From positions 1-56,377 of the IMG/VR virus record IMGVR_UViG_3300042465_002016: a DNA stretch of 56,377 nt. One strand, given 5' to 3'. The DNA comes from a virus. This document shows, piece by piece, positions 1 to 56,377 of the stretch. The position numbers and the translations under genes were made by a program. Numbering within the stretch: position 1 is the first letter of the stretch; each line of letters begins with the position of its first letter. The notes under the pieces are model-generated. The model was not told where the DNA came from. It did no database searches and saw nothing but the letters and a program-made list of their open reading frames with translations.

Positions 1-520
1 CACCATCAACCTTCTCAACTGACATAATGCTAGCAAATTGGTTTGCTGGACTATCAACAAGAGATAGCTCAATGAGGTCATAGTCCTTGATAATTCTAAT
101 TTGCTTTTCCATTGTATCATCATATGCGTCATCCCACTTGTTCATTCGTCCCCCGATTGAAAAACCAGTGTATGTACCATCAAGAACTTTTTCCCAAGCA
201 TCTTGGGCACCCTTAGAAATATAGGTAGAAACATATATTCCCTTATAAAACTTTTTTGATTCTGGATCAAAATATTTTTCTTCTTTAAATGAGATCATCT
301 TGCCAACAGCAGATGGTTGGTGCATTTCTCTAATGTTTCCACGAAACTTTGCAAAAGCACTCATGCTAGCTTCGGTAGTTACAATGTCCATTTGCTTGTC
401 AATATTGTCTAGAGACGCAAAACCAGAAACTAGTCTTCGTTCTTGATCTACCTTGCCAAAAGGCATTGATAGACGAACGTTGTCTCCGTCTGTAACCCAG
501 GAAGCTTTATTTATAATCAT
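1..520 (-). CDS. HK97-family prohead protease, C-terminus cut by window edge
   Basis: The visible 173 residues start at an ATG at 520 and run off the left edge. The pattern fits the capsid-maturation (prohead) protease family: a His at residue 67 (MHQPSAVG), FSIGG at 120-124 with a candidate nucleophile Ser121, and ELSLVDSPAN at 151-160, the usual C-terminal family signature. Such enzymes cleave the capsid scaffold during head assembly. A TATAAT lies 9 bases before the start codon. The portal gene is immediately upstream, as in many HK97-like head modules. Assignment of catalytic residues is from motif position only. Confidence 0.85.
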   Translation of the reverse strand, partial: MIINKASWVTDGDNVRLSMPFGKVDQERRLVSGFASLDNIDKQMDIVTTEASMSAFAKFRGNIREMHQPSAVGKMISFKEEKYFDPESKKFYKGIYVSTYISKGAQDAWEKVLDGTYTGFSIGGRMNKWDDAYDDTMEKQIRIIKDYDLIELSLVDSPANQFASIMSVEKVDG

Positions 521-559
521 AGCTTATCTATTATACCAAACATTTATAAGTTTTCTCAG

Positions 560-2167
560 TTATTGAGATGATCTTCCTTCACCTTTAGGATTTCTTCCAG
601 CAATGGTTGCTGGGCCATCTGACTGGTTATTAACTCTTTCTGTATCCCGTTGGCGATTTGAATTTGCATTTGATTGAGCATCATTTGCTTGCCCTGGAGA
701 CATTACAAATGGAGTATCTCCATCTTTAGTTTGTGGGAGATCAAGAGCTTCTCTAGCCTCATTTGGCATCATAATCTGAGTCTTAACAAGACGTTCAAGA
801 ATCTGAGATTGAGCAATTTCATCTGTAAGGGTTAGCTCATTAAACTTCAATTCTAAGATGTCTGTTTTTTCTTTAATAATCTTGTTGATAATCTTTTCAA
901 GATGGTGTTGAGCTGGTCGAGAAACCTGCTCTTTAAATGTACGATCTTGAGATAGCGCTGCTGCGATTCCTGAATCAGAACCACCAAGTTTAGAGATTGG
1001 AACCTGATGAGCAATTAAAATATCATCACGATTTTGTTTTCTATATTCTTTAAATGAACCATCTTGGATGCCATTCTCAATTGGCTCCATCTTAAACTCA
1101 ACCTTATTCTGGTCTGTATCTCCAGGAAGTGGTATATACAGGGTTCTATGAGATTGAGACTTTAGTCCAGTTTGCAAAAATCTAAACATATTATCTTCTG
1201 CATCTGCACTTAACTTGGCACCCTTTAAGGTAATGATATATCTTGGTACCGCTTTGTTTTCAAAGTAATCAATGTTGTATTGTGATGCTAGCTTATCACC
1301 AATTAAAGATGGAAAAGCAGCAACAATGTCTGGTACGCCATAAAAAGTATTTAATGGTGAATATTCTTTAAGATGAATAATTTCATTTGGTCTAGTATCT
1401 ACCGTAACTGGGTTTTGATTTTTAGCCCCAAAGTTTCTAAAGTAAACAACTTGTTGGCCAATGATTTGAAGGAAGCCATCGTTTAGTCTACGCACACGAA
1501 CAGTTGTTGCTGGAATATGGCCTAGGTATCCAATGTCACCTTCGACAGTTCTTCCTACTTCAATAAAACCATTTCCTGTTGCCTGTAAGTCTGTGTAAAC
1601 CTTTTCCATAGTCTTTGTAAATGAGTCGTCATCATTTAAATTTTCTAGCCAATCACGAAGCTCAATCTTCATTCGTTCAATTCTCTTGCGAGCACGTGAA
1701 GATGCTTGCTCATCACTTGAAGTTTCAAGGCGCAAAGATGTTCTATCTGAAATATCAAAACGGTATCCAAGGCCTACAACATTTTCTACCTTAGCATCAA
1801 TAGCAGCATGATTAGCAAAAGATGTATCATAAAAGTTTGCTAGCTCATACATGTTGTATGGTGGAGTAATAATATCAAATAGGCCATATCCATTTCGGTA
1901 TACTGTTCCAGGATTAATTCCTTTTGTTCCAGTACCGTCAATTCCTGATGACTGAGCATTTGCTGAATCCAGATATGCTGGAGTCATTTCAGCAGCCTTG
2001 TTTAAAAGTCTAACAGTTCTTCTTTTAAAGTTTTGATTAATGCCACCAAGGTCTTTTAGATCATCCCATGTTTTATTAAATGGGTCTTGGGCATGGAAGA
2101 TGTTCTCTTCTTGCTCTTGTGTATTTAGTTTTGCACTAACGTAATCAGAACTATCCCTCATCACCAT
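560..2167 (-). CDS. phage portal protein (HK97-like)
   Basis: 535 residues, a normal portal length. Portal dodecamers form the DNA gate at the capsid vertex and nucleate head assembly. Supporting features are the N-terminal region with YNMYELANFYDTS, a middle region with KLASQYNIDYFENKAVPRY and the Gln/Asn-rich C-terminal tail, plus the position directly before the prohead protease. AAGGAT precedes the ATG at 2167 and supports this start, which overlaps the preceding gene by 17 bases. No large terminase gene lies in the window. It should be to the right if the gene order is circular, or in the missing part. Confidence 0.85.
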   Translation of the reverse strand: MVMRDSSDYVSAKLNTQEQEENIFHAQDPFNKTWDDLKDLGGINQNFKRRTVRLLNKAAEMTPAYLDSANAQSSGIDGTGTKGINPGTVYRNGYGLFDIITPPYNMYELANFYDTSFANHAAIDAKVENVVGLGYRFDISDRTSLRLETSSDEQASSRARKRIERMKIELRDWLENLNDDDSFTKTMEKVYTDLQATGNGFIEVGRTVEGDIGYLGHIPATTVRVRRLNDGFLQIIGQQVVYFRNFGAKNQNPVTVDTRPNEIIHLKEYSPLNTFYGVPDIVAAFPSLIGDKLASQYNIDYFENKAVPRYIITLKGAKLSADAEDNMFRFLQTGLKSQSHRTLYIPLPGDTDQNKVEFKMEPIENGIQDGSFKEYRKQNRDDILIAHQVPISKLGGSDSGIAAALSQDRTFKEQVSRPAQHHLEKIINKIIKEKTDILELKFNELTLTDEIAQSQILERLVKTQIMMPNEAREALDLPQTKDGDTPFVMSPGQANDAQSNANSNRQRDTERVNNQSDGPATIAGRNPKGEGRSSQ

Positions 2168-2537
2168 ACATCCTTAAAGTTTTCTGTGCTGCATCAATGG
2201 CACCAAGATCATTCAACGAAGGAATTAATCCTTGCTTCATTCTATCCTTTTGCTCTGAATATTCTTCTTCTGTTACCCTTGTCAATCCAGGAACAAAGAC
2301 TGCTGTTCCTTGACCGTCATCTCCGTAGGAAATTGCTTCTCTTTTTAGTTCTGCAATCTTAGATATATCGCCTTTTTGTGCAGGGATATTTAGTACTGAG
2401 CCTGAGCCGTCTGTAAACCATTTTCCAGTTGACTTTTTATATACATATAGTCCCCAGTCATAGTGCTTATCGATGACTTTTCTGCGTACATTGTTAACAA
2501 TCGGTTTACCAGTTTTTGGGTTTATTAATGAATCCAT
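2151..2537 (-). CDS. hypothetical protein before the portal
   Basis: 128 residues, no family recognised. The N-terminus (INPKTGKPIVNN) and a YVYKKSTGKWFTDGSG segment look like a small structural or head-completion protein, but this is only position-based. TATACT ends 7 bases before the ATG, so a nearly leaderless start is possible. The stop overlaps the portal start, suggesting coupled translation. Confidence 0.6.
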   Translation of the reverse strand: MDSLINPKTGKPIVNNVRRKVIDKHYDWGLYVYKKSTGKWFTDGSGSVLNIPAQKGDISKIAELKREAISYGDDGQGTAVFVPGLTRVTEEEYSEQKDRMKQGLIPSLNDLGAIDAAQKTLRMYGDEG

Positions 2538-2555
2538 AACCTCAAGTATACCATA

Positions 2556-5500
2556 TTAGACTGGCAGTAGAGTACTTGTCTGCCACTCAGTATCTTTATA
2601 TATCTTAAATTTATTAGCATCAAACGTCATGCCTTCATTATCATCAATGATAATCTTATTAGTTCCAAGATAGTTTTTGTATACATCTGTTGGATTAACT
2701 CCGTACAGTTCTGAGCTTGAGACAACTAAAGTCTCTTGCCAGTCATAATTTTCACTCCAATATGACCATGCGTTGACTACCCCTTCACTGGTTTTAATCT
2801 TTAGCCAAGGTCTAGTCACAACACTTTGGATTTGTTGTAAATTGTTTGCCTGATAGAAAGATATGTTATTAAATAGTATTGGACCATTTAGATTGATTGC
2901 ACCAATATATAAACCAAAGTTTAGTGCAGATGAGAACTGTAGCCCTAACGATCCCCATTCTTTTATTGTAATGATTGGATTTTTAACTGATATACCGTTC
3001 CAGAAATACGTTAGCCCTGTATATTCTGTTCCAGTTAAGCTGCTAGTTGCGTATATCTTTGCTCTTGATCCAGATGGACTATCCGCAACCATGTAAAATT
3101 TAATTGTATCTTCTTTATATCTAATTTCAAAGATTTCAATTGGTGAAGCAGAAAAAGAATCCTGATTTGCAAACATCCAAGCCTGCATTGAGCTTACACG
3201 ATATTCATCTGATAATTCTTTATTAATTGGCATAGCAATACCACGATTTGTTTCAAACTCAAAATCTCCACGAACTTCTATTCCAGAATTTTTTGTTAAA
3301 TAAAGATATGGTGTACTTGACTTATAAATACTAAAAGGATTCTTTGACTTGTAGTCAAAATAAATTCCAGACTTCTTATAAGGAACTAAGTCAACTCCGA
3401 ACCTAGTACCTACTGAGTTAAAAGCATTATCACTAAATGCTTGAGAAGCTATCTCTAATTCTTTAATCTTGATTGGTCTATTAATAATTCCACGAACATT
3501 GAAGTCAATAGAATATACAACTGCTAGGTCGTTAAAATCTACAGACTTGCTAGGATAAATAATTGTATTATCTACAACCTCAAATTTACTGGCAGCCCAG
3601 TCTGGATAGTTATTAATATCAATAACTGATCCTTCTTTAGCTGGAACATTTATAGTAAAGTTATCATCAAGAGCATTTGCTCCATCTGCTATGTATTGAA
3701 AAGTAACATAGCTTTTAACAAAAGATTCAGATGTGTCATACTCATAATACTTTAATGCTTTTTGAGCTAAATCTTCGTAGTTATCCCAACCAGTAATAAG
3801 GCTATTATCTATCTGATAATAGGTTTGTTGAATGGGTGCTGAATAACTTTCTTTTAACTGTTCGTACGTCCAAGAAGAAGTTGTTTCTTTTTCTAAAAGT
3901 TTTGATGGAGATGGATAGCCAATATTAAACTGTAAAAAATCTAAATCATAGAAAGAAGCGCCTTGGGAATTATCAACATATTTAGCAAAATAAGATAGAG
4001 GAAGGTAATCTTCCCAGTATCCAGATACTCCAATGTCAAGGAAGAACTCATTATATGCCTCTATGGGTAATAACGTATAGCTTGCTAAATGGTTTATAAG
4101 AGCAATAGCATTTGTTTCTTCTGTTACCCCACTAACAGACAAATCATCAAAATTAACAACTCCATATTCATTAAAGTAATCTGCTATTGATTTATGGTTA
4201 AGATCTGTTGTAAAACCTAACGAGTAAATTTTACCAGAGAATGAATTAGAAGTTTGCTCATCTCCAGCAATATAAATCTTTAGGCCATTTACATTACCAA
4301 AAAATGCTGAAACATTTCCTCCAAAAACATTAGACAAATCATCTATGTCAATTCCAACTGCAAATAATTGATCTGGCTCAATTGCCTCTGTTGTATATAC
4401 TGTTTCTTCTATTCCATTATAATTTAAGACATATTCAACTATATTTCCATTAAGCCTTGTAATAAAAAAGTCATCAGTTAGTGTGTTATAAATTTTAATT
4501 AATGTTTGAACTGTTCCATCTGCAGCTGAAACTCCAGCATCATAAGACTCTAGCCAGCTTGCTGTATTGTAGTATTCTGCATCAAAAGATTCTGTTGCAG
4601 ATGTATTATAATATCCTCCATCAATTAAGATAACTCCACTACTAAATACTCCGTATATAGATTTTATCTTATCGTTTAAAATATTAAACTTTGGAAAGTT
4701 GAGATATGTTCCTAACGCATTCCATGATGAGTTTGGTCTAAATGTTAAAAACTTGTATGGCAATGCTCCAGATTCTTGATCTGTTTGTATTGCTTTACAG
4801 TCAGTATACAAATCATCTAGACTTTTAGTATCTAAAAATATATTAGGCAAACTATAAGATGGCGTAGTTAACTCTAAAGAAGTTGTTTCTAAATTGTCAA
4901 AACGTCCTTGTTGCCATTGTGCAAAACTTGGATAGTTATAGTTTGCAGTATAGTTTGAAAATGAATAATCTATAAAAGCAGAAGTTCCACCATAGGACGA
5001 GTTGATAGACTGTGCTGAAGATACGGCTTGACCATAAACCCATCTACGCTTTGCAACAGTTACAGAAACTTGGTAAGAGTATATAGCAAGGCAATCTACT
5101 TCGATTAAGCTTACGTTGTCGTACGCATAGAATCCAAGCCAGTCTTGACTTCTTAGCTCTTCATCTAACAAATCTGGTAATGATAAAGATGTAGTATCAA
5201 TAGCAATATCTATTACTTGTTCTCCATTTAACAGTACCGTTACAGAATTTTTAATTAATCTAATGTGTATGAGCATTGGTCTAAACCATTCACCAACAAA
5301 GTGAGACTTAGATTTGCCACCAATAACTAAAGTTAAAAACCCTGAGTCTACATATAGTCCATCTGTAGAAGCAATTGGTCCAAATATTCTTTTTGGATCT
5401 GGAGAGTCTGCAATTATTCTTGCCCAAAACTCTACTGTATATTCTTTGTGCTGCCCAGATTTATTTAAAAATCCTTGACCTGGAAATATCAATGAAGGTT

Positions 5501-6305
5501 TGTTTGATGTATTTGGAATAATCTTAGTTAAACCAGAGGCACCAAACACCAATGGGATACTTGTATTTTTTGCAAGAAGAGCATTATTCTTTGCCAAATA
5601 ATATGCTGTGTCGCTAGATACTCCATAGGCTGCAGCTGGAATTACAGTATCTGTTGTATCAATTGCAATTGTTGCTGGAAAAGATTCTGGTGTAACTCCC
5701 AAAGATTCTTTATGGAATTCCTCAGACCATTGTCCTGCAGTTATTCCATTAAAATAAACTTTGTAATCAGTAGATGTTGCTCCGCCTGAAGACTTTAATA
5801 TTTTTATAATTATTTTAAAGTTTGTGTTTTCGTCAGGGATCTCGAAAGTTTCTGAGATAAAATTCCATGACTGGTACCCTGTTTCTACAAATTGGCTAAA
5901 ATTTTGAACTACTTCTAAAGTAGTTGTATCTGTATATTCATACCCAATAGCAATAGAGTTAATATATAAGCTATCAACATAAAAATAAGAACTAATAGAA
6001 AATGTTCCTAATGTTGTATTAAGGTTTTGAAAGTTAGCAATATCTGGACTTAGTATGATTGATTCTCCAGATGCCCCAGCTGGAACACTGCAAGACACTA
6101 TGCTTGTAGGACTATCAGGAAATGGTTCTCCTGTAATTGCTGACCCAGAACTTAAAGTACAGCTTGTTGGAGTCCAAAGAGATACTATATTCCTTTGTGC
6201 ATCAGTAATTAAACTTACATAATCTGCTTGATCGTCTAGTGCCCAAAGTACCAGAGGGTGCTCTGAGTAAATTTTTTCTGCATATAAATTAGATGGGTTA
6301 GACAT
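2556..6305 (-). CDS. giant virion structural protein with LamG-like domain
   Basis: 1249 residues, the longest gene in the window. Around residues 285-370 it has a concanavalin/LamG-like sequence (YTVEFWARI, then GLYVDSGFLTLVIGG and VTVLLNGEQVIDIAID), a fold used for glycan binding in phage tail and surface proteins. The rest is Ser/Thr/Asn/Tyr-rich beta-type sequence with no Cys clusters. A TAGGAG ribosome site precedes the ATG. Its place between the portal group and nrdJ, and its size, suggest a minor tail or baseplate-associated structural protein. The exact role is not readable. Confidence 0.65.
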   Translation of the reverse strand: MSNPSNLYAEKIYSEHPLVLWALDDQADYVSLITDAQRNIVSLWTPTSCTLSSGSAITGEPFPDSPTSIVSCSVPAGASGESIILSPDIANFQNLNTTLGTFSISSYFYVDSLYINSIAIGYEYTDTTTLEVVQNFSQFVETGYQSWNFISETFEIPDENTNFKIIIKILKSSGGATSTDYKVYFNGITAGQWSEEFHKESLGVTPESFPATIAIDTTDTVIPAAAYGVSSDTAYYLAKNNALLAKNTSIPLVFGASGLTKIIPNTSNKPSLIFPGQGFLNKSGQHKEYTVEFWARIIADSPDPKRIFGPIASTDGLYVDSGFLTLVIGGKSKSHFVGEWFRPMLIHIRLIKNSVTVLLNGEQVIDIAIDTTSLSLPDLLDEELRSQDWLGFYAYDNVSLIEVDCLAIYSYQVSVTVAKRRWVYGQAVSSAQSINSSYGGTSAFIDYSFSNYTANYNYPSFAQWQQGRFDNLETTSLELTTPSYSLPNIFLDTKSLDDLYTDCKAIQTDQESGALPYKFLTFRPNSSWNALGTYLNFPKFNILNDKIKSIYGVFSSGVILIDGGYYNTSATESFDAEYYNTASWLESYDAGVSAADGTVQTLIKIYNTLTDDFFITRLNGNIVEYVLNYNGIEETVYTTEAIEPDQLFAVGIDIDDLSNVFGGNVSAFFGNVNGLKIYIAGDEQTSNSFSGKIYSLGFTTDLNHKSIADYFNEYGVVNFDDLSVSGVTEETNAIALINHLASYTLLPIEAYNEFFLDIGVSGYWEDYLPLSYFAKYVDNSQGASFYDLDFLQFNIGYPSPSKLLEKETTSSWTYEQLKESYSAPIQQTYYQIDNSLITGWDNYEDLAQKALKYYEYDTSESFVKSYVTFQYIADGANALDDNFTINVPAKEGSVIDINNYPDWAASKFEVVDNTIIYPSKSVDFNDLAVVYSIDFNVRGIINRPIKIKELEIASQAFSDNAFNSVGTRFGVDLVPYKKSGIYFDYKSKNPFSIYKSSTPYLYLTKNSGIEVRGDFEFETNRGIAMPINKELSDEYRVSSMQAWMFANQDSFSASPIEIFEIRYKEDTIKFYMVADSPSGSRAKIYATSSLTGTEYTGLTYFWNGISVKNPIITIKEWGSLGLQFSSALNFGLYIGAINLNGPILFNNISFYQANNLQQIQSVVTRPWLKIKTSEGVVNAWSYWSENYDWQETLVVSSSELYGVNPTDVYKNYLGTNKIIIDDNEGMTFDANKFKIYKDTEWQTSTLLPV

Positions 6306-6339
6306 ATATCTCCTACCCCTTATTATAGCAGGCTAAGGG

Positions 6340-8370
6340 TTAATAAAGTTTAATCTCACAGGCATCGGTAGAGCAATAAGACTCTCCTTCTGCCTCAAGA
6401 TTTTCAACTCCATCGTAGATAGCAGACCAGTCAATCTTACCAATTGTACCCACATAAGAGTTATATTCTTCTCTTGTTATCTCTGTATACGGTTGCTGTG
6501 GGTAAGTTTTATTTCCCATTGGAAGGAAAGAAACTGCCTTTAGCTGTCCTTCGTACATATTTAGGGCTGGTGCAACAAACTTCTTTTCTGTTTCTTTATC
6601 AAAAGAAAGAGTAACAGAAACGCCATTATCTGACCAGTACTTCTGAGCAGTTGCTGCTAAGCCAATCTTTTCAAATAGGCTAACTTCTTTTTCTGATCTT
6701 TTATGACCAGATGCTACTGGGAAATAAACTACAGATGTATTGGCTGATACTACATCGTCTTCAATTTTATATCCCGCTGCTTTAAATAAATGAAGCATTG
6801 GGTCTGTGTTACCAAAACGAATAGATCTTAGGTAGAACTCTCCACCTGGACCCCAGTGAACTCCTGGAGTTGCTCCAGATAATAACGATACAGATCCTGA
6901 TGGCTTAACTGTTGTTACACGAACAGACTCTCTAACGCATAGCCATTCTGAGTATTTGTGATCATAATGACGAATCTTTTGATACCCTTCATCCATCCAT
7001 TCACGAGTTGTTGGTAATCCATAGGTATCTGCAAAAGATGCAATTCCAGTCAGAGATGTTCCAATACGTCTATTTCTTTGCATGATACCATTTGTTTGCT
7101 GCCAATGTGTTGGCATAAGCGTAACAGTCTTTCCATAAAGATAAGCAAACTTCAATGTCTTGAGGAAGTCTTCCTTGGATTCATGACGATTTAGGTGCAC
7201 TTCTACAAGTGTACAAAGTTCGTATGACTCCAATGGCTGCTCCGCACAAGGATTGAATCCCATGATACGGGAATCTTTATAGTCTGGTACATCTGCAAGA
7301 CGACCATATTCTCTTGCAACATCTAACCAAATAAATCCTGGCTCACCATTATCGGCAATTAAATCAACATAGTCTTCATATTTAGTGCCGACAGTAGCAG
7401 AAATAGAATTATTAGACATCCATGCCCAGCCTGGTTTTTCTGGATCAAATGAATTTCTTTCAGGAAATACTTCTGGATTCTTTAAATTAATAAAACCATT
7501 ATCTTCTGGTGTTCCTAAAGCCAAGGTAGCAGAACGTCTAACATTTCCAGAAACAACACAGGTTCCAATAAGATTAACAATATCAACAATTGCACGACTA
7601 TCTAGCACTTCTCCTGCTCTAGAGCCAATGACATTACGTATGCGTATGTGTAGTTGAATTAATGGTTCTGGACCGCTAGCAACCCCACCAAAGCCTTTAA
7701 TGGCTGATCCTAGAGGACGAATAAGGTCATAGTTAAATTCTTGAATAGATTGATTTTGACGTAAAAATGAATTAATTAAAAGACGAACAGACTCAACCCA
7801 TCCTTCACGAGTATCTGGAATTTCATAGGTAGAAACTGGCTCTGTAGGGGCATAGATAGGCATTTGCTTGTCTTGTCCCAAGGTGTCAAACCCTACTCCA
7901 ATTCCTAACATTAAGGCATCCATTACCCAAGCAAAAAGGGCACCTGGATCATTACGATCAATATCACGGGTAGAAACCATCGCACAATTTTGCAGTGAGG
8001 CTGAGTTTCTTTTCTCCATAGTCATTGGAGTTCCAAAAGCCCAAAGACCTCTGCCTGGAGGTGTCCATTTTAATTCAAACATTCTTTGGAAAGCTTCTTG
8101 TGCTGACTTCTGTGACTTATTATCATTCCAAGGTAGTCTATTATCTTTAGCATGATTCTTTTGAACTGAGTACATACCCTCAATTACACGGCGACATACT
8201 TCGTGCCAACGTTCTTTTGTTCCATCTTCTTTAACACGAGAATATGTTCTGATAAAAGTAATTTCTCCTAAAGAGTTGCTACCCGCATCTGAAAATCCAA
8301 ACGGTGCTGGAGTATTACTATATTTATTTACAAAATCCTCTGATAAGCGAAACGAAAAAACATCTGACAT
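6340..8370 (-). CDS. nrdJ: adenosylcobalamin-dependent (class II) ribonucleoside-triphosphate reductase
   Basis: 676 residues, similar in length to monomeric class II RTPR. It reduces ribonucleotides to deoxyribonucleotides for phage DNA synthesis using a B12-derived radical. Cys129 (LQNCAMVST), Cys375-x-Glu377 (NPCAE) and Cys386 keep the 11-residue Cys-to-Cys spacing of the Lactobacillus leichmannii enzyme. The C-terminal Cys666 and Cys671 form the expected swinging reductant pair. All catalytic residues are present. A strong AGAAAGGTGG ribosome site precedes the ATG, and a TGC-TATACT promoter lies about 60 bases upstream. No cobalamin riboswitch is evident in the short leader. The gene is isolated among structural genes. 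Confidence 0.93.
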   Translation of the reverse strand: MSDVFSFRLSEDFVNKYSNTPAPFGFSDAGSNSLGEITFIRTYSRVKEDGTKERWHEVCRRVIEGMYSVQKNHAKDNRLPWNDNKSQKSAQEAFQRMFELKWTPPGRGLWAFGTPMTMEKRNSASLQNCAMVSTRDIDRNDPGALFAWVMDALMLGIGVGFDTLGQDKQMPIYAPTEPVSTYEIPDTREGWVESVRLLINSFLRQNQSIQEFNYDLIRPLGSAIKGFGGVASGPEPLIQLHIRIRNVIGSRAGEVLDSRAIVDIVNLIGTCVVSGNVRRSATLALGTPEDNGFINLKNPEVFPERNSFDPEKPGWAWMSNNSISATVGTKYEDYVDLIADNGEPGFIWLDVAREYGRLADVPDYKDSRIMGFNPCAEQPLESYELCTLVEVHLNRHESKEDFLKTLKFAYLYGKTVTLMPTHWQQTNGIMQRNRRIGTSLTGIASFADTYGLPTTREWMDEGYQKIRHYDHKYSEWLCVRESVRVTTVKPSGSVSLLSGATPGVHWGPGGEFYLRSIRFGNTDPMLHLFKAAGYKIEDDVVSANTSVVYFPVASGHKRSEKEVSLFEKIGLAATAQKYWSDNGVSVTLSFDKETEKKFVAPALNMYEGQLKAVSFLPMGNKTYPQQPYTEITREEYNSYVGTIGKIDWSAIYDGVENLEAEGESYCSTDACEIKLY

Positions 8371-8429
8371 TTAAGTATGCCACCTTTCTAATATTGGTTG
8401 AGTACTTCGTAGAATCGGAAGTAGTCCTA

Positions 8430-8458
8430 AGTATAGCATAGAATTAAAAACAATTCCA
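8430..8458 (-). promoter_or_regulatory. promoter for nrdJ
   Basis: On the minus strand TGGAAT (8453-8458) is followed after 17 bases by TATACT (8430-8435), with TG one base before the -10, i.e. an extended -10 promoter. Transcription would start about 50 bases before nrdJ. Confidence 0.6.
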
Positions 8459-8533
8459 CGCTCAGATTTAATCTATAAAGTTATTGTTTATAGTTAGTAC
8501 TTTTATATAACGAAAGTGTTATAAATAAAACAA

Positions 8534-9202
8534 CTAGTTATATTTGCTGCTGTTAATATGACAAATTTCAATTTCATTTATATTAACATGACTTGGTAAT
8601 GATCCTACCCAGTAAATAGCTTCTGCCAAATCTTCTGCGGTTAATGCTTGATCCCGTTTTTGTTCTTGGGTATCAATAGTTGCTGGACAGATTTCTGTAA
8701 TCTTGATTCCAAATTGAGGGAACTCAAGTCTCATTGTATCAATCAAACCACGCTCACCTCTTTTAGCATTTGTATAATTTCCTCCACCACGATATGGTAC
8801 TTTACCACCAAAAGATGTAACAAAGATAATGGTTGGAGATTCTGATTTTTCCATACATGGTACAAATAGTTGAGATAAATACATGGGGCCAGTAACGTTT
8901 ATGTCGTAGGCTTTTCTAAAGTTTTCTGGAGTCTCATTAATAATGTAAGTTGGACCTGATCCTCCTCCAGCATTATTAACCAAAAGATCTAGGGTAATAT
9001 CTTTGTATTTTTCAAAGAATATCTCTATTGCTTTAGAGTCTGTAATGTCTAGGCTATATACCTCAACATTATCAGATATTAGTTCGGATACTTTTGAAAG
9101 GTTTCTTGAAACAGCAATAACTTTATATCCATTTTCAGACAAACGTTTAACTGTTGCTAACCCAACACCCTTACTTGCTCCAGTTACTATAGCTGTTTTC
9201 AA
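8534..9202 (-). CDS. short-chain dehydrogenase/reductase (SDR)
   Basis: 222 residues with a classical SDR layout: nucleotide-binding TGASKGVG at 7-14, NNAG at 76-79, Ser130 and the catalytic Tyr143-x3-Lys147. The substrate is unknown. It ends next to the cluster of 2-oxoglutarate dioxygenases and starts one base from the next gene, so it is probably co-transcribed with them. It could act on the same pathway (an alcohol or hydroxyl substrate), but this is inference. Length is slightly short for the family, mostly from a trimmed C-terminus. Confidence 0.85.
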   Translation of the reverse strand: MKTAIVTGASKGVGLATVKRLSENGYKVIAVSRNLSKVSELISDNVEVYSLDITDSKAIEIFFEKYKDITLDLLVNNAGGGSGPTYIINETPENFRKAYDINVTGPMYLSQLFVPCMEKSESPTIIFVTSFGGKVPYRGGGNYTNAKRGERGLIDTMRLEFPQFGIKITEICPATIDTQEQKRDQALTAEDLAEAIYWVGSLPSHVNINEIEICHINSSKYN

Positions 9203-9895
9203 CTACATGCTCTGACTGCGATTAAGTTCCATGTTGTTATGTATCCAGTGACTTGGAACCATGTATTTAAATCCCGTTTTTACAATATGAGCAGTGTGAT
9301 GATATGGTGCTGAAGAAGGAAATATAATAATGCTTCCAGCTTTAGGCTTTAGTCCAAAATCAATTTCATTCTTTGCAACAGCAACATCATAGTCAAGATC
9401 TGGAGATGGGAACTCTCCTATATTCTTATATTCTGAAAGCTTAAATGATATTTCTCCACCATCAAAATCATCGTTTAGGTACATTACCAAAGAATATCTT
9501 AGAGTCTGATCTCCATCTAGCTGATCAAAATGGGCACCCATTCCAATTCCAGCTTTGTATTTTTTAATGTTAAATACTGGAAATAGTCTTGGTTCATCAG
9601 TATCGCCAATAGAAATAGCAAAGTCTTTAGAAACATCATAAAAAGATTCCATAATTGTGTCAAATATAAAAATCATCTTAGATCTATGTGGCTCTTCCAT
9701 TGCGTTTATTTGATTCTTATCAAATGACATTGTTTTTCCATAAATAAAGTTTTTGTCATTAGATGCAGTCCAGTTTTCCCAAGGCTGTGGATTTTCTATT
9801 TTGTCTAACTCATCAATGGTTTTCATCAACTCTTGAAAGTTTTTAACACCATTTTTATAGTAGTAAACTTTTTCATGTAAAATTTCTTTATTCAT
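9203..9895 (-). CDS. 2-oxoglutarate/Fe(II) dioxygenase, prolyl-4-hydroxylase-like (1 of 6)
   Basis: 230 residues. Iron ligands His122-x-Asp124 (GAHFDQ) and His200, with Lys210 in the usual 2-oxoglutarate carboxylate position (HTAHIVKTGFKY). The YLNDDFDGGEI segment at 139-149 is typical of the P4H-like branch. Such enzymes hydroxylate proteins, small molecules or nucleobases; the substrate is not known here. One of six paralogous enzymes in 9.2-14.9 kb. It has the most divergent C-terminus of the six. Confidence 0.85.
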   Translation of the reverse strand: MNKEILHEKVYYYKNGVKNFQELMKTIDELDKIENPQPWENWTASNDKNFIYGKTMSFDKNQINAMEEPHRSKMIFIFDTIMESFYDVSKDFAISIGDTDEPRLFPVFNIKKYKAGIGMGAHFDQLDGDQTLRYSLVMYLNDDFDGGEISFKLSEYKNIGEFPSPDLDYDVAVAKNEIDFGLKPKAGSIIIFPSSAPYHHTAHIVKTGFKYMVPSHWIHNNMELNRSQSM

Positions 9896-9906
9896 TTGTT
9901 TCTCCC

Positions 9907-10566
9907 TTAGTATCTATTCTTCTCATAAAATCCCTTTTCCTTAATAAAACTAACAAGCACGTATCTTATGGGTCCTGCACCTACGTGCCTTACGCCATGA
10001 TTATACTCGTCATTTCCTGGAAAAAGAACTAATGACCCAGGCTTAGGTTTTAGTTCTAGTCCACTGTTTGCAAAAAACAATTCTCCATCAACATAGTCAT
10101 CATTTAAATACAAAATGGCAGCATACTTAATAGAAGGATCGGTATGCTGGTCTGTATGCGCCTTTAGCTCAACGCCTTCTTGCATTCTTTGAATAGTAGC
10201 AAAACCACTTACCTCTAATGAGTTATCTACCTTTTCAACTAAATCATTTAACCTATTAAATAATGCTCTTTGAAATGGATATTTTCCTATATTTAAATTT
10301 TTGTCTTGCCAGTTTTTAGTTATTTCAAATTTTCCTTCAGCAACTAAGTTTTCAACATCATCTCTACCAAATTTTTGCATACAAAAGTTTTTTAAGTTAG
10401 CGTTATATTCTATAAACCACTCTTCGTTTGGAGTTGATTTGATAACGTCAAAAATTTTATCTAACTCTTCTTTAGATAAGAAGTCTTTAACTATCAAAGC
10501 TTCACCATTAATTTCTTCAACCTGAAAGTTATTTTTTTCTAATATGTCTTTTAAGAAATTAGGCAT
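9907..10566 (-). CDS. 2-oxoglutarate/Fe(II) dioxygenase (2 of 6)
   Basis: 219 residues. His137-x-Asp139 (KAHTDQ), distal His190 (YNHGV) and Arg201 (PIRYV) complete the iron and 2-oxoglutarate site. YLNDDYVDGEL follows the metal motif. It overlaps the preceding dioxygenase gene by 8 bases, so the two are likely co-translated. The N-terminal 100 residues differ from the other five copies, implying a different substrate-recognition part. Confidence 0.86.
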   Translation of the reverse strand: MPNFLKDILEKNNFQVEEINGEALIVKDFLSKEELDKIFDVIKSTPNEEWFIEYNANLKNFCMQKFGRDDVENLVAEGKFEITKNWQDKNLNIGKYPFQRALFNRLNDLVEKVDNSLEVSGFATIQRMQEGVELKAHTDQHTDPSIKYAAILYLNDDYVDGELFFANSGLELKPKPGSLVLFPGNDEYNHGVRHVGAGPIRYVLVSFIKEKGFYEKNRY

Positions 10567-11317
10567 TATTATCTAGATCCTCTACTTTATACTTATTTCC
10601 ATCAGCATCTAGTTTCCAACCTTGTTTTAAAAGTTCTTGCCATTCAGCTCTTTCAATTTCTTGCTGTGCTCTTGTTGCTTTCATTTCTTCTGCCCAAGCA
10701 TCTCTTAATTCCTGTGGATAGTCAGACTCTTCTCTATCGTCCCAGAAAGATCCAATAGTGTATCTTACTCCACTTTCTATTAGGGATACTTCGTGCATGT
10801 TATTAAATCCCCCGTCAAAAACGGCAAGCATTCCAACTTCTGGTTTAATCTCTATGTTTTGACTTGGAAATTTAAGCAGCCCTCCTTCAAAATCATCATT
10901 AAGATATAAAAAACCTGCATAGCGGCTTCTTGTAAATGCGCCTGATTTTCCTTCAGAGTCTGTATTGTCAGAATGTATTCTTGCGTATGCGCCAGGCTCC
11001 CACTTTTGGGTGTGATATCCAATCTTAGAGATTATTTTTGAATCAAGGTTGTGGACTGAAGCAATTGCCTCTGGCATTATTTTTTCAATGTCTGAAAAAA
11101 TAGTTGGAGATAGCCCAACCTCCAATAATTCTTTATCATTATTTTGTGGCAATACTGAAGAATATGATTCATAAAATGAAATAGGCATCCAAGAAATTAC
11201 ACCATTATTTGCCTGAGCATCTAAAGCTTGAATCATTTTTTTGCAATCTTCTCTGCTTATAAAATTTTTATAAACTACTATGTCTTTTGTTATTCTATCT
11301 TTATTGTTTAAATTCAT
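10559..11317 (-). CDS. 2-oxoglutarate/Fe(II) dioxygenase (3 of 6)
   Basis: 252 residues. His115-x-Asp117 (RIHSDN), His175 (NMHEV) and Arg185 form the predicted active site; YLNDDFEGG follows. A charged C-terminal extension of about 50 residues, rich in Glu/Arg/Lys, is not shared by the other copies. Start and stop touch the neighbouring dioxygenase genes, indicating one operon. Confidence 0.87.
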   Translation of the reverse strand: MNLNNKDRITKDIVVYKNFISREDCKKMIQALDAQANNGVISWMPISFYESYSSVLPQNNDKELLEVGLSPTIFSDIEKIMPEAIASVHNLDSKIISKIGYHTQKWEPGAYARIHSDNTDSEGKSGAFTRSRYAGFLYLNDDFEGGLLKFPSQNIEIKPEVGMLAVFDGGFNNMHEVSLIESGVRYTIGSFWDDREESDYPQELRDAWAEEMKATRAQQEIERAEWQELLKQGWKLDADGNKYKVEDLDNNA

Positions 11318-11997
11318 TATGGTTGCCTATCTCCTGTGTGTTTTGTAATCTCCCAAAAAAATGGGCAAGTAAATCTTAAACCACTTTTAATCTCAGTTAC
11401 TCCATGAATATAATTTTTATCTCCTGGGAAAAAATAAGCAGCACCCTTTTTAGGTTTAAACTGTATACCTTGTAGTGGGAAGTATAACTCTCCACCTTCG
11501 TAGTCGTCATTTAAATAAAACAAACTAGAAAGATCATAGTTAGGAAAATCATTTGGAGTTCCAGCATCTGGTCCTTCGTGAAGCTCTTTGTCTGCATGAG
11601 GATTTTGAAATTGTCCTGGAAGCCATTTAACAATAGTGGTTCCAGTAGGGATAACTTCTACTTTATAAAATTCTTCAATTATTGGTCTTAGCCTTTGAAA
11701 TAGTCCAGCAATGACTGGTGAGATATTGGGATCATTTTTGTCTAAAGTTGGTTGAGTTGCCACTCTATCTTTCCAGTAATCTGAGTCATAAGTAACAGTT
11801 CCATTTTCATTTGTATGGCTTTGAGTTATGTCCCAAATTGTTAAAGATTTAGCAGACTTTTCTAAAAACTCTATCTCTTCTTTAGTCATAAAGTTTTCTA
11901 GCTCAACAATCATATCTTTGCTATCTCCAAACCAGCCAGACGGAGTTATAGAAGGTAGTCTTTTTACTACTGTATATGATTGATTATTTTGTTCCAT
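11317..11997 (-). CDS. 2-oxoglutarate/Fe(II) dioxygenase (4 of 6), leaderless start
   Basis: 226 residues from the ATG at 11997. His134-x-Asp136 (NPHADK), His198 (YIHGV) and Arg208 form the active site. An in-frame ATG at 12066 would add 23 residues and overlap the next gene by 50 bases; I prefer 11997 because TATAAT (12004-12009) lies exactly 6 bases before it, the leaderless arrangement repeated elsewhere in this phage. This would also make 11997 the head of a transcript covering the dioxygenases to its left. Confidence 0.85.
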   Translation of the reverse strand: MEQNNQSYTVVKRLPSITPSGWFGDSKDMIVELENFMTKEEIEFLEKSAKSLTIWDITQSHTNENGTVTYDSDYWKDRVATQPTLDKNDPNISPVIAGLFQRLRPIIEEFYKVEVIPTGTTIVKWLPGQFQNPHADKELHEGPDAGTPNDFPNYDLSSLFYLNDDYEGGELYFPLQGIQFKPKKGAAYFFPGDKNYIHGVTEIKSGLRFTCPFFWEITKHTGDRQP

Positions 11998-12016
11998 ATT
12001 TTTATTATACCATTTT

Positions 12017-12742
12017 CTATTCGTATGACCTTCTAGTCCAAACTTTTTTTCGATAGACTCCTCCATCTGGGATACGATATTTTTTACTATTTTCTATATT
12101 GTTATGAGTTATTTCTATTTCTGTGGGAATACTAATTTCAGATTTCCAGTCTTCCCTTAAAAATGGCAAAAGCTGAGCATACGGAGTTCCTGCTGGGATA
12201 ATTCCAGTCCAATCTTTTTGTATAAAAAATGGCATTAATCCAGGAAGGTTAACTTTATCGTTATCAACAATTCCAGAAACTGTCATAAATGGCAAATCAT
12301 AACGATTGAATGGAGATACATACAAAACACTATATCCATCTGGAACTTTAACTCCCCACTCAGGCCACCAAGCAAAGTGAGTTTTTTGGTATCCTTCAGG
12401 GTTGTGAAAGTCTTGCATTGGAGGCCTAGTTGTAACAAAATTTAAATATGCTTTATCTTCAACTCTTGCATCAATAGTTCCATCTTCAGTTATAAAAAAT
12501 TCTACATCGCATGGAGTTACCAAACTATACCCAGTAGTTAAAATATCAAGTACCGAAGGACAGGCTTTCCAGGTAGGAGTTTTTCCAAAACCTGGAGTCT
12601 CATGATACTCACCATTTCCCATCTTAAAAAATCTATCAGCTTCGCTATACCATCTAGGAATTAATTTTGATGTTGATAAAGGTTTTAATTCACTATCTTT
12701 TGTAAGCCAATTTTTATTAGCTATAAATTCAATTATTTTCAT
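12017..12742 (-). CDS. conserved unknown protein, paralogue of the next gene
   Basis: 241 residues. The centre has TGYSLVTPCDVEFFI (91-105) and, later, GIIPAGTPYAQLLPF. The same two landmarks occur in the neighbouring 12729-13451 gene. The layout (an IPRWY segment, a TGY-x3-PCDV motif, an AGTP-x-A-x3-P motif) reminds me of the DUF6065 family, but I cannot verify that. Sandwiched between dioxygenase genes and probably in their operon; could be a partner or substrate-handling protein. Confidence 0.7.
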   Translation of the reverse strand: MKIIEFIANKNWLTKDSELKPLSTSKLIPRWYSEADRFFKMGNGEYHETPGFGKTPTWKACPSVLDILTTGYSLVTPCDVEFFITEDGTIDARVEDKAYLNFVTTRPPMQDFHNPEGYQKTHFAWWPEWGVKVPDGYSVLYVSPFNRYDLPFMTVSGIVDNDKVNLPGLMPFFIQKDWTGIIPAGTPYAQLLPFLREDWKSEISIPTEIEITHNNIENSKKYRIPDGGVYRKKVWTRRSYE

Positions 12743-13451
12743 TCATGCTCCTTGTATTATCAATGACACTAAGTTTTAAATTTTTAACCTCGTGTGATCC
12801 AACTGACTCACCTTTTTCATTTACAGCATTTCTATACCAATCGGTCCATTCACCAGATTTATTAATTTCTTGTGCTGCAGTACCATATGCCGTTAATGAT
12901 TCTCCATATTCTTGCGTATAAATAAAATCAACTATTTCAATTGATTCATCTTGTAAAGAAGTTAATGATATAGGAATTATTGTTGCTAATGGAGTTCCTG
13001 CTTTAATAGTAATTTCTTTGTTTGGAGTTTTACATTTAATTGCTAATGGAAAGTCTGTATTTAAAAAAGATGTTGATATTAAAGAAGAAACAACTTCTAT
13101 ATCTGTATTAAAATAATTTTGAGGATTTATGGCAATGACGCTTGTTGTTTCATTTGTTCTTAAAATAAAACCCGTATTAAAACTAACGGTAGATTGTCCT
13201 CTTCCAGTGTATGCATAATTATTGCCTTCTAAAATTGTTACATTATTACTGCTTGTATCGTTGATACCGTTCCAAATAAAATTTATATCTACTGGGCATG
13301 ATATACTCCAACCAACAACATTAGCAGAAGTTACTGGATGACACCTATAGGCATGGCCTTGTGGAGTTTCATCCATCCAATCTCTTTTAATAGACATAGG
13401 GCTTATTGTAAATGCTAAAGGCGTTTTCTTATAACAAGTAATTATTGACAT
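12729..13451 (-). CDS. conserved unknown protein, divergent paralogue
   Basis: 240 residues sharing with the gene to its left the order GWSI-x-CPVDI-x-F (48-58) then AGTPLATIIPI. The identity otherwise looks low. It overlaps both neighbours (14 bases at the left, 1 base at the right), which indicates coupled translation with a dioxygenase. No catalytic motif is visible; beta-rich composition. Confidence 0.68.
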   Translation of the reverse strand: MSIITCYKKTPLAFTISPMSIKRDWMDETPQGHAYRCHPVTSANVVGWSISCPVDINFIWNGINDTSSNNVTILEGNNYAYTGRGQSTVSFNTGFILRTNETTSVIAINPQNYFNTDIEVVSSLISTSFLNTDFPLAIKCKTPNKEITIKAGTPLATIIPISLTSLQDESIEIVDFIYTQEYGESLTAYGTAAQEINKSGEWTDWYRNAVNEKGESVGSHEVKNLKLSVIDNTRSMNENN

Positions 13452-14125
13452 TATGACCCAGTTTCTTGATACATTTCTGGGGTATGGAATTTACTGCTAT
13501 AGTCAAGCATTGTTACTAATGAATACTTAGTCCCAGAATGAACCACTTTTGCTTTATGAGGATACATAAAATTAGATGGGAATAATACAACATCTCCAGC
13601 TTTTGGAGTATAGGTAATTCCTTGCAGCCTAAAAAATAACTCTCCGCCTTCAAAATTATCATTAATATAGGCAACTAAAGAAACAGTACAATTATATGAG
13701 AACCCATGATCATGGTGCTCCATAAAGTGATGTCCTGCCTCATACTTAATAAAATTAAATGCTTCCCAGTACTTTAAATTATAAATATTAAATCTTCTAC
13801 AATAGTCTTCTACTGCTAACTTTTGTCTGTCATAGCAATCTTGCCAAATACTCTGAAGTTTAATAGAGCTTTCTGATTTATCATTTTCAATATCTGTTTT
13901 TTTAAATTTAAAATCAACACAGTCTCTATATTCTGGCATTAGTTGTTTATATCCTACATAAGCTGGCTGCCAAGCATACCCCTCAGATCCAAGAGGTTTT
14001 AGTACATTTTCTAGTCTATTAATAATATCTAGATCTGTTGGCAAAACATCATGATAAACAAATATTCCTGGAGCAATTTCTTCATAACTACTCCAAGGCT
14101 CTAATATTTTATTTTCTGTATTCAT
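13451..14125 (-). CDS. 2-oxoglutarate/Fe(II) dioxygenase (5 of 6)
   Basis: 224 residues. His137-x-Asp139 (EHHDHG), distal His190 (YPHKAKV) and Lys200 (GTKYS). It shares DAV/DCV-DFKFK, EAFNF-x-KYE and SYNCTVS with the next gene, so copies 5 and 6 are a recent pair, distinct from copies 1-4. The 2-oxoglutarate-binding residue is Lys rather than Arg in this pair. Confidence 0.87.
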   Translation of the reverse strand: MNTENKILEPWSSYEEIAPGIFVYHDVLPTDLDIINRLENVLKPLGSEGYAWQPAYVGYKQLMPEYRDCVDFKFKKTDIENDKSESSIKLQSIWQDCYDRQKLAVEDYCRRFNIYNLKYWEAFNFIKYEAGHHFMEHHDHGFSYNCTVSLVAYINDNFEGGELFFRLQGITYTPKAGDVVLFPSNFMYPHKAKVVHSGTKYSLVTMLDYSSKFHTPEMYQETGS

Positions 14126-14138
14126 ATAATCTCCTATT

Positions 14139-14852
14139 TTAATTTCTTGTGTGGCCTAAAAGATTTATATCCGTCATAACAACAACGCAATATTTTGTTC
14201 CTGTTTTCATTGGCAAAGAGGCGTGTTCATAAATATAGTTTGAAGGAAAAATAGCTATATCACCAACTTTTGGAGTATAAACAAAATTATCTAATCTTGG
14301 AAATTTAATTTCTCCTCCTTCATAATCATCATTAATATATATTACTGCAGAAACTGTACAGTTATAAGAAGGGCCATGATCTGCATGAATATTGAAATGA
14401 GTTCCTTCACCTTCATACTTAACAAAATTAAATGCTTCATAATATGTAACATCTATGCCCCAGTAATGTGCATAATCATCTACACACATTTTTAATTTTT
14501 GATATATCTCTTCATGGAGATCAATTAGCTCGCCATTACTTTTATCTCTTGGTCCAAGATTTTCTTGCTTGTATTTAAAATCTACAGCATCTCTTGCTTT
14601 TTTAATTGGAACATCAGAGTTTGTTACTTGTGCTTCAGACCATTTATATTTACTATTGCCAGACAAGTTGTACTCAAGTGTATCAATATATCTTTGTGAA
14701 TCATCTTTAGAAAAAACATTATGATAAATGTTTAATCCTAGTCCTGGATTACTAATTGAAATATTACTTTGGGGCATTAATCTTTTAATTCTTGTTGAAA
14801 CTGTTTCAGATCTATCTTTAGTAAACCAAGTATTTTCATTTTCATTATACAT
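14139..14852 (-). CDS. 2-oxoglutarate/Fe(II) dioxygenase (6 of 6)
   Basis: 237 residues. His156-x-Asp158 (NIHADHG), His210 (YEHAS) and Lys220 (GTKYC). Paralogue of the preceding gene with a 20-residue longer N-terminus. A GGGGA ribosome site lies 10 bases before the ATG and TATAAT about 40 bases further upstream (minus strand), so it probably heads the dioxygenase operon. Confidence 0.87.
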   Translation of the reverse strand: MYNENENTWFTKDRSETVSTRIKRLMPQSNISISNPGLGLNIYHNVFSKDDSQRYIDTLEYNLSGNSKYKWSEAQVTNSDVPIKKARDAVDFKYKQENLGPRDKSNGELIDLHEEIYQKLKMCVDDYAHYWGIDVTYYEAFNFVKYEGEGTHFNIHADHGPSYNCTVSAVIYINDDYEGGEIKFPRLDNFVYTPKVGDIAIFPSNYIYEHASLPMKTGTKYCVVVMTDINLLGHTRN

Positions 14853-14930
14853 ATTTATAATATCCCCATCTTTAAACGCTATATTTTATTATATCATAAA
14901 AAGGTTATTTAAAACAAAATATAGTGAGTG

Positions 14931-15158
14931 TTACCACTTATCAATAGGGCATTTAGCTGCTTCATAAGTTGCCTTTAATTTCATAAAGCATCCACATTCT
15001 TTACATTGTGAAGTAAGCTTAATATATTTTGGACAACCTTGACATATAGTTAATCTTTCATTAGATAATTCTTCAGAGGCTCTTCCTATGTTTGGATTAA
15101 ACACATCTAAAGGGGTAACTCCATTTTTTTCTTTATATCTTTCCCATGCGCTTTTCAT
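14931..15158 (-). CDS. small zinc-ribbon protein, CPIDKW type
   Basis: 75 residues with four or more Cys in ordered spacing: CQGCPKY, then CKECGCFMK-x-KA, then AKCPIDKW at the C-terminus. A second copy of the same module is at 29443-29637 on the other strand. The Cys pattern suggests zinc binding. Function unknown. A TATAAT lies about 25 bases upstream of the start. Confidence 0.72.
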   Translation of the reverse strand: MKSAWERYKEKNGVTPLDVFNPNIGRASEELSNERLTICQGCPKYIKLTSQCKECGCFMKLKATYEAAKCPIDKW

Positions 15159-15206
15159 AATTAAATCCTTTTCTTTATTTTAATTATATCATAAGCTTAT
15201 TTAATT

Positions 15207-16151
15207 TTAAGGCCAGTAATATAATCCATCGCCATTACTCATGCAAGGAACATTGCTTGATTGGGTATATGTTGCACCGCTAAAGCCAGAACCTGTAGTG
15301 CAACAATAGGGGCTAGGACATCCCCCCGAATAGGCTGGACTCATTCTGCAAAATCTAGTTGAGGTATTCCAATTACAAAATGTTCCATTATATGATAAAA
15401 CTGAATTAGCAAGGCAACCTACCGAGCTGTTCCAGCTTCCACAATACCAAGTTTGTGCTACAAAGTATGGGAAGAATGGGAAAAAGGGTGGGAAAAATGG
15501 TGGAAAGAATGGGGATAACGTAGTAATAGATCCAGATGCAGCAGAAGCAATGCTTGTGCCGTTAGCGTTTGTTGCGGTAATTGTATAAGTCTGAGAAGTG
15601 CCTGCGGTATCAGCAATAGTAATTGGAGAAGTAGCACCTGTACCAGTTGTAGCGTCGCTGCCAGTTACTGTGTAAGAGCTAATTGCTTTTCCACCAGTAG
15701 CTGGTGCTGAGAAAGCAATAGAGTTTTGATTTACACCAGCTGTTGCAGTTGGGGCAGACATAGTTGCAGGAACTGTTGTTACAGTAACTGAAGAAGATGT
15801 TGTTCCTGTTGCAGTCCCTGAAGCGTTAGACGCTCTAACTAAAAATGTGTATGCTGTATTTGAGGCAAGCCCTTCAAAAGTATATGAAGCGGTTGCGCTA
15901 CCTGTTGTAACAGTATAAGTAGATGGTGTACTTGTAATAGTATAAGATGTTGCTGCTGGAGACAAAGCTGGAAGGGTCCATGCAAGGCTTGCAGCGGCTC
16001 CTGTGCCTGCTGCAGAAGCTGTTGAGGTGGTATTTGCTGTTGCCAAATAAGGACGAGACGTAGCAACATCGCTAGCAGTTAAACTTGTTACATTTAATGG
16101 CTCTAAAAAGTCATTAGAGGCTGACGAACGTTTTCCAGTCTTTTTAGCCAT
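15207..16151 (-). CDS. FN3-repeat adhesin with FFPP hinge and Cys-rich tip (twin A)
   Basis: 314 residues. A conserved N-terminal anchor (about 1-40), two fibronectin type III-like domains (about 40-130 and 130-215), then a Pro/Phe hinge of FFPP repeats (about 217-232) and a tip of about 80 residues rich in Cys, Trp, Ser and Tyr. The first 215 residues are almost the same as in the gene immediately upstream, but the tips are unrelated. This suggests a tail-fibre or receptor-binding protein with an exchangeable tip. Virion location is inferred from FN3 content and neighbours. Confidence 0.75.
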   Translation of the reverse strand: MAKKTGKRSSASNDFLEPLNVTSLTASDVATSRPYLATANTTSTASAAGTGAAASLAWTLPALSPAATSYTITSTPSTYTVTTGSATASYTFEGLASNTAYTFLVRASNASGTATGTTSSSVTVTTVPATMSAPTATAGVNQNSIAFSAPATGGKAISSYTVTGSDATTGTGATSPITIADTAGTSQTYTITATNANGTSIASAASGSITTLSPFFPPFFPPFFPFFPYFVAQTWYCGSWNSSVGCLANSVLSYNGTFCNWNTSTRFCRMSPAYSGGCPSPYCCTTGSGFSGATYTQSSNVPCMSNGDGLYYWP

Positions 16152-16186
16152 TTGCTTTTATTCTCCCTTTAGAGTATACAAAAATC

Positions 16187-17029
16187 CTATTGTCCATAAC
16201 ATTTTCCACTAAATTGACCACAATTATTAAGCCACCCCCACCTTTGAGTATTTTGCTGATAGGTTGTAAAACCGCACTGAGCAATTGGATATGTTAAAGT
16301 GTAATAAAATCTATCTTGATCGTTGCTTGCTACTACGCAAAAGTATGGAAAGAATGGAAAGAACGGTGGAAAGAAAGGTGGAAAGAAAGGAGATAATGTA
16401 GTAATTGAGCCAGATGCAGCAGAAGCAATAGATGCACCATTAGCATTAGTTGCTCGAACTGTATAAGTCTGTGATGTTCCTGCAGTATCAGCAATAATAA
16501 TTGGAGAAGTAGCTCCAGTGCCTGATGTACCATCGGAACCATTTACAGTATATGAACTAATTGCTTTTCCACCAGTAGCTGGTGCTGAGAAAGCAATAGA
16601 GTTTTGATTTGCTCCAGCAGTTGGAGTTGGTGCAGACATTGTGGCTGGAACTGTTGTTACTGTAACAGAACTTGAAGTTGTGCCTGTTGCAGTCCCTGCA
16701 GCATTAGATGCTCTAACTAAAAATGTATACGCTGTATTTGAAGCAAGTCCTTCAAAAGTATAAGAAGCAGTTGCGCTGCCTGTTGTTACGGTATATGTAC
16801 TTGGGGTTGTTGTAATAGTATAAGATGTTGCTGCTGGAGATAATGCTGGAAGGGTCCATGCAAGGCTTGCAGCGGCTCCTGTGCCTGCTGCTGAGGCTGT
16901 TGAGGTAGTATTTGCTGTTGCCAAATAAGGACGAGATGTGCCAACGTCTGAGGCTGTTAGGCTTGTTACATTTAATGGCTCTAAAAAGTCATTAGAGGCT
17001 GACGAACGTTTTCCAGTCTTTTTAGCCAT
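16187..17029 (-). CDS. FN3-repeat adhesin with FFPP hinge and different tip (twin B)
   Basis: 280 residues with the same anchor, two FN3 domains and FFPP hinge as twin A, followed by a different 50-residue tip with three or four Cys and many aromatic residues. A stretch of about 75 bases around the start codons of both twins is nearly identical in DNA, so the duplication is recent or maintained by gene conversion. Likely a tail adhesin. Confidence 0.75.
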   Translation of the reverse strand: MAKKTGKRSSASNDFLEPLNVTSLTASDVGTSRPYLATANTTSTASAAGTGAAASLAWTLPALSPAATSYTITTTPSTYTVTTGSATASYTFEGLASNTAYTFLVRASNAAGTATGTTSSSVTVTTVPATMSAPTPTAGANQNSIAFSAPATGGKAISSYTVNGSDGTSGTGATSPIIIADTAGTSQTYTVRATNANGASIASAASGSITTLSPFFPPFFPPFFPFFPYFCVVASNDQDRFYYTLTYPIAQCGFTTYQQNTQRWGWLNNCGQFSGKCYGQ

Positions 17030-17045
17030 TTGCTTTATCCCCTTG

Positions 17046-18980
17046 TTAAGCTGTTAGATCGCCGTAAACAACCCAAGTGTTTGTTGCTCTTTTAAAAAGA
17101 GTTGCAGTTGACCATTGTGTTCTTAATTTTAATCCTGGTGTTGAGTTTACTGTTACTCCAGCATCTCCAGCAATTGTTACTTGACCTGTTGAGGTTTGAA
17201 GAATATCAATTGAGGTTCCAACTGGGAAGGCTACTGCTGAGTTTAGTGGAATTGTAATTGTTGTTGCAGTTGCTTTTGCAACCTCAATTAATGAATCTCT
17301 TTCAGTTAATGCTGATAGTGTGTAAGAATCTGTCTTTTGAATAATTGGTGTACGAGAAGGAGTTCCTTCTTTTGTCTGTGTACCGTCTGAAAATACTACA
17401 CCAGATGAAGGTGTAACTGTTGTTGCTTCAAGAGCGCCTACTGCAAGTGCATCAAGTGAACCTTCGCCAAATGCTACTGTTGTTGATGGCTCTGTTGCTA
17501 CATCCTTAAACAACTTCCACTTAGCATCTGATACATCTCTCACAAAACCTGCGTGTTTTGCAGTACCGTCTGTGTAACCAACTACAATACCAAGATCTAC
17601 TGTATTTGCTGCATTTAAGTGAGCAAGCTGTACAAGGTTATCTTCGATTGTAATAGATGTTGAAGATGCGCTAAATGTTGTACCGTTAACTGTTAAGTTT
17701 CCGTTAACAACAACGTCATTTGTTGATGTAACTGTTCCAGTAAAAGTAGGTGCTGAGAGTGGTGCTTTTGCATCTAATTGAGTTTGAATAGCTGATGTTA
17801 CACCATCTAGGTAACCAAGTTCGGTAGCAGAGACTGTTGATGATGGGGCAATCTTTGTCCAGTCAATTGCTGCTGCTGCATTAATGTCTGCATTTGCAAT
17901 TGTGCCATCAAGAATCATTGTGCTTGTTACAGTACCAGAAGGCAATGTTACAGTGCCTGTAAAGGTGGGTGAGGCTAATGGTGCTTTAGCATCCATTTGT
18001 GTTTGAATAGCAGAAGTAACACCATCTAAGTATCCAATTTCAACATCTGATACATTAAGAACAGTTGCTTGCTTGCCATTTAGTTGTGTTTGAATAGCTG
18101 AGGTAACGCCATTGAGATATCCAATTTCTGTGTCTGAAACATCAGTAACAATTGCTTGCTTATTATTTAATTGTGTTTGAATTGCTGAAGTAACTCCGTC
18201 TACATAATTAAGTTCTTGTGTTGATAGCGATGCACCAGAAAGAATATTTAATTCTGCAGTAGTTGCTGTAACTCCATTAAGAATATTTAACTGTGCAGCA
18301 GAAGCAACTACTCCATCAAGAATATTTAATTCTGAAGTAGATGCTGTGATTCCATCAAGAACATTTAGCTCTGTAGCAGTTGCTAAAAGAACCACATCTT
18401 CATTAATTTTTGGAGAAGTTAAAGTTTTATTAGTAATAGTTTGAGTGTTATCAGATAAAACAACTGTTCCAGTAGCATCTGGAAATGTAATAATTCTATC
18501 TGCTGTTGGATCTGTAACCTTAAGGCTGGTTTCAAAATCATTTGCTGTAGTACCTTCAAATTTAATCTCATTCTGAACTTCAAGGATTGTGCTGTTAACA
18601 GTTGTAGTAGTACCACTTACTGTTAAGTCTCCTGATACTGTTACGTTACCGCTACCGTCAGCAAGAACAACTGTTCCTGTGGCATTTGGAAGTGTAATAG
18701 TGCGATCAGCAGTAGGATCAGTTACTGCAAGAGTAGTTTCATATGCATCTGATGTTGCACCTTCAAATGTAATGCTTGAACCAAAAGATGGATTTGCTGT
18801 TGAGTTAGCATCGATAAAGTAGTCAAGGTTTAGCCAGTGATTTGTACCGTCACCAATTTTAAATTTGTTTGTATCGGTTTCGTACCCGATTTCTCCTGCG
18901 TTTAGGATAGGACCGTTGCCACTGTTAGTAGAGATCCACTGTGCTGCTGTACCTCTACGCTGTTGCATTCTTGTTGCCAT
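17046..18980 (-). CDS. tail fibre protein with Mtd-N-like anchor and ELNxLDG repeats
   Basis: 644 residues. QRRGTAAQW (7-15) and GEIGYETDTNKFKIGDG (30-46) match the N-terminal domain seen in major tropism determinant and many fibre proteins. Two DRTITLP/DRIITFP segments are followed by a run of ELNxLDG/ELGYLDGVTSAIQTQL repeats (about 200-400), typical of fibrous phage tails. The C-terminal 95 residues resemble those of the gene at 25106-25849. GGGAGG ribosome site and an upstream TATAAT support the start. Confidence 0.85.
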   Translation of the reverse strand: MATRMQQRRGTAAQWISTNSGNGPILNAGEIGYETDTNKFKIGDGTNHWLNLDYFIDANSTANPSFGSSITFEGATSDAYETTLAVTDPTADRTITLPNATGTVVLADGSGNVTVSGDLTVSGTTTTVNSTILEVQNEIKFEGTTANDFETSLKVTDPTADRIITFPDATGTVVLSDNTQTITNKTLTSPKINEDVVLLATATELNVLDGITASTSELNILDGVVASAAQLNILNGVTATTAELNILSGASLSTQELNYVDGVTSAIQTQLNNKQAIVTDVSDTEIGYLNGVTSAIQTQLNGKQATVLNVSDVEIGYLDGVTSAIQTQMDAKAPLASPTFTGTVTLPSGTVTSTMILDGTIANADINAAAAIDWTKIAPSSTVSATELGYLDGVTSAIQTQLDAKAPLSAPTFTGTVTSTNDVVVNGNLTVNGTTFSASSTSITIEDNLVQLAHLNAANTVDLGIVVGYTDGTAKHAGFVRDVSDAKWKLFKDVATEPSTTVAFGEGSLDALAVGALEATTVTPSSGVVFSDGTQTKEGTPSRTPIIQKTDSYTLSALTERDSLIEVAKATATTITIPLNSAVAFPVGTSIDILQTSTGQVTIAGDAGVTVNSTPGLKLRTQWSTATLFKRATNTWVVYGDLTA

Positions 18981-19020
18981 ATTTATGTCCTCCCAGACCT
19001 TTTACTATTATATCAGATAA

Positions 19021-19494
19021 TTAACTAAAATTATCTAATGGACTTCCGCCGTCGTAGCTATTATTCCAGTATTCTGAATCATAAAACCCAGCAATTTCTG
19101 TAGATGTAAAGATTGAATCATAGAACCCTGCATCTTGGAATATTGAAACAATTAGTCCAGTTCCATCAATTGCAGTATCATGAATGTGTTGTCTAAGATC
19201 AGCGGTATCTGAAAATGTAGCAATCATAATCCAGTCAGCAGCATCTGTAGAGTAAATAGACAAATGTTGTGATACTGTATCAAACCATAATTGTCCGTCT
19301 ACTGGAGAAACTGGTGCAGTTGACTCAGTAGGAACAATTGGAACTGCTGCTCCTATTAAGTTATCTACATAAAGTTTTGTTACTGCATGTGTATTAAGAG
19401 TAGGAGTGGCAACTGTTACAGTTCCCCCGAAAGTACCGCCCTGGGCTACATCTAACCCATTCTTTACCTTAAAGTCTTTATTGACAGTTGCCAC
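19021..19494 (-). CDS. short tail fibre protein
   Basis: 157 residues. MATVNKDFKVKNGL is shared with the next gene, then HAVTKLYVDNLIG, a typical fibre collar motif, and PVDGQLWFDT, an oligomeric fibre motif. The last 40 residues repeat GFYDS twice. Probably a short fibre or an adaptor for the long fibre. Confidence 0.75.
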   Translation of the reverse strand: MATVNKDFKVKNGLDVAQGGTFGGTVTVATPTLNTHAVTKLYVDNLIGAAVPIVPTESTAPVSPVDGQLWFDTVSQHLSIYSTDAADWIMIATFSDTADLRQHIHDTAIDGTGLIVSIFQDAGFYDSIFTSTEIAGFYDSEYWNNSYDGGSPLDNFS

Positions 19495-19513
19495 TTCTAG
19501 CCTCTTTTCCTAA

Positions 19514-21295
19514 TTATGCTTCGATGTAGGTCTTGCTTACCTTAACAACAGTATCAGCTGCTGCTCCAGTAACTTGAAGAAGAACATTTCCGTTGTCATA
19601 AACAGCATCTGTTGTTCCTAGTTGAGCATTGCTGATTACATCAGCGTACTCTGTTACGTAAACGTTATTTGATCCATCTACTGCTACAAGCATTTCAATT
19701 ACTTCAATATCAGTACCCTTTTTCATTTGTACGATATATTTGGCAGCTGTATATGTTGTTGCTGAGAATGTATCAATAGTTGTTGCCGAAGTTCCAGCAG
19801 TTGCTGTTGCAGATCCTACAAGGGCATCTGGTAGAGCAATGCTTGTTGCTGCTGCTGCACCAAGAGTTGGTGTAACAAAAGTTGGGCTAGTAGTAAATGC
19901 TACTGTTCCAGAACCTGCTTCATCAGTTAATGCTGCTGCAAGGTTTGCAGATGATGGTGTTCCAAGGAATGTAGCTATGCCAGTTCCAAGACCAGAAACA
20001 TCATTTGCAATTCGTACTGTAAGTGTGTTGCTTGCACCATCAATTGTCTTATTTGTAAGAGTTTGTGTTGCAGCTGTTACTAGTGTACCGTTTAAGTAAT
20101 AGTCCTTACCAGAAGCAAGGTTAAGGTGTTCAGATGAGGTCCATGCATCAGTTGCATCTACCCATGAGAAAGTCTTGTCTGTGGCACCCTTAAGAGTAAG
20201 ACCACCACCGTCAGCACCTGCATCTGTTGGTGTTGCTACTGAGCCAAGTGTAAGGTTCTTATCATCAATTGTGATTTCTGTTGAATTAATTGTAGTTGTT
20301 GTACCATTAACTGTTAGGTCCCCTGAAAGAACCAAAGATGTACCAGTTGCTGCACCAATGTTTGGTGTTACAAGTGTTGGGGTATTAGCAAAAACAAGTG
20401 CTCCAGTACCAGTTTCATCAGAGATGATTCCAGCAAGTTCTGAAGAAGATGTTGCTGCAAGTACGTTTAACTTATCTGTTGTTACAACAAGTGTCTTTGT
20501 CTCTGGAATGGTTGTTCCATTGATAGATGTAGCAGTAGCCACACCAAGTGCTGGTGTTGTAAGTGTTGGGCTTGTAAGAGTCTTATTTGTAAGAGTCTGA
20601 GTATTTGTTGTTCCAACTACTGCGCCAGTTGCGCCGTGTGCCTCTGTTGCTCCTGTGTGAGTTGTAAGGTCTGAAGAAGCAGCCTTAGTTCCAAGTTGAG
20701 TTTGAATTGATGATGTTACGCCATCTACATAGTTAAGCTCTGTAGTTGAAAGTGTTGCACCATCAAGAATGTTAAGTTCTGTAGAAGTTGCTGACATAAC
20801 AACATCTTCATTTACCTTTGGTGATGTTAGTGTCTTGTTGGTAAGTGTCTGTGTATTAGTTGTTCCAACTACCGCACCAGTTGCTCCATGAGCTTCTGTA
20901 AGTCCTGCGTGTGTTGTAACATCTGAAGTAAGTGCTACTGTACCAGTTGCATCTGGGAATGTGATTGTGCGGTCTGCTGTTGGGTCTGTTACTGCAAGAG
21001 TTGTTTCGTAATCATCTGCTGTTGTTCCTTCAAATGTAATTGAAGAAGCAAAGACACCAACTGCTGCTGGGGCTGCCCACTCAACACCATATGTTGCACC
21101 TGATGCTGCTGTAAGTACTTGACCGTTTGTGCCAACGCCTAAACGGGCAACTGCATCATCTGCACTACCAACAATTAAATCACCCTTAGCATCAACGACG
21201 CCTGCTGTGATAATATTCTTTCCATTAACGGTCGCAGTTGATCCCTCAACTACCAGTCCCGCTTTTACTCTAAAATCTTTATTTACTGTTGCCAT
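19514..21295 (-). CDS. long tail fibre protein with TQTLTNKTLTSP repeats
   Basis: 593 residues. The N-terminus matches the neighbouring short fibre gene. It carries at least four NTQTLTNKT repeats, AHGATGAVVGT twice, and ELN-x-LDG units, all typical of trimeric fibre shafts. The C-terminal 75 residues (KYIVQMKKGTDIEVIEML, VYVTEYADV) are related to the C-terminal half of the 21309-21755 protein, indicating a shared knob module. Base composition is more GC-rich than the neighbours, which may reflect repeat structure or transfer. Confidence 0.85.
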   Translation of the reverse strand: MATVNKDFRVKAGLVVEGSTATVNGKNIITAGVVDAKGDLIVGSADDAVARLGVGTNGQVLTAASGATYGVEWAAPAAVGVFASSITFEGTTADDYETTLAVTDPTADRTITFPDATGTVALTSDVTTHAGLTEAHGATGAVVGTTNTQTLTNKTLTSPKVNEDVVMSATSTELNILDGATLSTTELNYVDGVTSSIQTQLGTKAASSDLTTHTGATEAHGATGAVVGTTNTQTLTNKTLTSPTLTTPALGVATATSINGTTIPETKTLVVTTDKLNVLAATSSSELAGIISDETGTGALVFANTPTLVTPNIGAATGTSLVLSGDLTVNGTTTTINSTEITIDDKNLTLGSVATPTDAGADGGGLTLKGATDKTFSWVDATDAWTSSEHLNLASGKDYYLNGTLVTAATQTLTNKTIDGASNTLTVRIANDVSGLGTGIATFLGTPSSANLAAALTDEAGSGTVAFTTSPTFVTPTLGAAAATSIALPDALVGSATATAGTSATTIDTFSATTYTAAKYIVQMKKGTDIEVIEMLVAVDGSNNVYVTEYADVISNAQLGTTDAVYDNGNVLLQVTGAAADTVVKVSKTYIEA

Positions 21296-21308
21296 TTTAT
21301 CTCCTTAG

Positions 21309-21755
21309 TTAGGCCTTTAACCCAATACGCAAATAGCGTAAGGTTATAGGGGTTAGTCCACCCACAGGTACTACAGAAAGTGAAACTGTATCTCCTGCTC
21401 TAGATACGGAGATGGTGCCAATATTCCCATCATTATCTACTGTCCCATACTCGCTGACGTTTACATCTGTAGCATCAGGGACTATGGTTAATTCTGTGGC
21501 CCAATATTTATTTGCACCACCAGAAGTCTTTTTAATTGAGACCATGTATTTTACTGATCTCCACTCGCTTGCTAAAAAGTTATCAAAGATTGTAGTATTT
21601 TCAATACCATTAATTGTAGACTCATTGTTGCCATCTGAACCAAGGTCAGTAGAACGAGCAGAAGAACTGTCAATCAAGTCTTCGTAATTTGTTTGACTTG
21701 GACGATCACCAGTTTGGAATAAAGCTTTTACGCTTGCGATTGATATTTTAGCCAT
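21309..21755 (-). CDS. tail fibre-associated protein, leaderless start
   Basis: 148 residues. ALFQTGDRPSQTNYEDLIDS near the N-terminus is a common start of phage fibre proteins. The second half resembles the knob of the long fibre (VKYMVSIKK then DVNVSEYGTV). TATAAT (21762-21767) is exactly 6 bases before the ATG, and no ribosome site is seen, so it is probably translated from a leaderless mRNA and heads the fibre transcript. Confidence 0.75.
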   Translation of the reverse strand: MAKISIASVKALFQTGDRPSQTNYEDLIDSSSARSTDLGSDGNNESTINGIENTTIFDNFLASEWRSVKYMVSIKKTSGGANKYWATELTIVPDATDVNVSEYGTVDNDGNIGTISVSRAGDTVSLSVVPVGGLTPITLRYLRIGLKA

Positions 21756-21778
21756 ATGCTGATTATATCATAGTTATA

Positions 21779-22096
21779 TTAGATAATATAGTTAGAAAAA
21801 CCAATAATTTGAACACCAATTCCAGGTGGAGCTAATGGGTTTACCCCATCTATTCCTAGGTTTGTAATCTTTATTTTAAATGGAAGAATGTCTTCTGGTT
21901 TTACTTTTTTGGGATAATCTACTGTTTTAATATTTGAAGATTTTGGTTTAATGTCTAATACAATAGAAGACTTAGAAGAAATATTAGAAACTTTTTTAAG
22001 TGTTCCAGTTGACTTGTTAGATAGTTTTTGTTTATAAGGTTTTATATCTTCTAATTTGGATAATGGTTTAAGATCGGAAATAGTTGCTTTAGCCAT
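21779..22096 (-). CDS. hypothetical Lys/Ser-rich protein
   Basis: 105 residues, Lys/Ser/Ile-rich, no family recognised. The short PKKVKPEDILPFKIKITNLG segment suggests a beta-strand module. Located between fibre genes and the BppU-like gene, 3 bases from the latter; probably a small structural protein. Confidence 0.6.
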   Translation of the reverse strand: MAKATISDLKPLSKLEDIKPYKQKLSNKSTGTLKKVSNISSKSSIVLDIKPKSSNIKTVDYPKKVKPEDILPFKIKITNLGIDGVNPLAPPGIGVQIIGFSNYII

Positions 22097-22099
22097 TTG

Positions 22100-22522
22100 T
22101 TATGACTCTTGATCTGTAACTTCGCCAATCATAGTCATTTCTCCTTGGCATACCGTCCAAACTCTGGTAGCATCAGATAACTGTACATCAAAAACATCTC
22201 CAGTTAATAGTTGTTTTGATTGAGCTGGTGTTAAGAATACTGTAAACTCTCCGTCATCATCTAAGCCCATTGCGGTAGGAGTTAATGTAAAAAGAAGATC
22301 ATCTCCTACGTTATCAGAGTATCTTCTAAACTGTGATTTAATTGTCCAGTCTGCAATATCAATTGCATCACCTAAATCATCTTGTACATAAATTCTAAAT
22401 GCTGCACTATCTCCAGTAACAATTGTCCAATTAACTAATGGAGGTTTGTTTCCAACATTATATGTTGTTGGTGCTTTTACTGAAGTTAAGCTACTTTCAT
22501 CTTTATTTCTATAATTTACCAT
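22100..22522 (-). CDS. BppU-N-like tail module (1 of 3)
   Basis: 140 residues from the ATG at 22522. VNWTIVTGDSAAFRIYVQDD, DIADWTIKSQFRRY and DVFDVQLSDATRVWT follow the layout of BppU N-terminal-like Ig-fold domains of phage baseplates. The chosen start overlaps the upstream stop by one base (TAATG), an arrangement repeated across this operon. Two relatives are at 26470-26820 and 27669-28070. Confidence 0.7.
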   Translation of the reverse strand: MVNYRNKDESSLTSVKAPTTYNVGNKPPLVNWTIVTGDSAAFRIYVQDDLGDAIDIADWTIKSQFRRYSDNVGDDLLFTLTPTAMGLDDDGEFTVFLTPAQSKQLLTGDVFDVQLSDATRVWTVCQGEMTMIGEVTDQES

Positions 22523-23049
22523 TATGCTAACCCTGCTTTCAATGCTGCCCAAGTTCCATTACCTGTTGGTTTACCAACAATTATAACACCAGTAGTTGCG
22601 TGTGATTTTGCTACGACTCCTACTGCTGTTCCTCCAGTAGCTGGCTGAGTTGCTGTTAGTCCCCCAGAAGTTCCAGTGTATAGAATATTTCCAGCGGAAT
22701 AAGAAGAGGTGGCAACATTAGTAAAAATACCAGAAATAACAATAACACCATCAGTTGCTGTAGCAAAAGTTGATTTAGCCAAACCTAATAAAGGATAATT
22801 CATTGTGTTAGTTAGTTTAGTTACTTCTGGTTTTCCGCTGGTACTATTAAATCCAGAAACATAAACAGGATCACCTATGGCAATAGAAACACCACTAACA
22901 TTTGTTACTTCAATTGTTACGTTTGACTCAGCCGCAAACTCAGTAATAACCACTTCAATACGCTCAGCCAAAGACTGAATATCTCCCACAATATCAACTG
23001 GGTCGCTTAAAACAGGGTAAGGAAGATCATAAATTGTAGTCTCAGCCAT
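22522..23049 (-). CDS. hypothetical tail protein with GDPVYVSG domain
   Basis: 175 residues. The middle (VSIAIGDPVYVSGF, GIFTNVATSSYSAGNILYTGTSGGLT) resembles short beta-domains attached to phage fibres and capsid decoration proteins. TATAAT lies 9 bases before the ATG, with no clear ribosome site. It is the first gene of the left-going operon whose other end abuts the endolysin promoter. Confidence 0.65.
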   Translation of the reverse strand: MAETTIYDLPYPVLSDPVDIVGDIQSLAERIEVVITEFAAESNVTIEVTNVSGVSIAIGDPVYVSGFNSTSGKPEVTKLTNTMNYPLLGLAKSTFATATDGVIVISGIFTNVATSSYSAGNILYTGTSGGLTATQPATGGTAVGVVAKSHATTGVIIVGKPTGNGTWAALKAGLA

Positions 23050-23113
23050 AATCTTATTATTATACCACTTCCTAAGAAAGTTATTGAAAAGTTATAAAAA
23101 TGTTACCTAAAAT

Positions 23114-23169
23114 TTGCTTTTGAGGTCAATTTTATGTTATACTTAATACATGCTACCAACAGGTAGCAT
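23114..23169 (+). promoter_or_regulatory. endolysin promoter and 5'-terminal hairpin
   Basis: TTGCTT, 18 bases, then TATACT (23138-23143) with TG before it. The predicted start (about 23150) coincides with the first base of a perfect 8-bp hairpin, ATGCTACC/GGTAGCAT with an AACA loop (23150-23169). An mRNA beginning with this stem could be protected from 5' decay. An AGGAGG ribosome site follows downstream. Confidence 0.6.
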
Positions 23170-23192
23170 TTGTTCTCTAGGAGGTTATTATT

Positions 23193-23738
23193 ATGAGAAG
23201 AGACAAGCAAGCTTGGATTGGAATCCTAGCATTAGTTGGTGTTATTGCACCTTTTAGTAACTCTGCTAATGCATCAAGTACCGAAAATAATTTACTAATA
23301 AATAAGTCTGTAGAAGCTCCTGCCTCCGACAAGGAGGCATTTGTTGTTTCTAAGGCAAAAATGTTAGCTAAATTTGAAAACAGAACACACTTAACAGATA
23401 AAGAACTAAAGCAACTCCTTTCTCTTGTAGGGTTTGAGGGTAAGGATTTAGTAGTAGCTTGGGCTATTGCTAAAAAAGAATCTAATGGTCGTCCATTGGC
23501 ATACAATGGCAATCATAAGACTGGAGACTCCTCTTATGGGATGTTTCAAATTAACATGATCGATAATCTAGGTCCTGATCGTAGAGATAAGTTTGATCTA
23601 GATACAAATGCTGAGTTATTCAATCCCGTAAAAAATGCGGAGATTGCATACTATATGTCCAACGGGGGAAATGATTGGTCTTCTTGGAAAGGTATTACGC
23701 CAAAGACTAAGGCTTGGATGAAAAAGTTTCCTAATTAA
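23193..23738 (+). CDS. secreted lysozyme-like endolysin (transglycosylase fold)
   Basis: 181 residues. A basic start, hydrophobic 8-21 and an ANA-SS site near residue 27 form a Sec signal peptide. The catalytic domain has Glu96 (AIAKKESNGR), the GDSSYGMFQINM block (111-122) and WSSWKG near the end, as in lysozyme-like and lytic transglycosylase folds that cut peptidoglycan glycan strands. The signal peptide means export could occur without a holin. It is the only plus-strand gene in the late block, and AGGAGG lies 8 bases before the ATG. Confidence 0.82.
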   Translation: MRRDKQAWIGILALVGVIAPFSNSANASSTENNLLINKSVEAPASDKEAFVVSKAKMLAKFENRTHLTDKELKQLLSLVGFEGKDLVVAWAIAKKESNGRPLAYNGNHKTGDSSYGMFQINMIDNLGPDRRDKFDLDTNAELFNPVKNAEIAYYMSNGGNDWSSWKGITPKTKAWMKKFPN

Positions 23739-23747
23739 TTTGTAAAA

Positions 23748-23786
23748 TAAAATACCCCCTTGGAAAAATCCTGGGGGGTATTTTTA
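23748..23786. terminator. bidirectional terminator after the endolysin
   Basis: AATACCCCC and GGGGGTATT form a strong stem (23751-23759 with 23774-23782), followed by T-runs on both strands. It separates the plus-strand endolysin from the converging minus-strand fibre gene. Confidence 0.88.
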
Positions 23787-23793
23787 CTATTTA

Positions 23794-24021
23794 TTACTCT
23801 TTTATTTTAGGTAATACGAATACATCATTGACATAATCGTATGTATCTCCAATACCAGCAAATTTACCTCTAAAATTGTTATTATAACTTGTTTGAATCC
23901 AAGTACCGCCAAGGCCAAGTGTGTTGGCTAGAAATTCAGCACCTTCGTTTTCTAGTGAGTTATCTACTACTAAAACACGAAGCACTAAACCATTTTCATT
24001 TATTTCTGCAAAATGTGCCAT
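23794..24021 (-). CDS. small tail-associated protein
   Basis: 75 residues. MAHFAEINENGLVLRVLVV, GGTWIQTSYNNNFRG and GDTYDYVNDVFV form a compact module common next to tail fibre genes of environmental phages. The ATG at 24021 overlaps the upstream stop by one base, favouring it over an in-frame ATG 30 bases earlier. Role unknown, probably fibre attachment or chaperone. Confidence 0.7.
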   Translation of the reverse strand: MAHFAEINENGLVLRVLVVDNSLENEGAEFLANTLGLGGTWIQTSYNNNFRGKFAGIGDTYDYVNDVFVLPKIKE

Positions 24022-25106
24022 TAGAAAGTCACCGATCCTGATCCAGTCCAAGTATAAATTTTGTATCCACCTGAGTTTGAAAAACTAGGTGAGCCAGTAG
24101 TTGATACAGCATTGGCAAAAGTATTTGGATAACGGATTACGCAAATACCTGAACCACCACCACCGCTAGGTGGGGGTGAACCAGAACCACCACCTGTATT
24201 TACAGTGCCAGCAGTTCCGTAGTAACCAGATTGAGCATATTGCCCACCTGCTCCACCGCCACCAGAACCTGCTGCGCCACCTACGCCAACAATTCCTACG
24301 TCAGATGATCCGCCACCGCCACCACCAAATGTTCCAGCCCAAGTACTCTTGCCTGAACCACCAGCTCCACCGTTACGATTACCAGCAGGTGCATCGCCAC
24401 CTGCAGCGCCAGCCCCGCCACCACCACCGCTTTGTCCTGCAAATCCACCAATGCCACCGTAACCACCAGCAAAACCTTGTCCAGCGCTTCCTGCACCACC
24501 TGGGCTACCGTTACGACCACCACCGCCTGAACCACCTGCTGCTGCGTTTACAAGGTTGTAACCACCAAGACCACCTTCATTAACGGATGTAATTCCGCTA
24601 ATAGCTGAAGGGGTTCCGCTTGCATTAACTCCACCGCCACCAATTGTTATTGTGTAGGTAGTTCCAGCGCTAATTGCTGAAGATGACTGAATTACACCAC
24701 CACCACCGCCGCCGCCAGAACCATTGCTAGAAGTCCAAAGAGCACCAGCACCACCAGCAACAAGAACATAGTCAATGCTTGATGGAGCCACTACAGGGGC
24801 AGGAGTAATTGAGTTAGAAACAGATGAATAAGCACCTGTTCCAGATGCATTAACTGCTGCAATCTGGAATGTGTAGGAAGTGTTAGAAGCAAAAGCGCCA
24901 GTTACAGTTAATGGAGATGTAGTTCCAGAAACACTTAAAGCAATTGAAGGCGAAGACACAGCTACATAAGAAGTGATAGGTAAACCACTACTACCTGCTG
25001 TAAAAGGAATTGAAACAGTTGTTGCATTTGTAACCGTCACTGTTCCAATAGTAGGAGCAGCGGGTGTACTTCTACCAGAAGAAGCTAAAACTCCTAGTAT
25101 TGGCAT
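24021..25106 (-). CDS. FN3 plus polyglycine adhesin
   Basis: 361 residues. FN3-like domain at about 14-105, then YVLVAGGAGALW and a very Gly-rich region (about 115-335) with runs of six Gly and GGxGG blocks, ending in YKIYTWTGSGSVTF. Gly-rich modules of this kind form polyglycine-II helix packs in adhesin tips such as Salmonella phage S16 gp38. Probable host-recognition tip. The start abuts the upstream gene stop (shared A). Confidence 0.8.
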   Translation of the reverse strand: MPILGVLASSGRSTPAAPTIGTVTVTNATTVSIPFTAGSSGLPITSYVAVSSPSIALSVSGTTSPLTVTGAFASNTSYTFQIAAVNASGTGAYSSVSNSITPAPVVAPSSIDYVLVAGGAGALWTSSNGSGGGGGGGVIQSSSAISAGTTYTITIGGGGVNASGTPSAISGITSVNEGGLGGYNLVNAAAGGSGGGGRNGSPGGAGSAGQGFAGGYGGIGGFAGQSGGGGGAGAAGGDAPAGNRNGGAGGSGKSTWAGTFGGGGGGSSDVGIVGVGGAAGSGGGGAGGQYAQSGYYGTAGTVNTGGGSGSPPPSGGGGSGICVIRYPNTFANAVSTTGSPSFSNSGGYKIYTWTGSGSVTF

Positions 25107-25849
25107 TAGGCAAGGTCACCTGTCACTAACCAAGTATCGGTTGCAATTTTGACGCAAGTAGCAACTGAGTTAACTACTCTTAATTTAGGTGCTATTGAAG
25201 TAGAAGCTGTTGAAAGAACTGTGGTTGTGCCTGAAGTTACTGCCTGAATTGTTGGCTGACCTGCGCCAGTAATCCAAGCAACATTTATCTGAGTTCCAAT
25301 AGGGAAAGCAACGCTTGCATTTGTTGGAATTGAAAGTGTCTGCGCTGAGGCGTTGTTTGAAGTCACTAACTTGCCGTTATCGGATAAAACAAAAGTATAA
25401 GTTGTTGCTGTGTTAGCGTTAATTCCTAAATTAATCAAAGGTGATGTTAAAGTTTTATTAGTCAATGTTACACTATTTGTAAGATCAACTTCTGGAGTAG
25501 CCCATGATAATCCAGAAGCAGTTGCGCTATTTGCAGTTAAAATTGTTCCATTAGCTCCAACAGTTACAACAGATAAAGTATCGTTTGCTGATGCTGAAAG
25601 CAAATCACCTTTTGCATTAAAGCTTGAGGCAGCAAGAGATCCTCCTCCCCCAATAGCGGTAATTTGTACTTGTAAATCATTAATTGTATAAGCAATTGAT
25701 GGATTAATTAAGTTAGCTGTATTTGTTTCAGCTGTGTTAAAAGTATAAGATCCATAGTGGTATGCTTTAAATGCAGCCTGAATATCAGCTGGGTCAGCAA
25801 GACCTGGAATTTTGGTTGGTACTAAAGTACCTATGTTTTCTACTGCCAT
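25106..25849 (-). CDS. tail fibre protein
   Basis: 247 residues. FNAKGDLLSASANDT and LTNSVTLTNKTLTSP are fibre-shaft motifs shared with the long fibre. The C-terminal 90 residues (LSIPTNASVAFPIGTQINV, ending DTWLVTGDLA) are a diverged copy of the C-terminus of the 17046-18980 fibre. AGAGGTG ribosome site with TATAAT upstream marks this start. Confidence 0.8.
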   Translation of the reverse strand: MAVENIGTLVPTKIPGLADPADIQAAFKAYHYGSYTFNTAETNTANLINPSIAYTINDLQVQITAIGGGGSLAASSFNAKGDLLSASANDTLSVVTVGANGTILTANSATASGLSWATPEVDLTNSVTLTNKTLTSPLINLGINANTATTYTFVLSDNGKLVTSNNASAQTLSIPTNASVAFPIGTQINVAWITGAGQPTIQAVTSGTTTVLSTASTSIAPKLRVVNSVATCVKIATDTWLVTGDLA

Positions 25850-25885
25850 GAATCACCTCTCCAAGAATTATATCACAAGATGTGA

Positions 25886-26470
25886 TTAAGACTCATCTAT
25901 TCCTGCAACTATTGATATAAATAGATGGGTAGTTACGGTTCCATCTAAAGGAATCCATTCTGCTGGTCCTGAATCGTCATCATACTCTACTGCGTTAAAA
26001 TTGATTACAAGGTTTGTTCCTGCTCCAGCAAGAGCTGGTATAGACATAGAAGATGCAAGCGGATTTGAATGTGCAATGCTATATTGAATATTAAAATTTT
26101 CTGCTGTAAGCCCAGTAGCAGATGTAATATTAGAGATTGGAATACTAATTTGTGCTGCTCCAGCATTGTATGTCGTTAAATGTGTTTCAGAATATAAAAC
26201 GGGATTCATATCAAGAATCTCAATCCAAGCATTTCCACCAGGTTGAGCTACAAACTGATAAAGATACCCATAGTCTGCTCCTGGTGACGTATTAATGTAT
26301 AAATCGTTTAGAAGTGGGGTTTGTCCAATTTCTATAATGTTTGGATTTCCTACTCCAACAAATATTTGGCTTCCACGAGTTCCAGTCGGACCAATATCAA
26401 CCAATACCTCAACAATATTTGGTGGGCCTACAACTGTTATATCATCAGTAGATACTAATACTTCAGGCAT
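25886..26470 (-). CDS. tail protein, beta-rich
   Basis: 194 residues. The N-terminus (VEVLVDIGPTGTRGSQIFVG) resembles fibre or BppU-type linkers; NAWIEILDMNP is a usual junction before a knob. Likely partner of the 26470-26820 module, whose stop overlaps this start by one base. Confidence 0.65.
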   Translation of the reverse strand: MPEVLVSTDDITVVGPPNIVEVLVDIGPTGTRGSQIFVGVGNPNIIEIGQTPLLNDLYINTSPGADYGYLYQFVAQPGGNAWIEILDMNPVLYSETHLTTYNAGAAQISIPISNITSATGLTAENFNIQYSIAHSNPLASSMSIPALAGAGTNLVINFNAVEYDDDSGPAEWIPLDGTVTTHLFISIVAGIDES

Positions 26471-26820
26471 TAAGCAGCACCTGTAATATCATTTGTTACT
26501 GTAATTGTTCCTGTTAAAAGTGTAAAAATAACATCTGGGTTAGGAGTTTCATTAGTTATCTGAACATCATATACATATGTTCCAGCTACTAGGGTTCTTC
26601 CTACTGATGGAACGATTGTGCAAGTTATAATATTAGTTACATCATTTACTACCGCTAAAGCTGCAGTTCCTGCTATACCTCTTGCAGTGGCAATTGTAAA
26701 GATTGCACTATAACCAGTCAGGTCAAATGCTTCGTTATTTAAATTGTTTTTTGGTCGAATAACAAATTCTGCTGTATCGCCACGATAGTAATTAAAATTA
26801 TGAGTTCCTGGAAATGCCAT
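26470..26820 (-). CDS. BppU-N-like tail module (2 of 3)
   Basis: 116 residues: YYRGDTAEFVIRPKN, FDLTGYSAIFTIATA, GTYVYDVQITNE and LLTGTITVTNDIT follow the Ig-like BppU N-terminal layout in order. AGGAGGAATA ribosome site and upstream TATAAT. Homologue of the other two modules in this fibre region. Confidence 0.72.
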   Translation of the reverse strand: MAFPGTHNFNYYRGDTAEFVIRPKNNLNNEAFDLTGYSAIFTIATARGIAGTAALAVVNDVTNIITCTIVPSVGRTLVAGTYVYDVQITNETPNPDVIFTLLTGTITVTNDITGAA

Positions 26821-26844
26821 TATTCCTCCTAATATATTATACCA

Positions 26845-27582
26845 CTAAGACACTGATATATACATGCCCTTTAAAATAATAGTACTTTCGCTATCTGTTC
26901 TTGCCTGAATTATTCCACCCTCAGATTTAATCTTTGATATATCTATATAAAGAGTTTGATTAAATGACATTTCGTATGGATATTTATATTTTAACATTCC
27001 TATATATCCTGTTGGTGATTCAACTCTTGGAATATATGTTCTTAGCCAAGCCTCTGTGCTATTTGAATCCGTGCTTAAAATAATATCATATCTAATGTCG
27101 ACTTTTGCTCCTACTTTTAGTTGTTTAAAATTAATTCTGCCAGTGTTCTGGTTCCACAATGAAACCCCACCTATTGGAAGAAATGATAATATGTTATTTT
27201 CAGGATCTTCGTCTATTGATAGAGTTACCCAACCATCATCTCCTCTATTTGGACCAAGATGTATTTGTCTTTTATTTTTATTTTCGTAATAAGCCCACCC
27301 AGGATATTGACCAGATTGGCTTTCGTATGATTGACCGTTGCTTTTTCCAGGCTCTCCTTTAGGGCCTTGAGGACCATCTAAGCCAGGCTTTCCTTCTTTA
27401 CCCTGAATTCCACGCTCCCCTCTAGCTCCTTCTGGGCCTGGAGGTCCTTGTGGTCCTATATCACCCTTTTCTCCAGTTATTCCTGGTACGGCAATATACT
27501 CAATGTTTCCTTGTAATGATTCTTGAGTTAGCTGAACTGTTTCAGCATATTTCTTTTTTGGAAAGTCCATGCTTTTTGGCAT
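26845..27582 (-). CDS. collagen-like tail protein
   Basis: 245 residues. Sixteen uninterrupted G-X-Y triplets run from Gly34 to about residue 81. Y-position residues include Pro48, Pro66 and Pro78 and Lys39 and Lys75, the positions that collagen hydroxylases modify. A 160-residue beta-rich C-terminal domain follows (HLGPNRGDDGWVTLS, VDIRYDIIL). Collagen-like repeats form trimeric rods in phage fibres. The same genome encodes prolyl-hydroxylase-like enzymes. Confidence 0.85.
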   Translation of the reverse strand: MPKSMDFPKKKYAETVQLTQESLQGNIEYIAVPGITGEKGDIGPQGPPGPEGARGERGIQGKEGKPGLDGPQGPKGEPGKSNGQSYESQSGQYPGWAYYENKNKRQIHLGPNRGDDGWVTLSIDEDPENNILSFLPIGGVSLWNQNTGRINFKQLKVGAKVDIRYDIILSTDSNSTEAWLRTYIPRVESPTGYIGMLKYKYPYEMSFNQTLYIDISKIKSEGGIIQARTDSESTIILKGMYISVS

Positions 27583-27585
27583 GAA

Positions 27586-27669
27586 TTATTTTACCTTAAA
27601 TGTTTTTTTACCAATTTTTATAACAGGTGGCAAATTAGTTTGTGGAGTAGATACTTTTACAACAGGCAT
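27586..27669 (-). CDS. 27-residue conserved-context peptide
   Basis: A 28-codon gene filling the gap between the collagen-like gene and the BppU-like gene, with ATG overlapping the upstream stop by one base and stop 4 bases before the next ATG. Sequence begins MPVVKVSTPQTNLPPV and ends basic. Packing supports translation; function unknown. Confidence 0.5.
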   Translation of the reverse strand: MPVVKVSTPQTNLPPVIKIGKKTFKVK

Positions 27670-28070
27670 TAAAGGCTCGTTCCGCTAACATCACCAAGGA
27701 CACAAATAGTTCCAATAACTGGAGTCCAAGTTGTATCTTCGCCTTCTCCAGAACCAGCTGGAATTACAACTTGTAAATCAAAAGAAAGTTCTGCTACTAC
27801 AGACCTATAGGCTGTTCCCCAATTTGCGGTAGTTAAAGCTGGTATCTGAATTTCCCCATAACCAAGTCCAGAAATAACAGGAAGGTCATCTAATACTTGA
27901 CCACTTGGATCATAGGCTGTAGCAATGTAAGTCCAGTCTGTAGTATCGTATTCTGTTACTTCATCGTCCTCAAAAAATTCAATTTTAAGGTTTGCGCTGT
28001 CCCCACGAACTACTGTCCATTTAATATTTGCTGGAGTAGCTCCATATTTATCAATTGTAGGGGTACACAT
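27669..28070 (-). CDS. BppU-N-like tail module (3 of 3)
   Basis: 133 residues: IKWTVVRGDSANLKIEFFED, DTTDWTYIATAYDPSG and a C-terminal VIGTICVLGDV follow the layout of the other two modules. TATAAT lies 8 bases before the ATG, so it could be the first gene of the leftward fibre transcript and nearly leaderless. A long hairpin sits immediately upstream. Confidence 0.7.
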   Translation of the reverse strand: MCTPTIDKYGATPANIKWTVVRGDSANLKIEFFEDDEVTEYDTTDWTYIATAYDPSGQVLDDLPVISGLGYGEIQIPALTTANWGTAYRSVVAELSFDLQVVIPAGSGEGEDTTWTPVIGTICVLGDVSGTSL

Positions 28071-28092
28071 AATAATTGATTATACCATAAAA

Positions 28093-28140
28093 CTAACACC
28101 TAGGCGCAATGGGTGGGGTGGGTAGCTTCCTAGGTGTTAG
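28093..28140. terminator. 12-bp perfect inverted repeat, probable minus-strand terminator
   Basis: CTAACACCTAGG (28093-28104) and CCTAGGTGTTAG (28129-28140) pair perfectly around a 24-base G-rich loop. On the minus strand the stem is followed by TTTT, so it could end transcripts coming from the GT32 gene. It could alternatively be a recombination or protein-binding palindrome. Confidence 0.55.
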
Positions 28141-28351
28141 CTCTTAAATTATATCTTATTTTATTAAAAATCCAGTAATATACAGAGTTTAATAACAAAA
28201 AGTTATAATAAAGCCATATTAATAAATTGTTATAAAAAGTTATAATTCAAAACGGGATATCAATACAAAATCCAGTGATGTCTATGCTATACTTAAAATA
28301 TATAAAGAAAAGAATATACTATAGTTAAGGTTTTTAAGTATATTATATATA
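28141..28351. other. gene-free AT-rich spacer with repeats
   Basis: No convincing gene. It holds AAAAAGTTATAAT twice (near 28197 and 28225), AATCCAGTRAT twice (near 28168 and 28270), a plus-strand TGC-TATACT (-10 at 28288-28293) with nothing coding downstream, and an 8-bp inverted repeat AATATACT/AGTATATT (28313-28344). The inverted repeat is followed by a T-rich stretch on the minus strand and could end the GT32 transcript. Confidence 0.5.
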
Positions 28352-29029
28352 TTAGTAAATAGGTAAATTAGATTCTTTTACAAATCCTAAATAACTGGTT
28401 ATTTTATTATTATATAGCACTTGGTGGTTTAGGTCAAATTTATCTTTAAAGTCTTTTGAGTGAACAAAGTAATTATCTATGTAGCACATTCCATATTGAT
28501 TTTCTATAGATCTTTTAGAAAAACAATTCCAAACGGGGATTCCAGGTATGAGGTTAGGTAAATTATTTCCACCTTCTAGAATTTTTTCACATTCTAATAT
28601 CACATCATCTAAAATTGATTTCATGGTTTTACTATTTTTTATAGCAGCAAAATTTGAACAATTAATTGATCCAGCATACGATTGAAATCCATTGGAAGTA
28701 GATATCATATCCTCACCCTTATAGTATTGAGAAATGACATTATTTAGCGGAGTAGTGCAAATAGAGTCCATGTCGGCATAGAATCCACCATGTGTATATG
28801 TAGCTACCATTCTCCATATATCTGCTTTATTTATACCGCTGGATATTTGATATATCTTGTATAACGTATCGTTATAATCTTTTACATCTTGTTCTCTTTG
28901 TTTTGAGTCAGCGTATCGATGATCCCAGTCTGGATTTAAGTTTTTCCAAGTTCCGATTATATTTTTCTGGAATGGCAATAGGTTTTCAAACTCAGCCTCT
29001 TCAGTCTGCCAAATTATTTTGGGGATCAT
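28352..29029 (-). CDS. GT32-type sugar-binding glycosyltransferase
   Basis: 225 residues. IPKIIWQT at the start, NPDWDHRYA and the GGFYADMDS block with Asp86-x-Asp88 (the nucleotide-sugar/metal DXD) identify the OCH1-like, DXD-containing glycosyltransferase family. All expected N-terminal landmarks are present; length is typical. It sits at the right end of the late block with the one-helix membrane gene. Substrate unknown; a virion protein or host surface glycan are both possible. Confidence 0.85.
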   Translation of the reverse strand: MIPKIIWQTEEAEFENLLPFQKNIIGTWKNLNPDWDHRYADSKQREQDVKDYNDTLYKIYQISSGINKADIWRMVATYTHGGFYADMDSICTTPLNNVISQYYKGEDMISTSNGFQSYAGSINCSNFAAIKNSKTMKSILDDVILECEKILEGGNNLPNLIPGIPVWNCFSKRSIENQYGMCYIDNYFVHSKDFKDKFDLNHQVLYNNKITSYLGFVKESNLPIY

Positions 29030-29034
29030 AAGAA

Positions 29035-29295
29035 CTACTTAGATTTAGATATATACTCTAAAAGAACATCATACATATGATCTAGTTTTCTATTCATATC
29101 TGATCGTTTTGCATCTGCTTCGTTAATACGCTGTTCAAGTCTTGAAATTTGGTCTTTCATAGATGAGCCTGAATTGGGTTTAAGTTCGACGAGATAATGC
29201 TTTACGAGAAATTTAATCCCGCCTGCCATAATACCGACTATGGTTAATACGCTTAAAATTAACGCAGCCCAGTCTTGTATAGTCATAAGATTCAT
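29035..29295 (-). CDS. one-helix membrane protein with coiled coil, holin-like
   Basis: 86 residues. Hydrophobic segment at about 9-31 (WAALILSVLTIVGIMAGGIKFLV), then a charged helical region with heptad pattern (ISRLEQRINEADAKRSD). This layout occurs in holin-like or DUF2746-type actinophage proteins, but no specific family can be proved. TATAAT (29302-29307) is exactly 6 bases before the ATG at 29295, predicting a leaderless mRNA and a late operon start. Confidence 0.65.
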   Translation of the reverse strand: MNLMTIQDWAALILSVLTIVGIMAGGIKFLVKHYLVELKPNSGSSMKDQISRLEQRINEADAKRSDMNRKLDHMYDVLLEYISKSK

Positions 29296-29442
29296 TATAT
29301 CATTATATAAGATTTAATTTTGACGGGATATACAATTCGCCGAAAATAGAGATAACAAACCCTACCCTAGACAACATATGGATCAAAGATCCAAACATGT
29401 CTTAAATCGGCTCCTAGCCTCCCTATAGGCTATAATAAGTAT

Positions 29443-29637
29443 ATGGATGATGTAACACCTTTTGACTTAATTAATGGTTCGCCGAGAGTTGAAAAAGATA
29501 TAAAAGATATTCGCCTGGACATTTGTAAAACCTGTGATTGGTTTAGGCCTAAAACTCAAACATGTAAGAAGTGTGGATGTTTTATGGCTGCTAAGTCTAT
29601 GTTAGCAAATGCTAAATGTCCAATTGGTAAATGGTAA
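29443..29637 (+). CDS. small zinc-ribbon protein, CPIGKW type, leaderless
   Basis: 64 residues: CKTCDWF, then TCKKCGCFMAAK, then AKCPIGKW. It is the paralogue of the 14931-15158 protein; the latter has a longer N-terminus. TATAAT (29431-29436) lies exactly 6 bases before the ATG and no ribosome site is visible. First plus-strand gene right of the late block. Confidence 0.78.
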   Translation: MDDVTPFDLINGSPRVEKDIKDIRLDICKTCDWFRPKTQTCKKCGCFMAAKSMLANAKCPIGKW

Positions 29638-29702
29638 GAGGCCAGGAAGAATTTGTATTCCCCGAAAAATTTAATTATAACAAACCGTTATATATAAAAA
29701 CC

Positions 29703-29810
29703 TTATTTATTATGGTCTGATTCGGATTTACAGCTACATCCATTGCAACAAAAATCTGAAAATATTTTCATAGCCAGAGATTCGTATTGTGGTTCTGGTT
29801 GGTTTGTCAT
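29703..29810 (-). CDS. 35-residue Cys-rich peptide
   Basis: Starts MTNQPEPQYES and contains FCCNGCSCK, four Cys within six residues. TATAAT ends 7 bases before the ATG, consistent with the leaderless starts in this phage. Small size limits certainty; possible metal binder. The remainder of 29638-29928 holds nothing else I can support. Confidence 0.45.
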   Translation of the reverse strand: MTNQPEPQYESLAMKIFSDFCCNGCSCKSESDHNK

Positions 29811-29928
29811 AGTCTTAATTATACCCTGGATTTTTAGGAAAAGTGGTTTTAGCAAAATCTGAATATTTTGTAGTTATGTATGATACACATTTAAAAAAAC
29901 CTAAACACTAAAAAATAGTGAGCACGTT

Positions 29929-30117
29929 TTAAATTTTCTTAGCCTTGCCATGAATCCAGCCTGAGTGAATACCTGCGAGAGGTGCGTCTATATTTACAGC
30001 CTTGCCAATTGGAAGGATCTCCGCATATTTTTCAATAAAATTATTTAGATGTTCTTTGCTAATAAAATTCATAACTTTTGTGCCACCTGTGACACTGGTC
30101 AATGTTGCGTTTATCAT
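29929..30117 (-). CDS. hypothetical small protein
   Basis: 62 residues, no motif recognised (NFISKEHLNNFIEKYAEILP helix, then AGIHSGWIHGKAK). It starts directly after the stop of the upstream gene, so it is the last member of a four-gene minus-strand operon driven from 30646. Confidence 0.62.
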   Translation of the reverse strand: MINATLTSVTGGTKVMNFISKEHLNNFIEKYAEILPIGKAVNIDAPLAGIHSGWIHGKAKKI

Positions 30118-30267
30118 TTATTTTTTCTCCAATACACTAATAATAATTTGTAGATCTTTTTCTGTGAGGAACGTTTGTGCTGCTCCCCATAGTACAGCGT
30201 ATTTATCTGTACCGTAATTTTCTTTAGCCAAAGTAACGGCTTTTTCTCTTAGTTCATACTTATTCAT
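30118..30267 (-). CDS. 49-residue protein, paralogue of 31730-31885
   Basis: Helical protein beginning MNKYELREKAV and containing YAVLWGAAQTFLTEKDL. It matches, position by position, the plus-strand protein at 31730-31885 (YAALWGSASVLLSERDL), so the same family sits on both arms of the divergent early region. Function unknown. Confidence 0.72.
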   Translation of the reverse strand: MNKYELREKAVTLAKENYGTDKYAVLWGAAQTFLTEKDLQIIISVLEKK

Positions 30268-30390
30268 TTAGTTTCCCCCGTTAATAAAACATAGTGCGAT
30301 TGCGATACCTACGCCAATGAAGGCTCCTACTGGTGCCATGAAGTCTGCGTTATCATCTAGCCAGTCTATTGCGTATGTGAATGGATTCAT
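30268..30390 (-). CDS. 40-residue membrane protein
   Basis: MNPFTYAIDWLDDNADF followed by a hydrophobic helix (APVGAFIGVGIAIALCF). Its stop directly precedes the ATG of the next gene and its start abuts the gene upstream, so it is translated in an operon. Role unknown. Confidence 0.65.
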   Translation of the reverse strand: MNPFTYAIDWLDDNADFMAPVGAFIGVGIAIALCFINGGN

Positions 30391-30612
30391 TTAGTTATTC
30401 TCCTTTAGTGAGTAGTAGTGCCAGTTACATACTGACAATTCTTGTCCGTCTAATTCTACTAAGTAAGTCGAGATAGTAGAACCGCAATTGTATAAGTCGC
30501 AACCTGAGCGAGCATAATCTGAGTGTATATCGCAACCATATCCGTCGCACATATCATCAGCGCAATTTAATTCCCATTTAACCTCTGGGGTTATATCCTT
30601 TAGTGTCATCAT
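30391..30612 (-). CDS. Cys-rich small protein
   Basis: 73 residues with seven Cys (CADDMCDGYGC, GCDLYNCG, VCNWHYY). Pattern suggests zinc or iron-sulphur binding, family unknown. GAAAGG ribosome site; promoter with TGTCAG and TATACT about 30 bases upstream. An in-frame second ATG at 30609 is an alternative start. Confidence 0.7.
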   Translation of the reverse strand: MMTLKDITPEVKWELNCADDMCDGYGCDIHSDYARSGCDLYNCGSTISTYLVELDGQELSVCNWHYYSLKENN

Positions 30613-30645
30613 TTTGATAACCTTTCTTGTTGTTGTTATAGTGGA

Positions 30646-30711
30646 AGTATAGCAGGGGGGACTGACATTTTGACCCCTTTTTGGGGCGTGTCTGATGTGT
30701 TACTCGTCACA
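30646..30711 (-). promoter_or_regulatory. TGTCAG-type promoter with CRP/GlxR-like box
   Basis: On the minus strand TGTCAG (30662-30667), 10 bases, then TATACT (30646-30651). A near-consensus box TGTGT-N6-TCACA (30696-30711) starts 44 bases before TGTCAG. Drives the leftward small-gene operon 30612-29929. Confidence 0.7.
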
Positions 30712-30867
30712 CTCGCAAGGCTGAGCGTAGTCAAACTCGCAGAAGTAGCACCCCTGAGCCTCGAAATGCTTGTCGCAATAGTGACGGAATTGGATCTCGC
30801 CACAATGGATAAATTGGGTGTTATCAGTTAAATAGTACTGATTAACGGGATATAGGGTAAGTGACAT
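30700..30867 (-). CDS. Cys-rich protein, paralogue of 35103-35309
   Basis: 55 residues. HCGEIQFRHYC then GCYFCEFDYAQPCECDE. The plus-strand protein at 35103 has the same frame of residues (CCDEIQFRYQC, GCYFCSFDYSEPCDCQ). Cys spacing suggests a zinc-binding fold. AAAGGACATCC ribosome region precedes the ATG. Its 3' end carries the operator of the next promoter. Confidence 0.75.
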   Translation of the reverse strand: MSLTLYPVNQYYLTDNTQFIHCGEIQFRHYCDKHFEAQGCYFCEFDYAQPCECDE

Positions 30868-30897
30868 TTGGATGTCCTTTCTTTTTGTTATACCGCA

Positions 30898-30973
30898 ATT
30901 CTAGCAGGGGGTACTGACATTTTGGCATGTATTTCGGGCGTGTCGCAAAACTATTTTTGTGATAAACCTCACA
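30898..30973 (-). promoter_or_regulatory. TGTCAG-type promoter with exact CRP/GlxR-like box
   Basis: Minus strand: TGTCAG (30914-30919), 10 bases, TAGAAT (30898-30903). An exact TGTGA-N6-TCACA (30958-30973) starts 54 bases before TGTCAG. Drives the 30867-30700 gene. Confidence 0.7.
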
Positions 30974-31018
30974 CGACAAATGCTAACAAAACGGACATGC
31001 TTCATTAGCAAAAGAGAT

Positions 31019-31106
31019 CCCGGGCCGTGTCAAGTCGACACACCGATATAATTAAAATTGTTACGTAATTGTTATAATTTCCCCCGTTCTTGTGATATTC
31101 CTCACA
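31019..31106 (+). repeat. duplicated regulatory block, copy 1
   Basis: CCCGGG (31019), then GTCAAGTCGACAC (31029), TTAAAATTGTTA, a pyrimidine-rich TTTCCCCC and the TGTGA-N6-TCACA box. Copy 2 (32460-32550) has the same elements, with the GTCAA-to-box distance 62 bases in both. Confidence 0.65.
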
Positions 31107-31177
31107 TGTGTTCTATGTCACAATGTCCGAATTGTTCTGATTGTACCCCTGAAAATGTCAGACCCCTGTGTTAAACT
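31091..31177 (+). promoter_or_regulatory. TGTCAG-type promoter with exact CRP/GlxR-like box
   Basis: Box TGTGA-N6-TCACA at 31091-31106; AATGTCCGAATTGT at 31122-31135; TGTCAG at 31156-31161; 10 bases; TAAACT at 31172-31177. Box-to-TGTCAG offset is 65. It serves the 31212 gene, whose leader carries GAAAGGTGG. Confidence 0.72.
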
Positions 31178-31211
31178 TACAGTATAAAGAAAATAAAGAA
31201 AGGTGGTCAAA

Positions 31212-31457
31212 ATGACTACATTAAAAGAAAAAGGTTGGAAATTATCCTTCCGTGTTGAGTTAAACACAAATCCGAAATATCCTCTTATGAAAGAGTTTAG
31301 TACCTGCTTAGGGGTTATCTTTAATTCTGAGATACAGGCTAATGAGTACCTAGACCTTGTAGCCTTAACGGGTACAATTCTAGAAACTAACCTAGAGGAG
31401 ATCGAATATACTCCCTCTAAGTATGTCGCCTATGCTACTAATAGGAGTTGGGAGTGA
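31212..31457 (+). CDS. hypothetical early protein
   Basis: 81 residues from the ATG at 31212, chosen because GAAAGGTGG lies 6 bases before it (an in-frame GTG at 31203 falls inside this site). Sequence starts MTTLKEKGWKLSFRVELNTNP. No family recognised; first gene of the rightward early region and directly under a strong promoter. Confidence 0.72.
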   Translation: MTTLKEKGWKLSFRVELNTNPKYPLMKEFSTCLGVIFNSEIQANEYLDLVALTGTILETNLEEIEYTPSKYVAYATNRSWE

Positions 31458-31518
31458 TGAGTATCACATCGGACACTATGCCTAAATAGGCAAAAATGTC
31501 AGACCCTAATGCTAAACT
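31453..31518 (+). promoter_or_regulatory. TGTCAG-type promoter with CRP/GlxR-like half-degenerate box
   Basis: AGTGA-N6-TCACA (31453-31468), TGTCAG (31497-31502), 10 bases, TAAACT (31513-31518). Offset 44. The box overlaps the end of the preceding gene. Confidence 0.65.
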
Positions 31519-31550
31519 TGCCATATAACGAAAACGAAAGGTGGTCAAAA

Positions 31551-31730
31551 ATGACTATACTAAAAACACAAGAGGTTATAGATAACGCCCTCTTATCCGT
31601 ACTAGAGCCTCACCTATACGGCAGAGCCTCTACCGCACTTATCCCATGCTCTAATTGTAGCGATAACTATTTAGAGGTATTTGCTAAAGATAAAAAGTTC
31701 ACTAAGTTCACATGTCAGGAGTGTAAATAA
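31551..31730 (+). CDS. small zinc-ribbon protein
   Basis: 59 residues from ATG 31551 with GAAAGGTGG upstream. CSNCSDNY and CQECK form a two-knuckle zinc ribbon in the second half. Probably nucleic-acid or protein binding, unproven. Stop overlaps the next ATG. Confidence 0.72.
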   Translation: MTILKTQEVIDNALLSVLEPHLYGRASTALIPCSNCSDNYLEVFAKDKKFTKFTCQECK

Positions 31731-31885
31731 TGAGTACCTTCGAAAAAATAGATTTGGCTTATGCCTTAGCAAAAGAAAAATATGGCGAGAGTAGTCACAC
31801 TTATGCTGCCCTATGGGGTAGCGCAAGCGTATTGCTTAGCGAAAGAGATTTAGATGTCGTAATCAGAGTAATGGAGAAAAAATAA
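31730..31885 (+). CDS. 51-residue protein, paralogue of 30118-30267
   Basis: MSTFEKIDLAYALAKEKYG then AALWGSASVLLSERDLDVVI. Clear relative of the minus-strand 49-residue protein. Start and stop overlap its neighbours by one base each (TAATG), showing coupled translation. Function unknown. Confidence 0.75.
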   Translation: MSTFEKIDLAYALAKEKYGESSHTYAALWGSASVLLSERDLDVVIRVMEKK

Positions 31886-32061
31886 TGATAACACTTACAC
31901 TTACCTCATATAATGGTAACACTAAAAAAATGCCTTTCTATTCTAAGCAACAGGTACTAGATTTTCTTTCTGCGTTACCTTCACGCCTTAATAAAAACAC
32001 ATCTCTAAAAGTAGAGTGTGACATCTTAGCAATTAACGGAACTATTAGAGGAGATAAATAA
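31885..32061 (+). CDS. hypothetical early protein
   Basis: 58 residues (MITLTLTSYNGNTKKMPF...). One-base overlaps with both neighbours support it. No motif recognised. Confidence 0.68.
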   Translation: MITLTLTSYNGNTKKMPFYSKQQVLDFLSALPSRLNKNTSLKVECDILAINGTIRGDK

Positions 32062-32252
32062 TGTTAGATTTTGATGTCGCTTTTGAAATTAAAACTTGGT
32101 TTGATGACATGCTAGACGAATCGTATAAGCCTTTTGAAATTGGTAACTTATCTTTTTCTGCCTCACAGATTTTGCGAGAGTGCGACCCTATTGCTTATCG
32201 CCAATCGCTATTAGATTTTGAGGACGCTATTAGAGAAAATGAAGAGGTATAA
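32061..32252 (+). CDS. hypothetical acidic early protein
   Basis: 63 residues, acidic, mostly helical (VAFEIKTWFDDMLDESY, RQSLLDFEDAIRENEE). In the same packed operon; no family recognised. Confidence 0.68.
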   Translation: MLDFDVAFEIKTWFDDMLDESYKPFEIGNLSFSASQILRECDPIAYRQSLLDFEDAIRENEEV

Positions 32253-32254
32253 AA

Positions 32255-32359
32255 ATGGAAATAGATTTATTCGGATTTGCTAACGCAATACAATTAGATC
32301 ATTTAAATAATGATCAACTTTTAGAATTAGAAAAAATACTTAACGGAATTGGAGAATAA
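32255..32359 (+). CDS. 34-residue peptide
   Basis: MEIDLFGFANAIQLDHL followed by an acidic amphipathic helix. ATG is 2 bases after the previous stop. Packing supports it, sequence alone does not. Confidence 0.5.
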   Translation: MEIDLFGFANAIQLDHLNNDQLLELEKILNGIGE

Positions 32360-32364
32360 AAAAA

Positions 32365-32457
32365 ATGGATCTAACTTTTTTCACTGACGGAAGAGCTTTA
32401 TTTTTCTTAACTTTATTTTTTGCTTTTCGTTTTCTATATTTACTTTCTAAAGAATAG
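32365..32457 (+). CDS. 30-residue membrane peptide ending an operon
   Basis: Mostly hydrophobic single helix (RALFFLTLFFAFRFLYLL). Last gene before a CCCGGG boundary. Similar tiny one-helix peptides end other early operons in this window. Confidence 0.5.
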   Translation: MDLTFFTDGRALFFLTLFFAFRFLYLLSKE

Positions 32458-32459
32458 GG

Positions 32460-32550
32460 CCCGGGGCGCAAAAGTCAAATCGACACGCCGCTATATTTAA
32501 AATTGTTATTAAATTGTTACATAATTTTCTCCAATGTGAGAATGATCACA
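32460..32550 (+). repeat. duplicated regulatory block, copy 2
   Basis: CCCGGG (32460), GTCAAATCGACAC (32473), TTTAAAATTGTTA and TGTGA-N6-TCACA (32535-32550), matching copy 1 at 31019-31106 in order and spacing. Confidence 0.65.
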
Positions 32551-32620
32551 AAAATAATTTAAGAAATGTCCGAATTGTTAGCATTTCTAATTTGATTTTG
32601 TCAGTCTAATAGTATAGACT
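32535..32620 (+). promoter_or_regulatory. TGTCAG-type promoter with exact CRP/GlxR-like box
   Basis: TGTGA-N6-TCACA (32535-32550), AATGTCCGAATTGT (32565-32578), TGTCAG (32599-32604), 10 bases, TAGACT (32615-32620). Offset 64. Serves the 32653 operon. Confidence 0.72.
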
Positions 32621-32652
32621 TACATAGTAAGCAATTAAACGAAAGGTCAAAA

Positions 32653-32766
32653 ATGACACTAGAGGAATATAAGGCGCACATAGAGGCGCAACGCAACGCA
32701 AGCAAGGCTCAGGCTTTGTCAGTCCTATCCGCTACAATTAAAGAAATAAAGAAAGGTGACAACTAA
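32653..32766 (+). CDS. 37-residue helical peptide
   Basis: MTLEEYKAHIEAQRNASKAQ with a basic C-terminus. GAAAGG lies 8 bases upstream and the stop overlaps the next ATG by one base. Function unknown. Confidence 0.6.
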   Translation: MTLEEYKAHIEAQRNASKAQALSVLSATIKEIKKGDN

Positions 32767-32975
32767 TGTCAGCAAAACCATACACAATAATCAGCCTCTT
32801 AGAAGGAAAAAACTATCGCTCACACTCTCGCAATAATGAGGGAGTTATCATACACGCTACACCACGCCCAGATGTCTGGTACGGCTCAGAGTTTGAGGCG
32901 TATGCTATTGAGGTTCGCCCACCATGGGGAACACCAAACTTTTGGGCAACTGTCGCCGTTAAGGTAGGTGCGTAA
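32766..32975 (+). CDS. hypothetical early protein
   Basis: 69 residues, basic-aromatic (RNNEGVIIHATPRPDVWYGSE, then EVRPPWGTPNFWA). No family recognised. One-base overlaps on both sides. Confidence 0.68.
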   Translation: MSAKPYTIISLLEGKNYRSHSRNNEGVIIHATPRPDVWYGSEFEAYAIEVRPPWGTPNFWATVAVKVGA

Positions 32976-33115
32976 TGATAAACTCAGTTCTAACAATTCC
33001 TTGCGAGGAATGCTACTCAACTGGCTTGATCTTTTTTGGATCAGGCGAGGAATATCATGTCGAGCCTTGTCAGTGCGTAGAGGTACAATTATTTAATACA
33101 CCCGAGAATAACTAA
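32975..33115 (+). CDS. 46-residue zinc-knuckle-like protein
   Basis: CEECYSTG and, after 20 residues, CQCVE: a CxxC/CxC pair resembling a DnaJ-type or zinc-ribbon fold. Coupled to the preceding gene by TAATG. Confidence 0.62.
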   Translation: MINSVLTIPCEECYSTGLIFFGSGEEYHVEPCQCVEVQLFNTPENN

Positions 33116-33130
33116 GGATAGGAAATATAA

Positions 33131-33340
33131 ATGACAATAGCAATCGAACACTCACTAAAGTTTGTAACTGAGTTTGATGAGAATCATCCAGTAGCAAAAC
33201 AATTTTTAGCACTTAGCGAATTGGATCAGATCCAACTTTTAGAATCAGTGCTACATAAATTTATAGTGCCTGCTTTAGAGCCAGCACTTGCTGAAGTAAA
33301 TGAACACGGCACTTACGCAATTCTAAAGGTGGTTAAATAA
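33131..33340 (+). CDS. hypothetical helical early protein
   Basis: 69 residues (SLKFVTEFDENHPVAKQFLALSEL...). Acidic, helical. GGAAAT precedes the ATG. No family recognised. Confidence 0.65.
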   Translation: MTIAIEHSLKFVTEFDENHPVAKQFLALSELDQIQLLESVLHKFIVPALEPALAEVNEHGTYAILKVVK

Positions 33341-33541
33341 ATGATGACTCGTAAAGACTATGTTGCCACTGCTCAAATTCTTAGCAATTATTTTGCTACA
33401 TCTGTTTTTGATGAGCAAGGAGAAATTTTATTTGCTGATTTGGTAGATGAATTTTCTTTAATGTTCGAAACTGATAACGAAAGATTTGACGCAAACAGAT
33501 TTGCTATTGCTTGCTATAAAGAATTGGAGATGGCAAATTGA
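33341..33541 (+). CDS. hypothetical early protein
   Basis: 66 residues; two adjacent ATG codons at the start. Acidic, helical (LVDEFSLMFETDNERFDANRFA). Follows the previous stop directly. Confidence 0.65.
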   Translation: MMTRKDYVATAQILSNYFATSVFDEQGEILFADLVDEFSLMFETDNERFDANRFAIACYKELEMAN

Positions 33542-33690
33542 TTTTAGATAATGGAACACTAATCGCAATTGTAATTGCTTTAGCTGGATCGGTTGGAATG
33601 ATGATTGCTTTTTGGCAACGCAATATCCAATTAGAAAAAGAAATTCGCAGACTACAAGTTGCTTTGCGAAGTGAAAGAATAAAAAAGTAA
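33538..33690 (+). CDS. 50-residue membrane protein, TTG start
   Basis: A TTG at 33538 overlaps the previous TGA (TTGA). Product: hydrophobic helix (LIAIVIALAGSVGMMIAFW) then a charged coiled-coil-like tail (LEKEIRRLQVALRSERIKK). It closes the operon. A TTG start is supported by the absence of an ATG and by another TTG start at 34148. Confidence 0.55.
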   Translation: MILDNGTLIAIVIALAGSVGMMIAFWQRNIQLEKEIRRLQVALRSERIKK

Positions 33691-33700
33691 AATAAAAATC

Positions 33701-33725
33701 CTTAGCAAGATTTAAAACTGCTAGC
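33701..33725 (+). repeat. 11-base-loop hairpin, copy 1
   Basis: TAGCA (33703-33707), 11-base loop ending AAAAC (33708-33718), TGCTA (33719-33723). Directly after the operon stop; followed by GGCCCGGGCC. See the hairpin family finding. Confidence 0.55.
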
Positions 33726-33738
33726 ACGGCCCGGGCCC

Positions 33739-33809
33739 TGTGATATTGATCACATGTGATATTTAACACTTTACGTCTATTTGATATTTTTCCCCAATTG
33801 TGCTAAGAT
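33739..33809 (+). promoter_or_regulatory. exact CRP/GlxR-like box and TTACG-type leaderless promoter
   Basis: TGTGA-N6-TCACA (33739-33754); TTACG (33771); TTGATA (33781-33786), 17 bases containing TTTTTCCCCAA, TAAGAT (33804-33809). The ATG of the next gene is 6 bases further. Confidence 0.7.
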
Positions 33810-33815
33810 TAGTTT

Positions 33816-33962
33816 ATGACTAAGAAAACCGCTGAGGAATTACGCAGACTTATGGAACTTCGCCGTTCTAATGCTGCTACCCCTGTTAGGTCTAAGAAAG
33901 TTTATTCTCGAAAAGATAAATGTCAGTCTGCTATGCTAGAATTAAAAAATAACAACAACTAA
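33816..33962 (+). CDS. 48-residue basic protein, leaderless
   Basis: MTKKTAEELRRLMELRRSN, then basic KKVYSRKDKC. The ATG lies exactly 6 bases after TAAGAT, with no ribosome site. Highly basic, could bind nucleic acid; unproven. GAAAGG of the next gene overlaps its end. Confidence 0.62.
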   Translation: MTKKTAEELRRLMELRRSNAATPVRSKKVYSRKDKCQSAMLELKNNNN

Positions 33963-33978
33963 GAAAGGTCGTGCCCCC

Positions 33979-34158
33979 ATGACATTTGAAAACGATGAAT
34001 TCTTTGATGAATTCTATTCTACTACCTGCCCTAAGTGTAATGAAAATTCCGTTGATCAATATATGCCTATGTGTGATCATTGCTGGTTAAATGAATTAGC
34101 AGATTCTGTTACTCATGAAGACATGGCCTTAGAAATGAGTCTTTCCCTTGACTACTAA
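33979..34158 (+). CDS. acidic zinc-ribbon protein
   Basis: 59 residues: CPKCNENS and CDHCW form a zinc ribbon, flanked by acidic stretches. It overlaps the following TTG-initiated gene by 11 bases. Confidence 0.68.
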   Translation: MTFENDEFFDEFYSTTCPKCNENSVDQYMPMCDHCWLNELADSVTHEDMALEMSLSLDY

Positions 34159-34882
34159 TCCCCTGAAATTAAAACGTTCTAACGATAGAAAGGTCGCTAA
34201 CCTTGTCACTAAAAATGGAAAACAAGCAGCCATTGCTAATACCTTCGGCCTTCCCGCTGGAAAGGCTTATTCTTGTCCTGGCGCAACGACTGTTTGCGAG
34301 AGTGTCTGTTACGCAGGGAAACTTGAAAAGGTCTTCCCTTCTGTAAAAGTTAACCTGCTACACAACTGGGAACTATTGCGTAATGCTGATTACTTAACTA
34401 TGCTTAATTTGATCGGTGAAATGATTGCTGATTTTAAGGCTGATTGCGTAAAAAAGAATGCGCCCATGCTATTTCGTATCCATTGGGACGGTGACTTCTT
34501 TAATGATACTTATACTACCGCATGGTCTGATGTAATTAAACTTAATGCGGATGTACAATTCTGGGTTTACACTCGTGTTAAGTCTGCTGCTCTCATTCTA
34601 AAAGATATTGAAAACCTCTCACTGTATTTTTCTGCTGATAGCGAGAATGTTAAAACTGCTGTTGATCTAAAAATTAATAGCGGGGTCCGTATGGCATACC
34701 TTGCTAAGAATTTTGCTATAGGTCAAGCAGACATGAAAGAAATGGTTGGGCGCCCTGCTGCTAAATGTCCTGAGAATAATAAACAAATTCCATTGATTAG
34801 CGCTGCTGGCTCCGCATGCGTATCATGTTCACTTTGCGTTTATTCTAAGAGTGATATTATTTTTTCTGCGACTAAGAAATAA
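34148..34882 (+). CDS. Gp88-like phage protein with Cys clusters
   Basis: 244 residues, initiated by TTG. SCPGATTVCESVCYAGK near residue 42 and a C-terminal CVSCSLCVYSKS cluster recall the actinophage Gene product 88 (GP88) family, an uncharacterised family with conserved Cys. RIHWDGDFFND in the middle is also a strong landmark. The Cys arrangement could hold a metal or iron-sulphur cluster. Family assignment is from memory of motif layout. An ATG start is absent near the expected N-terminus. Confidence 0.7.
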   Translation: MTTNPLKLKRSNDRKVANLVTKNGKQAAIANTFGLPAGKAYSCPGATTVCESVCYAGKLEKVFPSVKVNLLHNWELLRNADYLTMLNLIGEMIADFKADCVKKNAPMLFRIHWDGDFFNDTYTTAWSDVIKLNADVQFWVYTRVKSAALILKDIENLSLYFSADSENVKTAVDLKINSGVRMAYLAKNFAIGQADMKEMVGRPAAKCPENNKQIPLISAAGSACVSCSLCVYSKSDIIFSATKK

Positions 34883-34886
34883 TAAA

Positions 34887-34943
34887 ATGAACCATTGGTT
34901 ATATCTTTTTATTTTTCTTATAATTTTATTTATAACCCAGTGA
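34887..34943 (+). CDS. 18-residue membrane peptide
   Basis: MNHW then an almost entirely hydrophobic helix (LYLFIFLIILFI). ATG is 4 bases after the Gp88-like stop. Another tiny membrane peptide at an operon end; low certainty. Confidence 0.35.
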   Translation: MNHWLYLFIFLIILFITQ

Positions 34944-34957
34944 AAGTGGGCCCGGGT

Positions 34958-34977
34958 TTATCCACAGATTATCCACA
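34958..34977 (+). promoter_or_regulatory. two direct DnaA boxes
   Basis: TTATCCACA at 34958-34966 and again at 34969-34977, 11 bases apart, each an exact DnaA-box consensus. They sit just after CCCGGG and before the 35046 promoter. Confidence 0.6.
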
Positions 34978-34990
34978 GGGTGATTTACGA

Positions 34991-35067
34991 TGTGAGATTA
35001 AACACACCGAAATATTTTCCCAGTTTACGGCGTGTCGTAGAAAAATGTCAGTGACCCATGGTAGGCT
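34991..35067 (+). promoter_or_regulatory. TGTCAG-type promoter with imperfect CRP/GlxR-like box
   Basis: TGTGA-N6-ACACA (34991-35006), TGTCAG (35046-35051), 10 bases, TAGGCT (35062-35067). Offset 55. Weak -10; serves the 35103 operon. Confidence 0.55.
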
Positions 35068-35102
35068 TACAGTATAAAGAAAAAGAAAGAAGGTTGCCCC
35101 CT

Positions 35103-35309
35103 ATGGCTACAGTTATAGATAAAACAGATCACTATTTAATTTGGGATATATCTCAGATTTGCTGCGATGAAATACAATTCCGTTATCAGTGCCGTGTATG
35201 CGATGAAATGATGGGTTGCTATTTCTGCTCATTTGATTACTCAGAACCCTGCGATTGTCAGTACGACATGGTAGTATCAGAAATATCAACTACGAAAGAA
35301 GGAAACTAA
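35103..35309 (+). CDS. Cys-rich protein, paralogue of 30700-30867
   Basis: 68 residues from ATG 35103, with GAAGG upstream. CCDEIQFRYQCRVC and GCYFCSFDYSEPCDCQ match the 55-residue minus-strand paralogue; a C-terminal extension is added. Likely zinc-binding. The stop overlaps the next ATG by one base. Confidence 0.75.
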   Translation: MATVIDKTDHYLIWDISQICCDEIQFRYQCRVCDEMMGCYFCSFDYSEPCDCQYDMVVSEISTTKEGN

Positions 35310-35518
35310 TGGAATATAACTACTCACTTACCACTTCATATGACGGAGAATTGGTCAATACCTTAAAGGTAGCAGACCTCTTGGAGATTGTAAACGCTTG
35401 GAATCTATGCGTGGACTATGGCACTGCTAAAGAATATGCTACCTATAATTTGTCAGACCCAACGGGTAAGATGTTTACTAAGACCTTTCACCGCAACGGA
35501 ACAGTAGGAGTAAAGTAA
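35309..35518 (+). CDS. hypothetical early protein
   Basis: 69 residues (MEYNYSLTTSYDGELV..., ending FHRNGTVGVK). The ATG at 35309 shares a base with the previous stop. No motif recognised. Confidence 0.66.
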   Translation: MEYNYSLTTSYDGELVNTLKVADLLEIVNAWNLCVDYGTAKEYATYNLSDPTGKMFTKTFHRNGTVGVK

Positions 35519-35685
35519 TGGCAAGATTTGAGTTTAACACTTTCATAGATGTAGAAGCAGAAAACTATGATGAGGCTATTGATGTTTTTCAATTCCAATT
35601 AAAATATGGAATAGATAAAGATAATGTTTATGTCGCAGACATAAAAGAATTAACTATTTACAACAACGAAGGCGTAGAGGTATAA
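35518..35685 (+). CDS. 55-residue protein
   Basis: MARFEFNTFIDVEAENYDEAIDVF, acidic. The VEAENYDEA pattern resembles the TVNAKNLEEA segment of the 37665 protein, suggesting a shared small beta-alpha module. Coupled by a one-base overlap. Confidence 0.66.
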   Translation: MARFEFNTFIDVEAENYDEAIDVFQFQLKYGIDKDNVYVADIKELTIYNNEGVEV

Positions 35686-35688
35686 ATA

Positions 35689-35976
35689 ATGGGATCAGTA
35701 ACAGCAATTGGATTAGCAGACACAACACTAGACCTTGAAACGCAATTGCGTTATCACTTACAGGGTAATCATTATCCACCAGTACCCGTTGAAATGGTTG
35801 CCCCTTGTATTGAAGCAATAGATGCCGCCTATGATGAGGACTATGAGCGTGTAATTGATATGCCTATGGTTGGTGACTTTCAGATACGTTGGCGTGGTTT
35901 GACCCAAGCACCAGCGTGGGCTATAATTGAACAACACAACCTGTCATGGTTTATTGACCCAGTAGATGAGGACTAA
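35689..35976 (+). CDS. hypothetical early protein
   Basis: 95 residues, acidic; GDFQIRWRGL and PAWAIIEQHNLSWFI near the C-terminus. No family recognised. ATG 3 bases after the previous stop. Confidence 0.68.
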   Translation: MGSVTAIGLADTTLDLETQLRYHLQGNHYPPVPVEMVAPCIEAIDAAYDEDYERVIDMPMVGDFQIRWRGLTQAPAWAIIEQHNLSWFIDPVDED

Positions 35977-36107
35977 TGCTATATATGCCCCCTATAAATA
36001 AATGCCCATGTGATGAACACGAGTGTATGAACCAAGATGACTACACTATTGATGAGTATATGTGCGAGGAATGTTTTATGGACTGCGTAGAAATGGATAA
36101 TGCCTAA
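35976..36107 (+). CDS. 43-residue Cys-rich acidic protein
   Basis: Seven Cys-containing positions (CPCDEHEC, CEECFMDC), probably a small zinc fold. Overlaps the previous stop by one base and is followed immediately by the next ATG. Confidence 0.62.
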   Translation: MLYMPPINKCPCDEHECMNQDDYTIDEYMCEECFMDCVEMDNA

Positions 36108-36350
36108 ATGAATGCTACAATGAAACCTATGGAATTAATCTTTGCTGATCGTCTAAACCCAGGGCAACTAATGCTAAATGATTTAATTGGTATTGAGAAT
36201 GATGTTGTTGAAGTTATTGGAGTTAATGATACTAATAACGGAGATGATTACCAAATTGAGTTCATTGATGAGTTTGGTGAAAAAGATATTGTTAATCTAA
36301 AACATGATGAGTTAGTTTCGCTATATGTTTATGTTGAGGATGATGAGTAA
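36108..36350 (+). CDS. hypothetical acidic protein
   Basis: 80 residues, beta-rich and acidic (GIENDVVEVIGVNDTNNG, YQIEFIDEFGEKD), resembling a small SH3-like fold. Ends the operon. Alternative start at a second ATG (36120). Confidence 0.66.
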   Translation: MNATMKPMELIFADRLNPGQLMLNDLIGIENDVVEVIGVNDTNNGDDYQIEFIDEFGEKDIVNLKHDELVSLYVYVEDDE

Positions 36351-36360
36351 TTAGCTATAC

Positions 36361-36380
36361 CCTGCGAAAGCAGGCCCGGG
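36361..36380 (+). terminator. GAAA-tetraloop hairpin and CCCGGG boundary
   Basis: CCTGC-GAAA-GCAGG (36361-36374) followed by GGCCCGGGCC. No T-run follows, so it may act as an RNA processing or stability element. A related stem (CCCA-GTGAAAG-TGGG) precedes CCCGGG at 34936-34956. Confidence 0.45.
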
Positions 36381-36415
36381 CCGCCCAACCTAAGATGATT
36401 GTCAAACCTATTAAG

Positions 36416-36480
36416 TGTGAGATTTATCACTTCCCCGATTTACGATACGAATTGACATTTCCTGGATTTTCTGTCATACT
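36416..36480 (+). promoter_or_regulatory. promoter with imperfect CRP box and TTACG
   Basis: TGTGA-N6-TCACT (36416-36431), TTACG (36440), TTGACA (36452-36457), 17 bases, CATACT (36475-36480) with TGT before it. About 60 bases ahead of a second, TGTCAG-type promoter for the same gene. Confidence 0.65.
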
Positions 36481-36538
36481 TAGGTATAACCAAATAACAA
36501 TTCCAAATAGTGAGATTATCAGATAATAATTTGATAAA

Positions 36539-36560
36539 TGTCAGTAGGAAATGTTATACT
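36539..36560 (+). promoter_or_regulatory. TGTCAG-type promoter
   Basis: TGTCAG (36539-36544), 10 bases, TATACT (36555-36560); TTGATA just upstream gives an 18-base alternative -35 spacing. Serves the 36594 gene. Confidence 0.68.
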
Positions 36561-36593
36561 TAAAATATCAACCAAACAGAAAGGTAATACAAA

Positions 36594-36758
36594 ATGACAG
36601 TAGCAACTGCTCTCTACAATGTAGGCGACACCTACACAACCCAAAAGTCAAAGGTTACAGGAACGATTGTATCTATTGACCCACAAGCAAATGGTAATGT
36701 TCGAGTAAAGTTAGATGTTAATGGCGAACACCGCTACACAACTTGGACAGCAAAGTAA
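36594..36758 (+). CDS. small SH3-like/OB-like protein under two promoters
   Basis: 54 residues: YNVGDTYTTQKSKVTGTIV, then NVRVKLDVNGEHRYTTW. The alternation suggests a small beta-barrel. GAAAGG lies 8 bases before ATG 36594. It is a single-gene unit between two promoters and a hairpin-promoter boundary, suggesting high expression. Function unknown. Confidence 0.7.
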   Translation: MTVATALYNVGDTYTTQKSKVTGTIVSIDPQANGNVRVKLDVNGEHRYTTWTAK

Positions 36759-36813
36759 TCTAATTACTAAGTGCCTAGCGTACAGGCACTATAAATAAGT
36801 GGCGTGAACTATC

Positions 36814-36836
36814 CTGAGCAAGATACCAAAAGGCTC
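36814..36836 (+). repeat. 11-base-loop hairpin, copy 2
   Basis: CTGAGC (36814-36819) pairs with GCTCA (36832-36836) across a loop region of the same length as in the other copies; the closing A is mismatched. It directly precedes the TGTCAG promoter at 36844. Confidence 0.45.
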
Positions 36837-36843
36837 ACCAAAA

Positions 36844-36865
36844 TGTCAGACCAACCCCCTATAAT
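36844..36865 (+). promoter_or_regulatory. TGTCAG-type promoter
   Basis: TGTCAG (36844-36849), 10 bases, TATAAT (36860-36865). No CRP-like box 44-65 bases upstream. Serves 36901. Confidence 0.68.
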
Positions 36866-36900
36866 ATAAATACACCACAAACAGAAAAGGAAAATAACAA

Positions 36901-37323
36901 ATGGCTAGAGCAAAAGCAATAAATGTAAAAATCGCAACACCTAAAATCATCACAGCACTAGAAGCCTCCCTTGCTAAGTTAGAGGCAGACTACTCAACAC
37001 AAGAAAAAAACGAAGCAAAGTATCTAAAGGCAGTAGAAAAGTGGAAAGCAGATGTCTTTGCCTTCGCTATGGCTAATGTCAAGAAGTCTTTTAACTTACG
37101 CACTAATTATCGTTCATACAACGAAACACTAAACATTGACTTTGACCTAAAGGTTACAGAGTCAGAAATGCCAAAAGAGCCTGAGCGTGACTTTGAGTTT
37201 ATTCACGCAAGCACTTATCGTGAGTCTAAGAAAGAATTGTCAAACGCAATTCGTATTCTAAAGATGACAGATGAGGAAACAGTTAATACCTCAACTTACA
37301 ACGCAGTATCCGAATACCTATAA
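36901..37323 (+). CDS. hypothetical coiled-coil early protein
   Basis: 140 residues, highly charged. Heptad-like helix at about 18-60 (ALEASLAKLEADYSTQEKN), a central NLRTNYRSYNETLNIDFDL stretch and a helical end. AAAAGGAAA ribosome site. No family recognised; perhaps DNA-metabolism accessory. Confidence 0.72.
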   Translation: MARAKAINVKIATPKIITALEASLAKLEADYSTQEKNEAKYLKAVEKWKADVFAFAMANVKKSFNLRTNYRSYNETLNIDFDLKVTESEMPKEPERDFEFIHASTYRESKKELSNAIRILKMTDEETVNTSTYNAVSEYL

Positions 37324-37348
37324 TTTCCATTTCCTATGGGAACTGTCC

Positions 37349-37371
37349 TGAGCATGACTAGAAACTGCTCA
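37349..37371 (+). repeat. 11-base-loop hairpin, copy 3
   Basis: TGAGCA (37349-37354), loop ending GAAAC (37355-37365), TGCTCA (37366-37371). Between two co-oriented genes with no promoter in between, so it acts within or at the end of an mRNA. Confidence 0.6.
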
Positions 37372-37397
37372 ACACAAAATCTTAGAAAGGTAGCCCA

Positions 37398-37661
37398 ATG
37401 ATTAGCACAATGTTACAGATTAAAGAAGCAACAGAGGAAGCCCTCTTTGATCCTGATCTAATGAGTTTAGCACGATTCATGTTTGAAAATCGTGAGTATA
37501 TGGAAACTGAGGAATTTGCTCAATTACTATTTAAATACAGTTCCTCACTGTCAGCCCTAACAGCAACACTTGTTTCACAGGTTTGTTTATCACACTCAGA
37601 TATGTCAGACATGGTTGCTACAATTAAAGAAATGAAACAACTAACAGAGAGTATGGAGTAG
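37398..37661 (+). CDS. hypothetical helical early protein
   Basis: 87 residues, acidic, helical, Met-rich (ISTMLQIKEATEEALFDPD). GAAAGG 8 bases upstream. No family recognised. Confidence 0.68.
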   Translation: MISTMLQIKEATEEALFDPDLMSLARFMFENREYMETEEFAQLLFKYSSSLSALTATLVSQVCLSHSDMSDMVATIKEMKQLTESME

Positions 37662-37664
37662 CCC

Positions 37665-38069
37665 ATGAATACAACAGCAATCGCAACAGAGGATTTTCTT
37701 AAGGCCACTATCGCTAAGCAAGAGGAGCGCATTAATGATTTGACTGCACATGCCCAGCGCTTAGCGCAGCGTGACTATGACACAGCAGGCACCTTACAAA
37801 AACTGCGGGATGACCTTCATGAATGGACTATGAACGCATTGGAAGAGGCTTCAATCAATGAAGCAGAAGCGCAAGAGATTGCCGACATTGCTGGTTTTGA
37901 ATTAACACAAGAATTTGAATTAGAAGTATCAGTTCAATATTCAATAACCGTTAACGCTAAGAATTTAGAAGAGGCCATGAACGCAATTCATGATTTAGAT
38001 CTTGATTCTATTTCATATGACGAACCAATCACATATCTTTCGGGGACGATTGACCGCATAGATATTTAG
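37665..38069 (+). CDS. hypothetical coiled-coil protein
   Basis: 134 residues. Helical N-terminal half (FLKATIAKQEERINDLTAHA), then VSVQYSITVNAKNLEEAM, a small beta-alpha module also seen in the 35518 protein. It follows the previous stop by 3 bases. Confidence 0.68.
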   Translation: MNTTAIATEDFLKATIAKQEERINDLTAHAQRLAQRDYDTAGTLQKLRDDLHEWTMNALEEASINEAEAQEIADIAGFELTQEFELEVSVQYSITVNAKNLEEAMNAIHDLDLDSISYDEPITYLSGTIDRIDI

Positions 38070-38089
38070 TAGGGGGCTACTAATGGACC

Positions 38090-38112
38090 TGAGCACGTCC
38101 TTAAACTGCTTC
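38090..38112 (+). repeat. 11-base-loop hairpin, copy 4
   Basis: TGAGCA (38090-38095), loop ending TTAAAC (38096-38106), TGCT then TCA with one bulged base. After the operon stop and before CCCGGG at 38119. Confidence 0.5.
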
Positions 38113-38156
38113 ACAAATCCCGGGGGCAAAAATCTTAATTTGTCAAATCTATAAGC

Positions 38157-38241
38157 TGTGATTAAGATCACCTAGAAAAATGTCCAGATTGTCCACATCT
38201 AACTATCCTAATTTGTATTTGTCAGTCTATCCTGCTATACT
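38157..38241 (+). promoter_or_regulatory. TGTCAG-type promoter with CRP/GlxR-like box
   Basis: TGTGA-N6-TCACC (38157-38172), TGTCAG (38220-38225), 10 bases, TATACT (38236-38241). TTGTAT 17 bases before the -10 is also usable. Offset 63. Drives the DUF932 gene. Confidence 0.72.
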
Positions 38242-38276
38242 TAAAATTCAACAACAACAGAAAAGGAAATAAACTC

Positions 38277-39293
38277 ATGGCACATGACATCGAAACTCAA
38301 AATGGCGTAGCAAGTTTTGCTTCATTTAGAGAACCTGCTTGGCATGGATTGGGTACTGTATTCACAGATGAAAAATCTACCACAGAAATGTTGGCTGCTG
38401 CTAACCTTAATGGGTGGAATGTTCGTCTAGAGGATTTAGAAACCCCAGCACATCTAGCAAGCGACAAGGCGTACCAGTATGTCTTGCGTACTAATCCCAC
38501 AGATAACACTCAAACCGATATTCTCGGAATTGTTGGTGAGCGTTATCACCCATTACAGAATGAGGATCTATTTTCATTCGGTGACAATATCCTAGACGGC
38601 GGGGGTCGTTGGGAAACTGCTGGCTCAATCAAGGGTGGTCGTGTCGTATTCGGTGCGTTAGCACTAGAGCGTGAAACAATTCTTGACCCTAATGGTGTTG
38701 CCGATAAGGTTAAAACTTATTTGCTCATCAACACATCACATGACGGCTCGATTGCTATTCAAGCAAGTATCACGCCAGTTCGTGTTGTATGCGCTAACAC
38801 TCTCAACCTTGCTCTTGGTTCAATCAAGAAAAAGAATGGTGTCAAGCAATCTTTCAAGATTCGCCATACTCAAACTGCTAACGGCAAGGTACAAATTGCT
38901 CGTGAAACTCTTGGCATGGCTAACAAGTATATGGACGAATTCGACATCATGGCTAAGGCTATGATCGAAAAGGAAGTCAATGCTAAGTCATTCAATGACA
39001 TCATTCTTGCTGCTTATCCTAAGCCAGACAAGGATTCTAAAGGCTCAATCAAAAAGTGGGAAAATAAAGTTGGCATGGTCAATGATATTTACACTGGTGA
39101 GTTTAATGGAATGATTGCTGGTAATGCGTGGGGTGCGTTTAATGCTCTCACCGAACGCCTTGACTGGTATCGTTCTGCTCGTGGTGGTAATAACGAATCT
39201 ATGCTCGCAAGCGCAAGCGGATTTGATCCTGCGATTAACGCAGAAAAAAATCGTTTGCTAAAAGTTGTTCAAAATGTTATGGCGTTAGCCTAA
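38277..39293 (+). CDS. DUF932 phage/plasmid-like protein
   Basis: 338 residues, the usual length for this family. PAWHGLG near residue 20, GIVGERYHPLQNEDLF and the later ITPVRVVCANTLNLAL block are the family landmarks; DUF932 proteins are common in phages and plasmids and are of unknown biochemical function. A GGAAA ribosome site, own promoter, and a hairpin plus tRNA downstream make it a monocistronic unit. More GC-rich codon use than its small neighbours. Confidence 0.88.
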   Translation: MAHDIETQNGVASFASFREPAWHGLGTVFTDEKSTTEMLAAANLNGWNVRLEDLETPAHLASDKAYQYVLRTNPTDNTQTDILGIVGERYHPLQNEDLFSFGDNILDGGGRWETAGSIKGGRVVFGALALERETILDPNGVADKVKTYLLINTSHDGSIAIQASITPVRVVCANTLNLALGSIKKKNGVKQSFKIRHTQTANGKVQIARETLGMANKYMDEFDIMAKAMIEKEVNAKSFNDIILAAYPKPDKDSKGSIKKWENKVGMVNDIYTGEFNGMIAGNAWGAFNALTERLDWYRSARGGNNESMLASASGFDPAINAEKNRLLKVVQNVMALA

Positions 39294-39303
39294 CAAAAAA
39301 TCC

Positions 39304-39326
39304 TGAGCATGATTTCAAACTGCTCA
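39304..39326 (+). repeat. 11-base-loop hairpin, copy 5
   Basis: TGAGCA (39304-39309), loop ending TCAAAC (39310-39320), TGCTCA (39321-39326), a perfect 6-bp stem. It lies between the DUF932 stop and the tRNA-Asp gene (6 bases upstream of the tRNA). Confidence 0.6.
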
Positions 39327-39332
39327 CCATTA

Positions 39333-39406
39333 GGTCTGTTAGCTCAGTTGGTTAGAGCGCTACCCTGTCACGGTAGAGGTCGTGGGTTCAAGTCCCATAC
39401 AGATCG
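39333..39406 (+). tRNA. tRNA-Asp (GTC)
   Basis: Cloverleaf: acceptor GGTCTGT with ACAGATC, D-stem GCTC/GAGC, anticodon arm CTACC-CTGTCAC-GGTAG with anticodon GTC, T-arm with GTTCAAGTC. CCA is not encoded. Transcribed probably together with the DUF932 gene. Confidence 0.92.
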
Positions 39407-39453
39407 CAAGAGCCCGGGCTTGATATTTTTATGACATTTTCTTGCAAACCTTA

Positions 39454-39526
39454 TTACGGTAAGATGACATTTTTCCCAGTTTCTAATTACGATACAGTTG
39501 ACTTTTTCCCCAAACCATGCGATAAT
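39454..39526 (+). promoter_or_regulatory. TTACG-type promoter, tandem copies
   Basis: TTACG at 39454 with TTTTTCCC after it, and again TTACG at 39487, TTGACT (39498-39503), 17 bases beginning TTTTCCCCAAA, GATAAT (39521-39526). The two TTACG copies are 33 bases apart. Drives the 39557 gene, which has an AAGGAG site. Confidence 0.68.
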
Positions 39527-39556
39527 TAGTACATACCACAAACCACAAGGAGAATA

Positions 39557-39715
39557 ATGCTTGGCTATACACAAAAAGATTTAGCAGATATGACCTATGG
39601 AGTAGCAAATGCTGATCTGTTAATCAATGCAGATGAGAATCCTGCTATTCATAACTATTTAGTTAAGACAGAAGAATTTTTAAATGGCCTACGAACAGAA
39701 GGGTACTTTGACTAA
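39557..39715 (+). CDS. 52-residue early protein
   Basis: MLGYTQKDLADMTYGVANADLL, helical. AAGGAG lies 8 bases upstream. Stop overlaps the next ATG by one base. No family recognised. Confidence 0.66.
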   Translation: MLGYTQKDLADMTYGVANADLLINADENPAIHNYLVKTEEFLNGLRTEGYFD

Positions 39716-39957
39716 TGTTTGAATCTAACTGGATTAAGTATGAATGGCTATGTACTGAGTGTGATAGTTTAATGGAACTTAGCACTTATTGGAAAGAGGA
39801 GTATGTAACTACCCCTGTTTGTCCCTGCCCACATCAGGCTATTATTGGGATTGGCAGGCATGTCCTGGAGTCATCATCCTTTGTTTCATACCACAGTGAT
39901 GTGACCAGTATCACACCTACGCCGCTTGTCAAAATCAACTCAAACCCCTATAATTAA
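39715..39957 (+). CDS. zinc-ribbon protein with embedded operator
   Basis: 80 residues. CTECDSLM and CPCPH suggest a zinc ribbon in the N-terminal half. The last third of the gene contains an exact TGTGA-N6-TCACA box and the -35/-10 of the next transcription unit. Confidence 0.66.
   Translation: MFESNWIKYEWLCTECDSLMELSTYWKEEYVTTPVCPCPHQAIIGIGRHVLESSSFVSYHSDVTSITPTPLVKINSNPYN
39900..39954 (+). promoter_or_regulatory. leaderless promoter with exact CRP/GlxR-like box
   Basis: TGTGA-N6-TCACA (39900-39915), TTGTCA (39926-39931), 17 bases, TATAAT (39949-39954); ATG follows after 6 bases. Box centre is about 53 bases before the predicted start, inside the upstream gene. Confidence 0.7.
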
Positions 39958-39960
39958 TAT

Positions 39961-40125
39961 ATGGACCTAAAAACAATAACAGAGTATATAAACATACATA
40001 AGGTATCAATGGAACAAGACTTAGAGACAATTAAAAACTCTGGTCGTTGGGCTAATGATAGAGTTGCCTTAGAAGGTGCTATCAACGTATCTAATCATTA
40101 CTTGGAGTATATCAATGAGCGATAA
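39961..40125 (+). CDS. 54-residue protein, leaderless
   Basis: MDLKTITEYINIHKVSMEQD, helical and acidic. The ATG lies exactly 6 bases after TATAAT. The 3' end overlaps the next gene by 11 bases. Confidence 0.66.
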   Translation: MDLKTITEYINIHKVSMEQDLETIKNSGRWANDRVALEGAINVSNHYLEYINER

Positions 40126-40396
40126 GTATCCTTTTATACCTGACCATTTAACTAAGGCATTAGAAGATATCTCTATTCCATTAATTGATATCATGCATGG
40201 TGAACTAAAGAATCTAATGCTTATTACTGAACAAATATGGGAGGCTGCTAAAAACGGGGACCCATTAGAAGAAGATGAGTATGATGAATCAGATGATTAT
40301 CATCAGGGGTACCTACAGGCCTTGACAGATATGTACTGCCTAACGTATAATTTAAGTATTGACCGTAAAAATATTGAGGAGAAATATAATGCCTAA
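40115..40396 (+). CDS. hypothetical acidic early protein
   Basis: 93 residues from ATG 40115 (MSDKYPFIPDHL...), with an acidic loop (EEDEYDESDDY). An upstream in-frame ATG would overlap the previous gene more heavily. No family recognised. Confidence 0.68.
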   Translation: MSDKYPFIPDHLTKALEDISIPLIDIMHGELKNLMLITEQIWEAAKNGDPLEEDEYDESDDYHQGYLQALTDMYCLTYNLSIDRKNIEEKYNA

Positions 40397-40568
40397 GTGT
40401 TTAGATTGTGGTAACACTAAATTCTTTACTTACTGTGAGAACAGTTACAACGAAGCCGAGTATGACGAAAGCGGTGAGATGATAGATGTAATCTATAAAG
40501 AGTACCACGAGCCAGAGGAAGCCACCTGTAAAGAGTGTGAGTCTATTAACATTGAGGGTAAAGTATGA
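40389..40568 (+). CDS. zinc-ribbon protein
   Basis: 59 residues. CLDCGN at the start, CENS and CKECES near the end: a two-knuckle ribbon. GAGGAG lies 9 bases before ATG 40389, which fixes this start. Overlaps both neighbours. Confidence 0.7.
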   Translation: MPKCLDCGNTKFFTYCENSYNEAEYDESGEMIDVIYKEYHEPEEATCKECESINIEGKV

Positions 40569-40897
40569 GTATCCTAATTGAAATGGACTATGATGAATGG
40601 TTTGATACCTACAAGCCAATACCCAATCATATAGACACTAATGCTTCATTTAGCGATGGAGAGTATGGCTATATGTTTGAAACATATGGAGATGAACTAA
40701 CATTTATACAGGGGGCCAATGATAACGTTATTTGGACTTATGGGGATGGTGATGATGGAGGCACGTATATCTGGTCTGGTTATAGCTTTGTTAATAGGAT
40801 TGGATATTTTATTACTGAACGGCCTTGGGTAAATGATGTTCAGGCTTTAGTTATCCCAGCAGATGATGAACTTGACAATGATGAGGATGAGGAGTAA
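40565..40897 (+). CDS. hypothetical acidic protein
   Basis: 110 residues, Asp/Glu/Tyr-rich with acidic tail (ADDELDNDEDEE), GYMFETYGDELTF. The 3' end carries the TTGACA of the next promoter. ATG overlaps the previous stop by four bases. Confidence 0.66.
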   Translation: MSILIEMDYDEWFDTYKPIPNHIDTNASFSDGEYGYMFETYGDELTFIQGANDNVIWTYGDGDDGGTYIWSGYSFVNRIGYFITERPWVNDVQALVIPADDELDNDEDEE

Positions 40898-40900
40898 AAT
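40872..40900 (+). promoter_or_regulatory. consensus leaderless promoter inside a gene end
   Basis: TTGACA (40872-40877), 17 bases, TAAAAT (40895-40900), then 6 bases to ATG 40907. The -35 lies within the previous gene's acidic tail. Confidence 0.7.
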
Positions 40901-40906
40901 TGTAGT

Positions 40907-41254
40907 ATGACCAAAAAAATAACACTAGACCTAGACCTACACTACGCTGGCATGATCGCAATTGACTCAGGGCAAGCAATGGTTGGCGACCCTGCCTACC
41001 TTGACAACTGGGATGATGACAAAACTAAAGAATGGAATCTCGAAGGCAAAGTAGGCCAGTACTCTTATCAAGGTGCTAGCGCTACTACTCTTACTAAGAA
41101 CTATGGGCAATTAGAAACTGCTACTGCTGTGGTATTCAGTACTGGACTTGGTGACGGACTATATCCTGTCTATGTTCATACAGACGAGGAAGGCACAATT
41201 ACTAAGGTAGTTATTGATTTCGAAGGGGATATTGACCACTATGAATCCGACTGA
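40907..41254 (+). CDS. DUF4241-like protein, leaderless
   Basis: 115 residues: SGQAMVGDPAYL near residue 20, then STGLGDGLYPVYV near 80, a landmark pair of DUF4241-like phage proteins. Function unknown. It overlaps the next gene by 14 bases. Confidence 0.62.
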   Translation: MTKKITLDLDLHYAGMIAIDSGQAMVGDPAYLDNWDDDKTKEWNLEGKVGQYSYQGASATTLTKNYGQLETATAVVFSTGLGDGLYPVYVHTDEEGTITKVVIDFEGDIDHYESD

Positions 41255-41537
41255 TAAAGATAAACTAAACCAATGTATATCCCTTCTAGAATCTACGGAC
41301 CTATTCCCTTCACTAGTATGGCTATGGACATGGGATGTTGTTAAAAGTATTTTAGGCGACCCTGAGTATAAAGTAAATGTAACAGAGGAGCAAATGTGGG
41401 GGCACCTATGTGAGGCCGTAGAGAACGGCATGGGTTTCTCTATGGAGTTTGGTTCGGAGTCACTTCACGAGGATATCAGGGAGTGGATGTTGGAGAAAGA
41501 ATACATCTCAGACCCATACGATGAAGATGACGACTAA
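41241..41537 (+). CDS. hypothetical acidic early protein
   Basis: 98 residues from ATG 41241 (MNPTDKDKLNQCISLLE...), with Trp-rich VWLWTWDVV and an acidic C-terminus. No family recognised. Start chosen over an upstream ATG because of overlap. Confidence 0.66.
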   Translation: MNPTDKDKLNQCISLLESTDLFPSLVWLWTWDVVKSILGDPEYKVNVTEEQMWGHLCEAVENGMGFSMEFGSESLHEDIREWMLEKEYISDPYDEDDD

Positions 41538-41709
41538 CAGATTAGATAAGCGTTTATCTGAATATACATTCGATGAACTATGCGTTGCCATATGTGAATG
41601 GTGCAAGGACCCTGATATGAATATGTCAGAGTACATGTGCCCTAACTGCTACAAAGATGACGAACAGATCTGCACAGAATGCTGCGGATGTTATGATGAG
41701 GAGAACTAA
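41521..41709 (+). CDS. Cys-rich zinc-binding-like protein
   Basis: 62 residues with CEWC, CPNCYKDDEQIC and CCGC: eight or more Cys, probably two zinc sites. Start either 41521 or 41527 (both ATG). Overlaps the previous gene by 17 bases; stop overlaps the next ATG by one. Confidence 0.62.
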   Translation: MKMTTNRLDKRLSEYTFDELCVAICEWCKDPDMNMSEYMCPNCYKDDEQICTECCGCYDEEN

Positions 41710-42065
41710 TGGGAGCACGTATTAACTTTATATTTAAAGACTCAGAGTCAGGGCCTAGTGTAGTACTATATAGTCATTGGGGCCAGATGAACTGGCAACC
41801 TGATATCGCTGCAGCCCTAACACATTCAAGGGCCCGTTGGTCAGACTCTTCATATGCCACCCGCATGATGATTAGTTATCTTATTCAAGACAGTGTTCTA
41901 GACGAGCACGGTTTTGGAATCTATGCAATTAACAATGAGTCATGGGACCTTGGCGAGCAAAGCATTGTTGTTGACTTTGTTAATAATACTATTACTGATA
42001 TTCACCCTGTTGAATTTAACGCATTTATTAATGCATATGCACCTCATCTATCACTAACTAACTAA
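41709..42065 (+). CDS. hypothetical early protein
   Basis: 118 residues, beta-rich, with YSHWGQMNWQPDIAAAL and ending YAPHLSLTN. The SHW-x-G opening after a beta strand recalls phage proteins of unknown function. No family recognised. Confidence 0.7.
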   Translation: MGARINFIFKDSESGPSVVLYSHWGQMNWQPDIAAALTHSRARWSDSSYATRMMISYLIQDSVLDEHGFGIYAINNESWDLGEQSIVVDFVNNTITDIHPVEFNAFINAYAPHLSLTN

Positions 42066-42075
42066 GGAGAAACAA

Positions 42076-42234
42076 ATGGCTAAGAAATCAAAAGCAAAAA
42101 CAATCCCGTACCTAGAAACATGGGATACCCGTTACGGTAAGTCTCAACGTCTTGTACTTCGTAAGAATGGTAAGTTTGTCGATAATACCAGTCTTACAGC
42201 CCTAAAGCAAGGGGAACGGGTCACCTCTCGCTAA
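42076..42234 (+). CDS. 52-residue basic protein
   Basis: MAKKSKAKTIPYLETWDTRYG, then RLVLRKNGKFVDNTSL. Highly basic, beta-hairpin-like; could bind nucleic acid. AAGGAG ribosome site 7 bases upstream. Operon end. Confidence 0.68.
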   Translation: MAKKSKAKTIPYLETWDTRYGKSQRLVLRKNGKFVDNTSLTALKQGERVTSR

Positions 42235-42244
42235 TATAAAGATG

Positions 42245-42287
42245 AGGGGCGCATGCTTGTGGTGAACTTGCGCCTCTCTCTTTTATT
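42245..42287 (+). terminator. intrinsic terminator
   Basis: GGCGCA (42248-42253) and TGCGCC (42269-42274) with a 15-base loop, followed by a TCTCTTTTATTT tract. Confidence 0.7.
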
Positions 42288-42290
42288 TGC

Positions 42291-42296
42291 TATAAT
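42291..42296 (+). promoter_or_regulatory. extended -10 promoter
   Basis: TGC-TATAAT (42291-42296) directly after a terminator; no good -35. It serves 42314, which has a GGAGAGG site. Confidence 0.5.
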
Positions 42297-42313
42297 GGAC
42301 AGGAGAGGAAAAC

Positions 42314-42550
42314 ATGTATCGAATTACTCGCAGTACCCATACCACTAAAGAGGAAAAGGTTGCTCAAAAAATCTCGGTATTGTTATCAGACTTTACTCTT
42401 GATCTAGAAAAGGTAGGATACTACCTAGCAAAGGCAATCCCACTTCTATTGTTTAAGCGGTCACTAGAAGTATTAGAGTCAGCACAATTCCAAGATGATA
42501 TAATGGAACAAGAGAGAATAGGATATGACCATGACAGACTTTTATCTTAA
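42314..42550 (+). CDS. hypothetical early protein
   Basis: 78 residues, helical (KVAQKISVLLSDFTLDLEKVG, AKAIPLLLFKRSLEV). Overlaps the next gene by 26 bases. No family recognised. Confidence 0.66.
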   Translation: MYRITRSTHTTKEEKVAQKISVLLSDFTLDLEKVGYYLAKAIPLLLFKRSLEVLESAQFQDDIMEQERIGYDHDRLLS

Positions 42551-42788
42551 GTGTGACATCTTAAAAGATTTTGCTGTAAGGTATGAAGAAGAGTATAAAG
42601 AATTTATTGAGTTCAACGATATAGGTTTTCCAATAGCGTACTTCCATTCCGAAGGTTTAGTAATGGCTAAGGTTGATGGGCAACGTTATGTCGAAGAAAC
42701 ATGGGAATTACTATTAGCAGAGATGGACGTTGATGATACAGGGTTTGAAGATCTTGATCATCTGATAGAAAGTATTCCACATCAATAA
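42525..42788 (+). CDS. hypothetical acidic early protein
   Basis: 87 residues, acidic, beta-alpha (LKDFAVRYEEEYKEF, GLVMAKVDGQRYVEETWELLL). Alternative start two codons later. Last gene before the 700-base non-coding stretch. Confidence 0.66.
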   Translation: MTMTDFYLKCDILKDFAVRYEEEYKEFIEFNDIGFPIAYFHSEGLVMAKVDGQRYVEETWELLLAEMDVDDTGFEDLDHLIESIPHQ

Positions 42789-42798
42789 TTTTTAGCTA

Positions 42799-42836
42799 CC
42801 TGGTGTGGCCCTTCGGGGCCCCCCGGGATTTTTTTT
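42799..42836 (+). terminator. strong UUCG terminator
   Basis: GGCCC-TTCG-GGGCC (42807-42820), extended by CCTGG/CCGGG pairing (42799-42803 with 42823-42827), then eight T (42829-42836). Closes the operon and isolates the origin-like region. Confidence 0.88.
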
Positions 42837-43010
42837 GCAAATTTATCAAACCATCAAACCTTAAAACCCTATTACGAACCAAACCTTATTTTTCCCAGAA
42901 CTTTATTACGATAGACAAATAATTTTCCCCAATCATAGACAAACCTTCAAACCAGCTATAAAGGTTTTGTATTGTATCTTATACTACTGACATTACGAAC
43001 TGACTTATTT

Positions 43011-43065
43011 ATCCCCCGCCCCAGAAATGACTGCCAGGATAGCTACACATCCCGCAGCGGGGGAT
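43011..43065. repeat. 9-bp perfect inverted repeat with nested stem
   Basis: ATCCCCCGC (43011-43019) and GCGGGGGAT (43057-43065) pair perfectly. Inside, CTGC and GGAT near 43031-43040 can pair with ATCC and GCAG near 43049-43057, making a long imperfect stem. No T-run follows, so not a standard terminator. Confidence 0.6.
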
Positions 43066-43219
43066 CAAAAGATATACCAAATTCCCTAGTATAAAAGACA
43101 TTACGAATAACAAACCTTTTTCCCTGGTTTCTAGATATTTATAAAACCTTTCTATTATTTTTTATTAATTAATTGGACATTTCGAGCAATTTTGTATAGG
43201 GTTTTTAGGCTATAAAGGT

Positions 43220-43248
43220 TTGACAAATAGAGGTTTGAATGGTATACT
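43220..43248 (+). promoter_or_regulatory. consensus promoter with no gene downstream
   Basis: TTGACA (43220-43225), 17 bases, TATACT (43243-43248). No supported gene starts in the following 240 bases; the transcript would run toward the DnaA boxes. Confidence 0.68.
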
Positions 43249-43410
43249 CCACAGCTGGGAAGGGAAGGTTTGACAAAGGAAAGGTTTTGTGGTAGGGTTT
43301 TAAAACGTCCTGGACATTACGAACCCTTCTGTCTAAATGCTCCATACTCCACTTCCCTCCCTTTTCCTCCACTCAAAGATAAATCTAAAAAATATCAGTA
43401 AGATCTATCC

Positions 43411-43473
43411 TGTGGATAACTACAGTAAACCTGTGGATAACTTTACCAAACCATGCCTTCTCCCTGTGGATAA
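43411..43473. promoter_or_regulatory. three DnaA boxes
   Basis: TGTGGATAA (reverse complement of TTATCCACA) at 43411-43419, 43432-43440 and 43465-43473, each within CTGTGGATAACT except for one flanking base difference. Direct orientation, spacing 21 and 33 bases (two and three helical turns). Confidence 0.75.
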
Positions 43474-43493
43474 CTCTATGATATGATGGACAT

Positions 43494-43580
43494 ATGAAAC
43501 CTTTATTAGTCATTTTGCTTGGTCTATTTATCTTTGTAAACTACATGGCATATCTCCAACAAATCCGTATGACCTCATAA
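43494..43580 (+). CDS. 28-residue membrane peptide, leaderless
   Basis: MKPLLVILLGLFIFVNYMAYL then a polar tail. TATGAT is exactly 6 bases before the ATG. Plausible, small. Confidence 0.45.
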   Translation: MKPLLVILLGLFIFVNYMAYLQQIRMTS

Positions 43581-43583
43581 ACA

Positions 43584-43622
43584 TTACGATAGATCAAATC
43601 TTTTCCCCAATCATGGTATGAT
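43584..43622 (+). promoter_or_regulatory. TTACG-type leaderless promoter
   Basis: TTACG (43584), TTTTCCCCAA, TATGAT (43617-43622); TTACG-to--10 distance 33. ATG follows after 6 bases. The -35 itself is weak. Confidence 0.6.
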
Positions 43623-43628
43623 ATCTAT

Positions 43629-43748
43629 ATGAAAAATACATATAAGTGTCCAGAATGTGCTACCTCTATTGTCATTACAACCAAGGTACATGATCTACCA
43701 GAGTCTATCATCTGTCCTTGTGATGCTGTAATGCCATTAAAACCTTAG
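43629..43748 (+). CDS. 39-residue zinc-ribbon protein, leaderless
   Basis: MKNTYKCPECATSIVI then ICPCDAV: CxxC and CxC. ATG 6 bases after TATGAT. Resembles the N-terminal half of the 39715 protein in Cys layout. Confidence 0.6.
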   Translation: MKNTYKCPECATSIVITTKVHDLPESIICPCDAVMPLKP

Positions 43749-43825
43749 CCTTTACCTAACAAACCTTAGCCTTTACCTAATTTGTCAGGGTATACAATCA
43801 TCTGGCTGTGTGGTATCATGGATAT

Positions 43826-43957
43826 ATGGAAATCTTAACCGAACAATGTTATTACTGCGATAAGCCAGCAGAGTATAATGACATTGTTGTAGAAGACCTA
43901 GTATATTCTGTCTCTGGCGTATGTAAGAAACATCTTAGAATGGGGTTATCATCATGA
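43826..43957 (+). CDS. 43-residue Cys protein, leaderless
   Basis: MEILTEQCYYCDKPAEYND, then VCKKHLRMG: CxxC and CxxH, a treble-clef-like pattern. TATCAT is 6 bases before the ATG. It shares four bases (ATGA) with the next gene. Confidence 0.6.
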   Translation: MEILTEQCYYCDKPAEYNDIVVEDLVYSVSGVCKKHLRMGLSS

Positions 43958-44037
43958 ATGACTATAGACCTATAAGTATCTTAGCTTTTATACTTGTTAT
44001 AGCGTTAACGGGAGTTGTTTTCTTTTACCCCGCATAA
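43954..44037 (+). CDS. 27-residue membrane peptide
   Basis: MNDYRP followed by one hydrophobic helix (ISILAFILVIALTGVVFF). ATGA overlap with the previous gene supports translation. Confidence 0.5.
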   Translation: MNDYRPISILAFILVIALTGVVFFYPA

Positions 44038-44046
44038 ATAGGGTGC

Positions 44047-44075
44047 TTGACATACCCTTTGAAATTTGCTACACT
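44047..44075 (+). promoter_or_regulatory. consensus promoter
   Basis: TTGACA (44047-44052), 17 bases, TACACT (44070-44075) with TG before the -10. Serves 44097, which has AAGGAG. Confidence 0.72.
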
Positions 44076-44096
44076 TAGATTGAAAAGGAGAAACAC

Positions 44097-44246
44097 ATGA
44101 CAACACAAATGATACATGAACTAATGCAAGCAATGTTTGACAACAATAAGTCAGGCGGACTTGATTATGTTGAAAGCAACACGGTCAAAGAGATAATCCA
44201 GGGATACTTCCCAAAGGCTGTTGAGTCTTTCGAACCTGCTTACTAA
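44097..44246 (+). CDS. 49-residue early protein
   Basis: MTTQMIHELMQAMFDNNKSG then VKEIIQGYFPKAV. Helical; GGAG 8 bases before the ATG. No family recognised. A hairpin of the 11-base-loop family follows. Confidence 0.66.
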   Translation: MTTQMIHELMQAMFDNNKSGGLDYVESNTVKEIIQGYFPKAVESFEPAY

Positions 44247-44258
44247 TATAAACCCTCC

Positions 44259-44281
44259 TAGACATGAGTATAAACTGTCTA
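44259..44281 (+). repeat. 11-base-loop hairpin, copy 6 (different stem)
   Basis: TAGACA (44259-44264), loop ending ATAAAC (44265-44275), TGTCTA (44276-44281). The stem sequence differs from the other copies but pairs perfectly, which is the covariation expected of a functional RNA stem. Confidence 0.6.
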
Positions 44282-44312
44282 CTTAAAATTTCTACAACAT
44301 ATAGGATACTTG

Positions 44313-44711
44313 ATGACGATTAGACAAGTTAGAACAAAGAGTAATAGATACAATACTGTAAAGTATGACAGTGCTGGGAATATATTAACACCAGCTAGGA
44401 AGAAAGAGATCAAAGAGCTTAAAAAGCTTTCTAAAAACCCTAATGAGAAAAAGGCACCATTAATGAGTAAATGTGGAGCTATTACAAAGAAGAAAAGACC
44501 GTGCCCAATCTTAGTAGAAGCATGGAGAACCAGTGGTTTTTGCCATGTCCATGATCCAGCAGGTAAGTTTAGGCAGCAAACCAAGAAAAAAGGTTATAAG
44601 ACTCATACCTATAAATTAGATTGTAATCACAAATGGTATATGCGGGATGAAGGTATTACCTGTAAGAATTGTCTTATCATTTGGAATCCTGAGATGGATG
44701 CTAACCTATAG
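44313..44711 (+). CDS. basic zinc-finger protein
   Basis: 132 residues, strongly basic. CGAITKKKRPCP and GFCHVHDP form a C-x10-C-x13-C-x-H site (DUF5763-like), then CNHKW and CKNC near the end form a second site. Candidate nucleic-acid binder. ATG at 44313 preferred to the TTG just before it. Confidence 0.68.
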   Translation: MTIRQVRTKSNRYNTVKYDSAGNILTPARKKEIKELKKLSKNPNEKKAPLMSKCGAITKKKRPCPILVEAWRTSGFCHVHDPAGKFRQQTKKKGYKTHTYKLDCNHKWYMRDEGITCKNCLIIWNPEMDANL

Positions 44712-44761
44712 TGCCCGTGTAGGGCAGGGGAAGGTTTGTTACCCTCTATTTTCCGCCGAAC

Positions 44762-44790
44762 TTGACTAATTTTTCGCCAAGGTGTATACT
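44762..44790 (+). promoter_or_regulatory. leaderless promoter
   Basis: TTGACT (44762-44767), 17 bases, TATACT (44785-44790), 6 bases, ATG 44797. Confidence 0.72.
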
Positions 44791-44796
44791 AAGTAT

Positions 44797-44898
44797 ATGA
44801 ATTGTAAACAGTGTGGTATGAATAAAGAAGATATCTCATATTGGGACAATCATCAAACCATGAGTGATTATAGGGTGTGGTGTGCCAAAAGAATCTAA
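44797..44898 (+). CDS. 33-residue Cys peptide, leaderless
   Basis: MNCKQCGMNKEDISYW then VWCAKR. ATG is exactly 6 bases after a TTGACT-17-TATACT promoter, which argues for real translation. Confidence 0.6.
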   Translation: MNCKQCGMNKEDISYWDNHQTMSDYRVWCAKRI

Positions 44899-44902
44899 GA
44901 TT

Positions 44903-45001
44903 ATGCGTATGGACTGGAAATCTTTAGGATATTGGCCTGTCTACAAAGACGGCAGAATGGTGTGGGAAAAAAATGATAACCATAAAGATTCAAAAGACTA
45001 A
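44903..45001 (+). CDS. 32-residue peptide
   Basis: MRMDWKSLGYWPVYKDG, basic/acidic tail. Starts 4 bases after the previous stop and overlaps the next gene by 29 bases. No clear ribosome site. Uncertain. Confidence 0.4.
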   Translation: MRMDWKSLGYWPVYKDGRMVWEKNDNHKDSKD

Positions 45002-45278
45002 GATACTTCCATTACGATGGATCGGTAATTTATTTGAAAAGATTTCTAGCCCTCATTTAATGAAAGCTTTACACTATGATGATCACGACGATCATGGGTT
45101 TGCTTATAAATACCATTCAGTTATGTGGACAATACTTCGCAGACCATATAAATGGTGGGGAACATATTATGAACTTGACCTACAAGGAATGATAGATGAT
45201 TTAAAAGGATCTGGTTGGGATGACTATGATGAATTTGGCAAAGCATATTGGGATAATGATAAAGGGGAACAAGAATGA
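44973..45278 (+). CDS. hypothetical protein, His/Trp-rich
   Basis: 101 residues. DDHDDHGFAYKYHSVMW and RRPYKWWGTYYELDL are distinctive; a DHDDH stretch could bind metal. No family recognised. ATGA overlap with the next gene. Confidence 0.68.
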   Translation: MITIKIQKTKILPLRWIGNLFEKISSPHLMKALHYDDHDDHGFAYKYHSVMWTILRRPYKWWGTYYELDLQGMIDDLKGSGWDDYDEFGKAYWDNDKGEQE

Positions 45279-45430
45279 AAAAATCAAACGTAAAAGCTTC
45301 ACAGGCTAAAGTAAAAAGAGCAATAAAAAATAAAAAAAGATTGGCAGATAAGCCAAAGACTTCTAGCCATGAGGCAAAGATTCAAAGAATTCGTCAAGAT
45401 ATTATCGCAGAGCACCTAGGTAATTTCTAA
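45275..45430 (+). CDS. 51-residue highly basic protein
   Basis: MKKSNVKASQAKVKRAIKNK, Lys-rich, helical. GGGGAA upstream. Overlaps both neighbours. Possible nucleic-acid binder. Confidence 0.68.
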   Translation: MKKSNVKASQAKVKRAIKNKKRLADKPKTSSHEAKIQRIRQDIIAEHLGNF

Positions 45431-45636
45431 TGTGGTCATGGGTATTAGCAGCAATAGGCGTTACAGGCATCTTCCTGGTCGGTAGAAAGACTATCTGGGG
45501 TTGGTTGGTACTATGTGTCAATGAGTGCTTATGGATTGCGTATGCTCTTGCTACTAAGCAATATGGGTTTATAGTTGCTGCGATTGCTTATGGTATTGTA
45601 TATATTAAATCATTTATGCATTGGAGAAAAGGTTGA
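45430..45636 (+). CDS. small integral membrane protein
   Basis: 68 residues with two or three hydrophobic helices (WVLAAIGVTGIFLVG, WLVLCVNECLWIAYALA, YGFIVAAIAYGIVYI). Small membrane proteins of this shape are frequent in actinophages. Role unknown. It overlaps the HAD gene by 16 bases. Confidence 0.7.
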   Translation: MWSWVLAAIGVTGIFLVGRKTIWGWLVLCVNECLWIAYALATKQYGFIVAAIAYGIVYIKSFMHWRKG

Positions 45637-45995
45637 TAATTATAGATATTGACGATACCCTTCTAAAAAGAGACGGTACTCCAATACAACACGTTATTGA
45701 TTATGTAAATAGCATTTATGATACCAAGGTTGTTGTAACTGGTAGAAACAGCTCTGAAAGACTTAAGACTGTTGCCCAACTACATAATGCTAAAATTAAC
45801 TATGATAGGCTTGTTATGAATCCTGGTAACTATCAAGATTCTCATAAGTTTAAAGGACAGGTTGCACAAGAATTTGGTTTTGTAACTACCCTTGCTATAG
45901 AAAACAATGCTTCAGCTCGTGCAGCATATGAAAAATTTGGTATTAAAACTTTAGATCCTGCCCTTATTCCACAAGAATGGGACATGCCTGATTAA
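45621..45995 (+). CDS. HAD-superfamily phosphatase-like protein
   Basis: 124 residues. Motif I IIDIDDTLL with nucleophile Asp9 and Asp11, VVTGRN (motif II Thr40), a Lys in the 78-80 region and AIENNASARAAYEKFGI near the C-terminus. Short HAD phosphatases of phages remove phosphate from nucleotides or nucleic-acid ends; substrate unknown. Confidence 0.8.
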   Translation: MEKRLIIIDIDDTLLKRDGTPIQHVIDYVNSIYDTKVVVTGRNSSERLKTVAQLHNAKINYDRLVMNPGNYQDSHKFKGQVAQEFGFVTTLAIENNASARAAYEKFGIKTLDPALIPQEWDMPD

Positions 45996-46165
45996 TGCGT
46001 AATAGTTTTGAGTTTGAAGAATTAGATGAACCTGTAGATTTACAAGTGCACACTCTTTCACCTACAAAGTGGATGTTAGTTGACCGTGAAACAGGACAGG
46101 TGTATACTGGTAATAAGAATGGCTATTGGGATAGGTTAGAACCAATTATTAAGAAAGAAGTTTAA
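45995..46165 (+). CDS. 56-residue protein
   Basis: MRNSFEFEELDEPVDLQVH, then WMLVDRETGQVYTGN: beta-rich, common form of a short structural-like domain. One-base overlaps with both neighbours. Confidence 0.68.
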   Translation: MRNSFEFEELDEPVDLQVHTLSPTKWMLVDRETGQVYTGNKNGYWDRLEPIIKKEV

Positions 46166-46578
46166 TGAACTTTCAATCAGAATCTAAAAAGTCAGGAGAT
46201 GCTTTTGAAGAACTTGTATATCAAGATTTGGTTAGTAGGGGCTTTGATTATATCCAGCCAAATGTTTATATTGAAGGTGCTGGTTGTGAAGTAGATTTTA
46301 TTGCGTATGATAGCAAGTATGATCTTGTTGAGTATGTAGAAGCAAAAGGTGGGCTTGATGGTGAAGGTAAAAGGCCAGGGGCTAAGAGAACTGATAATGT
46401 TAAAAAAGCTATTGCTAATGGAGCACTAATACAAACAGTAGATGTTAGTGCATACTATATAGTTTATTTTTCATCTGAGCCTAGTGAGGGTTATGCTACT
46501 GAAATGATCAATACCGCTTTAAAACATGACATAATTGATGAAGTAAGATACCTGTTGCCAATAAAGCTTGACTTTTAA
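46165..46578 (+). CDS. PD-(D/E)XK nuclease-like protein
   Basis: 137 residues. SGDAFEELVYQDLVSRGFD places Glu15/16 in the first helix; Asp44 (CEVDFIA) and Glu59-x-Lys61 (VEAKGG) form the PD-(D/E)XK active site with the expected spacing. Similar folds are found in restriction enzymes, resolvases and phage recombination nucleases. No partner domain, so a small stand-alone nuclease. Confidence 0.75.
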   Translation: MNFQSESKKSGDAFEELVYQDLVSRGFDYIQPNVYIEGAGCEVDFIAYDSKYDLVEYVEAKGGLDGEGKRPGAKRTDNVKKAIANGALIQTVDVSAYYIVYFSSEPSEGYATEMINTALKHDIIDEVRYLLPIKLDF

Positions 46579-46596
46579 TATTAGAAAGAGTATACT
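46568..46596 (+). promoter_or_regulatory. leaderless promoter
   Basis: TTGACT (46568-46573) inside the previous gene's 3' end, 17 bases, TATACT (46591-46596), 6 bases, ATG 46603. Confidence 0.72.
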
Positions 46597-46602
46597 TAGT
46601 AT

Positions 46603-46806
46603 ATGAGATACGACATGCCTGATGATTTTTTAGAGTTTGTAACTAAAAAGTACGCAAACTATAAAGGTTCTAAGTATGATTTCTTTGCTCGTGAGTGGTC
46701 TTTTATGTGTGGGGCATGTAGTGAAAAACTTTTTGCTCCCACTAAAAAAACTATTACAGAAAATCGTTTGTACCATACTCGTAATTTATGTTTAGGAGGA
46801 TACTAA
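46603..46806 (+). CDS. 67-residue protein with one CxxC, leaderless
   Basis: MRYDMPDDFLEFVTKKYANY, MCGACSEKLF; mixed charge. ATG exactly 6 bases after the -10. Stop shares a base with the next ATG. Confidence 0.68.
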   Translation: MRYDMPDDFLEFVTKKYANYKGSKYDFFAREWSFMCGACSEKLFAPTKKTITENRLYHTRNLCLGGY

Positions 46807-46895
46807 TGGAAATATTTATAGGAATTGCTATGTTTGTTGCTGGTTGGGCTACATGCTATATTCAAATGACATATGGAGTTGATCAAGATAACTAG
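46806..46895 (+). CDS. 29-residue membrane peptide
   Basis: MEIFIGIAMFVAGWATCYI then a polar tail. One-base overlap with the upstream stop. Another one-helix micro-protein. Confidence 0.5.
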   Translation: MEIFIGIAMFVAGWATCYIQMTYGVDQDN

Positions 46896-47001
46896 AATAG
46901 TTATTTGTCCCGTTTGCAAAAAAGAACTTGAGGTTAGAAAAGGTATTTTTGCACATGAAACATTGTATAGACATTCTAAAGAACACGATACCCCTCTGTA
47001 G
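46879..47001 (+). CDS. 40-residue zinc-finger-like peptide, TTG start
   Basis: TTG at 46879, then IKITRIVICPVCKKEL and HETLYRHSKEHD: C-x2-C plus His residues, resembling a C2H2-type finger. It overlaps the tRNA-Arg by 10 bases. No ATG in frame, so the call rests on the finger-like pattern. Confidence 0.4.
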   Translation: MIKITRIVICPVCKKELEVRKGIFAHETLYRHSKEHDTPL

Positions 47002-47064
47002 TTCAGTGGATAGAACAATGGACTTCTAAGCCATGTGTCGCAGGTTCAATTCCTGCCAGGGGGA
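46992..47064 (+). tRNA. tRNA-Arg (TCT)
   Basis: Acceptor CCCTCTG with CAGGGGG, D-stem GTTC/GAAC, anticodon loop CTTCTAA (TCT), T-arm GCAGG-TTCAATT-CCTGC. CCA not encoded. One mismatch at the base of the anticodon stem. Confidence 0.85.
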
Positions 47065-47069
47065 CATAG

Positions 47070-47143
47070 GCACCAGTAGCCAAGTTGGTTAAGGCACCGA
47101 ACTCATAATTCGGCTATCATAGGTTCAAGTCCTATCTGGTGTA
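47070..47143 (+). tRNA. tRNA with CAT anticodon (Met or Ile2)
   Basis: Acceptor GCACCAG with CTGGTGT, D-stem GCC/GGC, anticodon arm with CTCATAA, T-arm ATAGG-TTCAAGT-CCTAT. Elongator Met versus lysidine-modified Ile cannot be decided by anticodon alone. Confidence 0.85.
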
Positions 47144-47147
47144 CGAA

Positions 47148-47220
47148 TGGGGATTAGCTCAGCAGGCAGAGCGGGAAGCTGTTAACTTCTAGGTCGCTGG
47201 TTCGAATCCAGCATCCCCAG
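47148..47220 (+). tRNA. tRNA-Asn (GTT)
   Basis: Acceptor TGGGGAT with ATCCCCA, D-stem GCTC/GAGC, anticodon loop CTGTTAA, T-arm GCTGG-TTCGAAT-CCAGC. Confidence 0.92.
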
Positions 47221-47224
47221 CTAA

Positions 47225-47295
47225 GCGAGTGTTGCATAATGGTAGTGCACCATCCTTCCAAGTTGGTAGTGCCAGTTCGATTCTGGTCACTCGCT
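47225..47295 (+). tRNA. tRNA-Gly (TCC)
   Basis: Acceptor GCGAGTG with CACTCGC, D-stem TGCA/TGCA, anticodon loop CTTCCAA, T-arm GCCAG-TTCGATT-CTGGT. Only 4 bases after tRNA-Asn. Confidence 0.9.
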
Positions 47296-47314
47296 CTATG
47301 TTAAGCCAAATGGC

Positions 47315-47344
47315 TTGACTTTTTAATAATGAAGGGTGTATAAT
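47315..47344 (+). promoter_or_regulatory. leaderless promoter
   Basis: TTGACT (47315-47320), 18 bases, TATAAT (47339-47344), 6 bases, ATG 47351. Confidence 0.68.
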
Positions 47345-47350
47345 ATAAAT

Positions 47351-47563
47351 ATGGATAAAGATAATTTAGCGAATACGCATAGAAATGATGCAGTAACGAT
47401 TATGATGAATTCAATAAACGAAGATAATAGGAAGCTTTGTTTATCGAATGGATTAACTGAAGAGGAAGCTGATCAGCATATAGATAATGCTCAGGCTTCA
47501 TTAGGAATGATTATGTATAACATGTATGACAAGCTAGTAGAGGCTAAGGTTATAGTGGTATAA
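47351..47563 (+). CDS. 70-residue helical protein, leaderless
   Basis: MDKDNLANTHRNDAVTIMMN, helical and acidic. ATG 6 bases after TATAAT. Its last codons overlap the -10 of the following gene. Confidence 0.66.
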   Translation: MDKDNLANTHRNDAVTIMMNSINEDNRKLCLSNGLTEEEADQHIDNAQASLGMIMYNMYDKLVEAKVIVV

Positions 47564-47570
47564 TCAAAAA

Positions 47571-47717
47571 ATGGGACGAAACCATTTTGCTAAAACTTTT
47601 GCTTCACCTTACTTTCAAAGTAGTTACTATAAAAACGAGACTACTGGTGGAAAGATGGAAAAAAGAATAGAAAGATGGTTTAAAAGATTCTTTAAGAAAG
47701 ATAAAAAAGAATCTTAG
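47571..47717 (+). CDS. 48-residue basic protein, leaderless
   Basis: MGRNHFAKTFASPYFQSSYY, then KRIERWFKRFFKK, strongly basic amphipathic. TATAAT (47559-47564) is 6 bases before the ATG and straddles the previous stop codon. Confidence 0.6.
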   Translation: MGRNHFAKTFASPYFQSSYYKNETTGGKMEKRIERWFKRFFKKDKKES

Positions 47718-47718
47718 T

Positions 47719-48420
47719 TTATTTCTCTAAAGTGCTTTTAGCACTAAACATACTTTGAAATTCTGGCAACACTATCTTTTTAAAAGAAATGTCATCTGTA
47801 GATAAGAATATATCTTTTGTGTAGTTTATTCCTTGTCTTTCAGATCTAATAATATGGCTGCCATATACTTTTACGTCTTGGTACTCAGTTCCACCAACAT
47901 TAAAAGTATTACCATACATAGATCTCCATAAAAGTTCTGGGTATTGGTCTATAATTTTCTTTAGCTTTTCTTTCTCCATGTGCATTGGGACATGAAGTTC
48001 ATAATCTAACGGATCAAGTATGTTATTTTTCTTTAGTCTGTCATTAGTTGAAAACAGTTTTCTAATGTAAGAGGAAGATCTTGCTATTTTTTGATATCTG
48101 ACAATCTTTTCAGACAACAAACCTCCATGAAGAGTATCTATTTTATCTATCTTTTGTAAGATAAAGAAGTCGTCATTCATTAAAAAGAATTCTTCAGGGG
48201 TTAAATCTGAATGGCATAGGGCATTAAGATTAGATATAGCATTATGATATTTACTATTATTTTGGTCAACGTATATATAATTTCCAATGTACCAGTCTGG
48301 CTTACCGCCTACTACCCAGATATTGGCTTCTGGAAAACTGTTTAGTACTGACCTAATAGAATACCTTAGCTCTTCATTTTCACCAATACGACATATGTAT
48401 ATAAAGTTCATATTCCCCAT
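47719..48420 (-). CDS. Stealth-like sugar-phosphate transferase (CR2-type)
   Basis: 233 residues. R11-x3-NEELRYSIRS (15-24), IWVVGGKPDWY (34-44), NDDFF (82-86) and a later ELHVPM (141-146) follow the layout of Stealth conserved region 2, whose members transfer sugar-phosphate units to polysaccharides. Length is shorter than full Stealth proteins, so only the core is present. It converges with the early plus-strand genes and diverges from the glycan operon to its right. Confidence 0.72.
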   Translation of the reverse strand: MGNMNFIYICRIGENEELRYSIRSVLNSFPEANIWVVGGKPDWYIGNYIYVDQNNSKYHNAISNLNALCHSDLTPEEFFLMNDDFFILQKIDKIDTLHGGLLSEKIVRYQKIARSSSYIRKLFSTNDRLKKNNILDPLDYELHVPMHMEKEKLKKIIDQYPELLWRSMYGNTFNVGGTEYQDVKVYGSHIIRSERQGINYTKDIFLSTDDISFKKIVLPEFQSMFSAKSTLEK

Positions 48421-48486
48421 ACCTTTTATAATAGTATAACATATTTAGGCGTGATATAATATAAAGAATACAAAGATAGGGTGGCA

Positions 48487-49446
48487 ATGTCAAATATAGT
48501 CTTTCTGGGGAACTTTGAGGTTCCTTATAGTAGTGAGAATCATCATGTAAAGTCTTTAGAGTCCCTTGGACATACCGTTCAAAAAATGCAGGAAAAGAAA
48601 TCGACTAGTGAGTCTATCCTTAACGCAGCACTTAATAGTGATCTGTTTGTTTGGGTTCATACACATAAGTGGGCAACTCCTGGAAATATCTCTATGGATG
48701 AGGTATTAATAAAACTTAAAGATGCTGGCATTCCTACAATGAGCTACCACCTAGACTTATGGATGGGTATTGAAAGACAGAAAGACTTAGAGCAAGATAA
48801 CTTTTATAAAACCATTGGTCATTTCTTTACTGTAGATAAACTAATGGCTGATTGGTTTAATGAAAATACATCAGTAACTGGACACTTCTTGACTGCAGGG
48901 GTATACGATAAAGAGTGTTACATTCATTCTGATTACAACCAATATGACTTTCAATATGATGTTATTTTTGTTGGCAGCAAAGGATACCACCATGAGTATA
49001 AATATAGACCAGAGTTAGTAGACTTTTTAAGAAAAACATATGGTAAAAAATTCTTACATGTTGGTGGGGATGGAGATACTGGAACAGTTCGTGGAGATGA
49101 TCTAAACAAGATTTATGCTAAGAGTAAAATTGCTATTGGCGATAGCCTTAATATAGGCTTCAATTACCCATACTATACAAGTGATAGATTATTTGAAAGT
49201 ACTGGTCGTGGTGGTTTTACTATCTACCCTCGCATTAAAGGGTTGGAAGATTATTTTATTGATAAAGAAGAAATTGTTTTTTACGAGCATGGTAACTTAG
49301 TTGATCTTAAAACAAAGATAGATTACTATCTGCTAGATGGAATATCAAGAGAAAAAATAAGATATGCTGGTCACAACAGAACAAAGAATGAACACACATA
49401 TGTCCATAGATGGACTGCAATCTTAGAAGAGTTGGGTATTAAATGA
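48487..49446 (+). CDS. GT-B glycosyltransferase (CgeB/GT4-like)
   Basis: 319 residues. N-terminal IVFLGNFEVPYSSENHHVKSL, and C-terminal VIFVGSKGYHHEYKYRPEL, GRGGFTIYPRIKGLEDYF, the GT-B donor-side pattern (here GRGGF replaces the usual EAxACG). ATG 48487 chosen over GTG 48481 because TAGGGTGG ends just before it. First gene of a seven-gene operon with overlapping ends; a TATAAT is about 30 bases upstream. Confidence 0.8.
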   Translation: MSNIVFLGNFEVPYSSENHHVKSLESLGHTVQKMQEKKSTSESILNAALNSDLFVWVHTHKWATPGNISMDEVLIKLKDAGIPTMSYHLDLWMGIERQKDLEQDNFYKTIGHFFTVDKLMADWFNENTSVTGHFLTAGVYDKECYIHSDYNQYDFQYDVIFVGSKGYHHEYKYRPELVDFLRKTYGKKFLHVGGDGDTGTVRGDDLNKIYAKSKIAIGDSLNIGFNYPYYTSDRLFESTGRGGFTIYPRIKGLEDYFIDKEEIVFYEHGNLVDLKTKIDYYLLDGISREKIRYAGHNRTKNEHTYVHRWTAILEELGIK

Positions 49447-50327
49447 ATTGCTTAGTAACTGGAGGAGCAGGCTTCATTGGATCTAATCTTGTTGATAAGC
49501 TTATAGACCTTGGTCATAATGTTATCTGTATAGATAATGAGTCAGCAGAGTGTCATGAGCAATTTTACTGGAACTTAAAAGCAAATAATTATAAATATGA
49601 TATCTGTGATTATAATAAGATAGAACATTTATTTAATGGAATTGACTATGTATTTCATATTGCATCTGATGCAAGAATTCAACCAGCAATCCTAAACCCT
49701 AAAAAATCTATTGAGTCTAACGCAGTAGGAACTGCTAATGTGTTAGAACTATCTCGATTAGCAAAAGTAAAAAAGTTTGTTTATTCTAGTACATCCTCTG
49801 CCTATGGCAAGAAAGCAATACTTCCAAACATAGAAACACAACCATCCGACCCACTGACACCATACTCTGCGGCAAAAGTATTTGGTGAAAACCTTGCAAG
49901 AGTTTACTATAATCTTTATGGTCTTGAGACTATATCACTTAGATACTTCAATGTTTATGGAGATAGACAGCCACTTAAAGGCCAGTATGCACCAGTAATA
50001 GGGTTATTCTTAAAGCAGTACCATGAAGGAAAAGCTTTGACAGTTGTTGGAGATGGTTCTCAGCGCAGAGACTTTACACATATATCTGATGTAGTAGAAG
50101 CAAACATTCTTGCATCTGAAGCGAGTCATGGTTTTGGTGAGGTATATAACATTGGGTATGGAAGTAACTATTCTATAATTGATATTGCTAATATGATTTC
50201 AAATGATGTTAAGTTTATCCCGTCAAGAATTGGTGAGGTGCAAGAAACTCTTGCGTCTAATGAAAAATTTAAAGGTTTAACTGGATGGACACCAAAAGTA
50301 TCATTAATAGACTGGTTGCAGAAATGA
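49443..50327 (+). CDS. NAD-dependent nucleotide-sugar epimerase/dehydratase
   Basis: 294 residues. GGAGFIG at 7-13, YSSTSSAYG with Ser/Thr near 115-119, Tyr141-x3-Lys145 (YSAAK), RYFNVYGDRQ and RRDFTHISDV, typical of extended SDR UDP-sugar epimerases/dehydratases. Likely prepares a nucleotide sugar for the neighbouring glycosyltransferases. Start overlaps the previous stop by four bases. Confidence 0.9.
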   Translation: MNCLVTGGAGFIGSNLVDKLIDLGHNVICIDNESAECHEQFYWNLKANNYKYDICDYNKIEHLFNGIDYVFHIASDARIQPAILNPKKSIESNAVGTANVLELSRLAKVKKFVYSSTSSAYGKKAILPNIETQPSDPLTPYSAAKVFGENLARVYYNLYGLETISLRYFNVYGDRQPLKGQYAPVIGLFLKQYHEGKALTVVGDGSQRRDFTHISDVVEANILASEASHGFGEVYNIGYGSNYSIIDIANMISNDVKFIPSRIGEVQETLASNEKFKGLTGWTPKVSLIDWLQK

Positions 50328-51037
50328 CAGAAATGAAAAAAGTAATAGTTAATGGTGAGTTTGAGATTACTTTGCCAGAACATCGTGCTGCTCGCCCCGA
50401 ATGGTACGAACCTAAAGGTTGGGAAAAACCAAGATTAAGACACATGTCTAAAAATATTTCTTCTGGAGATGTTATGTACTATGTTGGTGCAGAAGAAGGC
50501 GAGTTTGCTGCACTATGTCAAATGTGGGGTGCGGAAGTAGTTGTATTTGAACCAAACCCTAAAGTCTGGTCACACTTTCCATTGCTTTGGAGTGCAAACA
50601 ATTTAGATCTTCCAATAGTTTGTATTCCTGGATTTGCATCTGATAAGATAAACAATCTTTCAAGAATATATTATAATGAATGGCCACCAGAAGTTAACAA
50701 CGTAATTGAAGCAGCCCACGGATTTAAAGAACTATACCTTGAAGGAGAGTCCTATGGTCAGATTACTATAGACTCTTGTGTATATGATCATGGTATTAAG
50801 CCACCTACCGCCATCTCATTGGACGTAGAGGGCAGTGAGTGGAGGGTCCTAGGAGGGGCTGAGAAGGTGCTTAGAGAGCACAAACCAAAGATTTGGTTAT
50901 CTGGACACCCTGAGTTTATGTTACAGCAATGGAATGAATCTTTATATAATCTTAGACAATGGATTAAAGGATTAGGTTATACTGAAATAATTTTAGACTA
51001 TCAACATGAGGTTCACTTATACTATGAATCAATCTAA
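50324..51037 (+). CDS. FkbM-type methyltransferase
   Basis: 237 residues from ATG 50324 (ATGA overlap). SAM-binding VGAEEGE (54-60), VVFEPNPKVW (73-82) and SLDVEGSEWRVL match the FkbM family, which methylates sugar or polyketide hydroxyl groups. An in-frame ATG at 50285 would overlap the upstream gene by more than 40 bases. Confidence 0.85.
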   Translation: MTEMKKVIVNGEFEITLPEHRAARPEWYEPKGWEKPRLRHMSKNISSGDVMYYVGAEEGEFAALCQMWGAEVVVFEPNPKVWSHFPLLWSANNLDLPIVCIPGFASDKINNLSRIYYNEWPPEVNNVIEAAHGFKELYLEGESYGQITIDSCVYDHGIKPPTAISLDVEGSEWRVLGGAEKVLREHKPKIWLSGHPEFMLQQWNESLYNLRQWIKGLGYTEIILDYQHEVHLYYESI

Positions 51038-51572
51038 AATTTTTTGGGATAACGCTGCAAAAGATCCAGATGTTAGGTATAAATATATTGCAGACGAGTG
51101 GGCTTCTACTGAAACATTTTTAAATCTTATAGAAAATAATAACGATAACTGGAACAATGTTTTAGAAATTGGATGTGGGATAGGAAGGCTGTTAGTTCCT
51201 TTAGCAGACAAGTATGGCGAATGTAATTTTTACGGATTAGATATTTCTGATGAAATGATAAACCTTGCACCTAAAAGAGATAATATAAAGTATCAAAAAG
51301 TTGGAAACAATCTTGATTTAGTATATTCAATGTTGGTCTTTCAACATATTGAGCACCAAGAAAAGATTAACTACATAAAACTTGCTTATGAAAAATTAAA
51401 AGTTGGTGGCAATTTATTCTTTCAATTTGTTATTGGAGAGGAAAACTCTCCATACTCTTATCAAACATCAAAGTTTGAAATCTACAGGATATTAAATAGT
51501 GCAGGATTTAAAGACTTAATTTTTACAGACCACATGCATCCTGAATGGATGTTTGTTAGGGCTACAAAATGA
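51024..51572 (+). CDS. class I SAM-dependent methyltransferase
   Basis: 182 residues from ATG 51024. VLEIGCGIGRLLVPLA (47-62), FYGLDISDEMI and VYSMLVFQHI are the classical motifs. Probably modifies the same glycan. Overlaps both neighbours. Confidence 0.85.
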   Translation: MNQSKIFWDNAAKDPDVRYKYIADEWASTETFLNLIENNNDNWNNVLEIGCGIGRLLVPLADKYGECNFYGLDISDEMINLAPKRDNIKYQKVGNNLDLVYSMLVFQHIEHQEKINYIKLAYEKLKVGGNLFFQFVIGEENSPYSYQTSKFEIYRILNSAGFKDLIFTDHMHPEWMFVRATK

Positions 51573-52417
51573 TTAATGCATACCTTTACTCTCATGATGG
51601 ACAAGACTATGCAAATGACAAATGGGACTATGGATTATTAAAAGAAATATTTGATAAGAATGAAGTAGATCAGGTAAGGGTTACAGAGATTCCAAAAGGA
51701 GATAAAGCCTTTGTTGTAATCCCTGGACCACAGACTGCTGGCAATGAAGAACTTTTGTCTAATGAATTAAATAAACTTTCTAGAGTTGTTTTATTTATTA
51801 CTGGTGATGAAGAAGGTAAGTTTGACATAGAAAAGATTGTTCATCCCAATATTGAGGTATGGATACAATACCCACATGTAAAACATGAAAAATATAACAA
51901 GCTACCAGTAGGTGTTCCACAGCATTTATCTAAAAATCTTCCACCATATCCAGAAAAAGAATATGATTTATTTTTTGCTGGTCAGATAACTCATCAGAGA
52001 AGAAGTCAATTAGCAGAAGCAATTCAAAAAATACCAAATTCTGTTTTTAAACCAACATCAGGCTTTGCACAAGGAGATACTCCATCAGAATACTATAAGT
52101 CTTTGTCTAAAACTAGGATAGCACCTGCTCCAAGTGGTGCAGTAGTTATAGATTCTTTTAGATTATTTGAAGCAATAGAGCTATTATGTCTACCAATATC
52201 AGATAATATAGATTCAACAGGAAACTATGTAGAATTCTATAAGTCTATATTTGGAAAAACAATGCCAGTTGATAGCGTTTCTAATTGGGCAGACATAAAG
52301 AATATGCTTCCTGGTATGCTAAGTCAGTACCCAAAAAATATGCATCAGGTTGTTACTTGGTGGATAAAATACAAAAGAGATTTATCTATCAAAATTATGG
52401 AGCAAATTAATGCATAA
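51569..52417 (+). CDS. exostosin-like glycosyltransferase (GT47-like)
   Basis: 282 residues. YDLFFAGQITHQRRSQL near residue 131 and IAPAPSGAVVIDSFRLFEAIELLCLPI near 185 form the donor-binding layout of exostosin-like GT-B enzymes. Likely adds a sugar to the glycan made by this operon. Confidence 0.78.
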   Translation: MINAYLYSHDGQDYANDKWDYGLLKEIFDKNEVDQVRVTEIPKGDKAFVVIPGPQTAGNEELLSNELNKLSRVVLFITGDEEGKFDIEKIVHPNIEVWIQYPHVKHEKYNKLPVGVPQHLSKNLPPYPEKEYDLFFAGQITHQRRSQLAEAIQKIPNSVFKPTSGFAQGDTPSEYYKSLSKTRIAPAPSGAVVIDSFRLFEAIELLCLPISDNIDSTGNYVEFYKSIFGKTMPVDSVSNWADIKNMLPGMLSQYPKNMHQVVTWWIKYKRDLSIKIMEQINA

Positions 52418-53171
52418 AAATGACGTAACTATTATTCTTGCAACATCAATTATTCCAGATCATCCAAGTACAGAAATGATTGATGAAACTATTAAATCTA
52501 TTAGACATCACTTTCCAGATAACGAAATAATTATGCAGATTGATGGATTACGCAGGGAACAACAGCATAGAAAGGCAGACTATGATGAGTATAAAAATCG
52601 AATTCTTTGGAAATGTTTGCATGAATACAAAAATGTGTTACCAATAATTTTTGATAAACATAGCCATCAAACTACGATGATGCGTAAAACTATTGACCTA
52701 ATACAAACTTCTTTGCTTCTGTATGTAGAAGGTGATGCACCATTAGTGACTGATGAAGTAATTGAATGGAATAAGTGTCTTGATTTTATTGAATATGAAA
52801 AAGCAAATACAATTCGTTTTCATTTTGAAGCTTTAATTCCTGAACCTCATAAGCATTTGATGTTTGGTTTAGAAGATGGGTTTATGAAAACTGCACAATG
52901 GAGTCAAAGGCCACACCTGACTAGGGTCTCTTATTATAAAAATGTTATCCTTCCTCCACTAAAAGAAAAAACTTTTATTGAAGATGACACACATGGAATA
53001 ATTCAAGACGATATTCTCCCATATGATAAATTTAGTATAGATGGATGGAATAAACATAAGCTTTGGATTTACCACCCTGAAGGAAATATAAAAAGATCCT
53101 ATCATTTAGATGGAAGACAGGGAACAAGAAAGTTTACAAGCGATGATGATGTTTGGGGATATAAAAAATGA
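52410..53171 (+). CDS. GT-A glycosyltransferase-like protein
   Basis: 253 residues. VTIILATSIIPDHPSTEMIDETI at the N-terminus, then LLLYVEGDAPLVTD with an acidic EGDAP in the place of the DXD, and a PHLTRVSYY segment. GT-A-like fold is plausible; the DXD is degenerate, so activity is uncertain. Confidence 0.68.
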   Translation: MHKNDVTIILATSIIPDHPSTEMIDETIKSIRHHFPDNEIIMQIDGLRREQQHRKADYDEYKNRILWKCLHEYKNVLPIIFDKHSHQTTMMRKTIDLIQTSLLLYVEGDAPLVTDEVIEWNKCLDFIEYEKANTIRFHFEALIPEPHKHLMFGLEDGFMKTAQWSQRPHLTRVSYYKNVILPPLKEKTFIEDDTHGIIQDDILPYDKFSIDGWNKHKLWIYHPEGNIKRSYHLDGRQGTRKFTSDDDVWGYKK

Positions 53172-54205
53172 GACTAGGAATCATTGCAAGATCAGACAAC
53201 ACTGGACTAGGCAATCAAACAAGAGAACTTGTTAACATGCTTAACCCAGACAAGATACTACTAATTGATTCATCACATTTTAACGGGAATCAACAACATC
53301 CAGAATGGTATGAAGGATATAACTATAGAAAAACATCTGTAGGAATGCCAACAACAAAAGAATATCTTAGATTCTTACAGGACATTGATGTAGTATTAAG
53401 CTGTGAAACATTTTATAGTCCTAATTTTATAGACTTAGCTAGGAAGCATAATGTAAAAACAATATTGCAGTACAACTATGAACTCTTTGGTCATATGAAT
53501 AATCCAAGCCTAACACTTCCAGATGTTTTGTTATCACCAAGTCTATGGAACATTGAGATAGTTCAAAGAATGTTTGGAGATAAAACCAAAGTAATTCATT
53601 TGCCACCACCAACAACGACATCAATATTTGATGAGGCTAGAGCAAATAACTTATCTAAAACCCACAAAAGAATTCTTCATATTGGTGGAAAGAAAGCTGC
53701 CAAAGACAGAAATGGTACAGAGTCTATATTAGAAATGATGACAAAATCTAAAGCTGATTTTGAGTTAGTAATCAAAACACAAACAGATCTAAAGGTTAAA
53801 GCCAAAGACTCAAGAATAACTATCGATACTGATAACATCAAGAACAGACAAGACCTTTACTCTGGCTATGATGCTATGATATTACCAAGAAGATATGCTG
53901 GATTATGCTTGCCAATGAATGAGGCATTGATTAGTGGACTACCTGTATTTATGACAGATATCTCTCCTAACAATATTGTTCTTCCAAGTCAATGGCTTAT
54001 CCCTTCAGAAAAAATAGGATCATTTCAAACCAAATCAATGGTAGACATATATACTCCAAACCTTGATAAGTTTGCTAGGATTATTGATGATTATGTTGAG
54101 AACTCTAATAAGACAAAGAGTAAGCAGCAGGCTGTTGAACTAGGGTTTAATCATTTTTCTGTTGAAAACCTTAAAGATAAATACCTAGAAATAATAAACG
54201 GGTAA
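53168..54205 (+). CDS. GT4-like glycosyltransferase
   Basis: 345 residues. IIARSDNTGLGNQTREL (4-20) is a GT-B N-terminus; HIGGKKAAKDRNGTESIL, DAMILPRRYAGLCLPMNEALISGLPVF give the GT4 C-terminal layout with Glu in NEA. Last gene of the operon; overlaps the previous by four bases. Confidence 0.8.
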   Translation: MRLGIIARSDNTGLGNQTRELVNMLNPDKILLIDSSHFNGNQQHPEWYEGYNYRKTSVGMPTTKEYLRFLQDIDVVLSCETFYSPNFIDLARKHNVKTILQYNYELFGHMNNPSLTLPDVLLSPSLWNIEIVQRMFGDKTKVIHLPPPTTTSIFDEARANNLSKTHKRILHIGGKKAAKDRNGTESILEMMTKSKADFELVIKTQTDLKVKAKDSRITIDTDNIKNRQDLYSGYDAMILPRRYAGLCLPMNEALISGLPVFMTDISPNNIVLPSQWLIPSEKIGSFQTKSMVDIYTPNLDKFARIIDDYVENSNKTKSKQQAVELGFNHFSVENLKDKYLEIING

Positions 54206-54235
54206 CAAAAAAGCCAGCCTATCTCTAGACTGGCT
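54206..54235. terminator. terminator between convergent genes
   Basis: AGCCAG (54212-54217) and CTGGCT (54230-54235) pair across 12 bases. The minus strand continues into a T-run, so it ends the holin-like gene; it may also slow the plus-strand operon. Confidence 0.75.
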
Positions 54236-54251
54236 AATCTGTAAGTATATA

Positions 54252-54524
54252 CTACTTCTTTGGAGCTGCTGCCTTCTTAGCAACTCGCTTTGCAGGTGCC
54301 TTAGCAGCCTTTAGAGCCTCTTCTACGGCCTTAGCATCTGGTAGTACACCAAAAGCCTTGTCGTTTGGATTAATTGCTCTGATTGCCACTGGCGCAAGTG
54401 CTGCCACTAGAGCAGTCCATAGATCCTTTGGATCTGTAACTCCTGCCATATATAGGGCAAGGCCTGATGCCAGGACTGATCTTCCGTATGAGGCAAGTAC
54501 TGCCTTTAGTTGTGTTGTATTCAT
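54252..54524 (-). CDS. holin-like protein with Lys/Ala-rich tail
   Basis: 90 residues from ATG 54524, with AGGAGGAATA upstream. VLASGLALYMAGVTDPKDLW and LVAALAPVAIRAINPNDKAFG resemble actinophage putative holins, followed by an Ala/Lys tail (KRVAKKAAAPKK). No clear second helix, so the holin label is tentative. Alternatively a structural or DNA-binding tail protein. Confidence 0.5.
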   Translation of the reverse strand: MNTTQLKAVLASYGRSVLASGLALYMAGVTDPKDLWTALVAALAPVAIRAINPNDKAFGVLPDAKAVEEALKAAKAPAKRVAKKAAAPKK

Positions 54525-54532
54525 TATTCCTC

Positions 54533-54691
54533 CTAGGATATAACTCGTGTTAGTATTGTGAAGCCAATCCATAGACCAATAATTCCTGCGACTCCCGCAA
54601 AAACTGGTGGTGCTGGTACTGGCAATTTGAATGCAGCAAACACGATCCCGCATCCAAAACCTGTTAGTGTTGATAGTAGAACATCTTTCAT
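54533..54691 (-). CDS. XapX-domain membrane protein
   Basis: 52 residues: FGCGIVFAAFKLPVPAPPVFAG then VAGIIGLWIGF. LPVPAPP between two hydrophobic segments is the XapX signature of small membrane proteins. Function of XapX is not established. Gap from the next gene is one base. Confidence 0.72.
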   Translation of the reverse strand: MKDVLLSTLTGFGCGIVFAAFKLPVPAPPVFAGVAGIIGLWIGFTILTRVIS

Positions 54692-54856
54692 TTAAATCTT
54701 CTCCGATTCTAATTCATTATAATGTTTATCACAAAGATCTAGTATTCTGATTTCACTGTTAGTCCAAATCTTAGTAGATTCTTCTTTACATTTTTCTTCT
54801 TCACAAATTTGAAATGCAGAAAGAGTTAGTTTTCTTGGATCTTTTAGCTTAAACAT
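54692..54856 (-). CDS. hypothetical Cys protein
   Basis: 54 residues from ATG 54856 (MFKLKDPRKLTLSAFQIC). CEEEKC and LCDKHY give a C-x4-C plus C-x2-H arrangement, perhaps a zinc fold. Overlaps the upstream gene by 8 bases. Confidence 0.58.
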   Translation of the reverse strand: MFKLKDPRKLTLSAFQICEEEKCKEESTKIWTNSEIRILDLCDKHYNELESEKI

Positions 54857-55265
54857 CTTGATCCTTTGGTAACACATTCTTTAATTCTTTATATGAAACA
54901 GAAATTTTCTTTAATAGTTCGTTGTTTGGTCCTGCAACTACATCACCATATTTTTCAAAATATTCAATAGATGGATCAACCTCAGCAACAAACTTATTTA
55001 AAGCAGACTGAACATTTTCTATATACTCAAATGCCCAATCTCTTGATTCAGAAATAAAATTTAAAAAACTTTCTTGATGAATTTCTTCATCGGTCTTTAT
55101 ATCTTTACCAGATTGAACAGTGTCAATGTACTCTTGTAAAATAAACTTATCAATAATAGTTTTTGTTAATATATTATTTGCTTTTATCAAGGCACTTAGT
55201 GTTGCAGTATATGCAACAGCAAAAGAAACAGATAAGATACTTAGTATAACAATCGCAATTTTCAT
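54849..55265 (-). CDS. membrane-anchored hypothetical protein
   Basis: 138 residues. N-terminal hydrophobic anchor or signal (IAIVILSILSVSFAVAYTATL) and a long acidic helical region (QSGKDIKTDEEIHQESF...). No family recognised. Confidence 0.68.
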   Translation of the reverse strand: MKIAIVILSILSVSFAVAYTATLSALIKANNILTKTIIDKFILQEYIDTVQSGKDIKTDEEIHQESFLNFISESRDWAFEYIENVQSALNKFVAEVDPSIEYFEKYGDVVAGPNNELLKKISVSYKELKNVLPKDQDV

Positions 55266-55492
55266 TTTAAAGCTTCCCTAGTCACTAAAACAATTGCACC
55301 CTCTAGTTCTAGAGCGTGTTTTAATTGAACTACATATTGTAATGCAGCAATCTTTTCATCATGAACTAAATTAACAAACTTTCTTTCATCTAACTTTATT
55401 GTTAGGAAGTGTTCGTTGTCAATCAAGTCTACCTTAAATCCTTTTGGAGGTGCTACTTGATGAAAAGCTCTACGCATTTCATTTGTATACAT
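55262..55492 (-). CDS. hypothetical protein
   Basis: 76 residues (MYTNEMRRAFHQVAPPKGF, then HFLTIKLDERKFVNLVH). Beta-alpha, no family recognised. Overlaps the next gene by four bases. Confidence 0.66.
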   Translation of the reverse strand: MYTNEMRRAFHQVAPPKGFKVDLIDNEHFLTIKLDERKFVNLVHDEKIAALQYVVQLKHALELEGAIVLVTREALK

Positions 55493-55495
55493 TTT

Positions 55496-55777
55496 TTAAT
55501 CCGTTGTCATTTTCTGCCACATATCTGCCCAATCACTTTTTGATTTATGATTATTAAACTCTCTTGAAATTTCTCCACTTTCTAAGTATACACCACCCCA
55601 GACACCCCATTCTTTACCTGAGATGCCAACGGCAAAGCATTGCTTAACCATAGGGCATGCAGTACAGATCCCATCAATCTTTAATCTATTACTTACATTA
55701 TCTTCATACTCTTCAAAAAATAAATTTGTATCAAAATCACGACATGGAGCATCGTCTTTCCATAAATGCTGCTTCAT
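55496..55777 (-). CDS. whiB: WhiB-family iron-sulphur transcription regulator
   Basis: 93 residues, a normal WhiB length. Cys12, Cys38, Cys41 and Cys47 are the four cluster ligands (C-x25-C-x2-C-x5-C) and GVWGG at 58-62 is the family turn that contacts sigma factor. The C-terminal end lacks the usual strongly basic AT-hook-like tail, having only KSKSDW. WhiB proteins occur only in Actinobacteria and their phages. Candidate regulator of the promoter families described in this window. Confidence 0.92.
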   Translation of the reverse strand: MKQHLWKDDAPCRDFDTNLFFEEYEDNVSNRLKIDGICTACPMVKQCFAVGISGKEWGVWGGVYLESGEISREFNNHKSKSDWADMWQKMTTD

Positions 55778-55779
55778 GT

Positions 55780-55989
55780 TTACACCTTATACTTACTTGG
55801 AATCTCCCACCCCATACGATTAGGAACAAAAGCAGTTTTTATAAACCATTGATTATTAATTCTTACACCGTTAACATCTGTTCTAGCAATGTTTGTCTTT
55901 TTAAGTTCTAGAACATCCCAGCCATCCCATTTTAATTCACGGTTGTTGGCAACAATTTTTTCCATCATTTTAAGATCTTGTACTAACAT
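55780..55989 (-). CDS. hypothetical protein next to WhiB
   Basis: 69 residues (MVERNNRELKWDG-like helix then WDVLELKKT, NRMGWEIPSKYKV). Two bases from the WhiB start, so co-transcribed. No family recognised. Confidence 0.64.
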   Translation of the reverse strand: MLVQDLKMMEKIVANNRELKWDGWDVLELKKTNIARTDVNGVRINNQWFIKTAFVPNRMGWEIPSKYKV

Positions 55990-56000
55990 ACTGCTCCCCT

Positions 56001-56357
56001 TTAGTGTCGGAAGATTCCCACTTCGACATTGTTTAATTCTGCAACCTCAAATAGTTTTGAAGTTGGTTGCTTTGGATTACTTAAGAATGCAAAATAGTTT
56101 ACATAAGATATATTTTCTTCTACCCAATTTGTTGGAGCTTTGTAAAATTTAATCTTACGACCTCTTGCCTTCATGCCTCTTTCTGAGAGATTAGAAAATT
56201 CAGAAACAAATGCGTGAACCTTTGCTGGCCCAACTGAATATATTGTAAAGTCTGTATCTTCTTTTCTCATGCTCGATAAGGCAACGCTCATTGCACGAAG
56301 AAAGACTTGATAATCATCAAAGTCGTTCGTTCCCTGAACTACCACTATCATTTGCAT
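56001..56357 (-). CDS. Rossmann-like hypothetical protein
   Basis: 118 residues. IVVVQGTNDFDDYQVFLRAM and TIYSVGPAKVHAFVSEFSN suggest an alpha/beta nucleotide-binding fold of the SLOG type. GGGAAGAG upstream. Catalytic role unknown. Confidence 0.64.
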   Translation of the reverse strand: MQMIVVVQGTNDFDDYQVFLRAMSVALSSMRKEDTDFTIYSVGPAKVHAFVSEFSNLSERGMKARGRKIKFYKAPTNWVEENISYVNYFAFLSNPKQPTSKLFEVAELNNVEVGIFRH

Positions 56358-56377
56358 CTCTTCCCTGTAAGTTGTCT

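Follow-up and report, generated by a model that had tools for sequence, protein, structure and literature searches.

Analysis of a 56,377-nucleotide viral DNA fragment from IMG/VR (record IMGVR_UViG_3300042465_002016, hereafter the window), originating from a large lake-water phage, revealed a conserved non-coding element of ~150 bp in which DnaA-type boxes adjoin a phased A/T tract. On balance, we consider it probable that a large actinophage, itself probably virulent, uses this module as a host-DnaA-dependent replication origin, situated at a probable terminal-repeat boundary. Computation establishes the boxes and their conservation, a mutation spectrum like that of DnaA sites, the phased tract and, in Streptomyces relatives, a fixed distance to the genome end; no phage DnaA was detected. 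Against an origin stand the GC skew, a 9-bp insertion in the window copy, and the phage Coruscant, which lacks the boxes. Lytic origins of large virulent actinophages appear to be undefined, and no report of DnaA boxes in these actinophages was found in the literature searched. The design is common to widespread uncultured freshwater phages and culturable Streptomyces phages, which makes the element a definite candidate open to laboratory testing.

Boxes and surroundings in the window

The sequence TGTGGATAA occurs exactly, on the + strand, at 43411, 43432 and 43465, with spacings of 21 and 33 bases, just as an earlier note on this DNA had described its three perfect DnaA boxes (Table 1). Five exact copies are found on both strands of the window versus 0.71 expected from base composition, and three copies on one strand within 63 bp would be expected ~4e-8 times in the window, ruling out a chance origin of the boxes. 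The AT-rich sequence beside the boxes and the promoter pointing toward them, both part of the same description, are present as well. The boxes were also said to occupy the longest gene-free stretch; this is true of 42789-44278 when only ORFs of at least 60 aa are counted, and the strictly gene-free part is 42789-43493 (705 bp), with short leaderless ORFs starting at 43494 and ~43630. A "big inverted repeat" proved weak, the long one comprising 38 nt at 71% and the good one having 12-nt arms at 43008 and 43057, and no Rfam match to a known RNA was obtained in the region.

Repeated TTACG elements are indeed present: ATTACGA occurs 14 times in the window versus 5.2 expected (0 of 100 shuffles reach 14), and six copies within 42871-43589 are all on the + strand. 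However, they appear to form an array of their own, which in cultured relatives is associated with the physical end of the genome.

Table 1. Sequence features of the module and its surroundings in the window
Feature	Position	Strand	Basis or remark
Intrinsic terminator closing the upstream genes	42812..42835	+	sequence
Forward ATTACGA array (42871, 42905, 42992, 43100)	42871..43106	+	enrichment; single orientation in relatives
Promoter TTGACA-17-TATACT directed at the boxes	43220..43248	+	sequence; kept in close relatives
CATTACGA, equivalent to CATTAC at the genome end in Streptomyces phages	43315..43322	+	distance to box 1; end position in Streptomyces phages
CTCCACT-type repeats	43340..43373	+	kept in alignments
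A/T-rich tract with A every third base, DnaA-trio-like, candidate unwinding element	43381..43410	+	77% A+T; phased A kept in 92 relatives
DnaA-type box 1 (TGTGGATAA)	43411..43419	+	exact match
DnaA-type box 2 (TGTGGATAA)	43432..43440	+	exact match; 12 bases after box 1
DnaA-type box 3 (TGTGGATAA)	43465..43473	+	exact match; promoter spacer position
-10 hexamer TATGAT, promoter of leaderless ORF 43494-43580 (28 aa)	43482..43487	+	sequence
Second tandem pair of exact boxes (34958-34966 and 34969-34977)	34958..34977	-	8.4 kb upstream

Conservation of the module in related phages

The first relatives were fetched through neighbouring proteins and already had the same non-coding region. A search with the core pattern matched at least 120 viral stretches. 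Non-redundant copies numbered 92-104 depending on the cut-off, and the module is present in at least 92 non-redundant IMG/VR contigs. Throughout the 92-104 copies the order is constant: a G/T-rich stretch, CATTACG, CTCCACT repeats, the A/T tract, CAGTAA(G/C)AT, box 1 and box 2; the sequences compared are related, and their conserved columns are not independent. Box 1 is TGTGGATAA in 94/95 non-redundant relatives, a figure in part imposed by the search pattern, and is separated from box 2 by 2-3 bp in 84/95. The distance from TTACG/CATTACG to box 1 is 92-97 bp in 90/92 relatives, and the TTACGA sites upstream of the core are nearly all forward. Upstream of the element, a forward promoter was detected in 79/92 relatives, mostly 180-240 bp before box 1, compared with 31 carrying a reverse promoter and 17 in shuffles. 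Alignment shows the window copy to be slightly atypical, with 9 bp inserted between boxes 1 and 2 and one extra C before box 1.

Direct searching revealed no DNA homology of the region to GenBank phages. Ordinary host sequence was rejected as a source, the core being found in only two cellular contigs, titled Chitinophagaceae and Gammaproteobacteria, that are probably misbinned phage.

Mutation spectrum of the boxes and the phased A/T tract

If the boxes are bound by DnaA, their variants should keep the preferences of DnaA. Among second boxes differing from TGTGGATAA, 11/15 changes are at position 5, and in boxes further downstream 23/25 changes are at position 5 or 7, versus 72/236 in a whole-locus control (p = 1.8e-9). 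Positions 5 and 7 are the loose positions of the cellular DnaA box consensus TTWTNCACA (PMC5835720). The commonest variant, TGTGTATAA (TTATACACA), recurs in Streptomyces phages.

Upstream of box 1, A returns with a three-base period between -7 and -25. Where the search pattern imposes no base, A reaches a frequency of 0.73-0.93 in phase and is for the most part far less frequent out of phase (the exception being -21, at 0.88), and NAN runs have a mean of 6.1 compared with 2.8 in shuffles, with an offset of 5 in 72/92 copies. Relative to the box, the tract occupies the side that it also takes in E. coli oriC, where the box compared is R1, and the polarity is therefore the same. The rule for the basal unwinding system of bacterial origins calls for tandem boxes no more than 3 bp apart and, on the appropriate strand, a run of three or more NAN trinucleotides no further than 16 bp from the box (PMC8287927). 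Most relatives agree with this rule in box consensus, box gap and NAN run, while the window copy, with its 12-bp gap, departs from it in the box gap.

The earlier note regarded the use of host DnaA as unusual for a large lytic phage. For boxes as such this does not hold, tandem pairs of TGTGGATAA being found in many unrelated viral contigs, but the phased tract is absent there. Pairs of the form TGTGGATAA-3-TGTGGATAA are common in such contigs (L274-L345). At 71 tandem box pairs picked in viral contigs regardless of the core, the phased tract is absent except in family members (NAN mean 2.0, shuffle-like), which rules out the trios as a general trait of viral tandem boxes.

Position relative to the genome end

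The link to Streptomyces phages was reached through DUF932 synteny. In phage Evy, the non-coding gap after the DUF932 gene holds six TTACGA sites and TTATCCACA-13-TGTGGATAA. Both boxes are kept in nine such Streptomyces phages with differing flanks, and in one of the nine, Paradiddles, the second box is interrupted. The direct terminal repeat (11-12 kb) starts between the C and ATTAC of CATTAC, exactly 63 bp from the box, in 6/6 Samistivirus genomes tested, although some of the deposited ends may have been assigned by homology. Inside the repeat, the TTACGA array is located at about -219, -290, -441, -635 and -670.

The ends of Coruscant were found by PhageTerm from a coverage step at single-base positions (PMC7650747). 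In this phage (L271/L272) the end is at the same motif and is accompanied by the same kind of TTACGA array, and no boxes are found there. Boxes and genome end can thus be separated, and use of the boxes at this site is not universal among relatives. What accompanies the DNA end is CATTAC with the array, the boxes being a neighbouring, separable component. The element was likewise ruled out for the satellite MulchRoom (L273), a parasite of a box-bearing helper, whose whole genome contains no DnaA boxes.

Motif, order and spacing in the freshwater phages agree with a Stanwilliamsviridae-type end, the physical end being known in the Streptomyces phages only, and by this comparison the freshwater genomes would end at CATTACG. 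Freshwater contig ends do cluster at or just inside CATTACG, 7/149 falling within 35-97 bp of box 1 and none from 98 to 182, a clustering that k-mers shared between related phages could also cause. One long relative (G006) has identical ends of 8,517 bp, giving a unit of 116,023 bp, and its contig ends lie elsewhere than CATTACG.

These observations raise the question of whether the module is primarily a packaging or DNA-end site, at which terminase would recognise the TTACGA array and cut at CATTAC while DnaA or a different bending protein would attach to the TGTGGATAA boxes in an accessory role, like IHF at lambda cos. The 63-bp distance in the Streptomyces phages, the one-way array at constant places inside the repeat, the constant 92-97 bp spacing in freshwater phages and the clustering of contig ends favour such a site. 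Conversely, Coruscant keeps the end site and array without boxes, cutting has no need of a phased A/T tract, further boxes are found in promoters and, as clusters, at distances of kilobases, and homology may have guided the placing of some deposited ends. We consider a primarily packaging role rather doubtful.

Further exact TGTGGATAA clusters are located 5-13 kb upstream of the core (G001 at 71950, 77235 and 78394; G006 at 112206-112329; G010 at 16942-16999), often close to TCGTAA and GGCGTGTCG motifs. As the terminal repeats of the Streptomyces relatives are roughly as long as this distance, the second clusters may mark the other end of the repeat.

Replication genes and host

The window carries genes for WhiB, a B12-type ribonucleotide reductase, Gp88 and DUF932, and the best relatives of its DUF932 protein are in Streptomyces phages of the family Stanwilliamsviridae; on the basis of these genes, the phage probably infects actinobacteria. 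DnaB is encoded in 13/13 related phage records and DnaE in 5/5 tested, and DNA polymerase A was not found. A phage-encoded DnaA was sought and rejected, neither a DnaA C-terminal nor an AAA domain being detected in the 13 records at E <= 0.1 with control genomes positive. With a bacterial-type replisome that lacks DnaA, a phage could be expected to borrow that of its host, and host DnaA thus probably binds the boxes and opens the DNA.

Alternatively, an initiator of an unrecognised family encoded by the phage might share the specificity of DnaA and bind the boxes, or bind TTACGA as iterons, so that the origin would be independent of host DnaA. The TTACGA sites do form a repeated array, and Streptomyces phages retain exact TTATCCACA; the DnaA box of Streptomyces itself is usually TTGTCCACA. 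Such an initiator is nevertheless very improbable, given the negative domain search, a box mutation spectrum that fits cellular DnaA, and the persistence of the TTACGA array at the DNA end of Coruscant without boxes. Among the larger neighbouring ORFs, which were scanned, no Pfam initiator match was found.

Boxes in promoters

There is overlap between box 3 and the promoter that serves the ORF at 43494: TATGAT lies 17 bases after the start of the box, and the -35 is poor. In 15 distinct contexts in relatives, a downstream box similarly lies inside the promoter of a leaderless gene, with TTGACA directly before the box and the -10 hexamer 17-18 bases after its start. Since box 3 holds the same promoter place as the boxes in these contexts, DnaA may also modulate an early promoter through it. 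The composite promoters have the form TTGACA-TGTGGATAA-N8-TATNNT, with the box as spacer (L029 at 3276, L036 at 6700, L178 at 2927, L200 and 11 other contexts).

It could be argued from these promoter boxes, and from the extra box clusters elsewhere in the genomes, that the boxes as a whole serve transcription control of early leaderless genes by DnaA in the promoter spacer, or titration, many phage copies soaking up host DnaA in a datA-like manner and stopping host initiation. Both leave unexplained why the boxes are 2-3 bp apart, why the A/T tract is phased and why CATTAC lies at a fixed distance, and we regard this explanation as distinctly unlikely.

GC skew

The GC-skew check over the genome gave no support for bidirectional initiation at the element. 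The skew tracks gene direction and shows no change of sign where the element lies. After correction for genes, the sign of the third-position skew is opposite to the one that bidirectional forks starting there would leave. In same-direction genes of four long relatives (G001, G002, G004 and G006), third-position skew changes sign ~70-80 kb downstream of the core, for which gene class or a second origin are possible causes. Either replication is not of a simple bidirectional theta type or the skew reflects gene classes. GC skew was consequently discarded as an origin marker, as it follows gene direction and, once corrected, points elsewhere or reflects gene classes.

Proposed mechanism

The proposal of a candidate origin with DnaA boxes thus stands in modified form: conservation, box mutation spectrum, phased A/T tract and the failure to find a phage DnaA favour it, whereas the TTACG elements look like a separate genome-end array, the third box is a promoter element and the skew is unsupportive. 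From these features we infer DnaA binding, unwinding and helicase loading at the element. Host DnaA would bind the box pair, extend over the phased A/T tract and open it, and DnaB would be loaded at the opened tract, possibly aided by transcription from the conserved promoter pointing into the element. As the origin would adjoin the long terminal repeat, that repeat would be replicated by one of the first forks.

A bolder version, which we hold to be unlikely as it stands, is a terminal-repeat duplication origin coupling replication to packaging in long-repeat actinophages: host DnaA would initiate DNA synthesis at the repeat's edge, and the single copy of the repeat that each concatemer unit contains would thereby be copied ahead of cutting by terminase. 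The fixed place of the module beside the terminal repeat also makes testable an old question, namely by what means long direct repeats are duplicated in phages before their DNA is packaged.

Comparison with known systems

In phage P1 oriR and similar plasmid-type origins, host DnaA boxes lie beside an A/T-rich segment, as the DnaA-type boxes do here. The initiator in P1 is the phage's own RepA, and iterons adjoin repA, whereas no initiator gene was recognised in the phage module. The likeness to the basal unwinding system of bacterial oriC extends to the tandem boxes no more than 3 bp apart in most relatives, a 5-6 base spacer, the NAN run and the polarity of E. coli oriC; in contrast to bacterial origins, the phage module adjoins a genome-end site, carries TTACGA sites in a one-way array and lacks a neighbouring dnaA gene, and its trios are degenerate rather than GAT repeats (PMC8287927). 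With the direct-terminal-repeat end of Stanwilliamsviridae (Evy, Jay2Jay, EGole and Coruscant) it shares the CATTAC end motif, the forward TTACGA array and the place after the DUF932 gene, and in Samistivirus also the boxes beside the end (PMC7650747). It differs in that the freshwater direct-repeat boxes lie about one helical turn further from CATTAC, at ends deduced by comparison, and in that Coruscant lacks boxes. An origin has also been predicted by Ori-Finder in Pseudomonas phage PseuGes_254 from DnaA boxes and an A/T-rich region, in that case for a single genome and with no fixed link to the genome end described (PMC11512268).

Other observations in the window

Near structural genes, the - strand at 9203-14852 carries about six paralogous genes side by side that, judged by eye, resemble 2-oxoglutarate/Fe(II) (prolyl-4-hydroxylase-like) oxygenases. 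Lastly, the adjacent proteins encoded at 15207-16151 and 16187-17029 (- strand) have nearly identical N-terminal parts and a FFPPFFPPFFPFFPYF stretch but differ at their C-terminal ends, in the manner of tip proteins that switch or diversify.
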